Assembly: GCA_021323705.1 (NCBI GenBank)
Contig: JAJPKL010000016.1
Span: 1-44,426 of the forward strand
Length of the DNA stretch: 44,426 nucleotides
Reading direction: 5' to 3'
DNA from: Nitrososphaerota archaeon
GTDB lineage: Archaea; Thermoproteota; Nitrososphaeria; Nitrososphaerales; Nitrosopumilaceae
Part shown: positions 1 through 44,426 of the stretch, one piece after another
Position numbering within the stretch: the stretch's first letter is position 1
How the letters are laid out: every line of letters begins with the position of its first letter
Notes under the pieces: generated by a model
Databases searched by the model: none
What the model was told of the DNA's origin: nothing
The model's input: the letters and a program-made list of their open reading frames with translations, nothing else
Position numbers and translations under genes: made by a program

Positions 1-45
1 GCTTACCAATACCTTTATTAGGTACTGGTACCGTACCCTACGGTA

Positions 46-1044
46 ATGGATGACTTAAGATTAGAAAGTCTCGAGGGCGTAGGCCCTGTAACTTCCAAGA
101 AGCTTAGTGATGCAGGAGTGCATAACATACTAGATCTTGTTATACGAGGTCCTGTAGATATCTCAGAAATTACTGGTATGGATGTTGATACTGCCATAAA
201 ACTAGTAAACAAGGCAAGACAGCAACTAGTTGAAAGCGGTCAGCTCCAAAAAGAATTTGTCAGTGCAACTGAGATCTATAAACGAAGACAGGATATAGGC
301 AAGATTACTACCGGAACAAACTCCCTTGATACTCTATTTGATGGAGGAATTGAGACCCAGGCAGTGACCGAAGTCTACGGTGAGTTTGGCTCTGGAAAGA
401 CACAGCTCTGTCATACATTATGTGTGACTGTCCAAAAACCAAAAGAAGAGGGCGGACTGGATGGAGGCGTCTTGTACATTGATACCGAAGGAACATTTAG
501 ACCGGAAAGAATTGTTTCTATTGCAAAAGCAAAGGGAATCGAGCCGGAAAAAGCACTTGACAGAATCATAGTGGCAAAAGCATACAACAGTTCTCACCAA
601 GAACTGATAATGCAAGAAGTCGGTCCTGTAATTGAAGAAAACAAGATAAAGTTGATTGTTGTAGACTCGGCAGTAGGATTGTTCCGATCTGAGTATCTCG
701 GAAGAGGAACCCTCTCTGTAAGACAGCAAAGGCTGAATAAATTCATGCACTTGCTTTCTAGAACTGCTGAAACATACAACATTGCAATAATTGCTACCAA
801 CCAAGTACAGGCATCTCCTGACACATTCTTTGGAGATCCGACAAGGCCTATTGGAGGAAACATTGTTGGCCATGCATCAACTTACCGCGTCTATCTCAAA
901 AAGTCAGGTAAGAAGAGAATTGCAAGAATGGTTGACAGCCCACACCACCCAGAGCAAGAAGTGCTCTTCACTGTAACAGAGGGAGGTGTAGCCGACCCAG
1001 AAGAAGAGACAAAAAAGAAAAAGAAAGAAGAACCTGAGGAATAG
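46..1044 (+). CDS. radA: DNA repair and recombination protein RadA
   Basis: Archaeal RecA/Rad51-family recombinase that forms ATP-dependent filaments on single-stranded DNA and catalyses strand exchange. The 332-residue protein has an N-terminal helix-hairpin-helix region (about 1-60, LEGVGPVTSKKL) and a RecA core with Walker A GEFGSGKT near residue 110 and a Walker B-like IIVVDSAVG region near 205. The usual archaeal length is about 320-330; the extra residues are a charged Glu/Lys tail at the C-terminus. A TATA-like TTTATTA about 29 nt before the ATG supports this start. It is a single-gene unit; T-rich DNA at 1088-1100 could end its transcript before the L21e operon. Identification is very secure. 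Confidence 0.97.
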   Translation: MDDLRLESLEGVGPVTSKKLSDAGVHNILDLVIRGPVDISEITGMDVDTAIKLVNKARQQLVESGQLQKEFVSATEIYKRRQDIGKITTGTNSLDTLFDGGIETQAVTEVYGEFGSGKTQLCHTLCVTVQKPKEEGGLDGGVLYIDTEGTFRPERIVSIAKAKGIEPEKALDRIIVAKAYNSSHQELIMQEVGPVIEENKIKLIVVDSAVGLFRSEYLGRGTLSVRQQRLNKFMHLLSRTAETYNIAIIATNQVQASPDTFFGDPTRPIGGNIVGHASTYRVYLKKSGKKRIARMVDSPHHPEQEVLFTVTEGGVADPEEETKKKKKEEPEE

Positions 1045-1144
1045 GTTCAAACCCTCATTTCCTTTATTTTCTGCAGCATCAAACCTCGTTTTCCTTTTTT
1101 CAGCCAGTAAGTGTTAAATTAGGTGCGTCGGAAGTCCTAGCGAT

Positions 1145-1444
1145 ATGACTACTAAGAAGCCGCGAGGTCGTTCCCACGGCTTTATGCACAAGGCACGATC
1201 TGTAATGACAAAGGACGCGGAGAGGGGAGTATCCTTTCTACTAAGAGAGTACAAGGTAGGGGACAAGGTTCTCGTAATCATAGACCCGTCACAACACAAA
1301 GGTTTGCCACATCGTAGGTACCACGGAAAGGTAGGTACTGTAAATGGGGTAGGAAGAAGGACCGTAAAATTAGCAGTCAATCTGGGTAAAAAGACAAAAA
1401 CCTTAATCACTAGGTTGGACCATATCAAACCGTTTGGTGTGTAA
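1145..1444 (+). CDS. rpl21e: 50S ribosomal protein L21e
   Basis: Protein of the large ribosomal subunit found in archaea and eukaryotes. The 99 residues are full length for the family, with the typical basic N-terminus (TTKKPRGRSHG) and the SH3-like core with HRRYHGKVGTV near residues 58-68. It starts an operon: rpoF begins three bases after its stop. A TATA-like GTTAAATTA lies about 28 nt before the ATG, so the message is probably leaderless. Confidence 0.97.
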   Translation: MTTKKPRGRSHGFMHKARSVMTKDAERGVSFLLREYKVGDKVLVIIDPSQHKGLPHRRYHGKVGTVNGVGRRTVKLAVNLGKKTKTLITRLDHIKPFGV

Positions 1445-1447
1445 ATA

Positions 1448-1774
1448 ATGGAAGAAGTCAAGAAGAAACAACCTATCTCTATTCCAGAAGTTAAGGAAAT
1501 TATGGAAAAGGTCGACCCCGAATCTATGGACCAAATTCAAAGGTGGACATACGATTATGTTACCAAATTTGCAAGTATTGATTCAAAGGCTGCAAAGAAA
1601 CTCAAACAACAACTCGTCAAAGAATGCAACATAACTGATGAAGAGGCGGTTGAAATTGTTAACAATCTGCCGACCACAGAGGCAGAGTTACGAGCGTTTA
1701 CTTTTGGCTGGAAGAAATTGATTCTGGCAGAGACGCTTGAAAAGATGCTAAAGATTATCAAGGAGAACGCCTGA
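1448..1774 (+). CDS. rpoF: DNA-directed RNA polymerase subunit F (Rpb4-like)
   Basis: Subunit F of archaeal RNA polymerase, the Rpb4 homologue, which pairs with subunit E (Rpb7) to form the stalk that helps open-complex formation and binds nascent RNA. The 108-residue protein is mostly helical with an HRDC-like C-terminal half (DEEAVEIVNNLPTTEAELRAF), the normal size for the family. It is the second gene of the L21e-rpoF-DUF655-ksgA cluster, an order conserved in many archaea, which strongly supports the call. Confidence 0.95.
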   Translation: MEEVKKKQPISIPEVKEIMEKVDPESMDQIQRWTYDYVTKFASIDSKAAKKLKQQLVKECNITDEEAVEIVNNLPTTEAELRAFTFGWKKLILAETLEKMLKIIKENA

Positions 1775-1793
1775 TCTTAGGAGCAGAGTTTTC

Positions 1794-2354
1794 TTGGAGA
1801 GAGCTCAAACTAGAAAGTATGAAGAGTACGCATACGTGTTAGATTTTGTAGTTAGAGGCAAGTCAACAACAGTGCGGGGAAGAGATGGAATTATCGTAAC
1901 GGCGTTAGGAGAAGAAAGACTAACGATACTTGAACTTCTTGCAATGCCAAATTCTACTTTTGAGATAGGTGAGCGTGTATACATTGGAAAGGAAGGCAGG
2001 ACAAAAATACTTTCAGTACTTGGAAGATTGGAATTCAATCATATATCATCTTCTGCTCAAAGCGAATTGGCATCTGTGGTTGAAAAAATAGTTACGCACA
2101 ACGAACAAAGGTTTGTAGATTACCTAAACAATGCACAACCACTGACTCCAAGAATACACGCACTCGAACTTATTCCAGGCATTGGAAAAACCTACATGAA
2201 GACCATGCTTGAAGAAAGAGAAAAGAGAAAGTTCACTGATTTCAAAGACTTGCAAGAAAGGGTAGGACTCAAAGAGCCTGCAAAACAAATAGCAAAAAGA
2301 ATAATCGAAGAGATCACTGGTGAGACCAGAATGAATCTCTTTGTCAGAAAATGA
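1794..2354 (+). CDS. DUF655 family protein, probable nucleic-acid binding
   Basis: Conserved archaeal DUF655 protein of 186 residues. The N-terminal half resembles an S1/OB-like beta domain (YAYVLDFVVRGKS..., ERVYIGKEGR), and the C-terminal half carries a helix-hairpin-helix-like LELIPGIGKTYMK near residues 122-134. Its biochemical function is unknown; constant linkage to rpoF and ksgA suggests a role in RNA metabolism or ribosome maturation (inference). The start is a TTG at 1794 with AGGAG ten bases upstream, a rare clear Shine-Dalgarno in this window, as expected for an internal operon gene. Its stop overlaps the ksgA ATG by four bases, so translation is probably coupled. Confidence 0.9.
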   Translation: MERAQTRKYEEYAYVLDFVVRGKSTTVRGRDGIIVTALGEERLTILELLAMPNSTFEIGERVYIGKEGRTKILSVLGRLEFNHISSSAQSELASVVEKIVTHNEQRFVDYLNNAQPLTPRIHALELIPGIGKTYMKTMLEEREKRKFTDFKDLQERVGLKEPAKQIAKRIIEEITGETRMNLFVRK

Positions 2355-3052
2355 GCAAGCGTCACGCATTAGGGCAACACTTTCTAACATCAAATCTAGT
2401 GGCAGAATCAATAGTTGCTTATGCCAACATCAAAAGAAATGATGTTGTCCTTGAGATGGGCACAGGCAAAGGAATACTGACTCCGTATCTGTGTAGCAGG
2501 GCAAAAAAGGTAATCTCTATCGAAAAAGACCATGAACTCTATGACAAAGCAAAGACCAAGTTTTCTGGCATCAAAAACCTCGTTCTGGAACAAGGGGACG
2601 CCTTTGAGATGGATGTTGACTTTACAGTGTTTGTGTCAAATTTGCCCTATTCAGAGAGCCGCAATGCCGTAGAATGGCTAGTACAAAGGGAGTTCTCTCA
2701 TGGGGTAGTAATGGTTCAAAAGGAATTTGCCCAAAAACTACTATCAAAAGAAGGAAAAGGCAGAAGGGCAGTCTCTGTGCTTGCAAGTTATTGTCTTGAG
2801 ATGGAAAAACTCATGGATGTGAAAAAAACCAATTTTCAACCAATGCCAAAGGTAGACTCTGTAGTGATATACCTAAAACAAAAGCGTAAAGTGTCAAAAG
2901 ACCTCCTTAGTGCAGTCAACAAACTGTTTTCCTATAAGAGAAAGACCATACGAAACATTGCAAGGCAGTTTGGGCTTGATGTAGATTCAGATAAAAGGCT
3001 TGAAGACATATCTGATGGAGAGATAATTGATATTGCAAAAAAGATCATTTGA
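2351..3052 (+). CDS. ksgA: 16S rRNA dimethyladenosine transferase KsgA/Dim1
   Basis: SAM-dependent enzyme that dimethylates two adjacent adenines in the 3' terminal helix of 16S rRNA, a late step and checkpoint in small-subunit assembly. The 233-residue protein has the N-terminal GQHFLTS, SAM motif I VLEMGTGKGILT (about residues 33-44) and the catalytic motif SNLPYSES (about 96-103). It is slightly shorter than bacterial KsgA (about 270), with a compact C-terminal domain. The ATG overlaps the DUF655 stop (ATGA), and the following methylase overlaps its 3' end by about 26 bases. Confidence 0.95.
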   Translation: MSKRHALGQHFLTSNLVAESIVAYANIKRNDVVLEMGTGKGILTPYLCSRAKKVISIEKDHELYDKAKTKFSGIKNLVLEQGDAFEMDVDFTVFVSNLPYSESRNAVEWLVQREFSHGVVMVQKEFAQKLLSKEGKGRRAVSVLASYCLEMEKLMDVKKTNFQPMPKVDSVVIYLKQKRKVSKDLLSAVNKLFSYKRKTIRNIARQFGLDVDSDKRLEDISDGEIIDIAKKII

Positions 3053-3566
3053 TGATTACTATAAACCGGCAGAAGATACGTTCTTTTTAGCTGATCATAT
3101 CCAAAAAGAAAAAGGACATGCGGCGCTTGATATTGGAACCGGTTCTGGCTTTCTTGCAAACATTTTATCCGACAACTTTGAGTTTGTAGTGGCAACTGAC
3201 ATCAACTTTGAAGCGTTGAAAAAAGCACACCGGGTTACAAAAAATTGTGTCTGCTGCAGCTCAGCAGACGCTTTGCGCTATGGTTTTGATCTGGTGGTAT
3301 GTAACTTGCCGTACTTGCCGTCAGAAAAAGTTGTAGACACTGCGGTAGACGGCCTTGAGGAGGGACTTGGGATTCCAACTAATATCATAAAATCTGCAAG
3401 TAGTATGGTCAGAAAAAATGGCAAGTTGGTGTACCTTACATCATCGCTTGCAAACTATCTGGAATTGATAAGGCGAACTGAGCTTCTTGGCTTTTCTGCA
3501 AAAATAACTGCAAAAAAGAAACTGTTCTTTGAAGAGCTAGTAATTGTAGAATGTGTAAAACTCTAA
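3027..3566 (+). CDS. HemK/Mtq2-type class I methyltransferase
   Basis: Probable SAM-dependent N5-glutamine methyltransferase of the HemK/PrmC/Mtq2 group, which in archaea modifies the GGQ glutamine of release factor aRF1. Visible motifs are YKPAEDTFFLAD at the N-terminus, SAM motif LDIGTGSGFLA (about residues 35-45) and the catalytic NLPYLPS (about 91-97), a variant of NPPY. Length of 179 is normal for the short archaeal form. The start is uncertain: TTG at 3027 or TTG at 3033, both inside ksgA; no in-frame ATG exists near the 5' end. Overlap with ksgA suggests co-translation in the same operon. Confidence 0.85.
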   Translation: MILQKRSFDDYYKPAEDTFFLADHIQKEKGHAALDIGTGSGFLANILSDNFEFVVATDINFEALKKAHRVTKNCVCCSSADALRYGFDLVVCNLPYLPSEKVVDTAVDGLEEGLGIPTNIIKSASSMVRKNGKLVYLTSSLANYLELIRRTELLGFSAKITAKKKLFFEELVIVECVKL

Positions 3567-3615
3567 ATCCCTTTAGACCAGAATAAAGATTACGCATAAG
3601 ATATGAGTGTGGTTT

Positions 3616-4536
3616 ATGTCTAAAATGAAAAACTTTCTCTTGTTGAAGCCAGAATGTTTTGCATATGGTATATGCATTGTCATCTTTCTTGGTATATCTA
3701 GCGGCACCGCCTATGCCTCGGATTCTCAAGTAGTAATTGTAAACGGCACCACAAACCACTGCCTGCCCTATCTCTCATGTTACAAGCCATATGAGATCGA
3801 CGTAAAGCCAGGAGATACTGTGACATGGGTAAATGGAGATAACAGAACTCATACTGCAACTGCAGGAACTCCAAACCATGGACCTGTTGGGCTGTTTGAC
3901 AGCGGACCCATACTGCCAGGGGACTCGTACAAACAGTTCTTTGGAACCGTAGGAAAGTATCCTTACTATGACCAAACAGACATGTGGCCGTCTGGAATAG
4001 TTGTTGTAAGCAATCAAGGTCCCACACGAGCAGAGATTGGATGGGTTAACGGCTCACTTTCACTGGCAGCTCAGGGAAGTAACGAGAGCCAAAAACTGGT
4101 GATGACAAAACAGATTCAAAATGTGGGAGGCACCGATGCTGACTCGGTAATCTTTAGGCTTAGGATAATAAATGATACCGGCTTTCTCTTTTATGACAGG
4201 ATATTTAACGGCAGCGTGCCTGCAAAACAAAATGCCACTGTAAGTTTTACTTGGGATACACCAGCACCAGGCAAGTATCGGCTAAATTTTGATGCAGTAA
4301 ATCTAGCAAAACAAACCAATGAAAATAATGAAGTTTCATCAGATCTCATATCCGTATCAAAATCTAACACAAACCAACTGCGACCAATCATAACAAGCAA
4401 CTTTACAGTAAACAGTGGAAATGTAGGAAATGCAGCAGTCCCTGAATTTAGCCAACTGTCTTTTGCTGTTCTTTTAATTTCACTTGTTCCAGTTATTGCA
4501 GTGACTGCTCGCTCTCGTCTTATGTCTAAAATTTAG
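3616..4536 (+). CDS. Secreted cupredoxin-like surface protein with CARDB-like domain and PEF C-terminal tail
   Basis: Exported surface protein of about 306 residues. Order: signal peptide ending near SSGTAYAS; cupredoxin-like domain (about residues 35-130) with VKPGDTVTW and the His of NRTHTATAG; a CARDB-like beta domain (about 135-245); and a C-terminal tail VPEFSQ plus hydrophobic stretch plus basic end, resembling the PEFG-CTERM archaeosortase signal. In the loop where blue-copper proteins have Cys, His and Met ligands, this protein reads YPYYDQTDMWPSG, so Cys and the second His are absent and copper binding is doubtful. Start chosen at ATG 3616; GTG 3607 and ATG 3625 are alternatives. Confidence 0.8.
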   Translation: MSKMKNFLLLKPECFAYGICIVIFLGISSGTAYASDSQVVIVNGTTNHCLPYLSCYKPYEIDVKPGDTVTWVNGDNRTHTATAGTPNHGPVGLFDSGPILPGDSYKQFFGTVGKYPYYDQTDMWPSGIVVVSNQGPTRAEIGWVNGSLSLAAQGSNESQKLVMTKQIQNVGGTDADSVIFRLRIINDTGFLFYDRIFNGSVPAKQNATVSFTWDTPAPGKYRLNFDAVNLAKQTNENNEVSSDLISVSKSNTNQLRPIITSNFTVNSGNVGNAAVPEFSQLSFAVLLISLVPVIAVTARSRLMSKI

Positions 4537-5565
4537 TTATTTTCTCAACTTTTGCTTTGCAATCTCTGCAATTGTCTCTGCCATTTTTGTAGTGGTAGCA
4601 TCTCCACCAATGTCAAATGTAACGTATTTTCCTTCATTGATGACCTGTTCTGCGGCAGAAAAGATTGCGTCCTTTATGTGGGATTCGCCGAGATATTCTG
4701 CCATCCAAGCGCCAGACAAAATTGCAGCAGTGGGGTTTACCTTGTTCTGGCCTTTGAAGGAAGGAGCACTTCCATGAGCTGCCTCAAACATTGCAAACGA
4801 GTCTCCCATGTTTGCCGAATACACCAGTCCTATGGACCCGATGATGCCTGAGGCCAGCTCTGATATTATATCCATAAACAGGTTAGTGCTTACAAGAACT
4901 GAGCCGTTGAACTGCTCAGGTCTTATGACAAGCTGTTGGGTCATGTTATCTATGTACAATTCTTCTATTGCTATGCCGGGGTTTGCCTTGGCTGTCTTTT
5001 CTACCTCCTCCCAAAAAATCCCATCTGTTACTCTGAGGATGTTTCTCTTTGTTATTGCTACAACTTTGTTCATCTTGTATTTTTTTGCCCATGAAAAAGC
5101 CGAGTTGATAAACCTGCTTGACCCTTCACGTGTAATTTTTCGTATTGCTATTGCAGCATCATTTGATATCTTAAACTCAATTCCAGTGTAAAGGCCTTCG
5201 GTGGCTTCTCTAAAACACACAAAGTCAAGATCCCTCTGTGGTGTTATCCTCTTGTATGTCTTGATAGGTCTGATGTTAGAATAAAGTTCAAATTTTTGAC
5301 GAAGTGTCACTGCAACACTGCGAGGGGCATTTGGTTTTGGAATTGTAGTTGTAGGTCCCTTGAAACATGCATTTGAGCTCTCAAGTATCTTCATTGTAGA
5401 GTCTGGAATGTATGTCTCTCCACCGTGCTTTTCCCACTGCTCTGAGCCTGCATCACATAAAATTAATTCAGTCTGGGTATTGCACGATCGTAAGACATGT
5501 AGCATCGCATCAACAATTTCAGGTCCTATGCCGTCTCCTCTTATTATAGCAGCCTTTTTTCCCAA
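4537..5565 (-). CDS. icd: Isocitrate dehydrogenase (isocitrate/isopropylmalate dehydrogenase family)
   Basis: Metal-dependent beta-decarboxylating dehydrogenase of 342 residues, probably converting isocitrate to 2-oxoglutarate. Typical features are the N-terminal GDGIGPEIV, the substrate loop RQKFELYSNIRPIKT with conserved arginines, the DLDFVCFREATEGLYTGIE segment, and the C-terminal MFEAAHGSAP and NPTAAILSGA nucleotide-binding region. Isopropylmalate and homoisocitrate dehydrogenases share this fold; the thaumarchaeal setting favours ICD, but specificity is not proven from sequence. It is transcribed divergently from the phosphoesterase; its 3' end abuts the cupredoxin gene tail to tail. 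Confidence 0.88.
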   Translation of the reverse strand: MGKKAAIIRGDGIGPEIVDAMLHVLRSCNTQTELILCDAGSEQWEKHGGETYIPDSTMKILESSNACFKGPTTTIPKPNAPRSVAVTLRQKFELYSNIRPIKTYKRITPQRDLDFVCFREATEGLYTGIEFKISNDAAIAIRKITREGSSRFINSAFSWAKKYKMNKVVAITKRNILRVTDGIFWEEVEKTAKANPGIAIEELYIDNMTQQLVIRPEQFNGSVLVSTNLFMDIISELASGIIGSIGLVYSANMGDSFAMFEAAHGSAPSFKGQNKVNPTAAILSGAWMAEYLGESHIKDAIFSAAEQVINEGKYVTFDIGGDATTTKMAETIAEIAKQKLRK

Positions 5566-5669
5566 AACAGGCGAGCTTTCAGATCTAGTATATTTAACTC
5601 TATAGGATTTTTTGTAAAAATCTCTGGAAAATCCTAACCCTTAAACAAATCAGTGCAAAAGATTCCTGT

Positions 5670-6416
5670 ATGAGAATAGTGCAGATTTCTGACATTCATG
5701 TTGGTGCACAATTTAGGGAAGAAGTCTTCGATCAAGTAATATCTGAGGTCAATGAACTTAGGCCCTCTGCCATTGTAGTCACAGGTGATCTTACCAACGA
5801 AGGGCTACTCAAGGAATACGAAAAATGCAAGAAAAAATTTGCAGAATTTGAAACAGAGAAAATAATCACAATAAGCGGCAATCACGATTACAGAAACACT
5901 GGATACCTATTATTCAAAAAATTCTTTCCTGTAGATTCTGTGCATGAACTTGATGAAAACACAGTACTTGTAACCATAGGTACTGCAAGGCCTGACAGGG
6001 ATGAGGGAGAGGTTGGATACAGGCAAAACCTATGGCTTGAGCGCACCATGAAAAAATATGAAGGCAAGACAAAGATACTTGCCATGCATCACCACCTAAT
6101 TGGAGTGCCAGATACTGGGACTGACAGGGTCACAGTAATTGACTCAGGCGATGTCTTGCGCACCGCGCTTGCAAGCAAGATAGACTTGGTAATCTGCGGC
6201 CACAAGCACAGGCCGTGGTTTTGGCATTTTGGGCATCTGACAATTGCTAATGCCGGAACTGCATCCTCAGAGAGAGTGCGAGGTCTTTTTGAAAACACAT
6301 ACAACATAATCAATATTGAAAAAGGCAAGATAAGGGTGGACCTGAAAATAGTTGGAGGCAAAAGAATGCCTTTAAAGGATCTTGTTGAAAACTACAAGCG
6401 TTTTGATGAAGAGTAG
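5670..6416 (+). CDS. Calcineurin-like metallophosphoesterase
   Basis: Cytoplasmic metallophosphoesterase of 248 residues with the full set of metal-binding motifs: SDIHVG (residues 7-12), GDLTNE (about 39-44), GNHDYR (about 69-74), MHHH (about 140) and GHKHRPW (about 176-182). The layout is close to cAMP phosphodiesterase/Icc-like and nucleotide hydrolases, but the substrate cannot be told. TATA-like CCTTAAACA about 27 nt before the ATG indicates a leaderless message. Monocistronic, followed by tRNA-Ser. Confidence 0.9.
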   Translation: MRIVQISDIHVGAQFREEVFDQVISEVNELRPSAIVVTGDLTNEGLLKEYEKCKKKFAEFETEKIITISGNHDYRNTGYLLFKKFFPVDSVHELDENTVLVTIGTARPDRDEGEVGYRQNLWLERTMKKYEGKTKILAMHHHLIGVPDTGTDRVTVIDSGDVLRTALASKIDLVICGHKHRPWFWHFGHLTIANAGTASSERVRGLFENTYNIINIEKGKIRVDLKIVGGKRMPLKDLVENYKRFDEE

Positions 6417-6467
6417 GCAAACTACCTAGCAAAAATCTATTAACAGTGCAAATTTCAGCAAATCTGT

Positions 6468-6551
6468 GCGGGGGTCGCCTAGCCTGGTAGGGCGTGGGAT
6501 TGCTAATCCCATGTCCGTAAGGACCCGTGGGTTCAAATCCCACTCCCCGCG
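6468..6551 (+). tRNA. tRNA-Ser (anticodon GCU)
   Basis: Cloverleaf with a 7-bp acceptor stem (GCGGGGG with TCCCCGC, last pair G-U), anticodon stem TGGGA/TCCCA around loop TTGCTAA, so the anticodon is GCT at 6502-6504. A long class II variable arm (TGTCCGTAAGGAC region) is typical of serine tRNA, and the T arm is GTGGG TTCAAAT CCCAC. The discriminator is G, as for serine. No intron is visible and CCA is not encoded. Confidence 0.96.
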
Positions 6552-6673
6552 CTTTTACCTCTTATGACGATCCTCTATGAACAAATTTTATATTTCCAAT
6601 TGGCCGGCTTTGCAAATTGTAAAATTGGATCTCCCTTAGACTTAATAAACGGAATTTGAGATTCACATCAATA

Positions 6674-6835
6674 ATGGTAAGGAGAAAAACAGTAAAACCA
6701 AGAGCAAGCGGACCAAAAAACATTACAACTGGCTTGTGCCCTAAATGTGGCACAATAGGAAAGATTCTGATTATAGGCGTCATCGGCAGCGAGAAGGGCA
6801 AGTGCCAAGCATGCAATGGCGAGTTTGACCTGTAG
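6674..6835 (+). CDS. Small zinc-ribbon protein, 53 residues
   Basis: Very small basic protein with CPKCG (about residues 22-26) and CQAC (about 45-48), forming a likely four-cysteine zinc ribbon. The N-terminus VRRKTVKPRASGPK is strongly basic, which suggests RNA or ribosome contact (inference). A TATA-like CTTAATAAA centred about 28 nt before the ATG supports the start. No specific function is recognised. Confidence 0.75.
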   Translation: MVRRKTVKPRASGPKNITTGLCPKCGTIGKILIIGVIGSEKGKCQACNGEFDL

Positions 6836-6906
6836 TAAAATCTGACAAAACCCTCAATAAAATAAACCATAAATTTTTAAGATCAGATCTAGCGCAGATT
6901 GGGTAT

Positions 6907-7080
6907 ATGGCAGAGGGTGCAGAAGAGTCCATCTATGAAAGAGTAGCTCGACTTGAAGATGAAGTTGCTATGTTACGACATGAGGTGGATATAATGAAAG
7001 GTACTATGAGAAACAAGATAGTAAGATACGAACACAAACTCATCAAGAAAGGAACTGACGTTAAATCAATTATCGACTAG
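6907..7080 (+). CDS. Small predicted coiled-coil protein, 57 residues
   Basis: Short acidic/basic protein with a heptad-like helix over most of its length (YERVARLEDEVAMLRHEVDI), then a basic tail. TTTTTAAGA about 28 nt before the ATG is a good TATA box, so this is probably a real leaderless gene. Its last 11 bases overlap the 3' end of the convergent SirB1-like gene on the other strand. No known family is recognised. Confidence 0.7.
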   Translation: MAEGAEESIYERVARLEDEVAMLRHEVDIMKGTMRNKIVRYEHKLIKKGTDVKSIID

Positions 7081-7891
7081 ACTTTTCCTTGATATTTCTT
7101 ATCAATTCCAACACATAGTCTACATCATCTGCTTCTGGCGCAAGTTCTAGATATCGTTCAAGTGAGCGCAACGCAAGATCATTTTGAAGCAGTCTTGACT
7201 GTACGATTCCTCTATCCCTTATCTCCTCTGGTTCATCAGCTGTTAGCCCAAGAACCATGTTTATGCAGTGCATGGCAGATTTATAATTAAACGACTGCAT
7301 GTAGGAGTTTTTCAAATTTCGTGCAATGCGAATCAGGATCTTCTCATCCTCTATCTCGTTTAGGTACTCTGGATTGAATTGAACCCCGTCTCCATAGATG
7401 TTGCCAAGTATTGCCTCCAGATCCTCAATATCTAGCAATGCGCCCCTGTTGAAGGGATCAAGTATCATCTCTTCTGAATATTTTACCAAGAAGTGACCCG
7501 GAAAGCCGACAGGTCGGAGGTCTAACCCAATGTATCTTCCAAGGTATATGTAAATTATTGATAAAGTAATTGGAATTCCTTTCTTTGTGTCAATTACAGT
7601 ATTCAAAAAATTATTTCTTGGATTATAGTAATCGTCACTATTGCCTTCAAAACCTAGAGTTTCAAACATGTACTCATTTAACATGGAAACCAAATAGGTT
7701 GGATTTTTCACATCAGAGATGGAAGCTTGGAGGCCTTTTCCCATGGAATCTAACTTTTGAATATACTCAGTCAATACAAGGCTGGGAAATTCTAGAGTCT
7801 GGGCAAGCTTTAGGCATTTTTCCACAAGTGAATACCTAGGATTTTTTGCATATGCAATCCATTCTTCTATGAACGGATCAAAATTGTTCAT
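7070..7891 (-). CDS. SirB1/transglutaminase-like protein with TPR tail
   Basis: Protein of 273 residues with a Transglut_core2/SirB1-type domain (about residues 30-185: NNFLNTVIDTKKGIPITLSIIYIYLGRYIGL, then VGFPGHFLVKY and LDPFNRG) followed by a TPR-like C-terminus (NYKSAMHCINMVLGL..., LALRSLERYLELAP). The family is widespread in bacteria but lacks a settled function; the classical catalytic Cys is not obvious here, so enzymatic activity is doubtful. Its ATG overlaps the stop of the upstream 404-residue gene by four bases, so the two are co-translated. Confidence 0.8.
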   Translation of the reverse strand: MNNFDPFIEEWIAYAKNPRYSLVEKCLKLAQTLEFPSLVLTEYIQKLDSMGKGLQASISDVKNPTYLVSMLNEYMFETLGFEGNSDDYYNPRNNFLNTVIDTKKGIPITLSIIYIYLGRYIGLDLRPVGFPGHFLVKYSEEMILDPFNRGALLDIEDLEAILGNIYGDGVQFNPEYLNEIEDEKILIRIARNLKNSYMQSFNYKSAMHCINMVLGLTADEPEEIRDRGIVQSRLLQNDLALRSLERYLELAPEADDVDYVLELIRNIKEKSSR

Positions 7892-9102
7892 ATTCCTTTA
7901 AGATAACTTTCAGGGTTTTTGAGCTCTCTTGTAGTAGGTGGTTTTTCAATCAGAGTTCTATAGGCATCCTTGCCAATCTTGCCAACTAGATATTCAGTGA
8001 AATCCATTCCCATGCTTTTTCTTATCTGATATGAGGAAATGTCAGTGTTTGCAAATGTTACCAGGTAGTTGTGAAAGTCCTGATCCTCTTTTAGTATGTT
8101 TCTTACTACAAACTCTGCCATACCTTCCATTGCTGTAAATGCAGCGTGATGAGTCTGTATTGGCTTGAGCCACCTCTGGTAAATGTCAAGCAGTTGCGGT
8201 ATGGACTCTAAAATCTTTGGGTCTACTGAGACTTTGGTAAATGTCATGACGTCAGGGCCCAAGACTCTGACAATAAAGTTGTCAGGGTTTAGAGTGAAAA
8301 AGAGGTTTGCCTTTTGCGCTATTGGATATTCGTCTGGCACAGGAGGAAGCTGCAGATATTCGTAGAGGTTTTTTATTTTTGCGCCGTCTAGCGATAAAAT
8401 TATGTCTGCAAGCTCTTCGTTTATCTCATTTACTTGAGTTACGGCATTTTTGTTAATTTCATAGAGGTTTTTTTGCATAGAGTGAATCTGCTCTTCTAGT
8501 ATGGTCATCTTCATGGCTCCGTGATATCCAGAATTTACACGGGTAAAGTTAGACTCGTATGGTTGTCCCAATTTGTGCAAAATTATTTGCGGATAACTTG
8601 AAAGAACAAACTTGTTTAGATATATCGTTGATTCATAAAAGTCGCCATAGGTGGTAGATATCTGAGAAATGTATCCCTTGGCATACGTTGAATATACAAG
8701 AAACTGCGATACATTGCTCTCTGCAAGGTGCGCTATCTTATTGGTATCTTCATGCGCTATTGCAGTAAAGAGGTCGTCAACAAAGGCAGCTGAATTTTTT
8801 GTCGGAAATACCTTGCGGCCCTTCAAGCGCTTAAACTCTACCAAGTCTGGAAACTCTGCCTTGTTGTCAGGAACCGAGATTCCAGTAAAGTCGGATGCTT
8901 TTTGTGCACTGCCAGCTACAATCTGTTCATATATTGTCCTGATGTCGTCAAAAACTATCTTTGAGCCAAAGACTTCGGCTGCCTTTGACTGGGACTCTTT
9001 GATGGTTTTTTCTTCGTTTAATTCAACTGATATTTGGTCTAAAAGCGCAAACGCAAACTCTTCAAACTCATCCATTTCAAGTTTGATGATCTGCAAACCC
9101 AT
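7888..9102 (-). CDS. Conserved-looking protein of unknown function, 404 residues
   Basis: Soluble, helix-rich protein of 404 residues that I cannot place in a family. It has no signal peptide or clear membrane segment. Visible features are an acidic N-terminus (MDEFEEFAFALLDQ), a central EEQIHSMQ followed by a long amphipathic helix, and a C-terminal HHAAFTAMEGMAEFVVRNIL. EEQIH is not a proper HEXXH motif, so a metallopeptidase call is not supported. Its four-base overlap with the SirB1/TPR gene indicates a two-gene operon and a shared job. Confidence 0.8.
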   Translation of the reverse strand: MGLQIIKLEMDEFEEFAFALLDQISVELNEEKTIKESQSKAAEVFGSKIVFDDIRTIYEQIVAGSAQKASDFTGISVPDNKAEFPDLVEFKRLKGRKVFPTKNSAAFVDDLFTAIAHEDTNKIAHLAESNVSQFLVYSTYAKGYISQISTTYGDFYESTIYLNKFVLSSYPQIILHKLGQPYESNFTRVNSGYHGAMKMTILEEQIHSMQKNLYEINKNAVTQVNEINEELADIILSLDGAKIKNLYEYLQLPPVPDEYPIAQKANLFFTLNPDNFIVRVLGPDVMTFTKVSVDPKILESIPQLLDIYQRWLKPIQTHHAAFTAMEGMAEFVVRNILKEDQDFHNYLVTFANTDISSYQIRKSMGMDFTEYLVGKIGKDAYRTLIEKPPTTRELKNPESYLKGI

Positions 9103-9464
9103 TTAACATTAACTTTAACACCAAATGTACCTAAAAGATCAAAAATGGCTCCAAAGTTATACAAAAATGCTATAAAATTCAGATAATTTTGCAGTTTCTG
9201 ATTAAAAATGCTTTCTTGCAATATATCTAAAGAAAGAACATCATGCCAAATTATTTCCAATTCGTGCTTGATTATGATAAAATATTTTTTCTGCCTTTGA
9301 ATCTAAAACGATTTAATTTTTTCAAACGTTATCAAATCTGAAAAAAATCGCGCTCAAAATGAGAGGTTGAGAAGATTTTAGTTGGCTGTAAGGATAGTCT
9401 CTACATCTATGTAGAAATATCTACTACAAGATGAAACAAAAGGTTGCTATATAATCTTGCCAAG
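9103..9464. promoter_or_regulatory. Divergent intergenic region with a short palindrome
   Basis: No gene is visible in these 362 bases, which are AT-rich and separate the 404-residue gene from the channel gene. The only clear structure is CTACAT-CT-ATGTAG at 9401-9414, 50 nt before the channel ATG, with a further CTAC direct copy at 9421. It could be an operator; nothing else supports that. Confidence 0.3.
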
Positions 9465-10427
9465 ATGACTGGGTCATCTCCACCAATTTGTGGAATCGTG
9501 ATATTATCGATAATAGCATTAGGAATTAGTACACACTTTGCATACGCGCAAACCACTCCCTCTGTTGACAGATTCTATGAGCCAGAGACTGCAGCAATAA
9601 CATCATTTGCAAGTTCTGTAGCAGGAGCCGCTCCTAAAATAATTGCAGCTGGCGTGCTTTTGGCAGTAGGACTTTTTGCAGGAAAGCTAGTGGGAAGAGT
9701 GGTAGAAAAGACTGCTAGAAAAATAATGCAAAAGGCAAACGTGGAAAGCATTCCAGACGTGCATATGGTAGAGGAAACGGTTGGAAAATTTGATTCAGTT
9801 CGACTCATTGCTTCAACAATAAAGTGGTTTGTTTATCTGTTCTTTGTAGTAGCTGCAATTAACGCACTGGAACTCCAACAATTGACAACAGCGATGACAT
9901 CGCTGTGGCTTTGGATTCCAAACCTGTTGGCCTTTGTTCTCATCGTTCTCATAGGATCTATAATTGCAAATTATGTAATCAAGTGGGTAAACCATGAACT
10001 TATGGTGAGACACTATGGCGGCACAAGATATGTTGGAGTGGGAGTAAAGACTGTAGTTTACAGCATCGTCTTTGCAGTAGGTCTGACACAAATTGGCATT
10101 GGCCAATCTGTAATCCCGACACTAGTGTCTGCATTCTCGTGGAGCATTGCAGTTGCGGTAGGTGCTGCCATCGCAGTAGGACTGGGATTTACTCTAAAAG
10201 ATGTACTGCCAGCTGCAATAGCAGGTGCCTCAACCCAAAGAACCGTATTCAAGATTGGACAAAAAGTCAAGATAGGCGAAGTTTCGGGAACAATTACTGC
10301 TGTAGAACTACTGCATATCATCGTGGCAAACGAGAAAAATGAGAGCATAGTGATCCCAACAAAAGAACTCATGAATAAACAGGTCACTATACTGCACAAG
10401 CCAAACAAGGATATGCTTACTGTATAA
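9465..10427 (+). CDS. Small-conductance mechanosensitive channel-like protein
   Basis: Membrane protein of 320 residues in the MscS-related group. Order: N-terminal signal or membrane segment ending near THFAYAQ, a first conserved helix (AAPKIIAAGVLLAVGLFAG), two further membrane helices (about 120-180), the pore-lining-like Ala/Gly-rich helix (AVAVGAAIAVGLGFTLKD) and a small beta domain (VFKIGQKVKIGEVSGTITAVELL) typical of MscS. It lacks the large C-terminal MscS cage. ATG 9465 was preferred over TTG 9444 because it gives a cleaner leader. Probably opens under hypo-osmotic shock; ion selectivity cannot be read. Confidence 0.88.
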   Translation: MTGSSPPICGIVILSIIALGISTHFAYAQTTPSVDRFYEPETAAITSFASSVAGAAPKIIAAGVLLAVGLFAGKLVGRVVEKTARKIMQKANVESIPDVHMVEETVGKFDSVRLIASTIKWFVYLFFVVAAINALELQQLTTAMTSLWLWIPNLLAFVLIVLIGSIIANYVIKWVNHELMVRHYGGTRYVGVGVKTVVYSIVFAVGLTQIGIGQSVIPTLVSAFSWSIAVAVGAAIAVGLGFTLKDVLPAAIAGASTQRTVFKIGQKVKIGEVSGTITAVELLHIIVANEKNESIVIPTKELMNKQVTILHKPNKDMLTV

Positions 10428-10471
10428 AATCTAGAAAAGGCATATCTTTCTCCATGAATAAGTAACATACA

Positions 10472-11227
10472 ATGCAGACCAGCTGTTCAACACTTGATCT
10501 TGATGCAATAAAGAACTCTTTTCTGTTCTACAAGACCGTAACTAGCCAGTATGAAGACCAAAAAGTGCTACGATCAGTCCGGGAATTGGTGCCAAAAGAT
10601 ATTCCAGAAGACGACCTGCCGTCGCTTTTAAAGTGGTTCAAAGGTTTCATGACTTGGACGCCAAATCAAATTGCGTGTGAGAGATGCAGTGCGGATAAAA
10701 CTCCATATTTTATGCAAATCAAAGTAGAGGCAGGCAAGTCTTGGCAGGTGCGCAAGACAGAGGTTCATACATGCAGTAAATGTGGGACAAAAAAGATAAT
10801 CCCAAGGTATAGCGACGTACTAAAAATTGCTGAGACTCGATATGGAAGATGTGGTGAATGGTCCATACTATTTGGAGCCATTCTAAATTCAATGCACTTC
10901 AAATCACGAATTGCATATGACTATCTAGACCATTGCTGGAATGAAGTGTTTGCTGATGGCAAGTGGATTCATGTGGATCCGACATTTCAGTATCCGTATT
11001 CTCTTGACAATCCCCACTATTACGAGCGAAACTGGAACAAACAATATGTTTACGTTATTGCATTTTCGCCTGAAGGAATCGAAGATGTAACTGATAGGTA
11101 TACCGAACAATTAGCGGCGGTCCTATCAAGAAGGCAAAGCCTAGGTAAATTTGGAGACTCAAATGCCGGCTTGATTTCTGATCTACAGAGTCTTTACACC
11201 AGCATACAATCATTGTACGAACAATGA
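10472..11227 (+). CDS. Peptide:N-glycanase (PNGase)-like transglutaminase-fold protein
   Basis: Protein of 251 residues strongly resembling the catalytic core of eukaryotic cytoplasmic peptide:N-glycanase (Png1), which removes N-glycans from misfolded glycoproteins. The CxxC pairs C69/C72 and C101/C104 form the zinc site, and the triad sits in GRCGEW (C127), LDHCWNEV (H154) and WIHVDPT (D169). The downstream YYERNWNK, YVIAFSPEGIEDVT and RY also fit Png1. The PUB and PAW domains of animal enzymes are absent. There is no signal peptide, so it acts in the cytoplasm. Activity is inferred from the intact triad; a general transglutaminase-like protease is the alternative. Confidence 0.82.
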   Translation: MQTSCSTLDLDAIKNSFLFYKTVTSQYEDQKVLRSVRELVPKDIPEDDLPSLLKWFKGFMTWTPNQIACERCSADKTPYFMQIKVEAGKSWQVRKTEVHTCSKCGTKKIIPRYSDVLKIAETRYGRCGEWSILFGAILNSMHFKSRIAYDYLDHCWNEVFADGKWIHVDPTFQYPYSLDNPHYYERNWNKQYVYVIAFSPEGIEDVTDRYTEQLAAVLSRRQSLGKFGDSNAGLISDLQSLYTSIQSLYEQ

Positions 11228-11245
11228 TAAGAATGCCGTATCCTG

Positions 11246-12505
11246 TTATGATGATACTGCAAGTGGTTTGCGTTTCCCTGACTTGAGAAAGAACGCACAA
11301 GCTATGATTGCTCCAGCACCAATCTCTATGGCAGTAAAGCTGTAAAATGGCAAAGCATAGTTGATTGTGAAAAGCGCTGCTCCAATTATTGTTCCTGCAG
11401 AAACTGCGATGTTCTTTAGGACGTCATATATTGCAAATAGTGGGGGCCTCTTTTCTCGTGGAGTCAGCTCAATTTGGAGAGCCTCGTGTGTTGGGCCGTA
11501 ATTTACCCCAGTTGCAATCATGGCAAGCAATATTCCAAGAATTCCCCAAAATGAATGCTCAAAGACAAGAATTGTAGAGAGCGGCGCTGTAGTGATAACT
11601 GATATGAGCAATATTTTTCTCTTGTCAAACCTGTCAGAGACAATTCCAAGGGGAGTCCTCACAAGATTTGCAAACAAGAGTTGCATGCTCAAAATTACTC
11701 CCCACTGGAAGGTGTCAAGTTTTGCAATTGCAGTACCATAAAATATCAAATATGGACCTGTTATCGAGTTTGCGACAATAACTAGCACATAGGCTGACAG
11801 CAGCGGTATCAACACTTTTGGCAATCTGGATAGGTTTGACACAAAATCTCTGGAATAGTGAAAAACCAACCCAAACGGCTCTAGCTTACTGCCTTGGGAT
11901 GGCAAAAGATCTTGTTTTGTATGTAGCCTTGGACTCTTTTCACGCAGAAACTTGATCAAAAGTATGGTAGAGACTGGAGCCATTGCAAGAGATATCAAGA
12001 CTCCTGCTCTGAATCCATATATTGTGCCCATTGTATGAACTAGGTATCCCCCCAGGAGAGGTGCAAACATGGAAGGAATTGTGGTAAGTGTCTGGTAAAG
12101 CGAGAGCTGAGCCGTCCTGCTTTTCTGAATTGTGGCATCAGCCACAAGCTGCCTCCATGCGGTCGAACCAATTGCACCTCCTGCACCGATCAATATTGGA
12201 ATTGAAAGCATTGTCCAACTGTTTGAGAGATAGCATCCAACAAGCATAACAGGTCCTATCCATGATGTTAGGATTGCAATCTTTCGAAGACTGTGTCTGC
12301 CTGTGATGATCCCGCCAGTAATGGTTGATGGTATTCCAATTAGTGTGGCAAATGTTGTGATTATTCCATACTGGAGAACTGTTCCTCCAAGAGAAGTGAA
12401 ATAAATTGGAAGAAATGATAGTGCAATATTGCTCGCACTTGAAATCGAGGTTGCAACAATGAGTATAGTGATGTTTCCTCTTGGAATGAGCTCTTTCGTA
12501 TCAAT
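11246..12505 (-). CDS. Major facilitator superfamily transporter, start codon non-canonical
   Basis: MFS permease with about 12 membrane helices. The first in-frame ATG (12247) would cut off about 86 residues that clearly belong to the protein: the same frame stays open to 12557 and encodes hydrophobic segments (NITILIVATSISSASNIALS, FATLIGIPSTITGGIITGR) and an MFS-like GGIITGRHSLRK loop. No ATG, GTG or TTG occurs in that stretch. ATT at 12505 is chosen because TTAAAGTA lies about 24 nt upstream, the spacing of leaderless genes here. The substrate is unknown. It follows the UspA gene by about 75 nt. Confidence 0.72.
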   Translation of the reverse strand: MDTKELIPRGNITILIVATSISSASNIALSFLPIYFTSLGGTVLQYGIITTFATLIGIPSTITGGIITGRHSLRKIAILTSWIGPVMLVGCYLSNSWTMLSIPILIGAGGAIGSTAWRQLVADATIQKSRTAQLSLYQTLTTIPSMFAPLLGGYLVHTMGTIYGFRAGVLISLAMAPVSTILLIKFLREKSPRLHTKQDLLPSQGSKLEPFGLVFHYSRDFVSNLSRLPKVLIPLLSAYVLVIVANSITGPYLIFYGTAIAKLDTFQWGVILSMQLLFANLVRTPLGIVSDRFDKRKILLISVITTAPLSTILVFEHSFWGILGILLAMIATGVNYGPTHEALQIELTPREKRPPLFAIYDVLKNIAVSAGTIIGAALFTINYALPFYSFTAIEIGAGAIIACAFFLKSGKRKPLAVSS

Positions 12506-12579
12506 GGTATCTATACAAAACTCTACTTTAACTTGTTTGGTCGAGGAGGTTATCTTTTAGATTGATGATCTCTTCAAGA

Positions 12580-13008
12580 CTATTTTATTATGAGAACAGG
12601 GCATTTTGAATGCTGGGATATACTGCTTGCCACACTGCCAAGTAGCAGTTTTTTAAAGCCACCAAGTCCACGTGAGCCCATTACTATAAGATCAACCTCG
12701 TGTGAATCCGCATAAGCCAACAGCACATCTGTAACAGAGACACCCTCCAAAACATCAGTTTTAACAGGTATCTGTAACTCTTTCAATTTTGATTCAAGTT
12801 TTGCAAGTGCGTCTGCTGCGCTCTTTCGCAAAAGGATCAACGTTTCTGCATATGATGCTGCAAAGGATGGGTCCATAGGAACTTGGGGCACAATGCATGC
12901 TACAACACTAATCTTTGAACTGTATTTTTTGGACAAATCTACTGCATATTCCAGAGCTCTGTTAGCGGGTTCCGACTGGTCATATGGGACCATGATGTGT
13001 CTTATCAT
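12580..13008 (-). CDS. Universal stress protein (UspA family)
   Basis: Single-domain UspA protein of 142 residues. The ATP-binding signature GSRGLGGFKKLLLGSVASS near the C-terminus is complete, so it is expected to bind ATP, and the N-terminus IRHIMVPYDQSEPANRAL has the conserved Asp. It lies 36 nt downstream of a four-CBS protein on the same strand and has no regulon palindrome of its own, so it is probably read from the CBS promoter. Confidence 0.92.
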   Translation of the reverse strand: MIRHIMVPYDQSEPANRALEYAVDLSKKYSSKISVVACIVPQVPMDPSFAASYAETLILLRKSAADALAKLESKLKELQIPVKTDVLEGVSVTDVLLAYADSHEVDLIVMGSRGLGGFKKLLLGSVASSISQHSKCPVLIIK

Positions 13009-13043
13009 ATCTCTGCTCCAAGACTACGGCTAAAGAACCTATC

Positions 13044-13904
13044 TTATACAAAATGCGGATCTTTTTTAATAAGACGAAAATGAGTCTCTATCTCAGAATA
13101 TGCCTTTACTATATCGGTTGAGCTGACAATTCCCTCAAGCGAACCCTTGCCGTCAACCACTGGGATGCCGCTAACCTTGTATTCCGTCATCAGTTTGGCT
13201 GCCGCAGCAAGATCATCTTCCATCTCAACAGTAAGTAGCTCTTCACGTATCAAGTCGCCTACTCTCATCTCTTTTGCACTGGCACTAGGCAAAAGATAAT
13301 CCCGAGTACTCTTGTTGGCCTTGAAAAAACCGCTGTTTCTCAAGAAAGTATCGTATGTGATTACACCTATGGGTTTTCCCTCATTGTCGGTGACTACTAG
13401 TCTTGAGATCTTGTTTTTGTTTAACACGTCTAAAGCAAAGTAAAGCGAGTCTGATTTGCGGCAAGTGATTATCTTCTTTGACATGTAATCCTCAACTCTG
13501 TACACCCTGCCATACAGACTAGCAAAATTTCTGGCCAAGTCAGACTTTGTTATTATTCCGATAATCTTACCATCGTTGTCAACTACAATGACTGAGCTTA
13601 TTTGAAACGTGTCCATTCTAATAGCTGACTGTGTTGGGATATCTTCATCATCTCCGTGTATTGTAACTAAATTCCTTGTCATGACATTTTGGATGGATAT
13701 CTTGTCTAGAGGCTTTGTTGTCTTGTCGTACTGCAAAAATCTTCCAATGTCGCGCTCTGTCACTATCCCTACAGGAAAATTGTCTTTTACTATGACAACG
13801 CGTTTTATGTCATTTTTTTGCATCAAAAATAATGCATCGTTGATAGTATCTTCTAATCCTAGTGTCAATACAGGGGTGGTAAATCGATGCACTTTAGCCA
13901 TCAT
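13044..13904 (-). CDS. Four-CBS-domain protein
   Basis: Protein of 286 residues made only of two CBS pairs: repeats near residues 8-60, 70-125, 140-190 and 220-275, each with a GIVTERD/GIITKSD-type element (PVGIVTERDIGRFL, IIGIITKSDLARNF, PIGVITYDTFL, LEGIVSSTDIVKAY). CBS pairs typically bind adenosine nucleotides or SAM; the missing catalytic partner suggests a free-standing sensor. Two adjacent ATG codons are available (13904, 13901). A TATA-like TTTAAA lies 26 nt upstream and the regulon box 42 nt upstream. UspA follows in the same direction. Confidence 0.92.
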   Translation of the reverse strand: MMAKVHRFTTPVLTLGLEDTINDALFLMQKNDIKRVVIVKDNFPVGIVTERDIGRFLQYDKTTKPLDKISIQNVMTRNLVTIHGDDEDIPTQSAIRMDTFQISSVIVVDNDGKIIGIITKSDLARNFASLYGRVYRVEDYMSKKIITCRKSDSLYFALDVLNKNKISRLVVTDNEGKPIGVITYDTFLRNSGFFKANKSTRDYLLPSASAKEMRVGDLIREELLTVEMEDDLAAAAKLMTEYKVSGIPVVDGKGSLEGIVSSTDIVKAYSEIETHFRLIKKDPHFV

Positions 13905-13946
13905 ACATCATCTTTGTTTCTGGACAATTTAAAGAGCAAATACCAT

Positions 13947-13960
13947 TTTCATTCATGATT
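13947..13960 (-). promoter_or_regulatory. TATCA-N4-TGATA box, weak copy (CBS/UspA operon)
   Basis: TTTCA-TTCA-TGATT, two mismatches to consensus, 42 nt before the CBS start at 13904 and directly upstream of its TATA. The position, more than the sequence, supports it. Confidence 0.45.
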
Positions 13961-13992
13961 ATCATTCTTGTTTTGAAAAATCTGTAAAGTTC

Positions 13993-14334
13993 CTAATTCT
14001 CATTGCTTGAATTAGGAACAATTTCTACTTCAACCGAACCGTTGTTGAAGCAAGTCATGATTGACTTTATCTTTGATTTGTACAAAAAGTACTTTTTACC
14101 ATCTTGGCTGATGGAGCCTGAGATCCCAAGCAATTTGTGGCCGTGAAGTCTCTGAACTCTGCGGTAGGCCGTGCTGATTGGTATTCCACATTCATTGCTC
14201 AAATCAATTGCAGATTTTGGCATATCTATAGTAGACTCGAGTATGATGCGAGAGTACTTGTCTGCCAAGATCTCAAGTAGAGTATCTTTTGTTGTTTCTT
14301 CCTGTATCTCTTTTCCATGTAGTAATACTTGCAT
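13993..14334 (-). CDS. Winged-helix (ArsR-like) transcriptional regulator, paralogue 1
   Basis: Small DNA-binding protein of 113 residues with a helix-turn-helix in the middle (DLSNECGIPISTAYRRVQRL, residues about 47-66) and a beta-wing (LGISGSISQDGKKYFLYKSK). The C-terminal FNNGSVEVEIVPNSS may mediate dimerisation. A second copy at 29489-29833 is closely similar throughout (same MQVL start, NNGSV tail). ATG 14334 lies 26 nt from a TATA box, so it is leaderless. Its promoter carries a perfect TGCATTGC palindrome, suggesting autoregulation (inference). Confidence 0.85.
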   Translation of the reverse strand: MQVLLHGKEIQEETTKDTLLEILADKYSRIILESTIDMPKSAIDLSNECGIPISTAYRRVQRLHGHKLLGISGSISQDGKKYFLYKSKIKSIMTCFNNGSVEVEIVPNSSNEN

Positions 14335-14356
14335 GACGTATCTTTAGACTATTTTT

Positions 14357-14392
14357 GATATAACCAGTAGGACTGCATTGCCATGCAATGCA
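14357..14392 (-). promoter_or_regulatory. Promoter of HTH paralogue 1 with TGCATTGC palindrome
   Basis: TATA element (TTATATC on the minus strand) at 14357-14363 and, just upstream, TGCATTGC-CAT-GCAATGCA at 14374-14392, a perfect 8-bp inverted repeat ending 39 nt before the start codon. The promoter of the second HTH gene is nearly the same sequence. Confidence 0.65.
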
Positions 14393-14422
14393 TACAAAAC
14401 AGGCACAAAAATCTGATTTTTT

Positions 14423-14436
14423 TACCAGTCGTGATA
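14423..14436 (+). promoter_or_regulatory. TATCA-N4-TGATA box (gene at 14479)
   Basis: TACCA-GTCG-TGATA, one mismatch, 42 nt before ATG 14479. TTTTAAATA at 14449-14457 is the TATA box. The spacing selects the third of three clustered ATGs as the start. Confidence 0.65.
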
Positions 14437-14478
14437 ATGTTATTTTCGTTTTAAATAACATTTTACGCAATGATGTGC

Positions 14479-14811
14479 ATGTCGCAAAGCGTAGAAACAC
14501 AGTACGACAGTTTTCTAGGCCAACTTTTGAATAAGCTAGGAAAAATAGATCTCAAATTGGCAACAGACGTGATGTACTATGAGCGAAACTTTACTGATGT
14601 AGAGCCTAAAGTTGAGCTGGACATACATTATAGATCTGGCATCAACTTGGACAAGAAAAAATACGAACTGGAAGCCAGTTACATGGTTGCCCGAGAAGGG
14701 GAGCACGGACTTAGAGCTGTTGGACTAGCATCGATGGATGATCTGGTAGAACTATCAAAAGATCCTGATATTGAGAAAATCAGTGGATTTGCCACTTGTG
14801 CGTCTTACTAG
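14479..14811 (+). CDS. Small protein of unknown function, 110 residues
   Basis: Soluble alpha/beta protein of 110 residues with no recognised family. It contains a beta-rich middle (PKVELDIHYRSGINLDKKKYELEASYMV) and ends with a helix and GFATCASY. ATGs at 14470, 14473 and 14479 are all in frame; 14479 is chosen because the TATA centre is 25-26 nt and the regulon box 42 nt upstream. It is divergent from the HTH regulator, so the two may be regulated together, and it belongs to the stress regulon by promoter. Confidence 0.7.
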   Translation: MSQSVETQYDSFLGQLLNKLGKIDLKLATDVMYYERNFTDVEPKVELDIHYRSGINLDKKKYELEASYMVAREGEHGLRAVGLASMDDLVELSKDPDIEKISGFATCASY

Positions 14812-14844
14812 TCGTACCTAAATCTATTTTTTATTTGATTAAAA

Positions 14845-15423
14845 CTAGTATTCGTGCTCGCTAAAGTCTGCGCCCAGGGCACTGCTTACTATGGCTGTAT
14901 TTGGGGTAGTACGTGATTTGACTGCAAGATTTGGCATGAACTGATAAAAGATCTGCTTCAAAAGCATCTCTGTAAATAAAGACCACTTTATTCCAAGGTT
15001 GTGTTGGACGATAAAGTGATGAATCTCACCTTCTATTCTGTGGTCTGATGTCATCCCTGAAGCTCTCATGTAATCTTCAAAAGCCTCGATTGCTCGTTTT
15101 AGGTCATAATTGCCTTTCATAAACATAACCCAGTCCTTTACCAGCGGTATCATGACGTCTATTATCTTGTTTATGGTGTCTCCTTCCATCTCTTCTCCTA
15201 GGGTCTTTAAGATGTCCTTTGGAACAGGTATCATTCCAATGTTCTCGGCAAATCTGTCCCAGTTGACATATTTTTCCAAAATTTGTTTCACAAGTACGTT
15301 TTGCGAGATCTTTTTCTGCATTGCCTCCGTTTCCAATTCGGCCACTATATGTGACGGTAACCTGTAGCTTATGCTTCTTGTATCTTCATGTTTTGTAGGA
15401 TGAGGTTTTCTTTTTACGGCCAT
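14845..15423 (-). CDS. Ribbon-helix-helix regulator-like protein
   Basis: Protein of 192 residues with a basic start and an RHH/Arc-type DNA-binding segment at about residues 16-52 (RSISYRLPSHIVAELETEAM, then SQNVLVKQILEKYV). The remaining 140 residues are helical and unassigned (WDRFAENIGMIPVPKDILKTL, then a long middle with MFMKGNYDLKRAIEAFEDYM) and could sense a ligand or make oligomers. The TATA-like TTATATAAT is about 35 nt before the ATG, so a short leader is likely. It lacks the regulon box found at most neighbours, which makes it a candidate regulator of them (inference). Confidence 0.75.
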   Translation of the reverse strand: MAVKRKPHPTKHEDTRSISYRLPSHIVAELETEAMQKKISQNVLVKQILEKYVNWDRFAENIGMIPVPKDILKTLGEEMEGDTINKIIDVMIPLVKDWVMFMKGNYDLKRAIEAFEDYMRASGMTSDHRIEGEIHHFIVQHNLGIKWSLFTEMLLKQIFYQFMPNLAVKSRTTPNTAIVSSALGADFSEHEY

Positions 15424-15476
15424 CTAAAGCTGATCCTTCTGCCCCCTACCATCTTATATAATTAATTGTGACCTGC

Positions 15477-15989
15477 CTATTCATTTTTTATATGTACTTT
15501 ATCAATGTGTTCACATATTGCTTTTGTATCTTTGAACTGCATAGAACAATAAGGACAAAACGTCTTGTCGCCTGTTTCCAATTCTGGGAGCAGGAAATTT
15601 TGGCCTTCTAGGTTTCCGCATACCATTTTTTGAGTGATTAGACCAATTGGGCGTTTATCTATTACGACAAGTCTGCGTATGTCGTGTTTTTTCATCAATT
15701 CTAACGCTTCTCGAACTGGAGAATTCTTTGAAATTGTGATGAGGGGACTCTTGGTTATCTGTTTTAACGTGGTCCTTGTCGGGTCAAGTCCTTTTGCAAC
15801 TACATCATACAGAATATCTTTTTCGGTGACTATGCCAATTATCTTGTTTTTCTCAAATACTAGAATACTATCTACTTTAGATTCCGTCATGGCCTGTGCC
15901 GCGTCTTGAATGGTAAGATTGCTCTCAATTGTAGTCATTTTTGGGTTAGTGAACTTGTAAACTGGTTCATTGAGCAGCTCTAATGCCAT
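15477..15989 (-). CDS. CBS-pair protein with C-terminal C2H2 zinc finger
   Basis: Protein of 170 residues. A CBS pair covers about residues 12-125 (IIGIVTEKDILYDVV, RPIGLITQKMV), and the C-terminus has a classical C2H2 finger: CPYCSMQF ... CEHIDKVH, with spacing C-x2-C then H-x4-H. A ligand-sensing pair joined to a nucleic-acid or protein-binding finger suggests a signal-responsive regulator (inference). The start ATG 15989 was preferred over 16007 because the TATA (TTTAAT) is 26 nt and the regulon box 41 nt upstream. Confidence 0.85.
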   Translation of the reverse strand: MALELLNEPVYKFTNPKMTTIESNLTIQDAAQAMTESKVDSILVFEKNKIIGIVTEKDILYDVVAKGLDPTRTTLKQITKSPLITISKNSPVREALELMKKHDIRRLVVIDKRPIGLITQKMVCGNLEGQNFLLPELETGDKTFCPYCSMQFKDTKAICEHIDKVHIKNE

Positions 15990-16030
15990 GAGATACAGTA
16001 CAAGCAACCGGATTTAATTTTAGGGGTGTT

Positions 16031-16044
16031 TCTCAGGGTTGATA
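16031..16044 (-). promoter_or_regulatory. TATCA-N4-TGATA box (CBS-C2H2 gene)
   Basis: TCTCA-GGGT-TGATA, one mismatch, 41 nt before the ATG at 15989 and 15-16 nt from the centre of its TATA box. Confidence 0.6.
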
Positions 16045-16082
16045 ATACCGCACATGAATTGGATGACAAAAATAAAAAGAGA

Positions 16083-16571
16083 TTATTGTACTTGAACTTG
16101 GGTGGTCTTTGGCTTTGGGGTTGGATTCAGCTTGGGTACTTCGATGGTTAGAATTCCGTTGTTGAGTTTTGCCTTTGCCTTTGAAGAGTCTACCTTTTCT
16201 GGAAGTGGGAGGGTTCTGTGATAAGACAAGTATTTGCGTTCTTTTCTTACGTAGTTCTTCTTTTTTTCTTCTTCACGCTCTTTGTGCTCTGCAGATATTT
16301 CGAGCGTGCTGTCTGAGACGTCTAGTTTGATCTCCTCTTTTGAAACTCCAGGCATGTCTGCATTTATGACGTATCTATCTCCCTCGTCTGCAACATCACA
16401 AGAAAGCGTTGAGACGACCAATGGTGGTATTGCAAGAACAGGCAGCGATGAAAAGGATCTCTCAAAGTCTCTTCGCATGTTATCAAATATTCTGTCCAGG
16501 TCAGTCAACCCTTGACGCCAGAATGGAATCACTTGATGTTCAGATATGTCTGGTTTTTTGGCTTTATCCAT
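16083..16571 (-). CDS. Small heat-shock protein Hsp20, copy 1
   Basis: ATP-independent holdase of 162 residues. The alpha-crystallin domain runs from about residue 50 to 150 (SCDVADEGDRYVINADMPGV, LPLPEKVDSSKAKAKLNNGIL) and contains the conserved NNGILTIEVPK; a flexible N-terminal arm includes WRQGLTDLDRIFDNMRR. The C-terminus ends in Lys/Thr/Pro/Gln-rich sequence without a clear IXI. It is divergent from a UspA gene, each with its own palindrome in the same 137-nt spacer. A second Hsp20 is at 41708. Confidence 0.93.
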   Translation of the reverse strand: MDKAKKPDISEHQVIPFWRQGLTDLDRIFDNMRRDFERSFSSLPVLAIPPLVVSTLSCDVADEGDRYVINADMPGVSKEEIKLDVSDSTLEISAEHKEREEEKKKNYVRKERKYLSYHRTLPLPEKVDSSKAKAKLNNGILTIEVPKLNPTPKPKTTQVQVQ

Positions 16572-16612
16572 AGAAACTGTATTTATAAAAATAATTTAAC
16601 AACATGTCGCAA

Positions 16613-16630
16613 ATTATCAATTTTGATAAT
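16613..16630 (-). promoter_or_regulatory. TATCA-N4-TGATA box, perfect 8-bp palindrome (Hsp20)
   Basis: ATTATCAA-TT-TTGATAAT, the strongest copy in the window. The 14-bp core (16615-16628) is 43 nt before the Hsp20 start at 16571. Confidence 0.8.
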
Positions 16631-16651
16631 CTGATGGAGATACGTACTTGG

Positions 16652-16665
16652 TATCAGGACTGAAA
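16652..16665 (+). promoter_or_regulatory. TATCA-N4-TGATA box (UspA at 16709)
   Basis: TATCA-GGAC-TGAAA, one mismatch, 43 nt before ATG 16709. The TATA TTTTAAGTAT at 16678-16687 lies between. I found this copy by looking where the spacing predicted it. Confidence 0.7.
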
Positions 16666-16708
16666 TTGAGGAATTGGTTTTAAGTATTATGACAAACATA
16701 ATGCACGC

Positions 16709-17182
16709 ATGGACAAGGAAATAAAATTTGAAAAAATTTTGGTGCCAACAGATGGTTCAAAGTTTGCAAGAAAGGCTCTCTCTCATGCAATAAAGATAGG
16801 AAAAAGATTTGGATCGAAGATTCATGTGATTACGGTAGTCGATCCTGAAGAGTTTCCGCCTGGGATGCTGCTTGGCTTGTTACAGAAAGACAAGTTACTC
16901 CAGGAATCTATTGCAAAGTTTATGGCAGCCGTGAAAACTCAGGCAAGAAGAGAGGTCCTAGCGGAGGCGGCAATTTGCAAATCTGAAGGTGTGGAGGCAA
17001 GTTATGATATTCTATCTGGAAAACCAGTTGAGATGATACTAAAGTATGCCAACGGGAAAAAAATAGATTTGATAGTAATAGGCAGCCAAGGTCTGCGTGG
17101 CTTGAATAAATTAAAGATTCTTGGAAGTGTGAGTCGAAAGGTGTCAGAGCTTGCTCCCTGCGCAGTGATGATAGTGCATTAA
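16709..17182 (+). CDS. Universal stress protein (UspA family)
   Basis: UspA domain protein of 157 residues with the N-terminal ILVPTDGSKFARKAL and the ATP-loop GSQGLRGLNKLKILGSVSRK. It is slightly longer than the neighbours because of a helix around residues 48-75 (LLGLLQKDKLLQESIAKFM). ATP binding is expected. The centre of the TATA box is 26 nt before the ATG, so the mRNA is leaderless. Its promoter shares a spacer with the divergent Hsp20. Confidence 0.92.
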   Translation: MDKEIKFEKILVPTDGSKFARKALSHAIKIGKRFGSKIHVITVVDPEEFPPGMLLGLLQKDKLLQESIAKFMAAVKTQARREVLAEAAICKSEGVEASYDILSGKPVEMILKYANGKKIDLIVIGSQGLRGLNKLKILGSVSRKVSELAPCAVMIVH

Positions 17183-17226
17183 ATCTACTTATAATGAAAC
17201 GGCACATCAGAGAGACTGAAAATTTG

Positions 17227-17242
17227 TTATCATAGATGATAA
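17227..17242 (+). promoter_or_regulatory. TATCA-N4-TGATA box, perfect (alcohol dehydrogenase)
   Basis: TTATCAT-AG-ATGATAA, a perfect 7-bp inverted repeat; core 17228-17241 is 43 nt before ATG 17285, with TTTAATACG as TATA at about 17258. Confidence 0.8.
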
Positions 17243-17284
17243 TTTGGACCTGAGTTTAATACGATTACACCCAAAAACAAGGTG

Positions 17285-18316
17285 ATGAAAGCTGCAAGAC
17301 TACACAGATACAACGAGTCACTGCAACTAGACGAGATAGACTTTCCAAAACCCACGGGAGAAAGTGTTGTTGTCAAAGTGGGTGCAGCCGGCGTATGCCA
17401 CAGTGATATTCATTTCATGCATGGAGAATGGAAAGATGCACTGCCGGTTAAACTGCCTCTAACCGTTGGACATGAAACGGCAGGGTACGTTGAAGAGGTT
17501 GGCGATTCTGTACGAGGTCTGGCAAAGGGTGACGTCGTTGCCGTATTTGGAGGATGGGGGTGTGGAGTTTGTCAGGCATGTAAGGGAGGAGACGAACAGC
17601 TATGTGTATCTCCAAACTGGCCAGGACTTTCACAGTATGACGGAGGATATGCAGAATACATACATGTTCCGACATATCGGTTTCTTGTAAAGGCAAAAGG
17701 ATTGGACCCAAAGTATGTTGCTCCGTTAACCGATGCCGGGCTTACGCCATATAGAGCAGTAAAGAAGGTTCGACATTTGCTAAACCCAAATAGTTTTACA
17801 TTGTTGTTTGGAGTGGGCGGTCTTGGTTGCTATGCGATACAATATCTGAAATTATTGTCTCCAACAAATGTAATTACTGTAGTAAGAAGCGAGACCAAGG
17901 CAAAACTTGCAAAAGAGATGGGTTCTGACTATGTTATCAATTCAAAAGGTGAAGACGTTATATCGTCAATTAAAAAAATAACCGAAAACCAAGGAATTGA
18001 TGTGGTCTTGGATATCGTATCATCTAAGGAAACTTTGGATATGGGGATTGCAAGTTTGAGAAAGAAGGGAATCTTGGTGATTGTGGGGCTTATGGGAAGT
18101 TCTTTTAGCGTACCAATAATGTCATCGGTGGTAAACGAGTACAGTGTAATCGGTTCTCTATGGGGCAACTATAATGAACTTGCCGAAGTATTAAGTCTGG
18201 CAAGTACAAAGAAACTCAAGACACCAATCAATCAATTCAGATTAAATGAAGTTGGCAAAGCCATCGAATCCTTGGAAGCAGGAAAGATCCAAGGAAGAGC
18301 CATTCTGGTACCATAA
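17285..18316 (+). CDS. Zinc-dependent alcohol dehydrogenase (MDR family)
   Basis: Medium-chain dehydrogenase/reductase of 343 residues that likely interconverts an alcohol and aldehyde with NAD(P). Catalytic zinc ligands sit in GVCHSD (Cys near residue 37) and GHETAGYVEEVG; four structural-zinc cysteines lie in GWGCGVCQACKGGDEQLC; the Rossmann motif is GVGGLGCYAIQ near residue 180. A GTG one codon upstream is possible, but ATG 17285 fits the TATA spacing of 27 nt. The regulon box makes it a stress-regulon gene. The physiological substrate is unknown. Confidence 0.93.
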   Translation: MKAARLHRYNESLQLDEIDFPKPTGESVVVKVGAAGVCHSDIHFMHGEWKDALPVKLPLTVGHETAGYVEEVGDSVRGLAKGDVVAVFGGWGCGVCQACKGGDEQLCVSPNWPGLSQYDGGYAEYIHVPTYRFLVKAKGLDPKYVAPLTDAGLTPYRAVKKVRHLLNPNSFTLLFGVGGLGCYAIQYLKLLSPTNVITVVRSETKAKLAKEMGSDYVINSKGEDVISSIKKITENQGIDVVLDIVSSKETLDMGIASLRKKGILVIVGLMGSSFSVPIMSSVVNEYSVIGSLWGNYNELAEVLSLASTKKLKTPINQFRLNEVGKAIESLEAGKIQGRAILVP

Positions 18317-18360
18317 ATATTGAGTTTGATTGGATGACGAGCGCATAAGGGGATGGTAGG

Positions 18361-18483
18361 ATGTCGAAATCTGATGCGCTCGTTACTTCCTGTAATACAT
18401 ATATGGACTTAACCAGTTCGTTGATTATCAACATTGAAAACAAGATTAGTCAATTCTTGGATTTTATTAAAATCAAGATTTAA
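18361..18483 (+). CDS. Possible 40-residue ORF of doubtful coding value
   Basis: An ATG frame of 40 codons within the 447-bp gap after the alcohol dehydrogenase. The product (MSKSDALVTSCNTYMDL..., ending in an amphipathic ISQFLDFIKIKI) is not recognised. GGTAGG just upstream could act as a weak ribosome site, but no TATA box lies at the usual distance. A box-like TATCA-ACAT-TGAAA at 18426-18439 falls inside it, arguing against coding. Confidence 0.2.
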   Translation: MSKSDALVTSCNTYMDLTSSLIINIENKISQFLDFIKIKI

Positions 18484-18515
18484 CCTCTTGTTATCTTAAC
18501 TATTATTACGATAAA

Positions 18516-18585
18516 TGACGGAAACGTGTTAAACGTTACATACCGAAGTACATACGTACAGGGTCAATACCCCGCGTTTCCGTCA
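18516..18585. other. 70-nt element closed by a 13-bp inverted repeat, candidate structured RNA
   Basis: TGACGGAAACGTG (18516-18528) pairs with CGCGTTTCCGTCA (18573-18585) over 13 positions, with one G-T. The 44 nt between contain GTAC-ATAC-GTAC (18548-18559) and GGGT-CAAT-ACCC (18561-18572), so a branched fold is possible. It has higher GC than its AT-rich surroundings. Nothing in the 18317-18763 gap explains it. Strand cannot be decided; no poly-T tract follows on either side. A mobile mini-element is an alternative, but I see no target duplication. Confidence 0.5.
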
Positions 18586-18706
18586 ATAGTATGTTCTTAC
18601 CAAGTTATATAACAACAAATCACGATTACCAGAAATGAAAATGATATCTCATCCTTAATGTAGACAAATGTTTTCTATTTCTCAAATCTTAATGTAAAGG
18701 TTGCAA

Positions 18707-18720
18707 AACCACTGCTGATA
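18707..18720 (+). promoter_or_regulatory. TATCA-N4-TGATA box (degenerate CBS gene)
   Basis: AACCA-CTGC-TGATA, two mismatches in one half-site, 43 nt before GTG 18764. GTAAATATA near 18737 is the TATA. The same AACCA half-site occurs upstream of the first small RNA. Confidence 0.5.
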
Positions 18721-18763
18721 ATTATATGCGGTGTAAATATACTCATTTTTAAAACATAGATCG

Positions 18764-19612
18764 GTGAGAAAAAGCAATCCTTCACATGATATTCAAAAAG
18801 CGATGCCAATTTCCCAATATGCTCTGAAGGATCTTTTGCAAAATTCACTATTATCTTCTCCTGTAGTGAGCGTATCTACGGAAGATCTAGTTGCAGAAGC
18901 TGCCAACCTTCTTCCCCATCACTTGGAAACGTTTACTGATTCATTGGTAGTAGTTCGCGACGAAAAACCGGTGGGAATAGTGGGTGGCGTGGAAATTCTT
19001 GAAGGAGTACTGAAAAATCCAAGCGCGGATTTTTTTAGAAAAACTCGAATAAAAGAAATAATGTGTACTAAACTTATCACACTCAAAAATGATGCGACAC
19101 TTGGCCATCTTCTCAATTTGTGGAAGGATACAGGCAGGGCTTTTGCAATAATGCCGAACAAATATCACGGCTACTCTGCGATCTCAGCGAGGAGGCTTCT
19201 TGAGGTAGGAATGTCATGCAAGACAAAACTTACAGTTAGAGACGTATCAAAGAGAAAAATACTGACCTTTAGAAAAGATCAAACAATAAAAGAAATAATT
19301 GAATCCATGTTTGAGAACAAGACTCGCAAGCTAATTTTGGAAGGAACATCGAACTTCATAAGTGACAGAATAATCATACAAAAAATATCTCGGGAATTAA
19401 ATTGTTTACAATGTGAAGGTGATTTCTTGATAATGAAAGGAAGTACATTTCAATTAGATGGAGCTAAAAAGGTTTCTAATGATACTACACTAGAAGAGGG
19501 ATGCAAATTATTGTATGGAATGCAGTCTCCATATCTACTTCTTTCAGACGGAGTTGTAACTCCCTGGGATGTTATAATGAGTCTAGATTCAGAAGATATC
19601 AAACATAATTGA
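18764..19612 (+). CDS. Divergent CBS-domain-like protein, 282 residues
   Basis: Protein with four weakly conserved CBS-like repeats (for example SPVVSVSTEDLVAEAANLL, DEKPVGIVGGVEILEGV, KILTFRKDQTIKEIIESMF). Several usual GIVT(E/S)D elements are eroded, and the C-terminal pair is barely recognisable, so ligand binding may have changed. The start is GTG 18764: a TATA-like GTAAATATA is 26-27 nt and the regulon box 43 nt upstream. ATG 18803 is an alternative but has no matching promoter. It stands alone, preceded by a 447-bp gap. Confidence 0.72.
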   Translation: MRKSNPSHDIQKAMPISQYALKDLLQNSLLSSPVVSVSTEDLVAEAANLLPHHLETFTDSLVVVRDEKPVGIVGGVEILEGVLKNPSADFFRKTRIKEIMCTKLITLKNDATLGHLLNLWKDTGRAFAIMPNKYHGYSAISARRLLEVGMSCKTKLTVRDVSKRKILTFRKDQTIKEIIESMFENKTRKLILEGTSNFISDRIIIQKISRELNCLQCEGDFLIMKGSTFQLDGAKKVSNDTTLEEGCKLLYGMQSPYLLLSDGVVTPWDVIMSLDSEDIKHN

Positions 19613-19772
19613 AAAATCATTAAAAAATAATCATAGGGCTAAAGTCCGGTATTATTGCTTGCCTCATTTGTTAAACTGCTAGAGGAGGAGCGTCATTTTG
19701 GATTTAAAGGAAACATGGGTAAGACAGGTTGGTCTCATTCATAAGGCCTTTACTTGTAAAACTAATAGAAGA

Positions 19773-20210
19773 TTAGGATTGATTTAATCGAAGCAAAATT
19801 TGTTGACACACCTTTCTCATTTCTGAATCAGAACCTATGCTGCATAGGCGAGCAATATCGGTTGTTGTGACAATCCCTACCAGCTTGTTATCATGCACCA
19901 CAGGCATTTTTTGAACTCTCTTAAGCTTCATGGCTTCTGCCAACTCCCAAATGGTAGTATCAGGTTCTACCGAAATTAGGGGTGATGACATTGTATCTCT
20001 TACAAGTGTTGACGCCGGTTTTTCGCCTGCAACCATCTTCCTCACAAAATCTCTTTCTGTAATTATTCCAACAGGGATTTCTCTTTCCGTAACTACTAGG
20101 CAGCCGATTCCTTTATCATTCATTTTCTTGGCAGCGTTAATCATGGTAGAGGATGAATCTATTGTAATTACTTGCTCTTTCATTATGTCACTTACAAAAT
20201 ATTCATCCAT
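19773..20210 (-). CDS. Single CBS-pair protein
   Basis: Two-CBS protein of 145 residues (DIMKEQVITIDSSSTMINAA, IPVGIITERDFVRKMV, MSSPLISVEPDTTIWELAEA, LVGIVTTTDIARLCS), ending in a short helix. It resembles many archaeal free-standing CBS pairs that bind AMP/ATP. A longer frame extends to 20258, but ATG 20210 (MDEYFV) is chosen because TTTTTAAG is 26 nt and a regulon box 42 nt upstream; 20219 is a close alternative. It is divergent from a small secreted protein. Confidence 0.87.
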   Translation of the reverse strand: MDEYFVSDIMKEQVITIDSSSTMINAAKKMNDKGIGCLVVTEREIPVGIITERDFVRKMVAGEKPASTLVRDTMSSPLISVEPDTTIWELAEAMKLKRVQKMPVVHDNKLVGIVTTTDIARLCSIGSDSEMRKVCQQILLRLNQS

Positions 20211-20252
20211 TGTTTTCATTACAAAACTCACGCTTAAAAACTCGGTTTTAAT

Positions 20253-20266
20253 TATCATCGATGGAA
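20253..20266 (-). promoter_or_regulatory. TATCA-N4-TGATA box, weak copy (CBS at 20210)
   Basis: TATCA-TCGA-TGGAA, first half-site perfect and two mismatches in the second, 42 nt before ATG 20210. A second weak copy, TCTCA-AAGT-TGGTA at 20276-20289, lies 44 nt before the divergent gene at 20334. Confidence 0.45.
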
Positions 20267-20333
20267 ACAGATGATTCTCAAAGTTGGTAAACGAGTCTTA
20301 CTTTAAAGTAATCTATTGGCGTTTATTCATACG

Positions 20334-20525
20334 ATGAAAACAGAACTAGTATTTATGTTGGCAATATTGGCTGCCTCGGCATTTGTAACAAGTGCATATG
20401 CTACAGGTTCAAGTGATTGGGACATTGACAACGACTATGCTCATATTCATGCCACCGCTGGGCATTCACCTGAAAAAATTTGTGGAGACCACATATGCAA
20501 GCCAGGGGAAAAATACAACCCATGA
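20334..20525 (+). CDS. Small secreted protein with CGDxxCxPGE motif
   Basis: Sixty-three-residue protein with a signal peptide (MKTELVFMLAILAASAFVTS, cleavage after AYA) and a short mature part ending in ICGDHICKPGEKYNP. The CGD-x2-C-x-PGE segment recurs, to my memory, in thaumarchaeal exported proteins; its two cysteines could form a disulfide or bind metal together with the histidines of YAHIHATAGH. ATG 20334 is preferred over TTG 20316 because TTTAAA lies about 28 nt upstream and because it gives a normal signal peptide. Function unknown. Confidence 0.7.
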   Translation: MKTELVFMLAILAASAFVTSAYATGSSDWDIDNDYAHIHATAGHSPEKICGDHICKPGEKYNP

Positions 20526-20698
20526 TCAAAAAATTTGATTTTGTTTTTGATGTTTAGGCCAAATCAGATATTTTTAGCAAATCAAAATCACTTTAGAATT
20601 TTATCAACAAGAAATCTTATCCTATGTTCTCTACCGACTTATCCTACAGGTAAATCCAAGAAAAACAAGCTACGGAAGATATTCGTGTGAGAGTAAAA

Positions 20699-22021
20699 CT
20701 ATGGTTTCTTTATGTTGGAGTTTGGAATGCACAAATCAAAATCGCGTGTCTCTGGATTAAGTTTGAGACCTATCATAACAAGTATGCATCCTATGATTAG
20801 ATTTATGCCAAAGAGTATGGGCTGTAACTGAGTTGATCGAAAACTTGACTCCACTGCCACCAATGGAGCCCAAGCTCCGATGATAAGCCCAGCATTGAAG
20901 ACAAAACCTGATGATGTATTTCTTATCTCAGTTGGAAATCTCTCAGACAAAAACGCAGGGATTGGACCAAAACCACTTGTTGCAAACATTATCACAAGGG
21001 AAACATAAATTGCTCTTTCAACAATAGTTGAGGCGTTATACAGTCCTACAAGTAAGGGAATTGCAAATATTATTGTCAGAGCTGCAAAGATTCCTATGGA
21101 GCGTATCCTGCCTATCTTTTGGCTCAGCCACCCAGAAAAGATATACCCAATCATTGACAAAAAGGTGGCCGATATCATTATCATTGCAGTCTCCGATTCT
21201 TCAAGATGGATATACTGCGCAAGGAATGTTGGCATAAATCCAATAGATGCGTAATACGAATACATCAACCCGCTCGTTATAATCAGTGACAAGAAGAAAC
21301 GTTTTCTGTTAAAACCAGATACAACTTTTTTTAACGGTGCTTTTTCTAATTCTTGTCTTTCTAACTTTTCCTTCCATACTTCGGACTCGTTCATTTTGAG
21401 GCGAAGCACCAGTGCAAGCATACTTGGAGCTATTCCTGTGAAAAACATTACGCGCCATCCCGTATCAAGAAATGACTTGTCGTGGTAAAGATTTGAGACA
21501 GCGCCAAAGATTATTGATGCGATAAGAAATCCAAACGGAAACCCGCTTTGTATAAAGCCAGATACAATTCCCCTAGAAGATTTGGGAACCGATTCCATAG
21601 ATATGACTGCGTCACTGCCCCACTCCCCTCCTGCAAAAAGTCCTTGCAAAATTCTCAATACAATCAAAAGCAACGGTGAGATAATTCCGACTGCTTGCCA
21701 CGTGGGAAGGAGACCTGTTGCAAAGGTGGCAATAGAAAATCCTGTGATGGTAATGAGCATAGCTTTCTTTCTGCCTACCTTGTCCCCAAAAGTGCCAAAC
21801 AAACCTCCCCCAAGTGGCCTTACTATGAGAGTCACTGCATAGGTAGCAAAGGTGGCAAGAAGGCCAAGTCTTTGGTCACTTGTGGGAAAAAATAACTGGC
21901 TTACAGATGATATGACAAACAGCATTAAAACTAGGTCGTAGCCATCAAGTGCCCACCCTAACCATGAACCAAAGACGATAATCTTTGCAGACTTGGAAAG
22001 GTTTGCAAATTGAGACATCAC
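20699..22021 (-). CDS. MFS transporter, metabolite:H+ symporter type
   Basis: Permease of 440 residues with 12 predicted membrane helices. Signatures of the metabolite:H+ symporter group are LGWALDGYDLVLMLF in helix 1, RPLGGGLFGTFGDKVGRKKAM in the helix 2-3 loop, and GLFAGGEWGSDAVISMESVP. Family members carry organic acids, proline/betaine or similar small solutes with protons. Which one applies here is not evident. Two adjacent ATGs (22021, 22018) could start it. No regulon palindrome was found upstream. It shows no frameshift or truncation. Confidence 0.9.
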   Translation of the reverse strand: MMSQFANLSKSAKIIVFGSWLGWALDGYDLVLMLFVISSVSQLFFPTSDQRLGLLATFATYAVTLIVRPLGGGLFGTFGDKVGRKKAMLITITGFSIATFATGLLPTWQAVGIISPLLLIVLRILQGLFAGGEWGSDAVISMESVPKSSRGIVSGFIQSGFPFGFLIASIIFGAVSNLYHDKSFLDTGWRVMFFTGIAPSMLALVLRLKMNESEVWKEKLERQELEKAPLKKVVSGFNRKRFFLSLIITSGLMYSYYASIGFMPTFLAQYIHLEESETAMIMISATFLSMIGYIFSGWLSQKIGRIRSIGIFAALTIIFAIPLLVGLYNASTIVERAIYVSLVIMFATSGFGPIPAFLSERFPTEIRNTSSGFVFNAGLIIGAWAPLVAVESSFRSTQLQPILFGINLIIGCILVMIGLKLNPETRDFDLCIPNSNIKKP

Positions 22022-22106
22022 AAAAACACATTATCTTGAATTTAGAACTAGGACGAATCTGCAATAAAAAAGAGATCGAAATGACCGTATTGCCATGGGA
22101 CGAACA

Positions 22107-22553
22107 CTATCTAATGACCATCACAGGGCAGTCAGCATGAGTAACCACTGCAGAAGCCACACTTCCAAGTAACGCCTTCTTAAATCCAGTCCTTCCCCTA
22201 GTTCCCATAACTATTAGGTCTGATTTCTTACCTTTTGCATACTTGATAATTTCTTCCGGCACACTTGCATTAGTTTTGATAACCCTTGATTCGAATCTGA
22301 CACCGCTCTTTTCTGCCTTGCTTCTTACAAGGTCTGTCCAATTCTCTGCAATCTCTGCTTGTTTTCGTATGAACTTGGCCAGAGTTGAAGTAGATCCGCG
22401 AAATGCGTCTGTTTGATGGAATTTGACAACTGTCACTGCCAATAGCTTGGCATTTTGCTGCTTTGCCAAAGATACAGCATAATCTGCCGCCTTCTTGGAA
22501 AGATCAGAACCATCTATTGCAATAACAATATTTGTGAACTTTTCATTTGTCAT
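22107..22553 (-). CDS. Universal stress protein (UspA family)
   Basis: UspA protein of 148 residues: N-terminal NIVIAIDGSDLSKKAADYAV, C-terminal ATP loop GTRGRTGFKKALLGSVASAVV and the VMVIR end, so ATP binding is expected. It is divergent from a four-CBS gene, and one perfect palindrome sits exactly between the two promoters, 43 nt from this start and 42 nt from the other. TATTTTATTAAAA lies about 25 nt upstream. Confidence 0.93.
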   Translation of the reverse strand: MTNEKFTNIVIAIDGSDLSKKAADYAVSLAKQQNAKLLAVTVVKFHQTDAFRGSTSTLAKFIRKQAEIAENWTDLVRSKAEKSGVRFESRVIKTNASVPEEIIKYAKGKKSDLIVMGTRGRTGFKKALLGSVASAVVTHADCPVMVIR

Positions 22554-22595
22554 TGGGATGCCTTATGTTCTATTTTATTAAAACCCGGTTGCTGA

Positions 22596-22611
22596 ATATC
22601 ATCTTTGATAT
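22596..22611. promoter_or_regulatory. TATCA-N4-TGATA box serving two divergent genes
   Basis: ATATCA-TCTT-TGATAT. Core 22597-22610 is 43 nt from the UspA start (22553, minus) and 42 nt from the CBS start (22653, plus), so one site can act on both promoters. Confidence 0.8.
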
Positions 22612-22652
22612 CTAGTTACCAAAGTCAAATACCCAAACTTGAAACTATACTC

Positions 22653-23423
22653 ATGAAATTAAAAGATCTTCTTGTAGGCAATTACATGTCAGAATATCCA
22701 ATCTCAGTAAAGCCTGACGTTTCTCTCAAGGAAGTTGTTGACTTTATGGCTGACAAGAGGTTTGCCACATTGATTGTTATGGAAGAAGAGAGTTTAATGC
22801 CTCTTGGAATATTGACAGAAAGAGAGATAGTTCGATATGTTGCCTCCGGTCAAAAAAGCATGGACGAGAGAGCAAGGGATACCACACTGAGACCATTTGT
22901 CTCTGTCACACCAGATACCACTCTGATAGAGGCTGCCAGGCTGATGATAATAAAAAAGTCAAGGGTATTAGTATTTGCTGATGGAGATAAGCTGGTGGGA
23001 ACTATCACAGCATCTGACATGCTCAAGGCACTTCAGGAAACAAAACACGCTCCAAGTTTGGAGAAGGTCATCAGCACCAAAGTCTACCACTGCCCATATG
23101 ATACCACGATACTTGATGTAGCAAAACTGCTTGATGAAAAAAACATTGGAAGTATACTGGTACAAAGAGATTCTTCTTACGGAATATTTACACAGCGAGA
23201 TCTAGTTCGAGTGCTTGCAAAAGGAGTACGTCTAGAAGAAAAAGTAGGACAGTATTCATCATTTCCACTTGTTACTGCAAAAAAAGGAATTCTGGCAAAT
23301 GAGGCCGCAAGCATCATGGCTGCAAAAAACATCAAAAGGTTAGGACTGACAGAAAATAGTTCTATTGTTGGTATTGTTACTGCGAGAGATGTGGTAGATG
23401 CATACCAAATGGCAATGGGCTGA
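22653..23423 (+). CDS. Four-CBS-domain protein
   Basis: Protein of 256 residues consisting of two CBS pairs (MSEYPISVKPDVSLKEVVDF, PLGILTEREIVRYV, LVGTITASDMLKAL, SYGIFTQRDLVRVL, IVGIVTARDVVDAYQ). It is a close relative of the proteins at 25220 and 26054: the three share the LTERE, ITA(S/T)DM, FT(E/Q)RDL and VGIVTARD(V/I)VDA(Y/F) series. Start ATG 22653 was preferred over TTG 22605 because the latter lies inside the palindrome. The M50-CBS protease gene follows after 30 bp and probably shares its transcript. Confidence 0.92.
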   Translation: MKLKDLLVGNYMSEYPISVKPDVSLKEVVDFMADKRFATLIVMEEESLMPLGILTEREIVRYVASGQKSMDERARDTTLRPFVSVTPDTTLIEAARLMIIKKSRVLVFADGDKLVGTITASDMLKALQETKHAPSLEKVISTKVYHCPYDTTILDVAKLLDEKNIGSILVQRDSSYGIFTQRDLVRVLAKGVRLEEKVGQYSSFPLVTAKKGILANEAASIMAAKNIKRLGLTENSSIVGIVTARDVVDAYQMAMG

Positions 23424-23453
23424 TGTCTCTAAATCTGGGATTCTGATACTCTA

Positions 23454-24608
23454 ATGTCTCTTCAACTAGGACATGTCAAAGGAATAAGCATCCGGTTGCA
23501 TTTCACCCTGATAATCACATTTTTTCTCATAGACTGGACACTTTCAGCATATTTTATGCCAGGCTATGTGAAGGGGCTAACATCTGTCCACTATTGGATA
23601 ATGGGCACGGTAGGAACCGGTCTCTTATTTTTCTCAATTCTGTTACATGAACTGTCACATTCTATAGTAGCTACCAGATACAACATTCCTGTCAAAAGCA
23701 TCACACTTTTCATTTTTGGAGGAGTGTCAGATATTGGAAAAGAGCCAGAAGATTTTCATCAAGAATTTAAGATGTCTATAGTAGGTCCACTTACAAGTTT
23801 TGGTATCGCAGCAGTTCTTGGCTTTCTCATGTGGTTCATATCGGGTCTTGATTCAAACAACGTGTTTTATCTGCAAGTAAAGGGCATATTGTTCTATGGT
23901 TCCATTGCAAACCTTGCGCTTGGCGTATTCAATCTAATTCCTGCATTTCCTATGGATGGAGGGCGAGTCTTAAGGGCTGCCCTGGTCAGATGGAAAAAGG
24001 ATTATCACGAAGCAACAAAGATTGCAACAACCGTTGGAATAATGATATCATACGTGTTCATGGGATTTGGTTTTGTGTATCTCTTGAGAGGAGACTTTGT
24101 GGGTGGTGTGTGGATAGTTCTGGTTGGGTGGTTTCTGCATGCTGGCGCCCAGTCTTACATGTCTCAGTTTGAGCTTACTAATGCGCTCAAGGGGATAATT
24201 GCAAGCAGCATTATGAATACAAAGATAATATCAGTTAGCCAAGATGAACCGATAGATCTTGTTTTAAAAAATTATTTTGCCCCTAGCATGAAAAGCGAGC
24301 TTCCTGTGGTAGACAGGGAAGGTCGTCTGATAGGCATGATTACTTTGAGGGAGATACTAAGTGTACCTGAAAACCGAAGGGAGGTCATAAAAGTGAAAAA
24401 TATCATGTTCTTGCCTAATCATTTAGCAATTGTATTGCCCGATACTGAATTGGAAAAGGCCCTTATGAAAATGGTCCAAAAGCGAGTAGGGAAAATCTTT
24501 GTATGTGATAAAGACGGAATGTTGTTAGGCGTAATCAGCAAAACTGATATCATAGAGTTGGCAGGAGAGCGCCAAAGATATTTCCAAACTATGAAGAAAA
24601 TTTCGTAA
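23454..24608 (+). CDS. Site-2 protease (M50 metallopeptidase) with C-terminal CBS pair
   Basis: Intramembrane zinc protease of 384 residues. The first 230 residues hold about six membrane helices with zinc motif HELSH at residues 65-69 and the second ligand motif FPMDGGR near 165. A CBS pair follows (about 245-365: MNTKIISVSQDEPIDLVLKN, LIGMITLREIL, LLGVISKTDIIELA). Such proteases cleave membrane-bound regulators, and the CBS pair would let nucleotide status control cleavage (inference). No substrate is evident nearby. It follows a CBS gene by 30 bp in the same direction. Confidence 0.93.
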   Translation: MSLQLGHVKGISIRLHFTLIITFFLIDWTLSAYFMPGYVKGLTSVHYWIMGTVGTGLLFFSILLHELSHSIVATRYNIPVKSITLFIFGGVSDIGKEPEDFHQEFKMSIVGPLTSFGIAAVLGFLMWFISGLDSNNVFYLQVKGILFYGSIANLALGVFNLIPAFPMDGGRVLRAALVRWKKDYHEATKIATTVGIMISYVFMGFGFVYLLRGDFVGGVWIVLVGWFLHAGAQSYMSQFELTNALKGIIASSIMNTKIISVSQDEPIDLVLKNYFAPSMKSELPVVDREGRLIGMITLREILSVPENRREVIKVKNIMFLPNHLAIVLPDTELEKALMKMVQKRVGKIFVCDKDGMLLGVISKTDIIELAGERQRYFQTMKKIS

Positions 24609-24613
24609 TAGAT

Positions 24614-25198
24614 TCAACTAACACTCTGAGTGTTTAATGTAGTAGGCTCGACATGAAGCGCTGTAGAACAGAACTTGCATTGGTAGGAAAATTTTCGACT
24701 TTGCTCTATTGCATCATCTATGTTTTTTTGCATAGGGAGTAGTTCGGAATATTTTTTATTGCATGCGGAGCAAGTTATCTGAAAATGCGTTATGGAAGAA
24801 TTGGATTGAGAAAAGATTTCTCGCATCTTTGAGATTATTTGGTATATGTTGTATTTGAAATCGCCTCTCTGAAACGTTATATGTTGCTGTTCCTCAATGA
24901 AGCCCTTGATATCGATCCCCTTTTCTACAACTGAAATTACGGGTATGTTTTTGGCAGTGGCATATCCAATTTCTTGGTTTAACCACATTGTATTGGTGCT
25001 GTTGAATGTGATAAGAGCTATTGCAAGATTGGAGCTATTGAGACCATCTTTAATTTTATGTACTAAACTCTTTCCATCCTGTGTTATCCATTCTGGAATG
25101 TAGATGTCGATGTCTTCTAGCCTAGATAAGGTATCATAAAGCTCTTTTACGTTGCTTTCGTCGCCTGTGGCGTAACTTATGAACACTCTGTATTTCAT
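24614..25198 (-). CDS. TIR-domain protein with C-terminal zinc ribbon
   Basis: Protein of 194 residues. The TIR domain (about 1-125) begins YRVFISYATGDESNV and has the catalytic-position glutamate E76 in WLNQEIGYATAKNIPVI, as in TIR NAD-cleaving enzymes. The C-terminal 55 residues form a zinc ribbon (CSACNKKY ... YQCKFCSTALHV). Microbial TIR proteins often degrade NAD, some in anti-phage defence; whether this one is active is inference. It begins 21 bp after a four-CBS gene on the same strand, so it may be part of that transcript; no separate regulon box was found. Confidence 0.85.
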   Translation of the reverse strand: MKYRVFISYATGDESNVKELYDTLSRLEDIDIYIPEWITQDGKSLVHKIKDGLNSSNLAIALITFNSTNTMWLNQEIGYATAKNIPVISVVEKGIDIKGFIEEQQHITFQRGDFKYNIYQIISKMREIFSQSNSSITHFQITCSACNKKYSELLPMQKNIDDAIEQSRKFSYQCKFCSTALHVEPTTLNTQSVS

Positions 25199-25219
25199 TT
25201 TTGTATTGACATAAATGTA

Positions 25220-25990
25220 TTATGGCCTTCTAAACGCATCTACTATATCGCGAGCTGTTACTATCCCTACCACTTTATCTTTGTCGGTGAGAGGTAATCG
25301 CTTTATCTTGTTTATTGCCATTATTTCAGCAGCATCATTTCCTCTTATTCCAAGTCTAGCGGTGACAAGTGGAGCCGAAGAATATTTTTCAAGACGGTCT
25401 TGCAAGTCGACATCTTTGGTAAGCACTCTAGTTAACAAATCTCTCTCAGTAAAGATCCCTTCATAACTGCCGTTCTCTTTTGATATGAGTACGCTGCCAA
25501 CCTTTTTTGAATACATTATCTTTACTGCTTTGAATATGGAGTCATAATAAACACAGCCGTATATTTTGCCTCTTATTACGTCATCCAAAAGTGGGTTTCC
25601 GCCCGTTGTACGCAGTCCTCGTAACATATCTGAGGCAGTTATGATGCCGACCAGTTTTTTATACTCAAACACAAGTAGTCGCTTCTTTTCTTCCAGCATC
25701 TTCTTTGCTGCATCAATAACAAGATCCCCTGGGGTGACTACTGCAAATCGTTTGGTTGGCACATCCTTGACTTGCATATCTGGTATTGTACCTTCTTTTA
25801 CAATATATGATAAAATTTCTCGCTCTGTTAAGATGGTTGATGGTTTGTCGTCTTTGTCTATAATCAGATTTCCAATGTTTTTCTTTGCCATTATAGAGAT
25901 GGCATCCTGAAGATTGGTTTTGCTATCGACGCGTATTGGATCAAGAGTCATATAGTCTCCCACTCTGAGCTTAATGGTATCTAATACCAT
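25220..25990 (-). CDS. Four-CBS-domain protein
   Basis: Protein of 256 residues with two CBS pairs, paralogous to the neighbours at 22653 and 26054 (MTLDPIRVDSKTNLQDAI, TILTEREILSYIV, LVGIITASDMLRGL, YEGIFTERDLLTRVL, VVGIVTARDIVDAF). ATG 25990 has a TATA-like GTAAAATAG centred about 26 nt and a regulon box 43 nt upstream. The TIR gene follows by 21 bp, so the two are probably one operon. Confidence 0.92.
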   Translation of the reverse strand: MVLDTIKLRVGDYMTLDPIRVDSKTNLQDAISIMAKKNIGNLIIDKDDKPSTILTEREILSYIVKEGTIPDMQVKDVPTKRFAVVTPGDLVIDAAKKMLEEKKRLLVFEYKKLVGIITASDMLRGLRTTGGNPLLDDVIRGKIYGCVYYDSIFKAVKIMYSKKVGSVLISKENGSYEGIFTERDLLTRVLTKDVDLQDRLEKYSSAPLVTARLGIRGNDAAEIMAINKIKRLPLTDKDKVVGIVTARDIVDAFRRP

Positions 25991-26033
25991 GTGAGTACTT
26001 GATGTAAACCACTATTTTACTATGAAAACAGAA

Positions 26034-26047
26034 TATCAGTGGTGAGA
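26034..26047 (-). promoter_or_regulatory. TATCA-N4-TGATA box (CBS-TIR operon)
   Basis: TATCA-GTGG-TGAGA, one mismatch, 43 nt before ATG 25990. Confidence 0.65.
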
Positions 26048-26053
26048 ATCAGG

Positions 26054-26839
26054 TTATGTTTCGTCACCAAAGCTCCACTGGAACGCATCCACAATGTCTC
26101 TTGCTGTAACAATGCCAAACAATTTTTTTCCTTTGGTTAGACCCAATCGTTTGATGTTATGCTTTGACATTATCTTTGCAGCATCGCTTCCCTTTATTCT
26201 AGCTCCTACTGTGATTAACGGCGATGTGCAATAGCCGCCGACTGGATTTTGAACATCAGATTCGTTCAATAACACATTTACTAGCAAATCGCGTTCTGTG
26301 AACATTCCAAATGGTTGATCGTCCTTTGTGACTATGACACTACCAATTCTCTTATCATTCATTATTTTGCAAGCTTCGAGTACACTCTTATCATATTTTA
26401 CAGAGTACAGTTTTTTGCTTACAAACTCATCTAGGTCAGGATTATTTGTAGTACGCCTAAAGGCGCGTACCATGTCTGTTGCTGTAATTATTCCTACGAA
26501 CTTTTTGTTGTCGTCAAAGACAAGAAGTCTTGATTTTTGTGATATCATTATCTTTGCAGCATCAATTATTCTACTTTGAAGATTAATGGCAACAAACTTG
26601 GTAGGTTTTATCTTGCCAACCGAAATATTTTGAATCTTCTTATGATTTACTAGATGTGAGAGGATCTCTCTTTCTGTTAGGATGCCAATCGGCTTGCGTC
26701 TTTCTTCTATGACAAGGTTTCCAATGTCATGTTCTGCCATCAGGTTTACTGCGTCTTGAAGACTGTATCCTTTGTTTACTGTTATCGGCCGTGGAGTCAT
26801 ATAGTCTGCCACTGTAAGCTCAGTTGTTTTTATTGCCAA
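26054..26839 (-). CDS. Four-CBS-domain protein
   Basis: About 261 residues, two CBS pairs (MTPRPITVNKGYSLQDAVNL, PIGILTEREILSHLV, FVGIITATDMVRAF, PFGMFTERDLLVNVL, LFGIVTARDIVDAFQ). It is closest to its neighbour at 25220, a likely tandem duplication. The 5' end has three successive in-frame TTG codons (26845, 26842, 26839) and no ATG. The third is chosen since it puts the palindrome 43 nt upstream and a TTTATTAC TATA about 28 nt upstream. Confidence 0.9.
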   Translation of the reverse strand: MAIKTTELTVADYMTPRPITVNKGYSLQDAVNLMAEHDIGNLVIEERRKPIGILTEREILSHLVNHKKIQNISVGKIKPTKFVAINLQSRIIDAAKIMISQKSRLLVFDDNKKFVGIITATDMVRAFRRTTNNPDLDEFVSKKLYSVKYDKSVLEACKIMNDKRIGSVIVTKDDQPFGMFTERDLLVNVLLNESDVQNPVGGYCTSPLITVGARIKGSDAAKIMSKHNIKRLGLTKGKKLFGIVTARDIVDAFQWSFGDET

Positions 26840-26880
26840 CAACAAATCTCTATCAATAATGAGTAATAAACAAAATCCAA

Positions 26881-26898
26881 ATTATCAGTTTTGATAAA
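26881..26898 (-). promoter_or_regulatory. TATCA-N4-TGATA box, perfect core (CBS at 26839)
   Basis: TTATCA-GTTT-TGATAA; core 26883-26896, 43 nt before TTG 26839. Confidence 0.75.
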
Positions 26899-26967
26899 TG
26901 TCATATGATTTGTGACCGTCTTTGAATCTTCAATTTGGATAAAAACATTTTATTAGTATAGCCTGAT

Positions 26968-27003
26968 TTTCAAACTTGATATTCTTCGACTGATGTTATA
27001 ATG
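26968..27003 (+). promoter_or_regulatory. Regulon-type promoter upstream of SAM synthetase
   Basis: TTTCA-AACT-TGATA (26968-26981, one mismatch) followed by TTATAATG as TATA centred near 26998. By the usual spacing transcription would begin near 27026, where an ATG opens a 23-codon frame rather than the SAM synthetase itself. Confidence 0.5.
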
Positions 27004-27025
27004 TAATAATCTGTCAATTTTTTTT

Positions 27026-27097
27026 ATGCTGATCTCAATTCCGCATATAAAATGTAGTTATCGGTTTAAGCTGAAAAATCTATTAGATAAATTATGA
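27026..27097 (+). CDS. Candidate 23-residue leader peptide before SAM synthetase
   Basis: ATG 27026 is 44 nt from the regulon box, the same distance as the leaderless starts elsewhere. The frame encodes 23 residues (MLISIPHIKCSYRF..., lysine-rich end), and its TGA overlaps the SAM synthetase ATG as ATGA, allowing coupled translation. It contains no methionine beyond the start. Only position and overlap support it; another TATA-like TTTAAG at about 27066 could drive SAM synthetase alone. Confidence 0.4.
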   Translation: MLISIPHIKCSYRFKLKNLLDKL

Positions 27098-28293
27098 ATA
27101 CATCTAACATCTTTGTAGAACGATCAAAGGACGTTGCTACATTTGAAAAGAAGTTTGAGATTGTAGAACGAAAGGGCATAGGTCATCCCGATACAATATG
27201 TGACCTTATTATGGAAGAAATAGAGATTTCCCTATCCAAACTGTATCTGCAAACAACAGGCGTGGTCCAACACCACAATATGGATAAAGCCCTGTTAGTT
27301 GCAGGACAAAGCGAGCCTAGATTTGGTGGTGGAAAAATAACCAAACCCATCAAGCTTATCTTTGGTGACCGAGTGACATTTGGCGGCAATGTATCTAGAG
27401 CACAAATTGAAGAGATAATTACAAAAACATCTACCTCATGGTTTGAGAAGCACCTGCGATTTGTTAAAGAAGAACATCTTCAGTACCAGCTGGAAATAGG
27501 ACAAGCTTCTCAGGAACTCCGTTCAATCTTTGCATCATCTAAAGAAACTGGTGCAAATGATACCTCTGCACTAGTTGGATATGCGCCGTTGACAGACACA
27601 GAATATGCAGTTCTTCAAACAGAAAAATATCTCAATTCAAAACAATTCAAATCTGAGTTTATGGAATCAGGTGAAGACGTTAAAGTAATGGGTTTTAGAA
27701 ACAATGACTCCCTTGAGCTGACTATTGCTATGGCATTTGTTGACTCGTATGTTTCTTCTGAGCAACACTATTTTGAAAGAAAAAAAGAGATGATTCAGGC
27801 AATAAGTGATTTTCATAAAAAATTAGGAAAATTTCATGATGTCAAGATAGTGCTGAACAATCTAGACAAGAAAGGCCAAGGATTTGATGGCTTGTATCTC
27901 ACCGTTCTTGGAACGTCAGCGGATAGTTCAGATTCAGGTCAGGTAGGTAGAGGAAATCGCGCGAATCAACTAATTTCTCTTAGTAGACCGTCTGGTTCAG
28001 AAGCAATTGCTGGCAAGAATGCTGTTAGCCATATAGGAAAAATCTACAACTTGCTGTGCTTCAAGCTGGCAGGTGAGATATGCCAACGAGTTTCTGGTAT
28101 TGATGAGGTTTTTGTTTGGATGTATAATGCCATTGGCCAGCCCATAAATCAACCAAAGGCAATAGTTGTTCAGCCTGTAACCAAGAAAGAAACCTTCCAA
28201 GTATCAGAAATAAACGATATCATAGAAGAAAACCTGTCAAAACTGGATGATTTTTGCAGATATCTGATGTCTGGCAAGGTTATGGTGGCATGA
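27094..28293 (+). CDS. mat: S-adenosylmethionine synthetase, archaeal type
   Basis: Methionine adenosyltransferase of the archaeal family, making SAM from methionine and ATP. The 399-residue protein is full length, with N-terminal FEIVERKGIGHPDTICD, HHNMDKALLVAGQSEPRFGGG and the C-terminal GRGNRANQLISLSRPSGSEA. It is unrelated in sequence to bacterial MetK. It is expected to be essential and highly expressed in the methyl-transfer economy. Its 5' region contains a possible leader ORF and a regulon-type promoter, unusual for such a housekeeping gene. Confidence 0.96.
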   Translation: MNTSNIFVERSKDVATFEKKFEIVERKGIGHPDTICDLIMEEIEISLSKLYLQTTGVVQHHNMDKALLVAGQSEPRFGGGKITKPIKLIFGDRVTFGGNVSRAQIEEIITKTSTSWFEKHLRFVKEEHLQYQLEIGQASQELRSIFASSKETGANDTSALVGYAPLTDTEYAVLQTEKYLNSKQFKSEFMESGEDVKVMGFRNNDSLELTIAMAFVDSYVSSEQHYFERKKEMIQAISDFHKKLGKFHDVKIVLNNLDKKGQGFDGLYLTVLGTSADSSDSGQVGRGNRANQLISLSRPSGSEAIAGKNAVSHIGKIYNLLCFKLAGEICQRVSGIDEVFVWMYNAIGQPINQPKAIVVQPVTKKETFQVSEINDIIEENLSKLDDFCRYLMSGKVMVA

Positions 28294-28300
28294 TCCTTGT

Positions 28301-29359
28301 CTACAAAACAAACTCAAAGCGCTTTTCTTGATATCCTTTTTCCAGTTTTCCTACAATTGGAATATTGTTTCCACAAAACTTACACTTGTTATTGTCATCC
28401 AAATCCCATCTTAAAATATCAAAATTGAAGCGGTGTATTACGACCTTTCCACATTCAGGACAGTACGTATTTTCAAGGGGATGCCCAGGAACATTTCCTA
28501 CATAGGCGTACTTCAAACCCACTCTCTTTGCTATGGCATGATGTTTCTCAAGCGTTGAGATGGGAGTTTCAGGAAATTCCATCATTTTGTAATGTGGAAA
28601 GAATCTAAGAAAATGAATAGGCATCTCAGGTCCAAAAAGATCGTAAATAAATTTACAAAGTTTCTCAGCGTGTTCAAGATTGTCACCTACCTTAGGAACT
28701 ATAAGATCAGTAATTTCTACATGTATGTTGGTCTTGTCATGTATTTCAACTAATGTGTCAAAAACCCATTGTGAACTTGGTATTCCGACATATTGTCTCA
28801 CAAATCTTTCCTCACCATTTCCCTTAAAGTCTACCGTTATGCAATCCAAAAACTCATTCATCATCTTAACAGACTGTGGAGTTCCATAACCATTTGAAAC
28901 GAATATGTTAAACAATCCCTTTTTTCGTGCAAGAATTCCACAATCTCTTGCGTATTCTAAAAAGATACTAGGCTCATTGTATGTATAGGCAATTCCCTGC
29001 GTCTTGTATTCCAGGGCCAAATCCACAACTTGTTCTGGAGAAATATCTGTGCCTTCGATTTTTCGTCTTTGACTTAGGTCATAATTTTGACAATATTTGC
29101 ATAACCAGTTGCATCCAGTGGTACCAATAGAAAAAACTCGTGACCCTGGTCTATAATGAGTTACAGGCTTTTTTTCTATCGGGTCCACATGACACGCAGC
29201 AACTTTTCCGTATACATAAAGTACAAGTTTTCCATCCTTATTTCCTCTAATTCCACAAAGGCCTATCTGATCCTTGCCTAACTCGCAATATCTTCCACAT
29301 GCCAAGCATCTCACTTTGTCATTTGGCAATCTCTCATAGAGAACAGCCTCTTTATTCAC
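28301..29359 (-). CDS. amrS: AmmeMemoRadiSam-type radical SAM enzyme (AmrS)
   Basis: Radical SAM protein of 352 residues with the [4Fe-4S] motif CNWLCKYC (about residues 82-89), an N-terminal cysteine cluster (CLACGRYCELGKDQIGLCGIRG) and a C-terminal rubredoxin-like zinc-binding part (CPECG ... CKFCG). It matches AmrS, formerly annotated as PFL-activating-like. The usual partners AmmeMemo (AMMECR1, Memo) are not in this window, and no glycyl-radical enzyme is present, so the target is unknown. It is convergent with SAM synthetase. The regulon box lies 42 nt before the ATG. Confidence 0.9.
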   Translation of the reverse strand: MNKEAVLYERLPNDKVRCLACGRYCELGKDQIGLCGIRGNKDGKLVLYVYGKVAACHVDPIEKKPVTHYRPGSRVFSIGTTGCNWLCKYCQNYDLSQRRKIEGTDISPEQVVDLALEYKTQGIAYTYNEPSIFLEYARDCGILARKKGLFNIFVSNGYGTPQSVKMMNEFLDCITVDFKGNGEERFVRQYVGIPSSQWVFDTLVEIHDKTNIHVEITDLIVPKVGDNLEHAEKLCKFIYDLFGPEMPIHFLRFFPHYKMMEFPETPISTLEKHHAIAKRVGLKYAYVGNVPGHPLENTYCPECGKVVIHRFNFDILRWDLDDNNKCKFCGNNIPIVGKLEKGYQEKRFEFVL

Positions 29360-29401
29360 GCTTGAGATTCTTTATCAAGTCATATTAACATGATAACCAG
29401 T

Positions 29402-29415
29402 TCTCATCTCTGGAA
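29402..29415 (-). promoter_or_regulatory. TATCA-N4-TGATA box, weak copy (AmrS)
   Basis: TCTCA-TCTC-TGGAA, three mismatches, 42 nt before ATG 29359. It overlaps another inverted repeat, TTCTCAT ... ATGAGAA (29401-29421). TCTCA half-sites also occur at the CBS-C2H2 and ABC promoters. Confidence 0.4.
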
Positions 29416-29488
29416 ATGAGAAAAAGACGAAATTATTGAGGATAGTACATTTTGATATTTAACATGTCAAAAAATACATTATGATGTT

Positions 29489-29833
29489 CTAATTTCCCGG
29501 AATTCCGGCATTAGGAACAACCTCTACTTGAACTGAACCATTGTTGAAAAGAGCAATTATTGCCTTTATCTTGCTCTTGTAAAGAAAGAATCTCTTGCCA
29601 TCTTCGCTTATTGTACCTGAAATGGACAAAAGTTTATGGTCATGCAGTTGCTGTATTCTCCTATATGCTGTGCTGATTGGCACATTGCATTCCTGGCTTA
29701 GTTGCTTTGCTGATTTGGGAAGTTCGCTTGTAGATTCAAGTATTGCACGACAATATTTGTCTGCTTGAATCTCAAGAAGAAAATCCTTTGTTGCTTGCTC
29801 TTCCACTGGTTTTCCTTTTTGTAACACTTGCAT
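29489..29833 (-). CDS. Winged-helix (ArsR-like) transcriptional regulator, paralogue 2
   Basis: Protein of 114 residues, paralogue of the regulator at 13993: same MQVL start, helix-turn-helix LSQECNVPISTAYRRIQQLH, wing LLSISGTISEDGKRFFLYKSK and the C-terminal FNNGSVQVEVVPNAG. The frame is open 16 codons further upstream (to 29881), but ATG 29833 is supported by alignment with the paralogue and by a TATA box 25 nt upstream. The promoter is conserved with that of paralogue 1, so the pair may regulate each other (inference). The first small RNA lies divergently just upstream. Confidence 0.85.
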   Translation of the reverse strand: MQVLQKGKPVEEQATKDFLLEIQADKYCRAILESTSELPKSAKQLSQECNVPISTAYRRIQQLHDHKLLSISGTISEDGKRFFLYKSKIKAIIALFNNGSVQVEVVPNAGIPGN

Positions 29834-29854
29834 AGGAAAGTATGAAATCTGTTT

Positions 29855-29890
29855 GATATAACCAGCAGGACTGCTTTGCACTACATTGCA
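29855..29890 (-). promoter_or_regulatory. Promoter of HTH paralogue 2, conserved with paralogue 1
   Basis: TATA (TTATATC, minus strand) at 29855-29861 and TGCTTTGC-ACT-ACATTGCA at 29872-29890, an imperfect version of the TGCATTGC palindrome at 14374-14392. About 35 of 43 bases match the other promoter by eye. Confidence 0.6.
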
Positions 29891-29912
29891 TACAGTATTG
29901 AAAAAATATTGA

Positions 29913-29948
29913 AACCAAACTTGATAATCAAAAATGGTCTTTTATATG
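29913..29948 (+). promoter_or_regulatory. Regulon-type promoter of small RNA 1
   Basis: AACCA-AACT-TGATA (29913-29926, two mismatches) then TTTATATG as TATA centred near 29944. TATA + 26 and box + 44 both predict transcription start at 29970. Confidence 0.55.
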
Positions 29949-29969
29949 ATGGAGCATATAGGATATTGG

Positions 29970-30078
29970 ACGTAAGCGAACCTAGAAAAACAGGACTTTT
30001 TGGAGTTCTGATCTTTAGGACAACGGATGATCAAAGGATCATCACGATCTGAATCTTGGAACGTTTGCGTCCCTATTT
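29970..30078 (+). ncRNA. Candidate structured small RNA 1 (two-copy family)
   Basis: Non-coding segment co-linear with 33959-34067. From the predicted start, the AAAGG of the conserved core is at offset 63 in both copies and the CCCT before the 3' T-rich end at offset 104 in both. Hairpins: CAGGAC/GTTCTG (29991-30010); GATGATC-AAAG-GATCATC (30026-30043); GAT-CTGA-ATC (30046-30055). GATCTGAATCTTG (30046-30058) is identical in both. The 3' end CCCTATTT could be a terminator. The downstream gene at 30164 has its own TATA (near 30137), so this is not simply its 5' leader. Ends are predictions. Confidence 0.65.
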
Positions 30079-30163
30079 GAAATTCAAAAATTTTCTGTTT
30101 GATATACAAAACATCGTCAATTATGAGGTAAATCATTATAGGCATTCTATTCGTTAAAACCAT

Positions 30164-30568
30164 GTGAGAGTAATTGTATGCGGTCCAATAGGAAACAAAG
30201 GAATAGGCAAAATTAAGAAAATGTCTGATTTCTTGACAAAGAATGGTTTTGAAGTAACAAACCAATTTGTCCTCAATAAAATGGATTATTCTAACATTCG
30301 TGACTTTAGATCTAGAAAAAGACTTGCCAAATCTATTGTCAGACATGATTTGAAACAGGTCAAAAACTCTGATGTACTAGTAGTGCTTGCAACCCCTAGT
30401 TTTGGTTCTGCTATGGAAATGTTTTTTGCAAAGAATCTTGGAAAAAAGACAATCCTCTTCTCTGAAAAACCAATCCCCAGTCCATGGCCAGTCAATTATG
30501 CCGATTTTATATCAAAAAATAAAAACTCCTTGCTCGGTATACTAAAAAAGATTGAAAACAAAAAATAA
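30164..30568 (+). CDS. Nucleoside 2-deoxyribosyltransferase-like protein
   Basis: Protein of 134 residues resembling nucleoside 2-deoxyribosyltransferases, which exchange bases on deoxynucleosides or hydrolyse deoxynucleotides. Seen: N-terminal VIVCGPIGNKG, then SDVLVVLATPSFGSAMEMFFAKNLGKKTILF, where the Glu of GSAMEM fits the family's catalytic glutamate. GTG 30164 is the start; TATTATAGG centres about 27 nt upstream. Substrate unknown; a NAD-related or nucleotide-salvage job would fit the next two genes, which are convergent. Confidence 0.75.
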   Translation: MRVIVCGPIGNKGIGKIKKMSDFLTKNGFEVTNQFVLNKMDYSNIRDFRSRKRLAKSIVRHDLKQVKNSDVLVVLATPSFGSAMEMFFAKNLGKKTILFSEKPIPSPWPVNYADFISKNKNSLLGILKKIENKK

Positions 30569-30576
30569 AAATTATT

Positions 30577-31188
30577 CTAGGCTTTTGTTTTCTCAAGCAA
30601 ATGTATTATCTCAGACATCTTGAGAATTTTGGCCCCATAGTTTTGCTTCATGTAGTCTAATCCAAATTTATGATCCTTTTCCGTAAATGCAGTAACTCCA
30701 TCTTCTGGTACTATGACTTCAAATCCTCTTACAAAGGCATCATAGGCAGTATGCTTTGCACATATGTTTGTGTGGATTCCCACGATGATTAAACAGTCAG
30801 GACCTCTTCCACCGAATTTCTTCTTAAGCAGGCTTTGTAGTTTTGTGTTGTAAAATGCACTATAGGTTCTCTTGGGAACTATGTAATCAAATTTGGATGG
30901 TTTCAGATCATTGATTATCTTGGCACCAGTAGTGCCCTTTAGTGCATGCTGCCCCCACAACTTGAATTCATATGAATCATTTTTTTGATGCGCATCATTG
31001 CAAAAGAAGACGGGTACCTCAATATCTTTTGTAGTCTCAAGCAGTGACTGGATTTTTGGTATTATCTTCTTTGCCCTAACGCACTTTAGTTTTCCATAAA
31101 TAAAATCATTTAACATGTCTACAACTAGAACAGCATAGTGCTTGTTTTCTTCTCTCTTTGTCACCTGCATACCTCCATCTTTTCTCAT
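30577..31188 (-). CDS. Isochorismatase-family hydrolase, probable nicotinamidase
   Basis: Cysteine hydrolase of 203 residues. The catalytic triad is visible: Asp in LVVDMLNDF, Lys in VPKRTYSAF and Cys in GIHTNICAKHTAYDA. It overlaps the nicotinate phosphoribosyltransferase stop by four bases (ATGA), and that partnership strongly favours nicotinamidase (nicotinamide to nicotinate, PncA function) over other family members. The start could also be ATG 31170 (MQVTKREE). Together the two genes form a nicotinamide salvage operon. Confidence 0.86.
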   Translation of the reverse strand: MRKDGGMQVTKREENKHYAVLVVDMLNDFIYGKLKCVRAKKIIPKIQSLLETTKDIEVPVFFCNDAHQKNDSYEFKLWGQHALKGTTGAKIINDLKPSKFDYIVPKRTYSAFYNTKLQSLLKKKFGGRGPDCLIIVGIHTNICAKHTAYDAFVRGFEVIVPEDGVTAFTEKDHKFGLDYMKQNYGAKILKMSEIIHLLEKTKA

Positions 31189-32564
31189 TGCACCTTAAAT
31201 GATCTTGTTATTTCCTCTAGTTTTTCACTGTATCTTACTGGAAAAGTTTCCGGAATGTAATCAATTCTTTTAAACTCGCTTTGTAGTGTGCTCCTTTGTG
31301 TTACGTGAAACTTTCGAATCTCCTTGATGCTTGGAAGTCTTTTTTTCATCCTTCCTTTTTCCATAACTTTTTGCATCAATGGTATACTATCTTCAAAAAC
31401 CTCATCGTCTAAACCAATTATGTCGTGTTTTATTAAACCGGCTTCATAAAACCGAAAGACCTGCTTTGGGCCAGGATGTGTCTTCTTGCCGGGGCTGGTT
31501 TTGAGTTTGTAAATCAATCTGTATTTGTCGTTTCCAATAGGCTCTTTGACCCCCACCAACTTGTACACACCATTCATTGCAGGATCATCTCTTGAAGTAG
31601 CAAGTTCAGTGCCCACTCCAAAGATATCAATAGGCGCACCGCGCTGTACCAAATCATAAATTATGTATTCGTTGAGATCACCGCTTGCCATTATTTTGGT
31701 GTCCTTGTATCCAGCTTTATCTAGAATTTTGCGTGATTTGATACTTAGAAGATAAAGATCACCACTGTCTAATCTTATTCCTTTTGTCCTCAAACCAGAT
31801 TTTACTATCTTTCTTACCGCTTCCAGAGAATCATAGGTATCTACCAAGAGCATTCCTTCTGGAAAAACTTTTGAAAATTCCATAAAAGAATCCATTTCTT
31901 TATCGAAATTCATAACATAGGAATGTGCCATGGTGCCAAAGATTGGGATTCCCATCTTGTGTCCTGCAAGTGTGTTTGACGTACCAACGCAACCACCGAT
32001 ATAGCTTGCCCGCGCTGCAAGAAGAGCTGCTTGTGGACCGTGCGCCCTTCTAAACCCAAATTCAACTACATCCTTGTTTCCTGCAACATTGATTATTCTG
32101 GATGTCTTTGTAGCAATAAGACTTTGAAAATTAACCATTGACAGCAGAAACGTCTCAACAATCTGAGCCTCAATTATTGGGCCCTCTACTCGAAGAAGGG
32201 GCTCATTTGGGAACAATATTGTCCCTTCGGGGACTGCCCAGACATCTCCTGTGAACCTGAAATTCCTAAGATATTCAAAAAAATCATTACCTAGATTCTC
32301 AAAGGATTTGTCAGACTTCAAAAAGGATATGGTGTCTTCATTAAATTCTAGATCATTTAGATAGGATAAGGCCTGCTCAAGCCCAGTTGCCACCATGTAT
32401 GCCCTGTTTTTTGGAAGCTTTCTGACAAACAATTCAAAGATGCCCCTCCTTTCTGTTTGCTTTGAACTAAAGTATGCTGCAGCCATCGTCAGTTCATAAT
32501 AATCAGTTGCTAGTCCAAATTCATCGGGCAATACTATTAGGTTATCGTCTTTTTGGTTTTTCAT
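31185..32564 (-). CDS. pncB: Nicotinate phosphoribosyltransferase
   Basis: NAPRTase of 459 residues that joins nicotinate to PRPP, giving nicotinate mononucleotide for NAD synthesis. Seen: N-terminal ATDYYELTMAAAYF, EFGFRRAHGPQAALLAARAS with the conserved RR/H region, GTMAHSYVMNFD, and KGIRLDSGDLYLLS. Length fits the family. It is first in the operon with nicotinamidase. A box-like TATCA-TCAA-TGAAA and TATATTAAA upstream suggest a start about 42 nt before the ATG, so unlike its neighbours this message would have a short leader. Confidence 0.93.
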   Translation of the reverse strand: MKNQKDDNLIVLPDEFGLATDYYELTMAAAYFSSKQTERRGIFELFVRKLPKNRAYMVATGLEQALSYLNDLEFNEDTISFLKSDKSFENLGNDFFEYLRNFRFTGDVWAVPEGTILFPNEPLLRVEGPIIEAQIVETFLLSMVNFQSLIATKTSRIINVAGNKDVVEFGFRRAHGPQAALLAARASYIGGCVGTSNTLAGHKMGIPIFGTMAHSYVMNFDKEMDSFMEFSKVFPEGMLLVDTYDSLEAVRKIVKSGLRTKGIRLDSGDLYLLSIKSRKILDKAGYKDTKIMASGDLNEYIIYDLVQRGAPIDIFGVGTELATSRDDPAMNGVYKLVGVKEPIGNDKYRLIYKLKTSPGKKTHPGPKQVFRFYEAGLIKHDIIGLDDEVFEDSIPLMQKVMEKGRMKKRLPSIKEIRKFHVTQRSTLQSEFKRIDYIPETFPVRYSEKLEEITRSFKVQ

Positions 32565-32627
32565 ATTTGATGAACATTCCTTTTCATTTTCGTACTTCCT
32601 CTAAGGTAAGGTATGGTATTCTTTAAC

Positions 32628-32663
32628 TATATTAAATTCAAAACCTGAATATCATCAATGAAA
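32628..32663 (-). promoter_or_regulatory. Possible regulon-type promoter of the NAD salvage operon
   Basis: TATCA-TCAA-TGAAA at 32650-32663 (one mismatch) and an AT-rich TATA (TATATTAAA, plus-strand reading) at 32628-32636. Expected transcription start is near 32606, giving a 42-nt leader that contains an eight-codon mini-frame whose stop overlaps ATG 32564. Confidence 0.4.
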
Positions 32664-32733
32664 TATCTTCTCTTACGACCCGGGATTTCCTTTCGACTGG
32701 ACCCCTATTTTCTGAAGATTCAAGGTTCAGATA

Positions 32734-32749
32734 TTATCAAAAATGATAT
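32734..32749 (+). promoter_or_regulatory. TATCA-N4-TGATA box, perfect core (CBS at 32792)
   Basis: TTATCA-AAAA-TGATAT; core 32735-32748 is 43 nt before ATG 32792, with TATTTATC centred about 28 nt before the start. Confidence 0.78.
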
Positions 32750-32791
32750 TCATCATAGACATATTTATCTGAAAACCGGGAGGACAAAGTT

Positions 32792-33655
32792 ATGCGATTT
32801 GAACGCCCTGTCCTCTTAACTTCTATACTTAAAAAAGCAATCACGGTCACTCCAAGGACCAATGTTGTAGATGCCTTGGGCCTGTTATTGAGGTATGGAA
32901 TAAAACGCTTACCAGTTGTTAAGGATTCCAATGTGCCTGTAGGGATAATAACAGAGAAAGACCTGACAAGGGTGACCTCGTCGTTTAATGAGAAGAACAT
33001 TGGAGATATGCGAGTAGGAGATGTAATGTCTGAAAATCTTGTAACGGTAAAGAAAAACAATTCAATTTCTGGTTGTGCAAAGTTAATGAAAACAAACAAC
33101 ATAAGCTCAGTACTGGTACTAAACGAGGATGGTTCGCTAACGGGAATTGTCACCAAAACAGACCTAGTTGGAGCGTTTTTGATTAATGGCATAGCCAATG
33201 AAGAGGTGTCAAAATTCATGACGCGTAAAGTGGTCAGCGTAGATCCTAAAGACTTGCTTTTCGTGGCTCAGAGCGTGCTTGTAAACAACAAGATTTCAAG
33301 AGTAGTGGTAGTAAAAAATAAGAGGCCTGTAGGGATTATCACGTATAGGGATTTTCTTCCTGCAAAGACATCAAACTGGATACAAGAATATGCAGACACC
33401 GATGACCTGTATGAATTAAGAAATGCTCCAAGGATAAATGAATTTAATGCAAACAGCCTTGATCACGTATTGACATTTAGAGCAGAGGATATTATGACAC
33501 CTGCCCCTATAGTAATAAACAAAAATGAGTTCTTATTCAACGCTGCATTGCTAATGATTCGACATCAGATAAGCGGCCTACCTGTAATACATAATAAACT
33601 ATTGGTAGGGATCATCACAAAATCAGATATTGTAAATGCTATGATAGAAACATAG
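32792..33655 (+). CDS. Four-CBS-domain protein
   Basis: Protein of 287 residues with two CBS pairs (AITVTPRTNVVDALGLL, PVGIITEKDLTRVT, LTGIVTKTDLVGAF, PVGIITYRDFL, LVGIITKSDIVNAM). It resembles the 13044 protein, including the longer linker before the fourth repeat. Leaderless by TATA position. No catalytic domain. GGGAGG between TATA and ATG is probably incidental for a leaderless gene. Confidence 0.92.
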   Translation: MRFERPVLLTSILKKAITVTPRTNVVDALGLLLRYGIKRLPVVKDSNVPVGIITEKDLTRVTSSFNEKNIGDMRVGDVMSENLVTVKKNNSISGCAKLMKTNNISSVLVLNEDGSLTGIVTKTDLVGAFLINGIANEEVSKFMTRKVVSVDPKDLLFVAQSVLVNNKISRVVVVKNKRPVGIITYRDFLPAKTSNWIQEYADTDDLYELRNAPRINEFNANSLDHVLTFRAEDIMTPAPIVINKNEFLFNAALLMIRHQISGLPVIHNKLLVGIITKSDIVNAMIET

Positions 33656-33754
33656 TAAGAGTAGCTACTTTATTGGTTACTTTACAAAACATAATTTTTC
33701 AATTTTAAGACAATACTTATGAAGAATGCAAAGAATTAGTGAACTAGAGATTGC

Positions 33755-33874
33755 ATGACTATAAAATGCCAATGCACAGAATGTATATGTAACTCACAAC
33801 TCTACAAAGTAGACAAGGATGGAAAGTATCTCTGCTCTAGTTGCAGACTAGGAAAACACAATCACACAGACTGA
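33755..33874 (+). CDS. Metallothionein-like mini-protein, 39 residues
   Basis: Thirty-nine residues with seven Cys and two His: CQCTECICNSQLY, then GKYLCSSCRLGKHNH. The spacing C-x-C-x2-C-x-C followed by Y-x-C-x2-C-x3-GxHxH matches the first half of bacterial SmtA/BmtA metallothioneins, which bind zinc, copper or cadmium. The second cysteine cluster of SmtA is missing, so only a small metal cluster could form. No convincing TATA box stands 26 nt before the ATG, so a short leader is likely. Too short for most gene finders. Confidence 0.7.
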   Translation: MTIKCQCTECICNSQLYKVDKDGKYLCSSCRLGKHNHTD

Positions 33875-33900
33875 TTTTAAAATCATCCTCGAATAAGATG

Positions 33901-33916
33901 TTATCAATTTTGATAA
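33901..33916 (+). promoter_or_regulatory. TATCA-N4-TGATA box, perfect palindrome (small RNA 2)
   Basis: TTATCAA-TT-TTGATAA, same core as the Hsp20 copy at 16613. TTTTTATTAATTG centred near 33932 is the TATA; box + 44 gives a start at 33959. Confidence 0.75.
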
Positions 33917-33958
33917 TCGTGATCATTTTTTTATTAATTGACTCCGTATAGTATCGGG

Positions 33959-34067
33959 TAATAACCAAACAAGAAAAAACACAAATCCAAAAGATCTGTG
34001 TTTCTAAGATAACTGGTGACCAAAGGATCACAAAGATCTGAATCTTGCACGGTTGTTGCCCCTTTTT
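33959..34067 (+). ncRNA. Candidate structured small RNA 2 (two-copy family)
   Basis: Partner of 29970-30078. Hairpins: AAACACA/TGTGTTT (33977-34003), at the same offset as the unrelated-sequence hairpin of copy 1; GTGACC-AAAG-GATCAC (34016-34031, one C-A mismatch); AAGAT-CTGA-ATCTT (34033-34046). The 3' end GCCCCTTTTT looks like a terminator and touches the next promoter box at 34065. The UspA gene at 34121 has its own box and TATA (34091-34099), so this RNA is probably a separate transcript. A spurious frame through it (from 34016) is not expected to be coding. Confidence 0.68.
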
Positions 34068-34078
34068 CAACTCTGATA
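34065..34078 (+). promoter_or_regulatory. TATCA-N4-TGATA box (UspA at 34121)
   Basis: TTTCA-ACTC-TGATA, one mismatch, 42 nt before ATG 34121. It overlaps the T-run that would end small RNA 2. Confidence 0.65.
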
Positions 34079-34120
34079 ATTTGCAGATCTATAATATATC
34101 ACATCAAACAAGAAAACATA

Positions 34121-34552
34121 ATGCTACAAAATAGATTCAAAAAAATCCTCGTTCCACTTGATGGTTCCCTGAACTCTATAAGAGGATTAAATGAGGCCAT
34201 ATCACTTGCTAGACAAAGTGATGCAACGATAACCGGTATTCACATAATGCCAAATTTTTCACCTAAAGTAGCAAAGATTCTAAAATCATATAGAGCGGGG
34301 TTGCTAAAAAACGCACAAAAAATTATGTCCCACGCACAAACTAGTACTGCAAGGCATGGTATTTCCTTTAATGAAAAAATTGCCGTATCAGGAGATGTTG
34401 TAAAAACAATAGCATCTTATGCAAAATCAAGTAAATCCGACATCATAGTCATAGGTTCTAGAGGCGAAGGTTCTCCCCATGCGGAATATCTGGGAAGCGT
34501 CGCAAACGGCGTACTTCACGAATCCAAAGTGCCAGTCCTCGTTGTAAAGTAA
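34121..34552 (+). CDS. Universal stress protein (UspA family)
   Basis: UspA protein of 143 residues: KKILVPLDGSLNSIRGL at the start, ATP loop GSRGEGSPHAEYLGSVANGV, VPVLVVK end. The loop has SPHA where most have GFKK, a small change in the ATP region. The frame extends upstream to 34016 through small RNA 2, but ATG 34121 is right: ATAATATAT is 26 nt and the regulon box 42 nt before it. Confidence 0.92.
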   Translation: MLQNRFKKILVPLDGSLNSIRGLNEAISLARQSDATITGIHIMPNFSPKVAKILKSYRAGLLKNAQKIMSHAQTSTARHGISFNEKIAVSGDVVKTIASYAKSSKSDIIVIGSRGEGSPHAEYLGSVANGVLHESKVPVLVVK

Positions 34553-34592
34553 TACAATGGGTCTAGAAAGTATTCGATTACAAACTGGTTAT

Positions 34593-34606
34593 TTTCAACA
34601 ATGATA
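34593..34606 (+). promoter_or_regulatory. TATCA-N4-TGATA box (membrane protein at 34648)
   Basis: TTTCA-ACAA-TGATA, one mismatch, 41 nt before ATG 34648, with TAATAAAG near 34622 as TATA. It also picks this ATG over 34627. Confidence 0.6.
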
Positions 34607-34647
34607 TTCTGCTATCTCCTAATAAAGTGAAAAGCTCTATTGCTAAC

Positions 34648-35089
34648 ATGGAAAAGCGACCTTCTGGAATAACAGTTTTGAGCGCTACAACAATAGCTGC
34701 TGCAATACTAATGATAATCAACGGTTCAATTCTTGCTACCGTTCCTGCCCAGAGAGTGTCAAACTATGAATTTCTGGGAATGCAAGTTCATACGCCGTCA
34801 TATCTTGCTCCCACCATTATTTATGGCCTAGGAGTTGTGATGTTTGTGATAGGAATTTCATCCTTCTTTGTAGCATATGGATTGCTGAGGGGGATATCGA
34901 TGGGCCAGAGTCAGCATGATGACTTTTACAAGTATAGGAATTGGAATCTTTGTTGCAATGGCTACCATGTTAAACATATTTGAGATTGCAAATCTAGTAA
35001 TTAACGGCAGTATCTTGCTTTATCTATTCAAACCAAATGTCAGGTCATACTTTAAAAGCGCCACGCCTACTGCATCTCAAACCCATTGA
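34648..35089 (+). pseudogene. Four-helix membrane protein broken by a +1 frameshift
   Basis: The first frame (to 34983) gives three membrane helices (VLSATTIAAAILMIINGSIL, YLAPTIIYGLGVVMFVIGIS, SSFFVAYGLLRG) and then a non-membrane tail. Dropping one G from the five-G run at 34889-34893 joins it to the frame GYRWARVSMMTFTSIGIGIF and on to a stop at 35089, giving about 146 residues with a fourth helix and a basic end (LYLFKPNVRSYFK). This reads as one small integral membrane protein of unknown function. The shift lies in a homopolymer, so sequencing error, a recent mutation or slippage are all possible. Confidence 0.65.
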
Positions 35090-35249
35090 AACAGAACTGC
35101 AACGCGAACGGCTAATTTATCAAAAATTGCCCACATCTTGCGTTGTAGCATTCGTAATATAATGCCAAAGTGGAAATAGCCATTTTTGGAATGGCAAAAA
35201 CAAGTAGATAAATCTCATTTTATAAGAACAGCCTGTATATTACAATGTA

Positions 35250-36191
35250 CTGATTTCAAATCATAACGGCATTAGATGTATAAATGAAAATTGTTCGGCA
35301 AATTCGCTTGTGTCTGACATCAATTCTGGTGAGGTAGTATGCTCTCAATGCGGTTCAGTATTGGTGGAAAAAGCTGAAATCGCAGGTCCTGACACTCATG
35401 CCTATACTACGGAAGAATATTTTGAAAAAACAAGAACTGGTTCCAAATCGTCGCTTGCATGGGATGATATGGGTCTTTCAACACTCATCGATTCTAAAGA
35501 CAAGGATGCGGGAGGAAATTCATTATCAAGTGAAATAAAAAATACATTTAATCGACTCAGAATATGGGACGCAAGAAGCAAGTCCGATTCTACTGATAGA
35601 AGCCTAAGAAAGGCATTTACGATTCTTAATTCTGCCAAATCAAAATTATCTTTATCAGATACTATAGTGGAAAAGGCCGCTTACTATTACCGAAAGATAC
35701 TGATAAAGAAAATGACCCGAGGAAGAAATATTGCGGGGATGGCCCTAGCCTCGCTTTACCTTGCCTGCAGAGAAGCAAATACTCCAAGGACAGTGCAAGA
35801 TATCGCAGATGCAGGAAATATAAGCGTCAAGCTATTGTCAAAGCATGTTAGGATATTAATCCGAGCCTTGGATCTAACCGTTGAATCCTATAATTCTGCC
35901 CATTTCATAAACAGGATATCCTCCTCTGCAGGTGTTAGTGAAAAAACTGTAAGATGTGCACTAGAGCTTTTAGAAAAAACAAAGGAAAATGGATTTGCAT
36001 TAGGGAAGAACCCGGTTGCGCTTGCAGCTACGGTTCTTTATCTGGCATGTATGGTAAATTCAGAAAAGCTGACTCAAAAGAAGATTGCTCTAGCGGCTGG
36101 AGTAAGTAGCGTTACTATAAGAAATAGGTCCATGCCACTTATCAAAATTTTAGGAATTAAGGAACTTTTAACCAAACACGCAATAGTGTAA
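35250..36191 (+). CDS. tfb: Transcription initiation factor TFB (TFIIB-like)
   Basis: General transcription factor that bridges TBP-TATA and RNA polymerase. Two cyclin repeats cover about residues 115-310 (RGRNIAGMALASLYLACREA, KNPVALAATVLYLACMV), with a C-terminal helix-turn-helix (TQKKIALAAGVSSVTIRNR). The first canonical start, GTG 35310, would lose half the N-terminal zinc ribbon; upstream in the same frame lie RCINENC and SANSLV, completing C-x4-C...C-x2-C. No ATG/GTG/TTG exists between the stop at 35223 and 35310. CTG 35250 is chosen because TTTATAAG is 27-28 nt upstream. Thaumarchaea usually have several TFBs. Confidence 0.85.
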   Translation: MISNHNGIRCINENCSANSLVSDINSGEVVCSQCGSVLVEKAEIAGPDTHAYTTEEYFEKTRTGSKSSLAWDDMGLSTLIDSKDKDAGGNSLSSEIKNTFNRLRIWDARSKSDSTDRSLRKAFTILNSAKSKLSLSDTIVEKAAYYYRKILIKKMTRGRNIAGMALASLYLACREANTPRTVQDIADAGNISVKLLSKHVRILIRALDLTVESYNSAHFINRISSSAGVSEKTVRCALELLEKTKENGFALGKNPVALAATVLYLACMVNSEKLTQKKIALAAGVSSVTIRNRSMPLIKILGIKELLTKHAIV

Positions 36192-36346
36192 TGGGCAAAC
36201 CCAAAACAAAGCCTCTCAAGTCGCCGCATCTGACTATTATTTATTAATACCTTGCAATAATCTTCGGTCTAATTTTCAAGATCACGTGTGTGACCCAAGA
36301 TGCAGAAGCTATCGAATCGCAAAATCTGGGAACAGCAAATAGAAAT

Positions 36347-36360
36347 TATCACAAATGAGA
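36347..36360 (+). promoter_or_regulatory. TATCA-N4-TGATA box (gene at 36411 and RNR)
   Basis: TATCA-CAAA-TGAGA, one mismatch. TTTATTA centres 17 nt further on, predicting a start near 36404 and a 7-nt leader; the box is 50 nt from ATG 36411, the one clear departure from 41-44. Confidence 0.55.
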
Positions 36361-36410
36361 ATCTTTTTCCGGATTTATTAGATACATCCGCAATAGCTTT
36401 TTGAGAGAAA

Positions 36411-36638
36411 ATGAGTAGTAAAAGCAAACACAAAACAATACACGTGGATGAGGCAGACAGAGGATTGTGCTACTGTGGTAAACCAGCATCATTTAAGGTT
36501 GGTCTATGGGCAGATGTTCCACCTACGGCAGAAGACGTTAAACAGAGCTGGTGCGCCATTTTGATCTGCAGAGACTGCAATGCCAGACATAGGTGGGTTG
36601 ACGAACAAGAATTACCTGATACTTATCTAGGATACTAG
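36411..36638 (+). CDS. Small putative zinc-binding protein, 75 residues
   Basis: Soluble protein with CYCGKPASF near residue 20 and CRDCNARHRW near 53, i.e. two cysteine pairs likely forming a zinc site, plus a single Cys in SWCAILI between them. Family not recognised. It lies 15 bp before the ribonucleotide reductase gene on the same strand, so it may be co-transcribed and act with it (inference). Confidence 0.7.
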   Translation: MSSKSKHKTIHVDEADRGLCYCGKPASFKVGLWADVPPTAEDVKQSWCAILICRDCNARHRWVDEQELPDTYLGY

Positions 36639-36653
36639 GATCTAAATATTTGC

Positions 36654-39593
36654 ATGACTCAGAAAATCTTTGGAATAAAAAACGATTTAGGGCTGAGCAC
36701 AAATGCAATCAAGGTTCTACAGAGGCGTTACCTACTCCAAAATGAAAAAGGAGAAATTCTTGAAACACCATCACAATTATTTCGAAGAGTCGCACGAACT
36801 GTTGCTTCTGTAGAAACAAAATATGGACAAAAGGAGGATGTGAAGAAGACAGAGGATGAATTTTACAAAGTGATGTCAAGATTGGAATTTTTGCCAAATA
36901 CGCCAACTCTGATGAACGCTGGTACAAAGGTAGGACAGCTGTCTGCATGTTTTGTCATACCAGTTGGAGATTCATTACCCGAAATCTTTGATGCGGTAAA
37001 ATGGACTGCTATAATTCATCAAAGTGGAGGCGGAACAGGTTTCAATTTCAGCCACCTCAGACCGCAGGGAGATTCCGTAAAATCAACAGGTGGTATAGCT
37101 TCTGGCCCTGTTAGATTTATGACAATATTTGACAAGACAACAGAGGTAATAAAACAGGGAGGCAAACGACGTGGGGCTAACATGGGGATTCTACGGGTAG
37201 ATCATCCTGACATAATGGAATTCATTGTATGCAAGTCAAAAGAAGGGTTTCTTTCAAACTTTAACATTTCAGTTGCAATAACTGATGCGTTCATGGATGC
37301 AGTAAAAAGAAACAGCGAATATTCCCTCATTAATCCTAGAACCAACCAAATTGTAGGCAAATTAAATGCAAGAAAAGTTTTTGATCTTATAATAACAAAC
37401 GCATGGAAAAATGGAGACCCAGGAATCATTTTCATAGAACGGATAAACAAGTCAAATCCCACGCCCAGTCTTGGAGAAATAGAGGCAACTAATCCATGCG
37501 TGACAGGAGACACATTGGTATCTACAAACCAAGGATTAGTACAGATAAAAGATATTGCGGAAAATTATTCTGAGGTAGTAGTGGCTACGAACATACAAAG
37601 TGGGAACCAGCAACTACTTTCCTTCAAACATGCAAGGGCATTTAAGACAGGAAGAAAAGAAGCATTCAAGATCGAAACAGAATCTGGGTATGAAGTTACC
37701 GCAACGGCTGATCACAAATTCCTCACGAAAAACGGTTGGAAAGAATTGAAGGATCTGACAGTTTTCGACGAACTAATTTTGCAAAACTCTGAGGGAAAAT
37801 TCTCGAACAATTCAAAGTTGCCATTTGAATTTAATAACAAGAGGGATTGGGACATCGAGTTGGGAAGAGTCATTGGGTGGCTTATAGGTGATGTGTGGCT
37901 TGTGGACGGAAAAAACTTGAGAGTTGGTTTTACTTTTGGCAATGATGACAAACAAGTCTTCAGTTATCTTAAACCGACAATCAATAAATTATACGGCTCT
38001 GAAATAAAAGAAGTCGAAAGATCTGGAACCGTCGTTCACCTATCGTATCATTCGAAAAAGTTTATCGAGTTTTTCAAAAATCTGGGTGTTCTGGCTTGGA
38101 CCTCTGAAACGAAAGAAGTTCCGTCCTCGATTTTCACCGCAACTAGGGAGGGTGTTATTGGATTCCTACAGGGACTTTTCAGCTCCGATGGCACTGTTGG
38201 CTATGACAAAGAAAAGGGAAATTATTACATCAGACTCAGCTCCAAATCTAAGAAGCTTCTGAAACAAGTCCAGCTCCTCCTCCTAAACCTTGGAATAAAA
38301 TCCAAGATTTACGAAAGACATAGAGAAAGAAGGGTAACCTTCAGCTACAGGAACATCAAAGGGGAGCTGAATCTTTACGAAGACGATGGGTTACTCTGGG
38401 AGCTTCACATAAGCAAAGACATGATTCCGGTATTCCTTCAAAAGATCGGATTTCTCTGCAACAAAAATGAGGAAAAATTAAAAAAAATCAGAAACGTAAA
38501 CTTCCATAGGACAAGTTTCACAGACAGGGTTTTCTCTAAGGAATCCATAGGAACTGTGGACGTCTTCGACTTGACAGAGTCTGAGACTCATTCCTTCATT
38601 GCTAATGGGATAGTTGTACATAATTGTGGAGAACAACCATTACTTTCATGGGAATCATGTAATCTAGGCTCTATCAACCTATCAAAAGTAGTGAAAAATG
38701 GAAAGATAAACTGGAAAAAACTTGGACAATTAGTTAGCCTAGGAGTTAGATTTTTGGATAATGTAATTGATGTAAACAAATACCCAGCGCCACAGATAGA
38801 AAGGATTACACTAGCAAATAGGAAGATTGGAATCGGTGTTATGGGTTTTGCTGACGCCTTGATACAGATGAACATACCATACAATTCAAAAAAAGCACTT
38901 GAGCTGGGAGAAAAAATAATGAAATTTATCCAATCCGAAGGTCGTAATACTTCTCAAAAACTAGGAAAGGAACGAGGTAATTTCCCCAATTTTGACCAAA
39001 GCGTTTGGAGAAAAAAGTTCCGTACTCTACGTAATGCAACTGTAACAACCGTCGCACCAACGGGAACCATTTCGATTATAGCTGGCTGTTCTTCAGGAAT
39101 TGAACCTATTTTTGCTGTATCATATGTAAGAAACGTGATGGAAGGAACAAGACTACAAGAAACCAACCCGTATTTTGAAAAGATTGCAAAGAAAAGAGGC
39201 TTTTATTCATCTGAACTGTTACATGAAATCTTGAAGAATGGTTCAGTACAATGCATCAAGAAAATTCCAAAAAATATCAAAAAAGTATTCGTTACATCTT
39301 TGGACATTAAACCAGACTTTCATATAAGAATGCAGGCTGCATTTCAAAAATATACCGATAATGCGGTAAGCAAGACAGTCAATTTACCACAAACTGCTAC
39401 TCCAGATGATGTAAGAAATGCCTACCTGCTTGCATATAGGCTGAAATCAAAAGGTGTAACTGTTTATAGATACAACAGCAAACCAGACCAAGTTTTAACA
39501 ATTGAAATTCCAGACAAGTTATCAAATAAAAGCCAGGTTGTGGCCGATTCTGAATTTGGTGGTGGATGCGAGGGAATTGTCTGCCCACACTAG
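36654..39593 (+). CDS. nrdJ: Adenosylcobalamin-dependent ribonucleotide reductase (class II) with intein
   Basis: Reduces ribonucleotides to deoxyribonucleotides. Of 979 encoded residues, 376 are an intein (282-657) and the spliced enzyme has about 603. Extein motifs: LPNTPTLMNAG, SACFVIPVGDS, HQSGGGTGFNFS, RRGANMGIL, the NPCGEQPL active site (its Cys at 38625-38627 is the thiyl-radical cysteine by homology), and APTGTISIIAGCSSGIEP. The C-terminus GGGCEGIVCPH carries the redox-active cysteine pair. It needs B12, which many thaumarchaea make. The intein separates the active site, so the precursor cannot be active before splicing. The 75-residue gene is 15 bp upstream. Confidence 0.94.
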   Translation: MTQKIFGIKNDLGLSTNAIKVLQRRYLLQNEKGEILETPSQLFRRVARTVASVETKYGQKEDVKKTEDEFYKVMSRLEFLPNTPTLMNAGTKVGQLSACFVIPVGDSLPEIFDAVKWTAIIHQSGGGTGFNFSHLRPQGDSVKSTGGIASGPVRFMTIFDKTTEVIKQGGKRRGANMGILRVDHPDIMEFIVCKSKEGFLSNFNISVAITDAFMDAVKRNSEYSLINPRTNQIVGKLNARKVFDLIITNAWKNGDPGIIFIERINKSNPTPSLGEIEATNPCVTGDTLVSTNQGLVQIKDIAENYSEVVVATNIQSGNQQLLSFKHARAFKTGRKEAFKIETESGYEVTATADHKFLTKNGWKELKDLTVFDELILQNSEGKFSNNSKLPFEFNNKRDWDIELGRVIGWLIGDVWLVDGKNLRVGFTFGNDDKQVFSYLKPTINKLYGSEIKEVERSGTVVHLSYHSKKFIEFFKNLGVLAWTSETKEVPSSIFTATREGVIGFLQGLFSSDGTVGYDKEKGNYYIRLSSKSKKLLKQVQLLLLNLGIKSKIYERHRERRVTFSYRNIKGELNLYEDDGLLWELHISKDMIPVFLQKIGFLCNKNEEKLKKIRNVNFHRTSFTDRVFSKESIGTVDVFDLTESETHSFIANGIVVHNCGEQPLLSWESCNLGSINLSKVVKNGKINWKKLGQLVSLGVRFLDNVIDVNKYPAPQIERITLANRKIGIGVMGFADALIQMNIPYNSKKALELGEKIMKFIQSEGRNTSQKLGKERGNFPNFDQSVWRKKFRTLRNATVTTVAPTGTISIIAGCSSGIEPIFAVSYVRNVMEGTRLQETNPYFEKIAKKRGFYSSELLHEILKNGSVQCIKKIPKNIKKVFVTSLDIKPDFHIRMQAAFQKYTDNAVSKTVNLPQTATPDDVRNAYLLAYRLKSKGVTVYRYNSKPDQVLTIEIPDKLSNKSQVVADSEFGGGCEGIVCPH
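37497..38624 (+). mobile_element. Intein with LAGLIDADG homing endonuclease, in nrdJ
   Basis: In-frame insertion of 376 residues. Splicing motifs: Cys1 in CVTGDTLV (block A), TATADHKFLT (block B), VDVFDLTESETHSFIANG (block F) and terminal VVHN with Cys+1 (block G). Between lie two LAGLIDADG-type segments, RVIGWLIGDVWLVDG and FLQGLFSSDG, both keeping the acidic residue; the first has GDVW instead of the commoner GDG. All splicing residues are present, so it should be active. Codon use is visibly more C-rich than the flanking extein, consistent with recent entry. Confidence 0.92.
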
Positions 39594-39657
39594 ATCAATT
39601 ACTATTGAAAACACGTAACTATTTTTTGAACTGTAGGATCAAAAAAATAGAAGATGA

Positions 39658-39879
39658 TTAGAGTTTGCTGTTTTTTGCTTCTTCAAGCAGCAATTCGCGT
39701 AACATGCCTGCGTGTCTTTCTTCATCTGCTCTAATAGTCTGCCAGATTGATTCTGCCTTTGTATCACGTGCATTTCTCGCGTCTTCAATATATTTGCCTA
39801 CGTGAGACAGGAACTCTAATTTTTTTGCAAGTTGCTTTGTTATGTTATAACAGTTGTCTGTTAAACAGAGTTTTTGCAT
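39658..39879 (-). CDS. Ferritin-like mini-protein, 73 residues
   Basis: Short helical protein containing IEDARNARDTKAES and ADEERHAGMLRELL; the E-x2-H in a long helix looks like one half of a ferritin/rubrerythrin four-helix bundle, so a homodimer would be needed to build a di-iron site (inference). Cysteines in KLCLTDNCYN are at the start. TTTAAT about 28 nt and the regulon box 43 nt before the ATG support the gene. A truncated remnant of a longer ferritin is the alternative, but the intact promoter argues for function. Confidence 0.68.
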   Translation of the reverse strand: MQKLCLTDNCYNITKQLAKKLEFLSHVGKYIEDARNARDTKAESIWQTIRADEERHAGMLRELLLEEAKNSKL

Positions 39880-39922
39880 TGCTGTATGCTCTACAAAATC
39901 GTACTTTAATACTGAACTTGAT

Positions 39923-39936
39923 TATCATTTGTGAAA
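39923..39936 (-). promoter_or_regulatory. TATCA-N4-TGATA box (ferritin-like gene)
   Basis: TATCA-TTTG-TGAAA, one mismatch, 43 nt before ATG 39879. It is embedded in a longer ATCATTT/AAATGAT inverted repeat. No gene is visible in the rest of 39880-40100. Confidence 0.65.
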
Positions 39937-40100
39937 ATGATTCATTGTAAAGGAGAACTGAAGAAAAGGATAAAAAATTTATGAATACTATGCCTAAAAG
40001 TTGGTTGAATGTCAAAGTTGAGAATTGTATTTGCATCTTAAATAATTTCATGCCGTATACATGTTGGGTAACTTTGCAAGTGATAGACTAGTTACTTTAT

Positions 40101-40125
40101 GTCCTCCGCATGATTTTCGGAGGAT
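40101..40125 (-). terminator. Hairpin downstream of phaC
   Basis: TCCTCCG (40102-40108) pairs with CGGAGGA (40118-40124), 25 nt beyond the phaC stop. T-rich DNA follows only on the plus strand, so this may act as a processing or stability hairpin rather than a classical terminator. Confidence 0.5.
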
Positions 40126-40149
40126 CATTTTATTATCAATAAATATTGG

Positions 40150-41556
40150 TCATGAATGTTGTGAAATCCATTCTCCTACCTTGGGCCATAACTTTTCATG
40201 TGCCATCTGCGAAATACAGAGTCCGACATGGCCTGTAGGGAACTCGATGAGGTTTTTGTCAACACTTCCGATGGAATCAATTATGGACTTGCTTGAGGAC
40301 GGAGGTACAAGATCGTCATTTGCTCCCACTATGTCCAAAAGAGGCACCGTGATGTCTTTGAGATTTATGGTGTTCGAATCTACCCTCATCTTATTTTTTA
40401 TCAACAAGTTATTTTTGTATACTTGATTAACTATATCGCGATAAACCTCCCCTATTATGGGCCTGCTATCGTAAAGCCAAGTTTCGATTGCAAAAAACTG
40501 TGCTATCTCATCCAGAGTTCTTGGTTGGTCAAAATAGCGAGGATACTTGAGTATTGTCTCTACAGGATTTCGTAAAATGAACGATAAATTCAGTAGCCAC
40601 CCTGGCACATTGCCCCATGAATCTACAAGCAGGTCTGCATTTACACTAGATGTCCATTTCTCGATTACTGTCTTCTCTTTTTCGATATCGATAGGGGTTG
40701 CATGTAGAATCAAGTTTTTCACTTTATCTTGGTGAAGTGCAGAATAGATTAATGCAAAAAGCCCGCCCCAACAATATCCAAAGAGCGATACTTTTTCGCA
40801 ACCTGTTATCTGTTTGATTCTTTCTACAGCGTCATCGATATACTCTTCTGCATATGTTTTAAGAGAAAGAGATTCGTCATACGCGGCAGGGGTTCCCCAA
40901 TCTGTGGCATATATGTCAAAACCTTGATTTTGAAGATTTTTTATGACACTGACTTTGGGTAAAAGATCCAAAATATAATTTCGATTGATAAGAGAATACA
41001 CAATAAGCAAGGGAGTCTTGTATTTTGGAATTTCGTCTGATTTGTAGTGAAGCATATGGAATCCACCTTCCATTTCAACAAGTTCAGATGAGGTGCGGTT
41101 GATGTTATCGCGCAGTGGCTCAAGAAACCTATTTCCATATGACAGGAGATTGTAAACGTTACTTGTAAATTGACGATGGTCTGAAAGATTAACCAACTTT
41201 AGCCACGATTCGACAAACTCCACCATGCTTGATACTAAACTTTCTTCCTTCAAATTATCACGAAGGCTGTTATCAAATGCCATCCTGATGTTATTTTCTA
41301 TTTTTTGTGCGGTCCCTTCCGTATTCAAAAAGAATTTGAATGATTTTACAGCTGCATCAAAAAGAGCAGAATTATATTTTGATACAAAACTAAACAGACT
41401 ATACCAGTAATCGTAATAAGAACTTGAAACATCCTCAACACTTTTAGAAAATTGGATAGTTTGTGGCACCAGTACCAATGACTTAAAAAAGCGCTCTTTG
41501 GCTTTAAACCAAATGATCAATATCATCTTTGGAAGTTCGAATGTGCATCTCCGCAT
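40150..41556 (-). CDS. phaC: Poly(3-hydroxyalkanoate) synthase, class III PhaC-like
   Basis: Polymerises hydroxyacyl-CoA into storage polyester. The 468-residue protein has an alpha/beta-hydrolase core with lipase-like box GYCWGGL (nucleophile Cys), TDWGTPAAYDESLSLKTY, the Asp of VGANDDLVPP and the His of PTGHVGLCIS. The N-terminal 160 residues are helical and longer than in class III PhaC of bacteria (about 355 total). No PhaE, PhaA or PhaB is nearby. Start uncertain: ATG 41556 or ATG 41526; ATTATATC lies at 41572-41579. No regulon box found. Confidence 0.88.
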   Translation of the reverse strand: MRRCTFELPKMILIIWFKAKERFFKSLVLVPQTIQFSKSVEDVSSSYYDYWYSLFSFVSKYNSALFDAAVKSFKFFLNTEGTAQKIENNIRMAFDNSLRDNLKEESLVSSMVEFVESWLKLVNLSDHRQFTSNVYNLLSYGNRFLEPLRDNINRTSSELVEMEGGFHMLHYKSDEIPKYKTPLLIVYSLINRNYILDLLPKVSVIKNLQNQGFDIYATDWGTPAAYDESLSLKTYAEEYIDDAVERIKQITGCEKVSLFGYCWGGLFALIYSALHQDKVKNLILHATPIDIEKEKTVIEKWTSSVNADLLVDSWGNVPGWLLNLSFILRNPVETILKYPRYFDQPRTLDEIAQFFAIETWLYDSRPIIGEVYRDIVNQVYKNNLLIKNKMRVDSNTINLKDITVPLLDIVGANDDLVPPSSSKSIIDSIGSVDKNLIEFPTGHVGLCISQMAHEKLWPKVGEWISQHS

Positions 41557-41652
41557 TCAAAGGGTGTGGAAATTATATCTTTTTGGTAAAAACACTATTT
41601 GGATGCTATAAGTAGAATTTTTGTTACTAAATCAGAGACCAAATGAAGAGAT

Positions 41653-41666
41653 TATCAGATCTGAGA
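41653..41666 (+). promoter_or_regulatory. TATCA-N4-TGATA box (second Hsp20)
   Basis: TATCA-GATC-TGAGA, one mismatch, 41 nt before ATG 41708, with TTTTTAAATTC as TATA near 41683. Confidence 0.65.
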
Positions 41667-41707
41667 ATCATGAGATTGTTTTTAAATTCTCTAGTGAATT
41701 TTAAATC

Positions 41708-42220
41708 ATGGTGAAGGTTACCAACGAGAAACGACTTCCTGCAACCGTTCGCAATACGTGGATAGAACCATTCTATTCTCCGTGGGCTGATACGCCGTGG
41801 TTTAAAGAGATGGAATCGATGTGGTCCCAAATGACTGAAAACTTTGACCGCCTATTTGACACATTCCCAAACTACATGCGTCAATTTCCACGAGATATCA
41901 GTTGTGACGTCGTAGACAAAGGAGACAAGTATGTCCTTACAGCAGATCTACCCGGAATTACCACTGATGAAGTAAAGGTAAATGTTACAGGAAGGCAAGT
42001 AGAGATATCTGCAGAGCACGAGGATGCAAGAGAAGAGAAGACCAAGGAATTTGTTAGAAACGAGCGCTCTTTTCTAAAATATCAACGTCTTTTGACAGTG
42101 CCAGAAAAGATTGTTGAATCAGGCATAACTGCAAACATGAACAACGGTATCCTGACAGTGGAACTGCCAAAAAAGATATCCTCAAAAAAGGAGATACCGT
42201 CGCATGCAAAAGCGGCATAA
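41708..42220 (+). CDS. Small heat-shock protein Hsp20, copy 2
   Basis: Alpha-crystallin chaperone of 170 residues, paralogue of 16083. Crystallin domain about residues 60-155 (ISCDVVDKGDKYVLTADLPGI, VPEKIVESGITANMNNGIL) with NNGILTVELPK; N-terminal arm rich in Trp/Phe (FYSPWADTPWFKEMESMW). Both Hsp20 genes are controlled by the same type of box at about the same distance, so they are expected to respond together. Confidence 0.93.
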   Translation: MVKVTNEKRLPATVRNTWIEPFYSPWADTPWFKEMESMWSQMTENFDRLFDTFPNYMRQFPRDISCDVVDKGDKYVLTADLPGITTDEVKVNVTGRQVEISAEHEDAREEKTKEFVRNERSFLKYQRLLTVPEKIVESGITANMNNGILTVELPKKISSKKEIPSHAKAA

Positions 42221-42274
42221 CTCCCCATATTTTTGTCCTGTGAGATTATTCAATCATTTAAATCGGTTTTAGAA

Positions 42275-42288
42275 TCTCATCTCCGATA
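42275..42288 (+). promoter_or_regulatory. TATCA-N4-TGATA box, weak copy (ABC exporter)
   Basis: TCTCA-TCTC-CGATA, two mismatches, 44 nt before TTG 42333. ATATAATATC at 42301-42310 is the TATA box. Confidence 0.4.
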
Positions 42289-42332
42289 ACATCATTCTAA
42301 ATATAATATCGACTGTATATCACTAGTATTAA

Positions 42333-43286
42333 TTGATCAAGATACGGAATCTCACAAAGCGATATGAGAAGCTGGTAGCTGTTGACAACATTAATCTAGA
42401 CATTGAAAGAAATGAGGTCTTTGGACTCCTAGGCCCAAACGGTGCAGGAAAGACTACGGTAATACACATGTTGGCTACTTTACTCAAACCAACGTCTGGA
42501 GATGCAATTGTAAATGGATATGATATCATTACAGAGCCAGGAAAGGTACGATCGTCAATAGGGATTGTCTTCCAAACTCCAAGTAGTGATGATATGTTGA
42601 CAGGTTATGAGAATCTAAAGGTGCATGCATTTCTTTACGGCGTTCCCTCGCATGAAAGAGAGAAAAGAATTCAATCCGTATTAGAACTTGTAGGACTTGC
42701 TGAACGACAGCGTGATCAAGTAAAGAAATATTCCGGAGGGATGAGAAGACGGCTAGAGATAGCTAGGGGTCTTTTACACAGGCCAACGGTAATGTTTCTT
42801 GATGAACCAACACTTGGGCTTGACCCAAGCAGTAGAGAAATGATGTGGGAATACATCAAAAAGCTCGTCAAGGAAGAAGAAATGACAATAATTCTTACAA
42901 CCCATTACATGGAAGAGGCAGATCATCTATGCCGTAGGATTGGTATAATAGATCAAGGGAAAATAATAGCGCTTGATACGCCATCTAACCTAAAGAAATC
43001 TGTAGGAGGAGATATTGTCAAGTTAAGGCCAAAATCCTACCCTGATCTGGAAAGTCTAAGGAAACTCATCTACATTAGAAAAATTGAACTTTCTGAGGGG
43101 GATGTGATAATGTACGTAGATAACGCTCGGGAAAATATTCCTGACATTTTACGGCACATTGAAGCAGAATATGTCGAGTTTAGATCCCCTGATCTAAACG
43201 ACGTATTTTTGAAACTTGCATCAAAAAACATCAAAGAGAGGGGCGAGGGAGGTTTTATGGAGAGGTATGCTCAGTATGGCAAATAG
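42333..43286 (+). CDS. ABC-2 exporter ATP-binding protein (DrrA-like)
   Basis: ATPase subunit of 317 residues: Walker A GLLGPNGAGKTT (about residues 31-42), Q-loop VFQTPSSDD, signature YSGGMRRRLEIARGLL, Walker B VMFLDEPTLGLDP and switch His in TTHYMEEADHL. The C-terminal 90 residues resemble the DrrA-type regulatory domain. Start is TTG 42333, about 28 nt from the TATA. The permease overlaps its 3' end, so the two form one exporter. The substrate (drug, lipid or polymer) is not evident. Confidence 0.93.
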   Translation: MIKIRNLTKRYEKLVAVDNINLDIERNEVFGLLGPNGAGKTTVIHMLATLLKPTSGDAIVNGYDIITEPGKVRSSIGIVFQTPSSDDMLTGYENLKVHAFLYGVPSHEREKRIQSVLELVGLAERQRDQVKKYSGGMRRRLEIARGLLHRPTVMFLDEPTLGLDPSSREMMWEYIKKLVKEEEMTIILTTHYMEEADHLCRRIGIIDQGKIIALDTPSNLKKSVGGDIVKLRPKSYPDLESLRKLIYIRKIELSEGDVIMYVDNARENIPDILRHIEAEYVEFRSPDLNDVFLKLASKNIKERGEGGFMERYAQYGK

Positions 43287-44049
43287 CGTTATTACATTTG
43301 AAAAAGTATACGCCTTGTGGCTTCGTGAATTCAAGGTATTTTTACGAGAAAGAAGTAGACTTGTGGCATCTACATTTACACCATTGCTCTGGCTGTTTGT
43401 CATTGGGATAGGTTTTGGTTCAGTTGCAACTCTGCCCAGTGAAGGTTCAGTTGGATATCAAAAATTCATCTTCCCAGGTATAGTTTGCATGTCAGTCATT
43501 TTTACATCTGTGTTCTTTGGTTCTTATGTAATCTGGGACAGAAAATTCGATTTTCTAAAAAGTGTCATGGTAGCTCCAGTAAGTAGAGGAACTATTTTTG
43601 TTGGCAAGGCACTTGGAGGGATGACGAGTTCTCTAATCCAAGCCGCAATACTTTTGTTTGTTGGGGCTCTAATTGGAATTCCGTATAGTGCGCTTGGCAT
43701 AGCTGAGGCAATCGTTATCGTACTTCTCCTCTCTTTCACACTTACCTCGCTTGGTCTTGCCATAGGAAGCTATATGCAAAGTTTAGAGGGTTTTCAGATG
43801 ATTGTTAGTTTTGTTGTATTTCCATTGTTTTTCCTAAGTGGGGCATTATTTCCACTTGAAAGGCTACCTACATGGTTGTCAGTTCTTACCTCGATTGATC
43901 CTGCCACGTATGGCGTCAACGCAATGAGAGCGGCGGTATTGGGGATTGGTAACACGTCTTTTGTGTTTGATATCATATTGCTGCTCGTATTTACCATATC
44001 TCTTGGTGCCATTGGGATCTATTCATTTAAGAGAATGAAGGCAGTCTGA
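43267..44049 (+). CDS. ABC-2 type exporter permease
   Basis: Membrane subunit of about 260 residues with six helices; the first begins at TFTPLLWLFVIGIGFGSV, and the ABC-2 motif-like YQKFIFPGIVCMSVIF and FLSGALFPLERLPTWL are visible. It pairs with the DrrA-like ATPase. ATG 43267 or 43276 is the likely start, inside the ATPase 3' end; the frame continues upstream to 43216 but that part is not hydrophobic or conserved-looking. Confidence 0.9.
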   Translation: MLSMANSVITFEKVYALWLREFKVFLRERSRLVASTFTPLLWLFVIGIGFGSVATLPSEGSVGYQKFIFPGIVCMSVIFTSVFFGSYVIWDRKFDFLKSVMVAPVSRGTIFVGKALGGMTSSLIQAAILLFVGALIGIPYSALGIAEAIVIVLLLSFTLTSLGLAIGSYMQSLEGFQMIVSFVVFPLFFLSGALFPLERLPTWLSVLTSIDPATYGVNAMRAAVLGIGNTSFVFDIILLLVFTISLGAIGIYSFKRMKAV

Positions 44050-44090
44050 CATTTTTTTCTATTATTGAACTGCTTACCTGAAAAATAAAT

Positions 44091-44426
44091 TTACAATTTT
44101 CTAAAAGATCGTTTGATTAGTACAAAATACAAAAGCAATCCTATTAAAAACCAGATAAATGATGCTATTTTTGCTGTATAGCTCAGGTAATACATCAAAG
44201 CTATACAGCTTGCCGCTCCAACTATTGGAAACGCTGGATATAGTGGAACTTTGAAAACTCTTGTGATCCCTGGCTCTTTTCTTCTTAATTTAATCACGGA
44301 AAGATGAATGAAAAGATAGGTGAAGAGTGTCCCAAAATTAAAAATTGAAGCAATGGCATCAATATTGTTGAAAAATATTCCAGCGAGGGCTGATATTGCG
44401 GCACCGCATATAATTATGGAAACGAA
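44091..44426 (-). CDS. Amino acid permease (APC family), 3' part only
   Basis: C-terminal 111 residues of a gene that runs beyond the window. Two further hydrophobic stretches precede the obvious end: SIIICGAAISALAGIFF and FGTLFTYLFIHLSVIKLRRKEPG, followed by RVFKVPLYPAFPIVGA and a last helix pair. The RxFKVPLYP-x3-P segment is typical of APC-superfamily amino acid transporters such as the y+LAT/YfnA-like group. Substrate unknown; no start can be seen. Confidence 0.85.
   Translation of the reverse strand, partial: FVSIIICGAAISALAGIFFNNIDAIASIFNFGTLFTYLFIHLSVIKLRRKEPGITRVFKVPLYPAFPIVGAASCIALMYYLSYTAKIASFIWFLIGLLLYFVLIKRSFRKL

Follow-up and report, generated by a model that had tools for sequence, protein, structure and literature searches.

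Does an archaeon encode a peptide:N-glycanase (PNGase) of the eukaryotic cytoplasmic type, Png1/NGLY1? The question is raised by an open reading frame at positions 10472 to 11227 of the window, the whole 44,426-nucleotide stretch of Nitrosopumilaceae DNA analyzed here. Eukaryotic cells use this enzyme to free damaged proteins of their glycans, and a seemingly complete version in a soil archaeon would offer a handle on both its source and its use in cells without compartments. Cytoplasmic PNGase is described as conserved throughout eukaryotes (PMC2866665, PMC8997433), and our literature search, which covered mostly non-subscription papers, partly as excerpts, returned none on a Png1-type PNGase in archaea. 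The protein is a member of a known family in a domain of life for which the literature found does not describe Png1-type enzymes. The 1999 and 2001 founding papers of the transglutaminase-like superfamily may list archaeal members.

A Png1/NGLY1-type protein in the window

Searching all PDB chain sequences with the encoded protein (phmmer) retrieved mouse PNGase (2f4m, E 2.1e-30) and yeast Png1 (1x3w, 5.2e-29; 3esw, 9.3e-29), with an isoamylase (E 0.18) as the sole non-PNGase chain up to E 10, a likeness well above chance level. PNGases alone fell below E 0.1, so that by sequence the protein is nearer to them than to the rest of the transglutaminase fold. A profile of its relatives (A1) matched mouse PNGase at 1.7e-39 and yeast Png1 at 2.2e-36. 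At aligned positions the window protein was identical to yeast Png1 at 63 of 164 and to mouse PNGase at 63 of 173, and the yeast and mouse enzymes to each other at 84 of 171. Pfam assigned Transglut_core (2.4e-12) and Rad4 (5.4e-9), both above their cut-offs, and NCBIfam returned no curated name (top model 15.8 bits, cut-off 450); automatic annotation would probably attach a transglutaminase-like or Rad4-like label. As a control, the Rad4/PNGase-type model PF03835 matched none of 14 well-known genomes, and the generic PF01841 matched 10. The features of the gene are:

10472..11227, + strand: Png1-type peptide:N-glycanase-like protein, 251 residues, ATG start (open reading frame, Pfam, PDB sequence search, model)
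10499..10582, + strand: helices at the N-terminus (residues 10-37) that belong to the Png1 fold (AlphaFold2 model, structure alignment)
10676..10687, + strand: first CxxC pair of the predicted zinc ribbon, C69/C72 (yeast C129/C132, mouse C247/C250; invariant in 36/36 rows of alignment A4)
10772..10783, + strand: second CxxC pair, C101/C104 (yeast C165/C168, mouse C280/C283; invariant in 36/36 rows of A4)
10844..10861, + strand: GRCGEW with the predicted catalytic nucleophile C127, codon 10850-10852 (yeast C191, mouse C306; alignment)
10907..10909, + strand: R146 (yeast R210; alignment)
10928..10945, + strand: DHCWNE with predicted catalytic H154, codon 10931-10933 (yeast H218), W156 (yeast W220) and E158 (yeast E222; alignment)
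10964..10978, + strand: W165 (yeast W231) to predicted catalytic D169, codon 10976-10978 (yeast D235, mouse D350; alignment)
11018..11101, + strand: YYERNWNK...YVIAFS...DVT.RY, Png1/Rad4-type C-terminal half of the core (Rad4 model, sequence searches)

The first-pass annotation had read a eukaryote-like PNGase core from a series of short motifs, every one of which is present in the protein: C69xxC72, C101xxC104, GRCGEW (residues 125-130), DHCWNEV (153-159), HVDPT (167-171) and, in the C-terminal part, YYERNWNK (183-190), YVIAFS (194-199), DVT (205-207) and RY (209-210). The Cys-His-Asp triad follows the transglutaminase order, with C127, H154 and D169 corresponding to yeast C191, H218 and D235, which are called crucial for catalysis in yeast PNGase (PMC2791212); W188 aligns with yeast W251. 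The triad, the four cysteines of the CxxC pairs and R146, W156, E158 and W165 were invariant in all 36 rows of alignment A4. The latter four correspond to residues described as possibly essential for catalysis in Dictyostelium PNGase (PMC3502110). Note that A4 comprises the window protein and 35 of the 39 loci from a scan of genome contigs, without L066 (which has an unknown residue), L068 (truncated where its contig ends), L074 (a disrupted gene) and L073 (identical as a protein to L006, which is already in A1). C69, C72, C101 and C104 are predicted zinc ligands, and the ribbon would bind zinc as in the eukaryotic enzymes; together with the common flanking W, E and PRY residues, this predicted ribbon adds evidence of homology to eukaryotic Png1.

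Among genes of the zinc-ribbon form (zinc form), dN/dS was 0.083-0.116 in 6 of 11 pairs computed, indicating purifying selection; the remaining five pairs, all including the window protein, had saturated dS. The best 19-residue hydropathy value was 0.71 (0.39 in the N-terminal part), and no stretch resembled a signal or membrane helix, which fits a cytosolic enzyme with a reduced cysteine.

An AlphaFold2 model of the protein (36-row alignment, no templates) reached a mean pLDDT of 92.6 and a pTM of 0.90. In Foldseek, four PNGase chains ranked at the top (E 3.8e-15 to 6.0e-14), followed by XPC/Rad4 (6.4e-7 and weaker). Structure prediction had been proposed as a check, and the model was indeed closest to PNGase: VIA-align gave a Z score of 21.8 for mouse PNGase (2f4o; rmsd 3.2 over 223 residues) and 18.8-18.9 for yeast Png1, compared to 14.1-15.2 for XPC/Rad4 and at most 9.2 for transglutaminases. 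Since the match spans model residues 9 to 246 (mouse 164 to 418), the N-terminal helices are part of the Png1 fold.

Cytoplasmic PNGase (1x3w/3esw; 2f4m/2f4o) and the window protein are therefore alike in the triad, the two CxxC pairs, the R/W/E/W residues and the whole predicted fold. In contrast to Png1/NGLY1, no PUB or PAW domain was among the Pfam matches of the window protein, its stretch after HVD is three residues longer in the alignment, and it belongs to archaea, which lack an ER and ERAD. Yeast Png1 is likewise described as having no separate C-terminal domain (PMC2791212). Sequence, residue mapping and fold, along with the less decisive tree described below, back a PNGase core that goes beyond generic transglutaminase similarity, as had been claimed from the motifs, and confirm that the reading frame encodes a Png1/NGLY1-type protein rather than a generic transglutaminase.

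Predicted activity and competing functions

From the computed family membership, fold, triad, predicted zinc ligands and purifying selection we infer, with a probability of roughly 0.6, that the protein represents the Png1/NGLY1 family in archaea and acts as a cytosolic amidase, of papain/transglutaminase fold and stabilized by a zinc ribbon, that would free N-glycans from glycopeptides. If the reaction runs as in yeast Png1, H154 and D169 would activate C127 for attack on the amide carbon in the side chain of a glycosylated asparagine. The attack would form a thioester, with departure of the glycosylamine, and water would then give aspartate, the whole N-glycan being released.

Archaeal N-glycans are attached outside the cell, and a cytosolic enzyme would therefore meet short or unfolded glycopeptides on their return. 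More speculatively, such glycopeptides might stem from S-layer turnover or dead neighbors, for example, and be imported by an oligopeptide transporter; aminopeptidases would then finish the imported peptides, allowing nitrogen-rich sugars and peptides to be recovered. Archaea have no ER retrotranslocation, which counts against the physiological route; if the protein is active, cytosolic removal of N-glycans in such cells would imply a different original job. In favor of this reading, the window's own genome encodes an AglB/STT3 oligosaccharyltransferase (4.7e-29, WWDYG present) and a peptide-binding-type protein of ABC importers (SBP_bac_5, 3.8e-26). As a separate observation, this AglB (G000:C21:62301-64970, - strand; locus L178, 2-2671) continues in one frame into a fused cyclophilin-type peptidyl-prolyl isomerase at its C-terminus (Pfam: STT3 4e-27, Pro_isomerase 7.5e-39), a glycosylating enzyme to which a folding helper is attached.

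Nitrososphaera viennensis, of the same class, is reported to carry N-glycans that are built on a chitobiose-type core and proposed to store nitrogen, and Nitrosopumilus piranensis to show no apparent N-glycosylation; chitobiose-type cores are described as common to Thermoproteota, N. viennensis and eukaryotes (PMC12153357). If the protein is active, these cores would gain a matching common removal enzyme. Alg14-13 homologues have been reported in Thaumarchaeota (PMC8993221). Alg14 would support a chitobiose core in the host, and its absence from the window's own genome in a search with PF08660, a model that matched just 1 of 14 control genomes, counts against the proposed substrate. N. viennensis was absent from the titles of the 39 loci, so that the known glycan and the enzyme were not seen together in one species. 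Furthermore, Drosophila Pngl was first reported to be inactive and the Neurospora PNGase to be without two catalytic residues (PMC2866665, PMC8997433), and AtPng1 reportedly acts as a transglutaminase as well (PMC2866665). The claim of activity is weakened by such cases, as close relatives of Png1 can be without measurable activity or have others.

The reported activity of AtPng1 is also one of the points in favor of an unlikely but serious alternative, namely that the same fold performs another acyl transfer on cysteine, as a transglutaminase, a deamidase of Gln/Asn side chains or a peptidase on unglycosylated peptides, with a zinc ribbon that is structural only. Members of the Transglut_core superfamily are common and differ widely in their chemistry (note the matches in 10 of the 14 control genomes), and the triad and the R, W and E residues are also found in most zinc-less archaeal relatives. 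However, the closeness to Png1 is specific, both in the gap between Z 21.8 and the values of at most 9.2 for transglutaminases and in the PDB sequence search, and the four R/W/E/W positions with a possible catalytic role in Dictyostelium do not vary in A4.

A non-catalytic scaffold of the Rad4/XPC type that has kept the fold, for example as an adaptor in DNA damage or protein quality control, is very improbable: the Pfam Rad4 match, the next-best ranking of XPC/Rad4 structures and the likeness to the Rad4/XPC transglutaminase-like domain (PF03835) in the core fold and the C-terminal half of the core would be in line with it, but the triad is intact in 36/36 rows, whereas Rad4/XPC is described as inactivated (title of Anantharaman 2001, cited in PMC10318531), and the window protein, in contrast to Rad4/XPC, has a predicted zinc ribbon, ends ~40 residues past the core and gave no Pfam match to a BHD DNA-binding domain, even with E up to 1. 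With the bacterial PNGase F, a glycanase of the type we favor would share the proposed reaction alone, the model having a transglutaminase-type alpha/beta fold and not the double jelly-roll described for PNGase F (PMC8812541).

Archaeal relatives and the origin of the eukaryotic enzyme

The zinc form was found only in Nitrososphaeria, in Nitrososphaeraceae and the window's own genus (probably terrestrial Nitrosopumilaceae, judging by locus titles), in searches that spread outward from the window's own phylum and had Asgard archaea, bacteria and most eukaryotes outside the sample. Relatives of the gene occurred in 8 of 41 genomes and, within the genus, in 7 of 25, a patchiness that probably arose through loss. 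At the level of the order, 43 of 400 genomes matched at 1e-8, all but one of them in the genus or in family f8; the outlier (G462) carries a zinc-less protein, L109, and two of the 43 (G658, G680) carry broken copies. In an evenly drawn sample of the phylum, 24 of 398 genomes had relatives at 1e-10. Eight of these were full-length and came without exception from the genus or from a single further family in its order; the other 16 matched in the core only. The 39 loci of the contig scan were all from Nitrososphaerota by title, including Nitrososphaeraceae and Nitrosocosmicus; the scan used narrow patterns, from which absence elsewhere does not follow.

Among viral contigs, 39 stretches fit a pattern and none encoded a relative. 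Plasmids gave two weak partial matches (E 1e-5 and 3e-4; 29-34% of the query), the only bacterial matches seen, and phages one (E 2e-3). The window's own genome holds one copy of the gene; a second match at E 0.09 has a stop inside. Broken copies in Nitrososphaeraceae-type genomes (L074, L110 in G658, L111 in G680) reflect either lineage decay or assembly errors.

Other Thermoproteota encode soluble proteins of ~170 residues and longer membrane-anchored proteins with a Png1-like core and no CxxC pairs (loci L018-L024, L033-L035, L120-L131 and L146-L149, with three matches in genome G158). The short forms carry an N-terminal Y...DP...L, followed by G[KR]C, DH.W.E, HVDPS, YER.WKK and AFE...DVT. 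A profile of these zinc-less proteins (A3) had matches at 1e-12 in 26 of 398 genomes, in 8 cases via the zinc form, and retrieved mouse PNGase at 5.8e-25, Rad4 at 7e-4 and then a bacterial transglutaminase-like protein at 0.048. L109 (1482-2054, + strand), from a Nitrosopumilaceae assembly, has 191 residues and is very Png1-like apart from the missing CxxC pairs. It is possibly an intermediate, but its contig measures 4.9 kb, so that it may also be a contaminant. In the alignment, zinc-form archaea and L109 have in common an extended stretch after H.D, which is shorter in the mouse and yeast enzymes and in the short archaeal proteins.

A tree was computed from 42 rows and 101 columns of the core, with the zinc ribbon excluded and three generic transglutaminase-like proteins of archaea as the root. 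It contained the window protein with 22 zinc-form loci picked for diversity and two opisthokont eukaryotes (mouse and yeast); Rad4/XPC fragments and the weak plasmid and phage matches stood outside it. The zinc-form archaeal rows formed one clade (97/94) spanning two families. Mouse, yeast and L109 joined this clade (96/92), and the other zinc-less rows lay apart. The short and membrane zinc-less forms came together at 80/14 only. Phylogeny had been named as a further check on the PNGase assignment. In the best tree the protein fell with the eukaryotic enzymes and off the archaeal transglutaminase-like outgroups; on the bacterial side the check is incomplete, with the plasmid matches outside the tree.

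Eukaryotes and L109 were already together in the best tree, at 61/37 only. In AU tests, the constraint joining the zinc form and eukaryotes gave p 0.216, zinc form and L109 p 0.444, eukaryotes and short zinc-less proteins p 0.063, eukaryotes with short and membrane zinc-less archaeal proteins p 0.384, and eukaryotes with the zinc form exclusive of the window's genus, that is, with Nitrososphaeraceae-type rows, p 0.058. No constraint was rejected at 0.05, and the tests do not fix the branching order. Common descent of the archaeal and eukaryotic zinc-form enzymes is favored but not proven, and the tree gives no direction. That the gene bears on the origin of the eukaryotic enzyme, as first suggested, is a possibility and not a result.

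Tentatively, a Png1-type glycanase with a zinc ribbon may predate eukaryotes, having arisen in archaea whose surface proteins already bore chitobiose-type N-glycans, where it would have recycled glycopeptides, and been inherited or acquired by early eukaryotes, which would have used it for deglycosylation in ERAD and, once inactivated, as the Rad4/XPC fold. Under such an origin, L109 and the short zinc-less proteins from other Thermoproteota would be side branches that have survived. We give similar, and likewise limited, credence to horizontal transfer from a eukaryote into Nitrososphaeria, which fits any function of the protein and would mean that the gene is not from an archaeal lineage older than the eukaryotic enzyme. 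In line with such a transfer, the zinc form is confined to Nitrososphaeria in the searchable data, many of them from soil with eukaryotic neighbors, and the tree had just two eukaryotes, both opisthokonts. On the other hand, the archaeal zinc-form rows form a single clade across two families, the long stretch after H.D is common to them and L109, the zinc-less Png1-like cores elsewhere in the phylum suggest an older archaeal pool, and placing the Nitrososphaeraceae-type rows with eukaryotes was disfavored, although not rejected (AU p 0.058). Whichever direction applies, Png1 and Rad4/XPC can be rooted with the protein as their relative from archaea, and the predicted enzyme would make a small natural PNGase available for study.

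The locus in the genus and its surroundings

In most loci of the genus, the PNGase-like gene lies between an MscS gene and a gene for a major facilitator superfamily (MFS) transporter, which in the window is:

11246..12247, - strand: MFS transporter, convergent neighbor (Pfam, locus comparison)

Within the genus, the MFS gene was present in 6 of 7 genomes with the PNGase-like gene (the exception being G024) and in none of 18 without it (Fisher p 4e-5, relatedness ignored). Because the six genomes also lie near one another in a marker tree, a functional link is only an idea. Outside the genus the surroundings differ. The Nitrososphaeraceae locus L045 retains a convergent MFS gene (46% identity) and L044 part of one. 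Clustering the flanking reading frames of the 39 loci revealed no conserved operon: of the 31 loci outside the genus, at most 7 had a neighbor in common. This neighbor, an M1 aminopeptidase gene near the PNGase-like gene in 7 of the 31, mostly Nitrosocosmicus-like, is in line with aminopeptidases finishing the imported peptides.

The gene also keeps its position by MscS and a 404-residue protein gene in most loci of the genus. The latter protein (window 7888-9102, - strand; no Pfam family) occurs in 27 of the 28 genomes checked within the genus. In a marker tree of this protein (26 genomes, 10 with the PNGase-like gene; of the 28 asked, G017 had no marker match and the G024 fragment was omitted), presence of the gene required three changes. 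Such a number fits an old gene that has undergone repeated loss, although by itself it cannot separate gain from loss; repeated loss, which seems to have occurred, would make the gene dispensable, a point against the favored function. Recent transfer into the window genome alone is ruled out by the kept position together with the three-change tree.

Several further features of the window were observed. A second transglutaminase-fold protein, SirB1-like (Transglut_core2 and TPR), is encoded 2.6 kb upstream of the PNGase-like gene (7070-7891, - strand). Proteins of the CBS-domain and universal-stress type, named by eye from the translations, are unusually dense between 12580 and 26845. A TIR-domain protein similar to Thoeris ThsB (24614-25198, - strand) is a possible defence or NAD-cleaving protein, and a ribonucleotide reductase (36654-39593, + strand) is split by an intein that carries a LAGLIDADG domain.

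Follow-up and report, generated by a model that had tools for sequence, protein, structure and literature searches.

The window, a stretch of 44,426 nucleotides from a Nitrososphaerota archaeon (contig JAJPKL010000016.1), holds two short intergenic segments that fold alike. Copy 1 spans 29968-30072 (105 nt) and copy 2 33956-34061 (106 nt), both on the + strand, as are all RNA elements and boxes given below; a UspA gene (34121-34552, +) lies downstream of copy 2. An earlier note had singled out both segments, and they do exist, but the RNAs most likely start 2-3 nt before the starts claimed there, namely at 29968 and 33956. Counted from those earlier starts, the motif AAAGG begins after 63 nt in both copies (positions 30033 and 34022), precisely as proposed, whereas CCCT follows at 101 nt and not at 104 nt. 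A check of the sequence also bears out that GATCTGAATCTTG is the same in both copies, that the 5' hairpins (CAGGAC/GTTCTG in copy 1, AAACACA/TGTGTTT in copy 2) occupy equivalent positions with different letters, and that the second hairpins differ by one A-T to G-C change. Each RNA indeed has these two hairpins, but an 11-bp stem closing the entire molecule in both copies had been overlooked.

This closing stem, P1, pairs GGACGTAAGCG (29968-29978) with CGTTTGCGTCC (30062-30072) in copy 1 and GGGTAATAACC (33956-33966) with GGTTGTTGCCC (34051-34061) in copy 2, as assigned from sequence and covariation. P2 has the general form NNAAGA/TCTTGNN and consists of CCTAGA (29981-29986) and TCTTGG (30054-30059) with one U-U mismatch in copy 1, and of CAAGA (33970-33974) and TCTTG (34043-34047) in copy 2. 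The variable hairpin P3 covers 29991-30010 in copy 1, where all 5 modelled pairs show two-sided change, and 33977-34003 in copy 2. P4, with its conserved apical loop, is formed by GATGATC-AAAG-GATCATC (30026-30043) in copy 1 and by GTGA-CCAAAGGA-TCAC (34016-34031) in copy 2; both P4 hairpins and the P3 of copy 2 are placed by fold and covariation. P5 is a short stem (RGA/TCY), and a two-pair helix (CG/CG or CT/AG) lies beneath the P4 hairpin. In our model P1 to P5 together form a three-way junction, in which P1 and P2 would lie in line, next to the variable P3 and a conserved P5-P4 arm carrying the CCAAAGGA loop. The letters of the stems vary freely, with little change in the P4 loop, the NAA side of an internal loop and the GATCTGA strand. 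Conserved loops on freely varying stems are typical of a binding site for protein, RNA or a small molecule.

Both copies fold better than expected by chance, with z-scores of -4.33 (copy 1) and -4.99 (copy 2) and none of 200 dinucleotide-preserving shuffles folding equally well. Among the other aligned copies the z-score is mostly between -3 and -6; one copy, L033, when folded by itself does no better than chance (-0.86). In an alignment of 15 copies (the decayed L028 was excluded), 22 of the 30 pairs show two-sided compensatory change and 94.6% of the cells are paired, against 33-37% when the 3' partners are slid; none of 500 shuffles reaches the observed covariation. An alignment of all copies with MAFFT misplaced the 5' strand of P1, for which reason the covariance model R1 was made from two clean copies and the remaining copies were aligned to it. 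Because the resulting alignment is fitted to the model, the structure was checked in two further ways. Plain MAFFT alignments per subfamily, which are not model-fitted, recover P1, P4 and one P3 hairpin, show P5 in subfamily A and recover P2 only partly. Sister comparisons (7, disjoint) yield 14 compensatory changes across P1-P5 against 0-2 with slid pairings; they were picked from the copies' own tree and are not all strict sisters, L017/L034 being a leftover pair. Over the whole structure G-U cells outnumber A-C cells by 50 to 8, which identifies the + strand as the RNA. The homologues therefore share a secondary structure that is supported by covariation, as expected for a structured RNA family.

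A 26-nt core pattern matches the 1.84-Mb source genome exactly twice, at copies 1 and 2 (control matches: 0). Among 151 genomes of the family, a search with a core pattern brought up 5 homologues that were convincing. R1, built from two of these five, found both window copies (77.8 bits for copy 2, 65.2 bits for copy 1) and retrieved 15 copies at E < 0.001 from 300 related genomes. A second model, R2, built from these 15, scores copy 1 at 90.2 bits (E 3e-19) and copy 2 at 101.2 bits (E 4e-22) and added one copy, L035 in G128, which carries the same promoter-like boxes. This brings the total to 16 copies in 13 genomes, one copy being a decayed remnant. The earlier note had proposed an undescribed RNA family and the building of a covariance model to search thaumarchaeal genomes; the search returned homologues with compensatory change in all stems, not homologues lacking covariation, and the family has no counterpart in Rfam 15. 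At the RNA no Rfam 15 family reaches its gathering threshold (the only match in the window is a tRNA elsewhere), nor does any match the RNA even at E values up to 5, the listed matches lying elsewhere in the loci. We found no paper on noncoding RNAs of Nitrosotalea in a literature search.

The carriers comprise 10 of 37 Ca. Nitrosotalea genomes, two genomes of genus g17 and one of genus g21. No further copies emerged when R2 was run on 250 genomes from the family and on 250 from the class. When 84,980 named species genomes were scanned with a pattern, eight contigs matched, all from thaumarchaeal MAGs and apparently from carriers already counted; a pattern scan of IMG/VR gave no match. As found so far, the family is thus limited to Ca. 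Nitrosotalea and the two neighbouring genera, acid-soil archaea of the ammonia-oxidiser type, and has a patchy distribution even there, so that it does not count as an RNA of thaumarchaea in general. Several weaker candidates were discarded. L029, L030 and L031, from other families of the order (R1 E about 0.05), did not turn up when R2 was run on the family and the class; L029 and L031 have no matching fold or promoter, and L030 is merely a 33-nt piece. For the pattern matches L003-L008 and L014-L016 the rest of the RNA is absent by inspection and R1 gives no full-length match.

The tree of the copies separates subfamily A (copy 1 type) from subfamily B (copy 2 type) with a support of 0.994. 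Carrier genomes hold one or two copies, and the source genome has one of each subfamily. At least 10 different genomic settings are seen and only two recur (one shared by copy 1 and G123, the other by copy 2, G160 and G157). L025, L028 and L034 look decayed, L025 and L034 being without parts of the RNA. The 5' half of a decayed copy in G157 (L048:6037-6142) overlaps the end of a CBS-domain gene. In G123 (L063) the RNA is missing at the copy 2 site upstream of UspA, with the T-run and the UspA promoter kept, so that the site appears empty. Given the many settings, the remnants and this empty site, the RNA seems to have been often gained, moved and lost, like a dispensable regulatory gene; its absence from 27 of the 37 Ca. 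Nitrosotalea genomes likewise indicates that it can be dispensed with.

Upstream of the RNA, promoter-like boxes are conserved at fixed distances (counted from the first base of P1). The upstream box TGATAATC lies at 29922-29929 in copy 1, with GATAATC 45 nt before the first RNA base, and at 33911-33918 in copy 2; a TATA-like box lies at 29940-29947 (TTTTATAT) and 33928-33935, respectively. Across the 16 copies, a GATAATC-type box (GATAATC, GAAAATC or GGTAATC) is present at -44 to -46 in 11 and a TATA-like box of the TTT(A/T) type starts at -28 to -31 in 13. In subfamily B an inverted TTATCA is often seen by eye about 12 nt above the GATAATC-type box. The order GATAATC, then a TTTWTA box, occurs only 4 times in the whole genome, 2 of them at copies 1 and 2; another such site precedes PII-like genes (named from their translation). 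On both strands of the window TGATAATC is found 12 times where 2.2 are expected, several times ahead of genes for Usp, CBS and other proteins, and it looks like a candidate site for a regulator. Before the Usp genes of relatives (L060, L061, L062, L071) it is often part of a palindrome-like TGATTATCA. On the 3' side most copies have a T-rich stretch after P1 (in copy 2 a terminator-like T-run at 34063-34067).

The genes downstream of the copies are of varied kinds and include nucleoside-deoxyribosyltransferase-like (NDT-like), UspA, Hsp20, PII, TFB, CBS and cupredoxin genes. A separate GATAAT + TATA promoter lies between the RNA and the start codon of UspA (both at copy 2 and at its orthologues in G160 and G157) and of PII. 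For the UspA gene of the window this promoter (GATAAT/TATAATAT) agrees with what had been proposed for the gene downstream of copy 2, places the gene outside the RNA's transcription unit and fits a near-leaderless mRNA. Downstream of the copy in G142 the sole gene is convergent, 54 nt away, and none lies on the same strand. The RNA is thus independent of any single downstream gene. Around the RNAs (within 4.5 kb), 10 of 142 genes encode Usp and 16 of 142 encode CBS-cluster proteins (raw counts). Usp numbers vary widely in the genus, from about 1 to 29 first-look candidates per genome, with most carriers at the high end. Crude candidate counts are higher in carriers within the genus (Mann-Whitney p = 0.035), the genomes being non-independent and some of them incomplete.

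Given the varied downstream genes, the separate promoters of UspA and PII and the G142 copy without a same-strand gene, the RNA is most likely free-standing. We consider it rather likely that each segment is the gene for a structured small RNA of about 105 nt that acts in trans and is co-expressed with stress genes, a reading drawn from comparison of sequences. Transcription would start at the first G of P1, directed by the TATA-like box and the upstream GATAATC box (the latter probably an activator site), and would stop at the T-run directly past P1. The RNA may then act in trans in a stress response, together with UspA, CBS-domain genes and others like them, and the likeliest mode would be for the internal loops and apical loop of the conserved P5-P4 arm to bind a partner, either protein or RNA. 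More tentatively, it might be argued that these RNAs form a new class of archaeal regulatory RNA acting in trans, whose two paralogous subfamilies are older than the sampled Nitrosotalea species, and that they possibly provide the RNA component of a universal-stress/CBS-domain regulon under a TGATAATC-binding activator and bind a putative protein or ligand. Two further ideas were dropped: mimicry of the 16S rRNA 3' end (GGATCACC) is ruled out by stem letters that change freely, and a kissing pair between the P3 and P4 loops is unsupported, the loops being complementary in some copies and not in others.

A related, somewhat doubtful proposal is that the free-standing RNA acts by base-pairing with mRNAs rather than by binding a protein. 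Its architecture would suit such an antisense role, as would the exposed, A-rich and conserved P4 loop, but complements of this loop, the sole conserved one, show no enrichment at gene starts (1 of 30), and most of the conserved residues belong to internal loops, a trait of RNAs that bind proteins or ligands. On account of the missing enrichment we favour, with low confidence, protein binding over antisense pairing. It is rather unlikely that the RNA is instead a cis-acting leader (riboswitch or attenuator), the 5' part of an mRNA in which a ligand or protein chooses between a stop at the T-run and read-through. For 14 of the 16 copies the next called ORF shares the strand of the RNA, usually at a distance of 25-150 nt (several of these ORFs are doubtful), as a leader would also predict, and this bias keeps the explanation alive; moreover, the compact fold with conserved loops resembles a receptor and the downstream genes are partly stress genes. 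The bias, however, comes from a small number of independent loci (7 of 9 with Pfam support, by our own count), and a leader would not explain the promoters between the RNA and UspA (copy 2, G160, G157) or PII, the G142 copy, or the UspA locus of G123 that retains its promoter without the RNA. Neither do the downstream genes share a pathway, as would be expected of a riboswitch, which should always stand before genes of one pathway with no intervening promoter. A free-standing RNA fits better because unrelated genes follow the same RNA and several of them can be transcribed without it.

The spread over at least 10 settings, the patchy presence, the decayed copy and the empty site could also recall a dispersed, MITE-like repeat, with P1 as terminal inverted repeats spread by transposition and no function as RNA. 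We regard this as highly improbable: the ends of P1 vary among copies yet remain paired, the inner stems covary too, and the wobble pairs are G-U on one strand, a strand asymmetry that such an element would not be expected to show. Furthermore, the promoter-like boxes stay at a fixed distance and genomes contain merely one or two copies. By inspection the two window copies have no target-site duplication, and a casual look noticed no adjoining transposase.

Compared with known systems, the free-standing RNA proposed here resembles archaeal intergenic small RNAs in being short, in having a TATA-type promoter of its own and in ending at a T-run, with transcription presumed; it differs from them in general by a defined, covarying three-way-junction fold in three genera without an Rfam match. 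With TPP and other three-way-junction riboswitches it shares a closing stem and two arms at the junction, but it matches no Rfam riboswitch model and its copies do not stand upstream of one-pathway genes. By inspection, guide RNAs can be set aside: the CUGA of a C/D box RNA gives way to CCGA in L021 and L026 and to CUUA in L027, with no conserved box C (RUGAUGA), and the 3' end is a T-run without the ACA of an H/ACA RNA. To our knowledge, few regulatory RNAs are known in archaea of the ammonia-oxidiser type, a dominant group in acid soils. The covariation-backed family and its model, the promoter signature and the species list make a direct search of soil metatranscriptomes possible and also enable a targeted test of RNA regulation in the phylum of these archaea. 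Comparative genomics has previously yielded 104 candidate structured RNA motifs, several of which seem to act in trans (PMC2864571); like these, the present family has covariation evidence and no known function. The main text of that study names no motif from Nitrosopumilus, Cenarchaeum or crenarchaea.

Elsewhere in the window, the CBS/Usp-rich region contains a protein with a TIR-like domain (24614-25198, -; start MKYRVFISYATGDESNVKELYDTL; judged by eye), which is conserved in L044 and L046. A class II ribonucleotide reductase-like ORF of 979 aa (36654-39593, +) contains an apparent intein (CVTGDTLVSTNQGL ... SETHSFIANGIVVHNC, judged from the translation); in L044 the ORF call for the relative has 604 aa.
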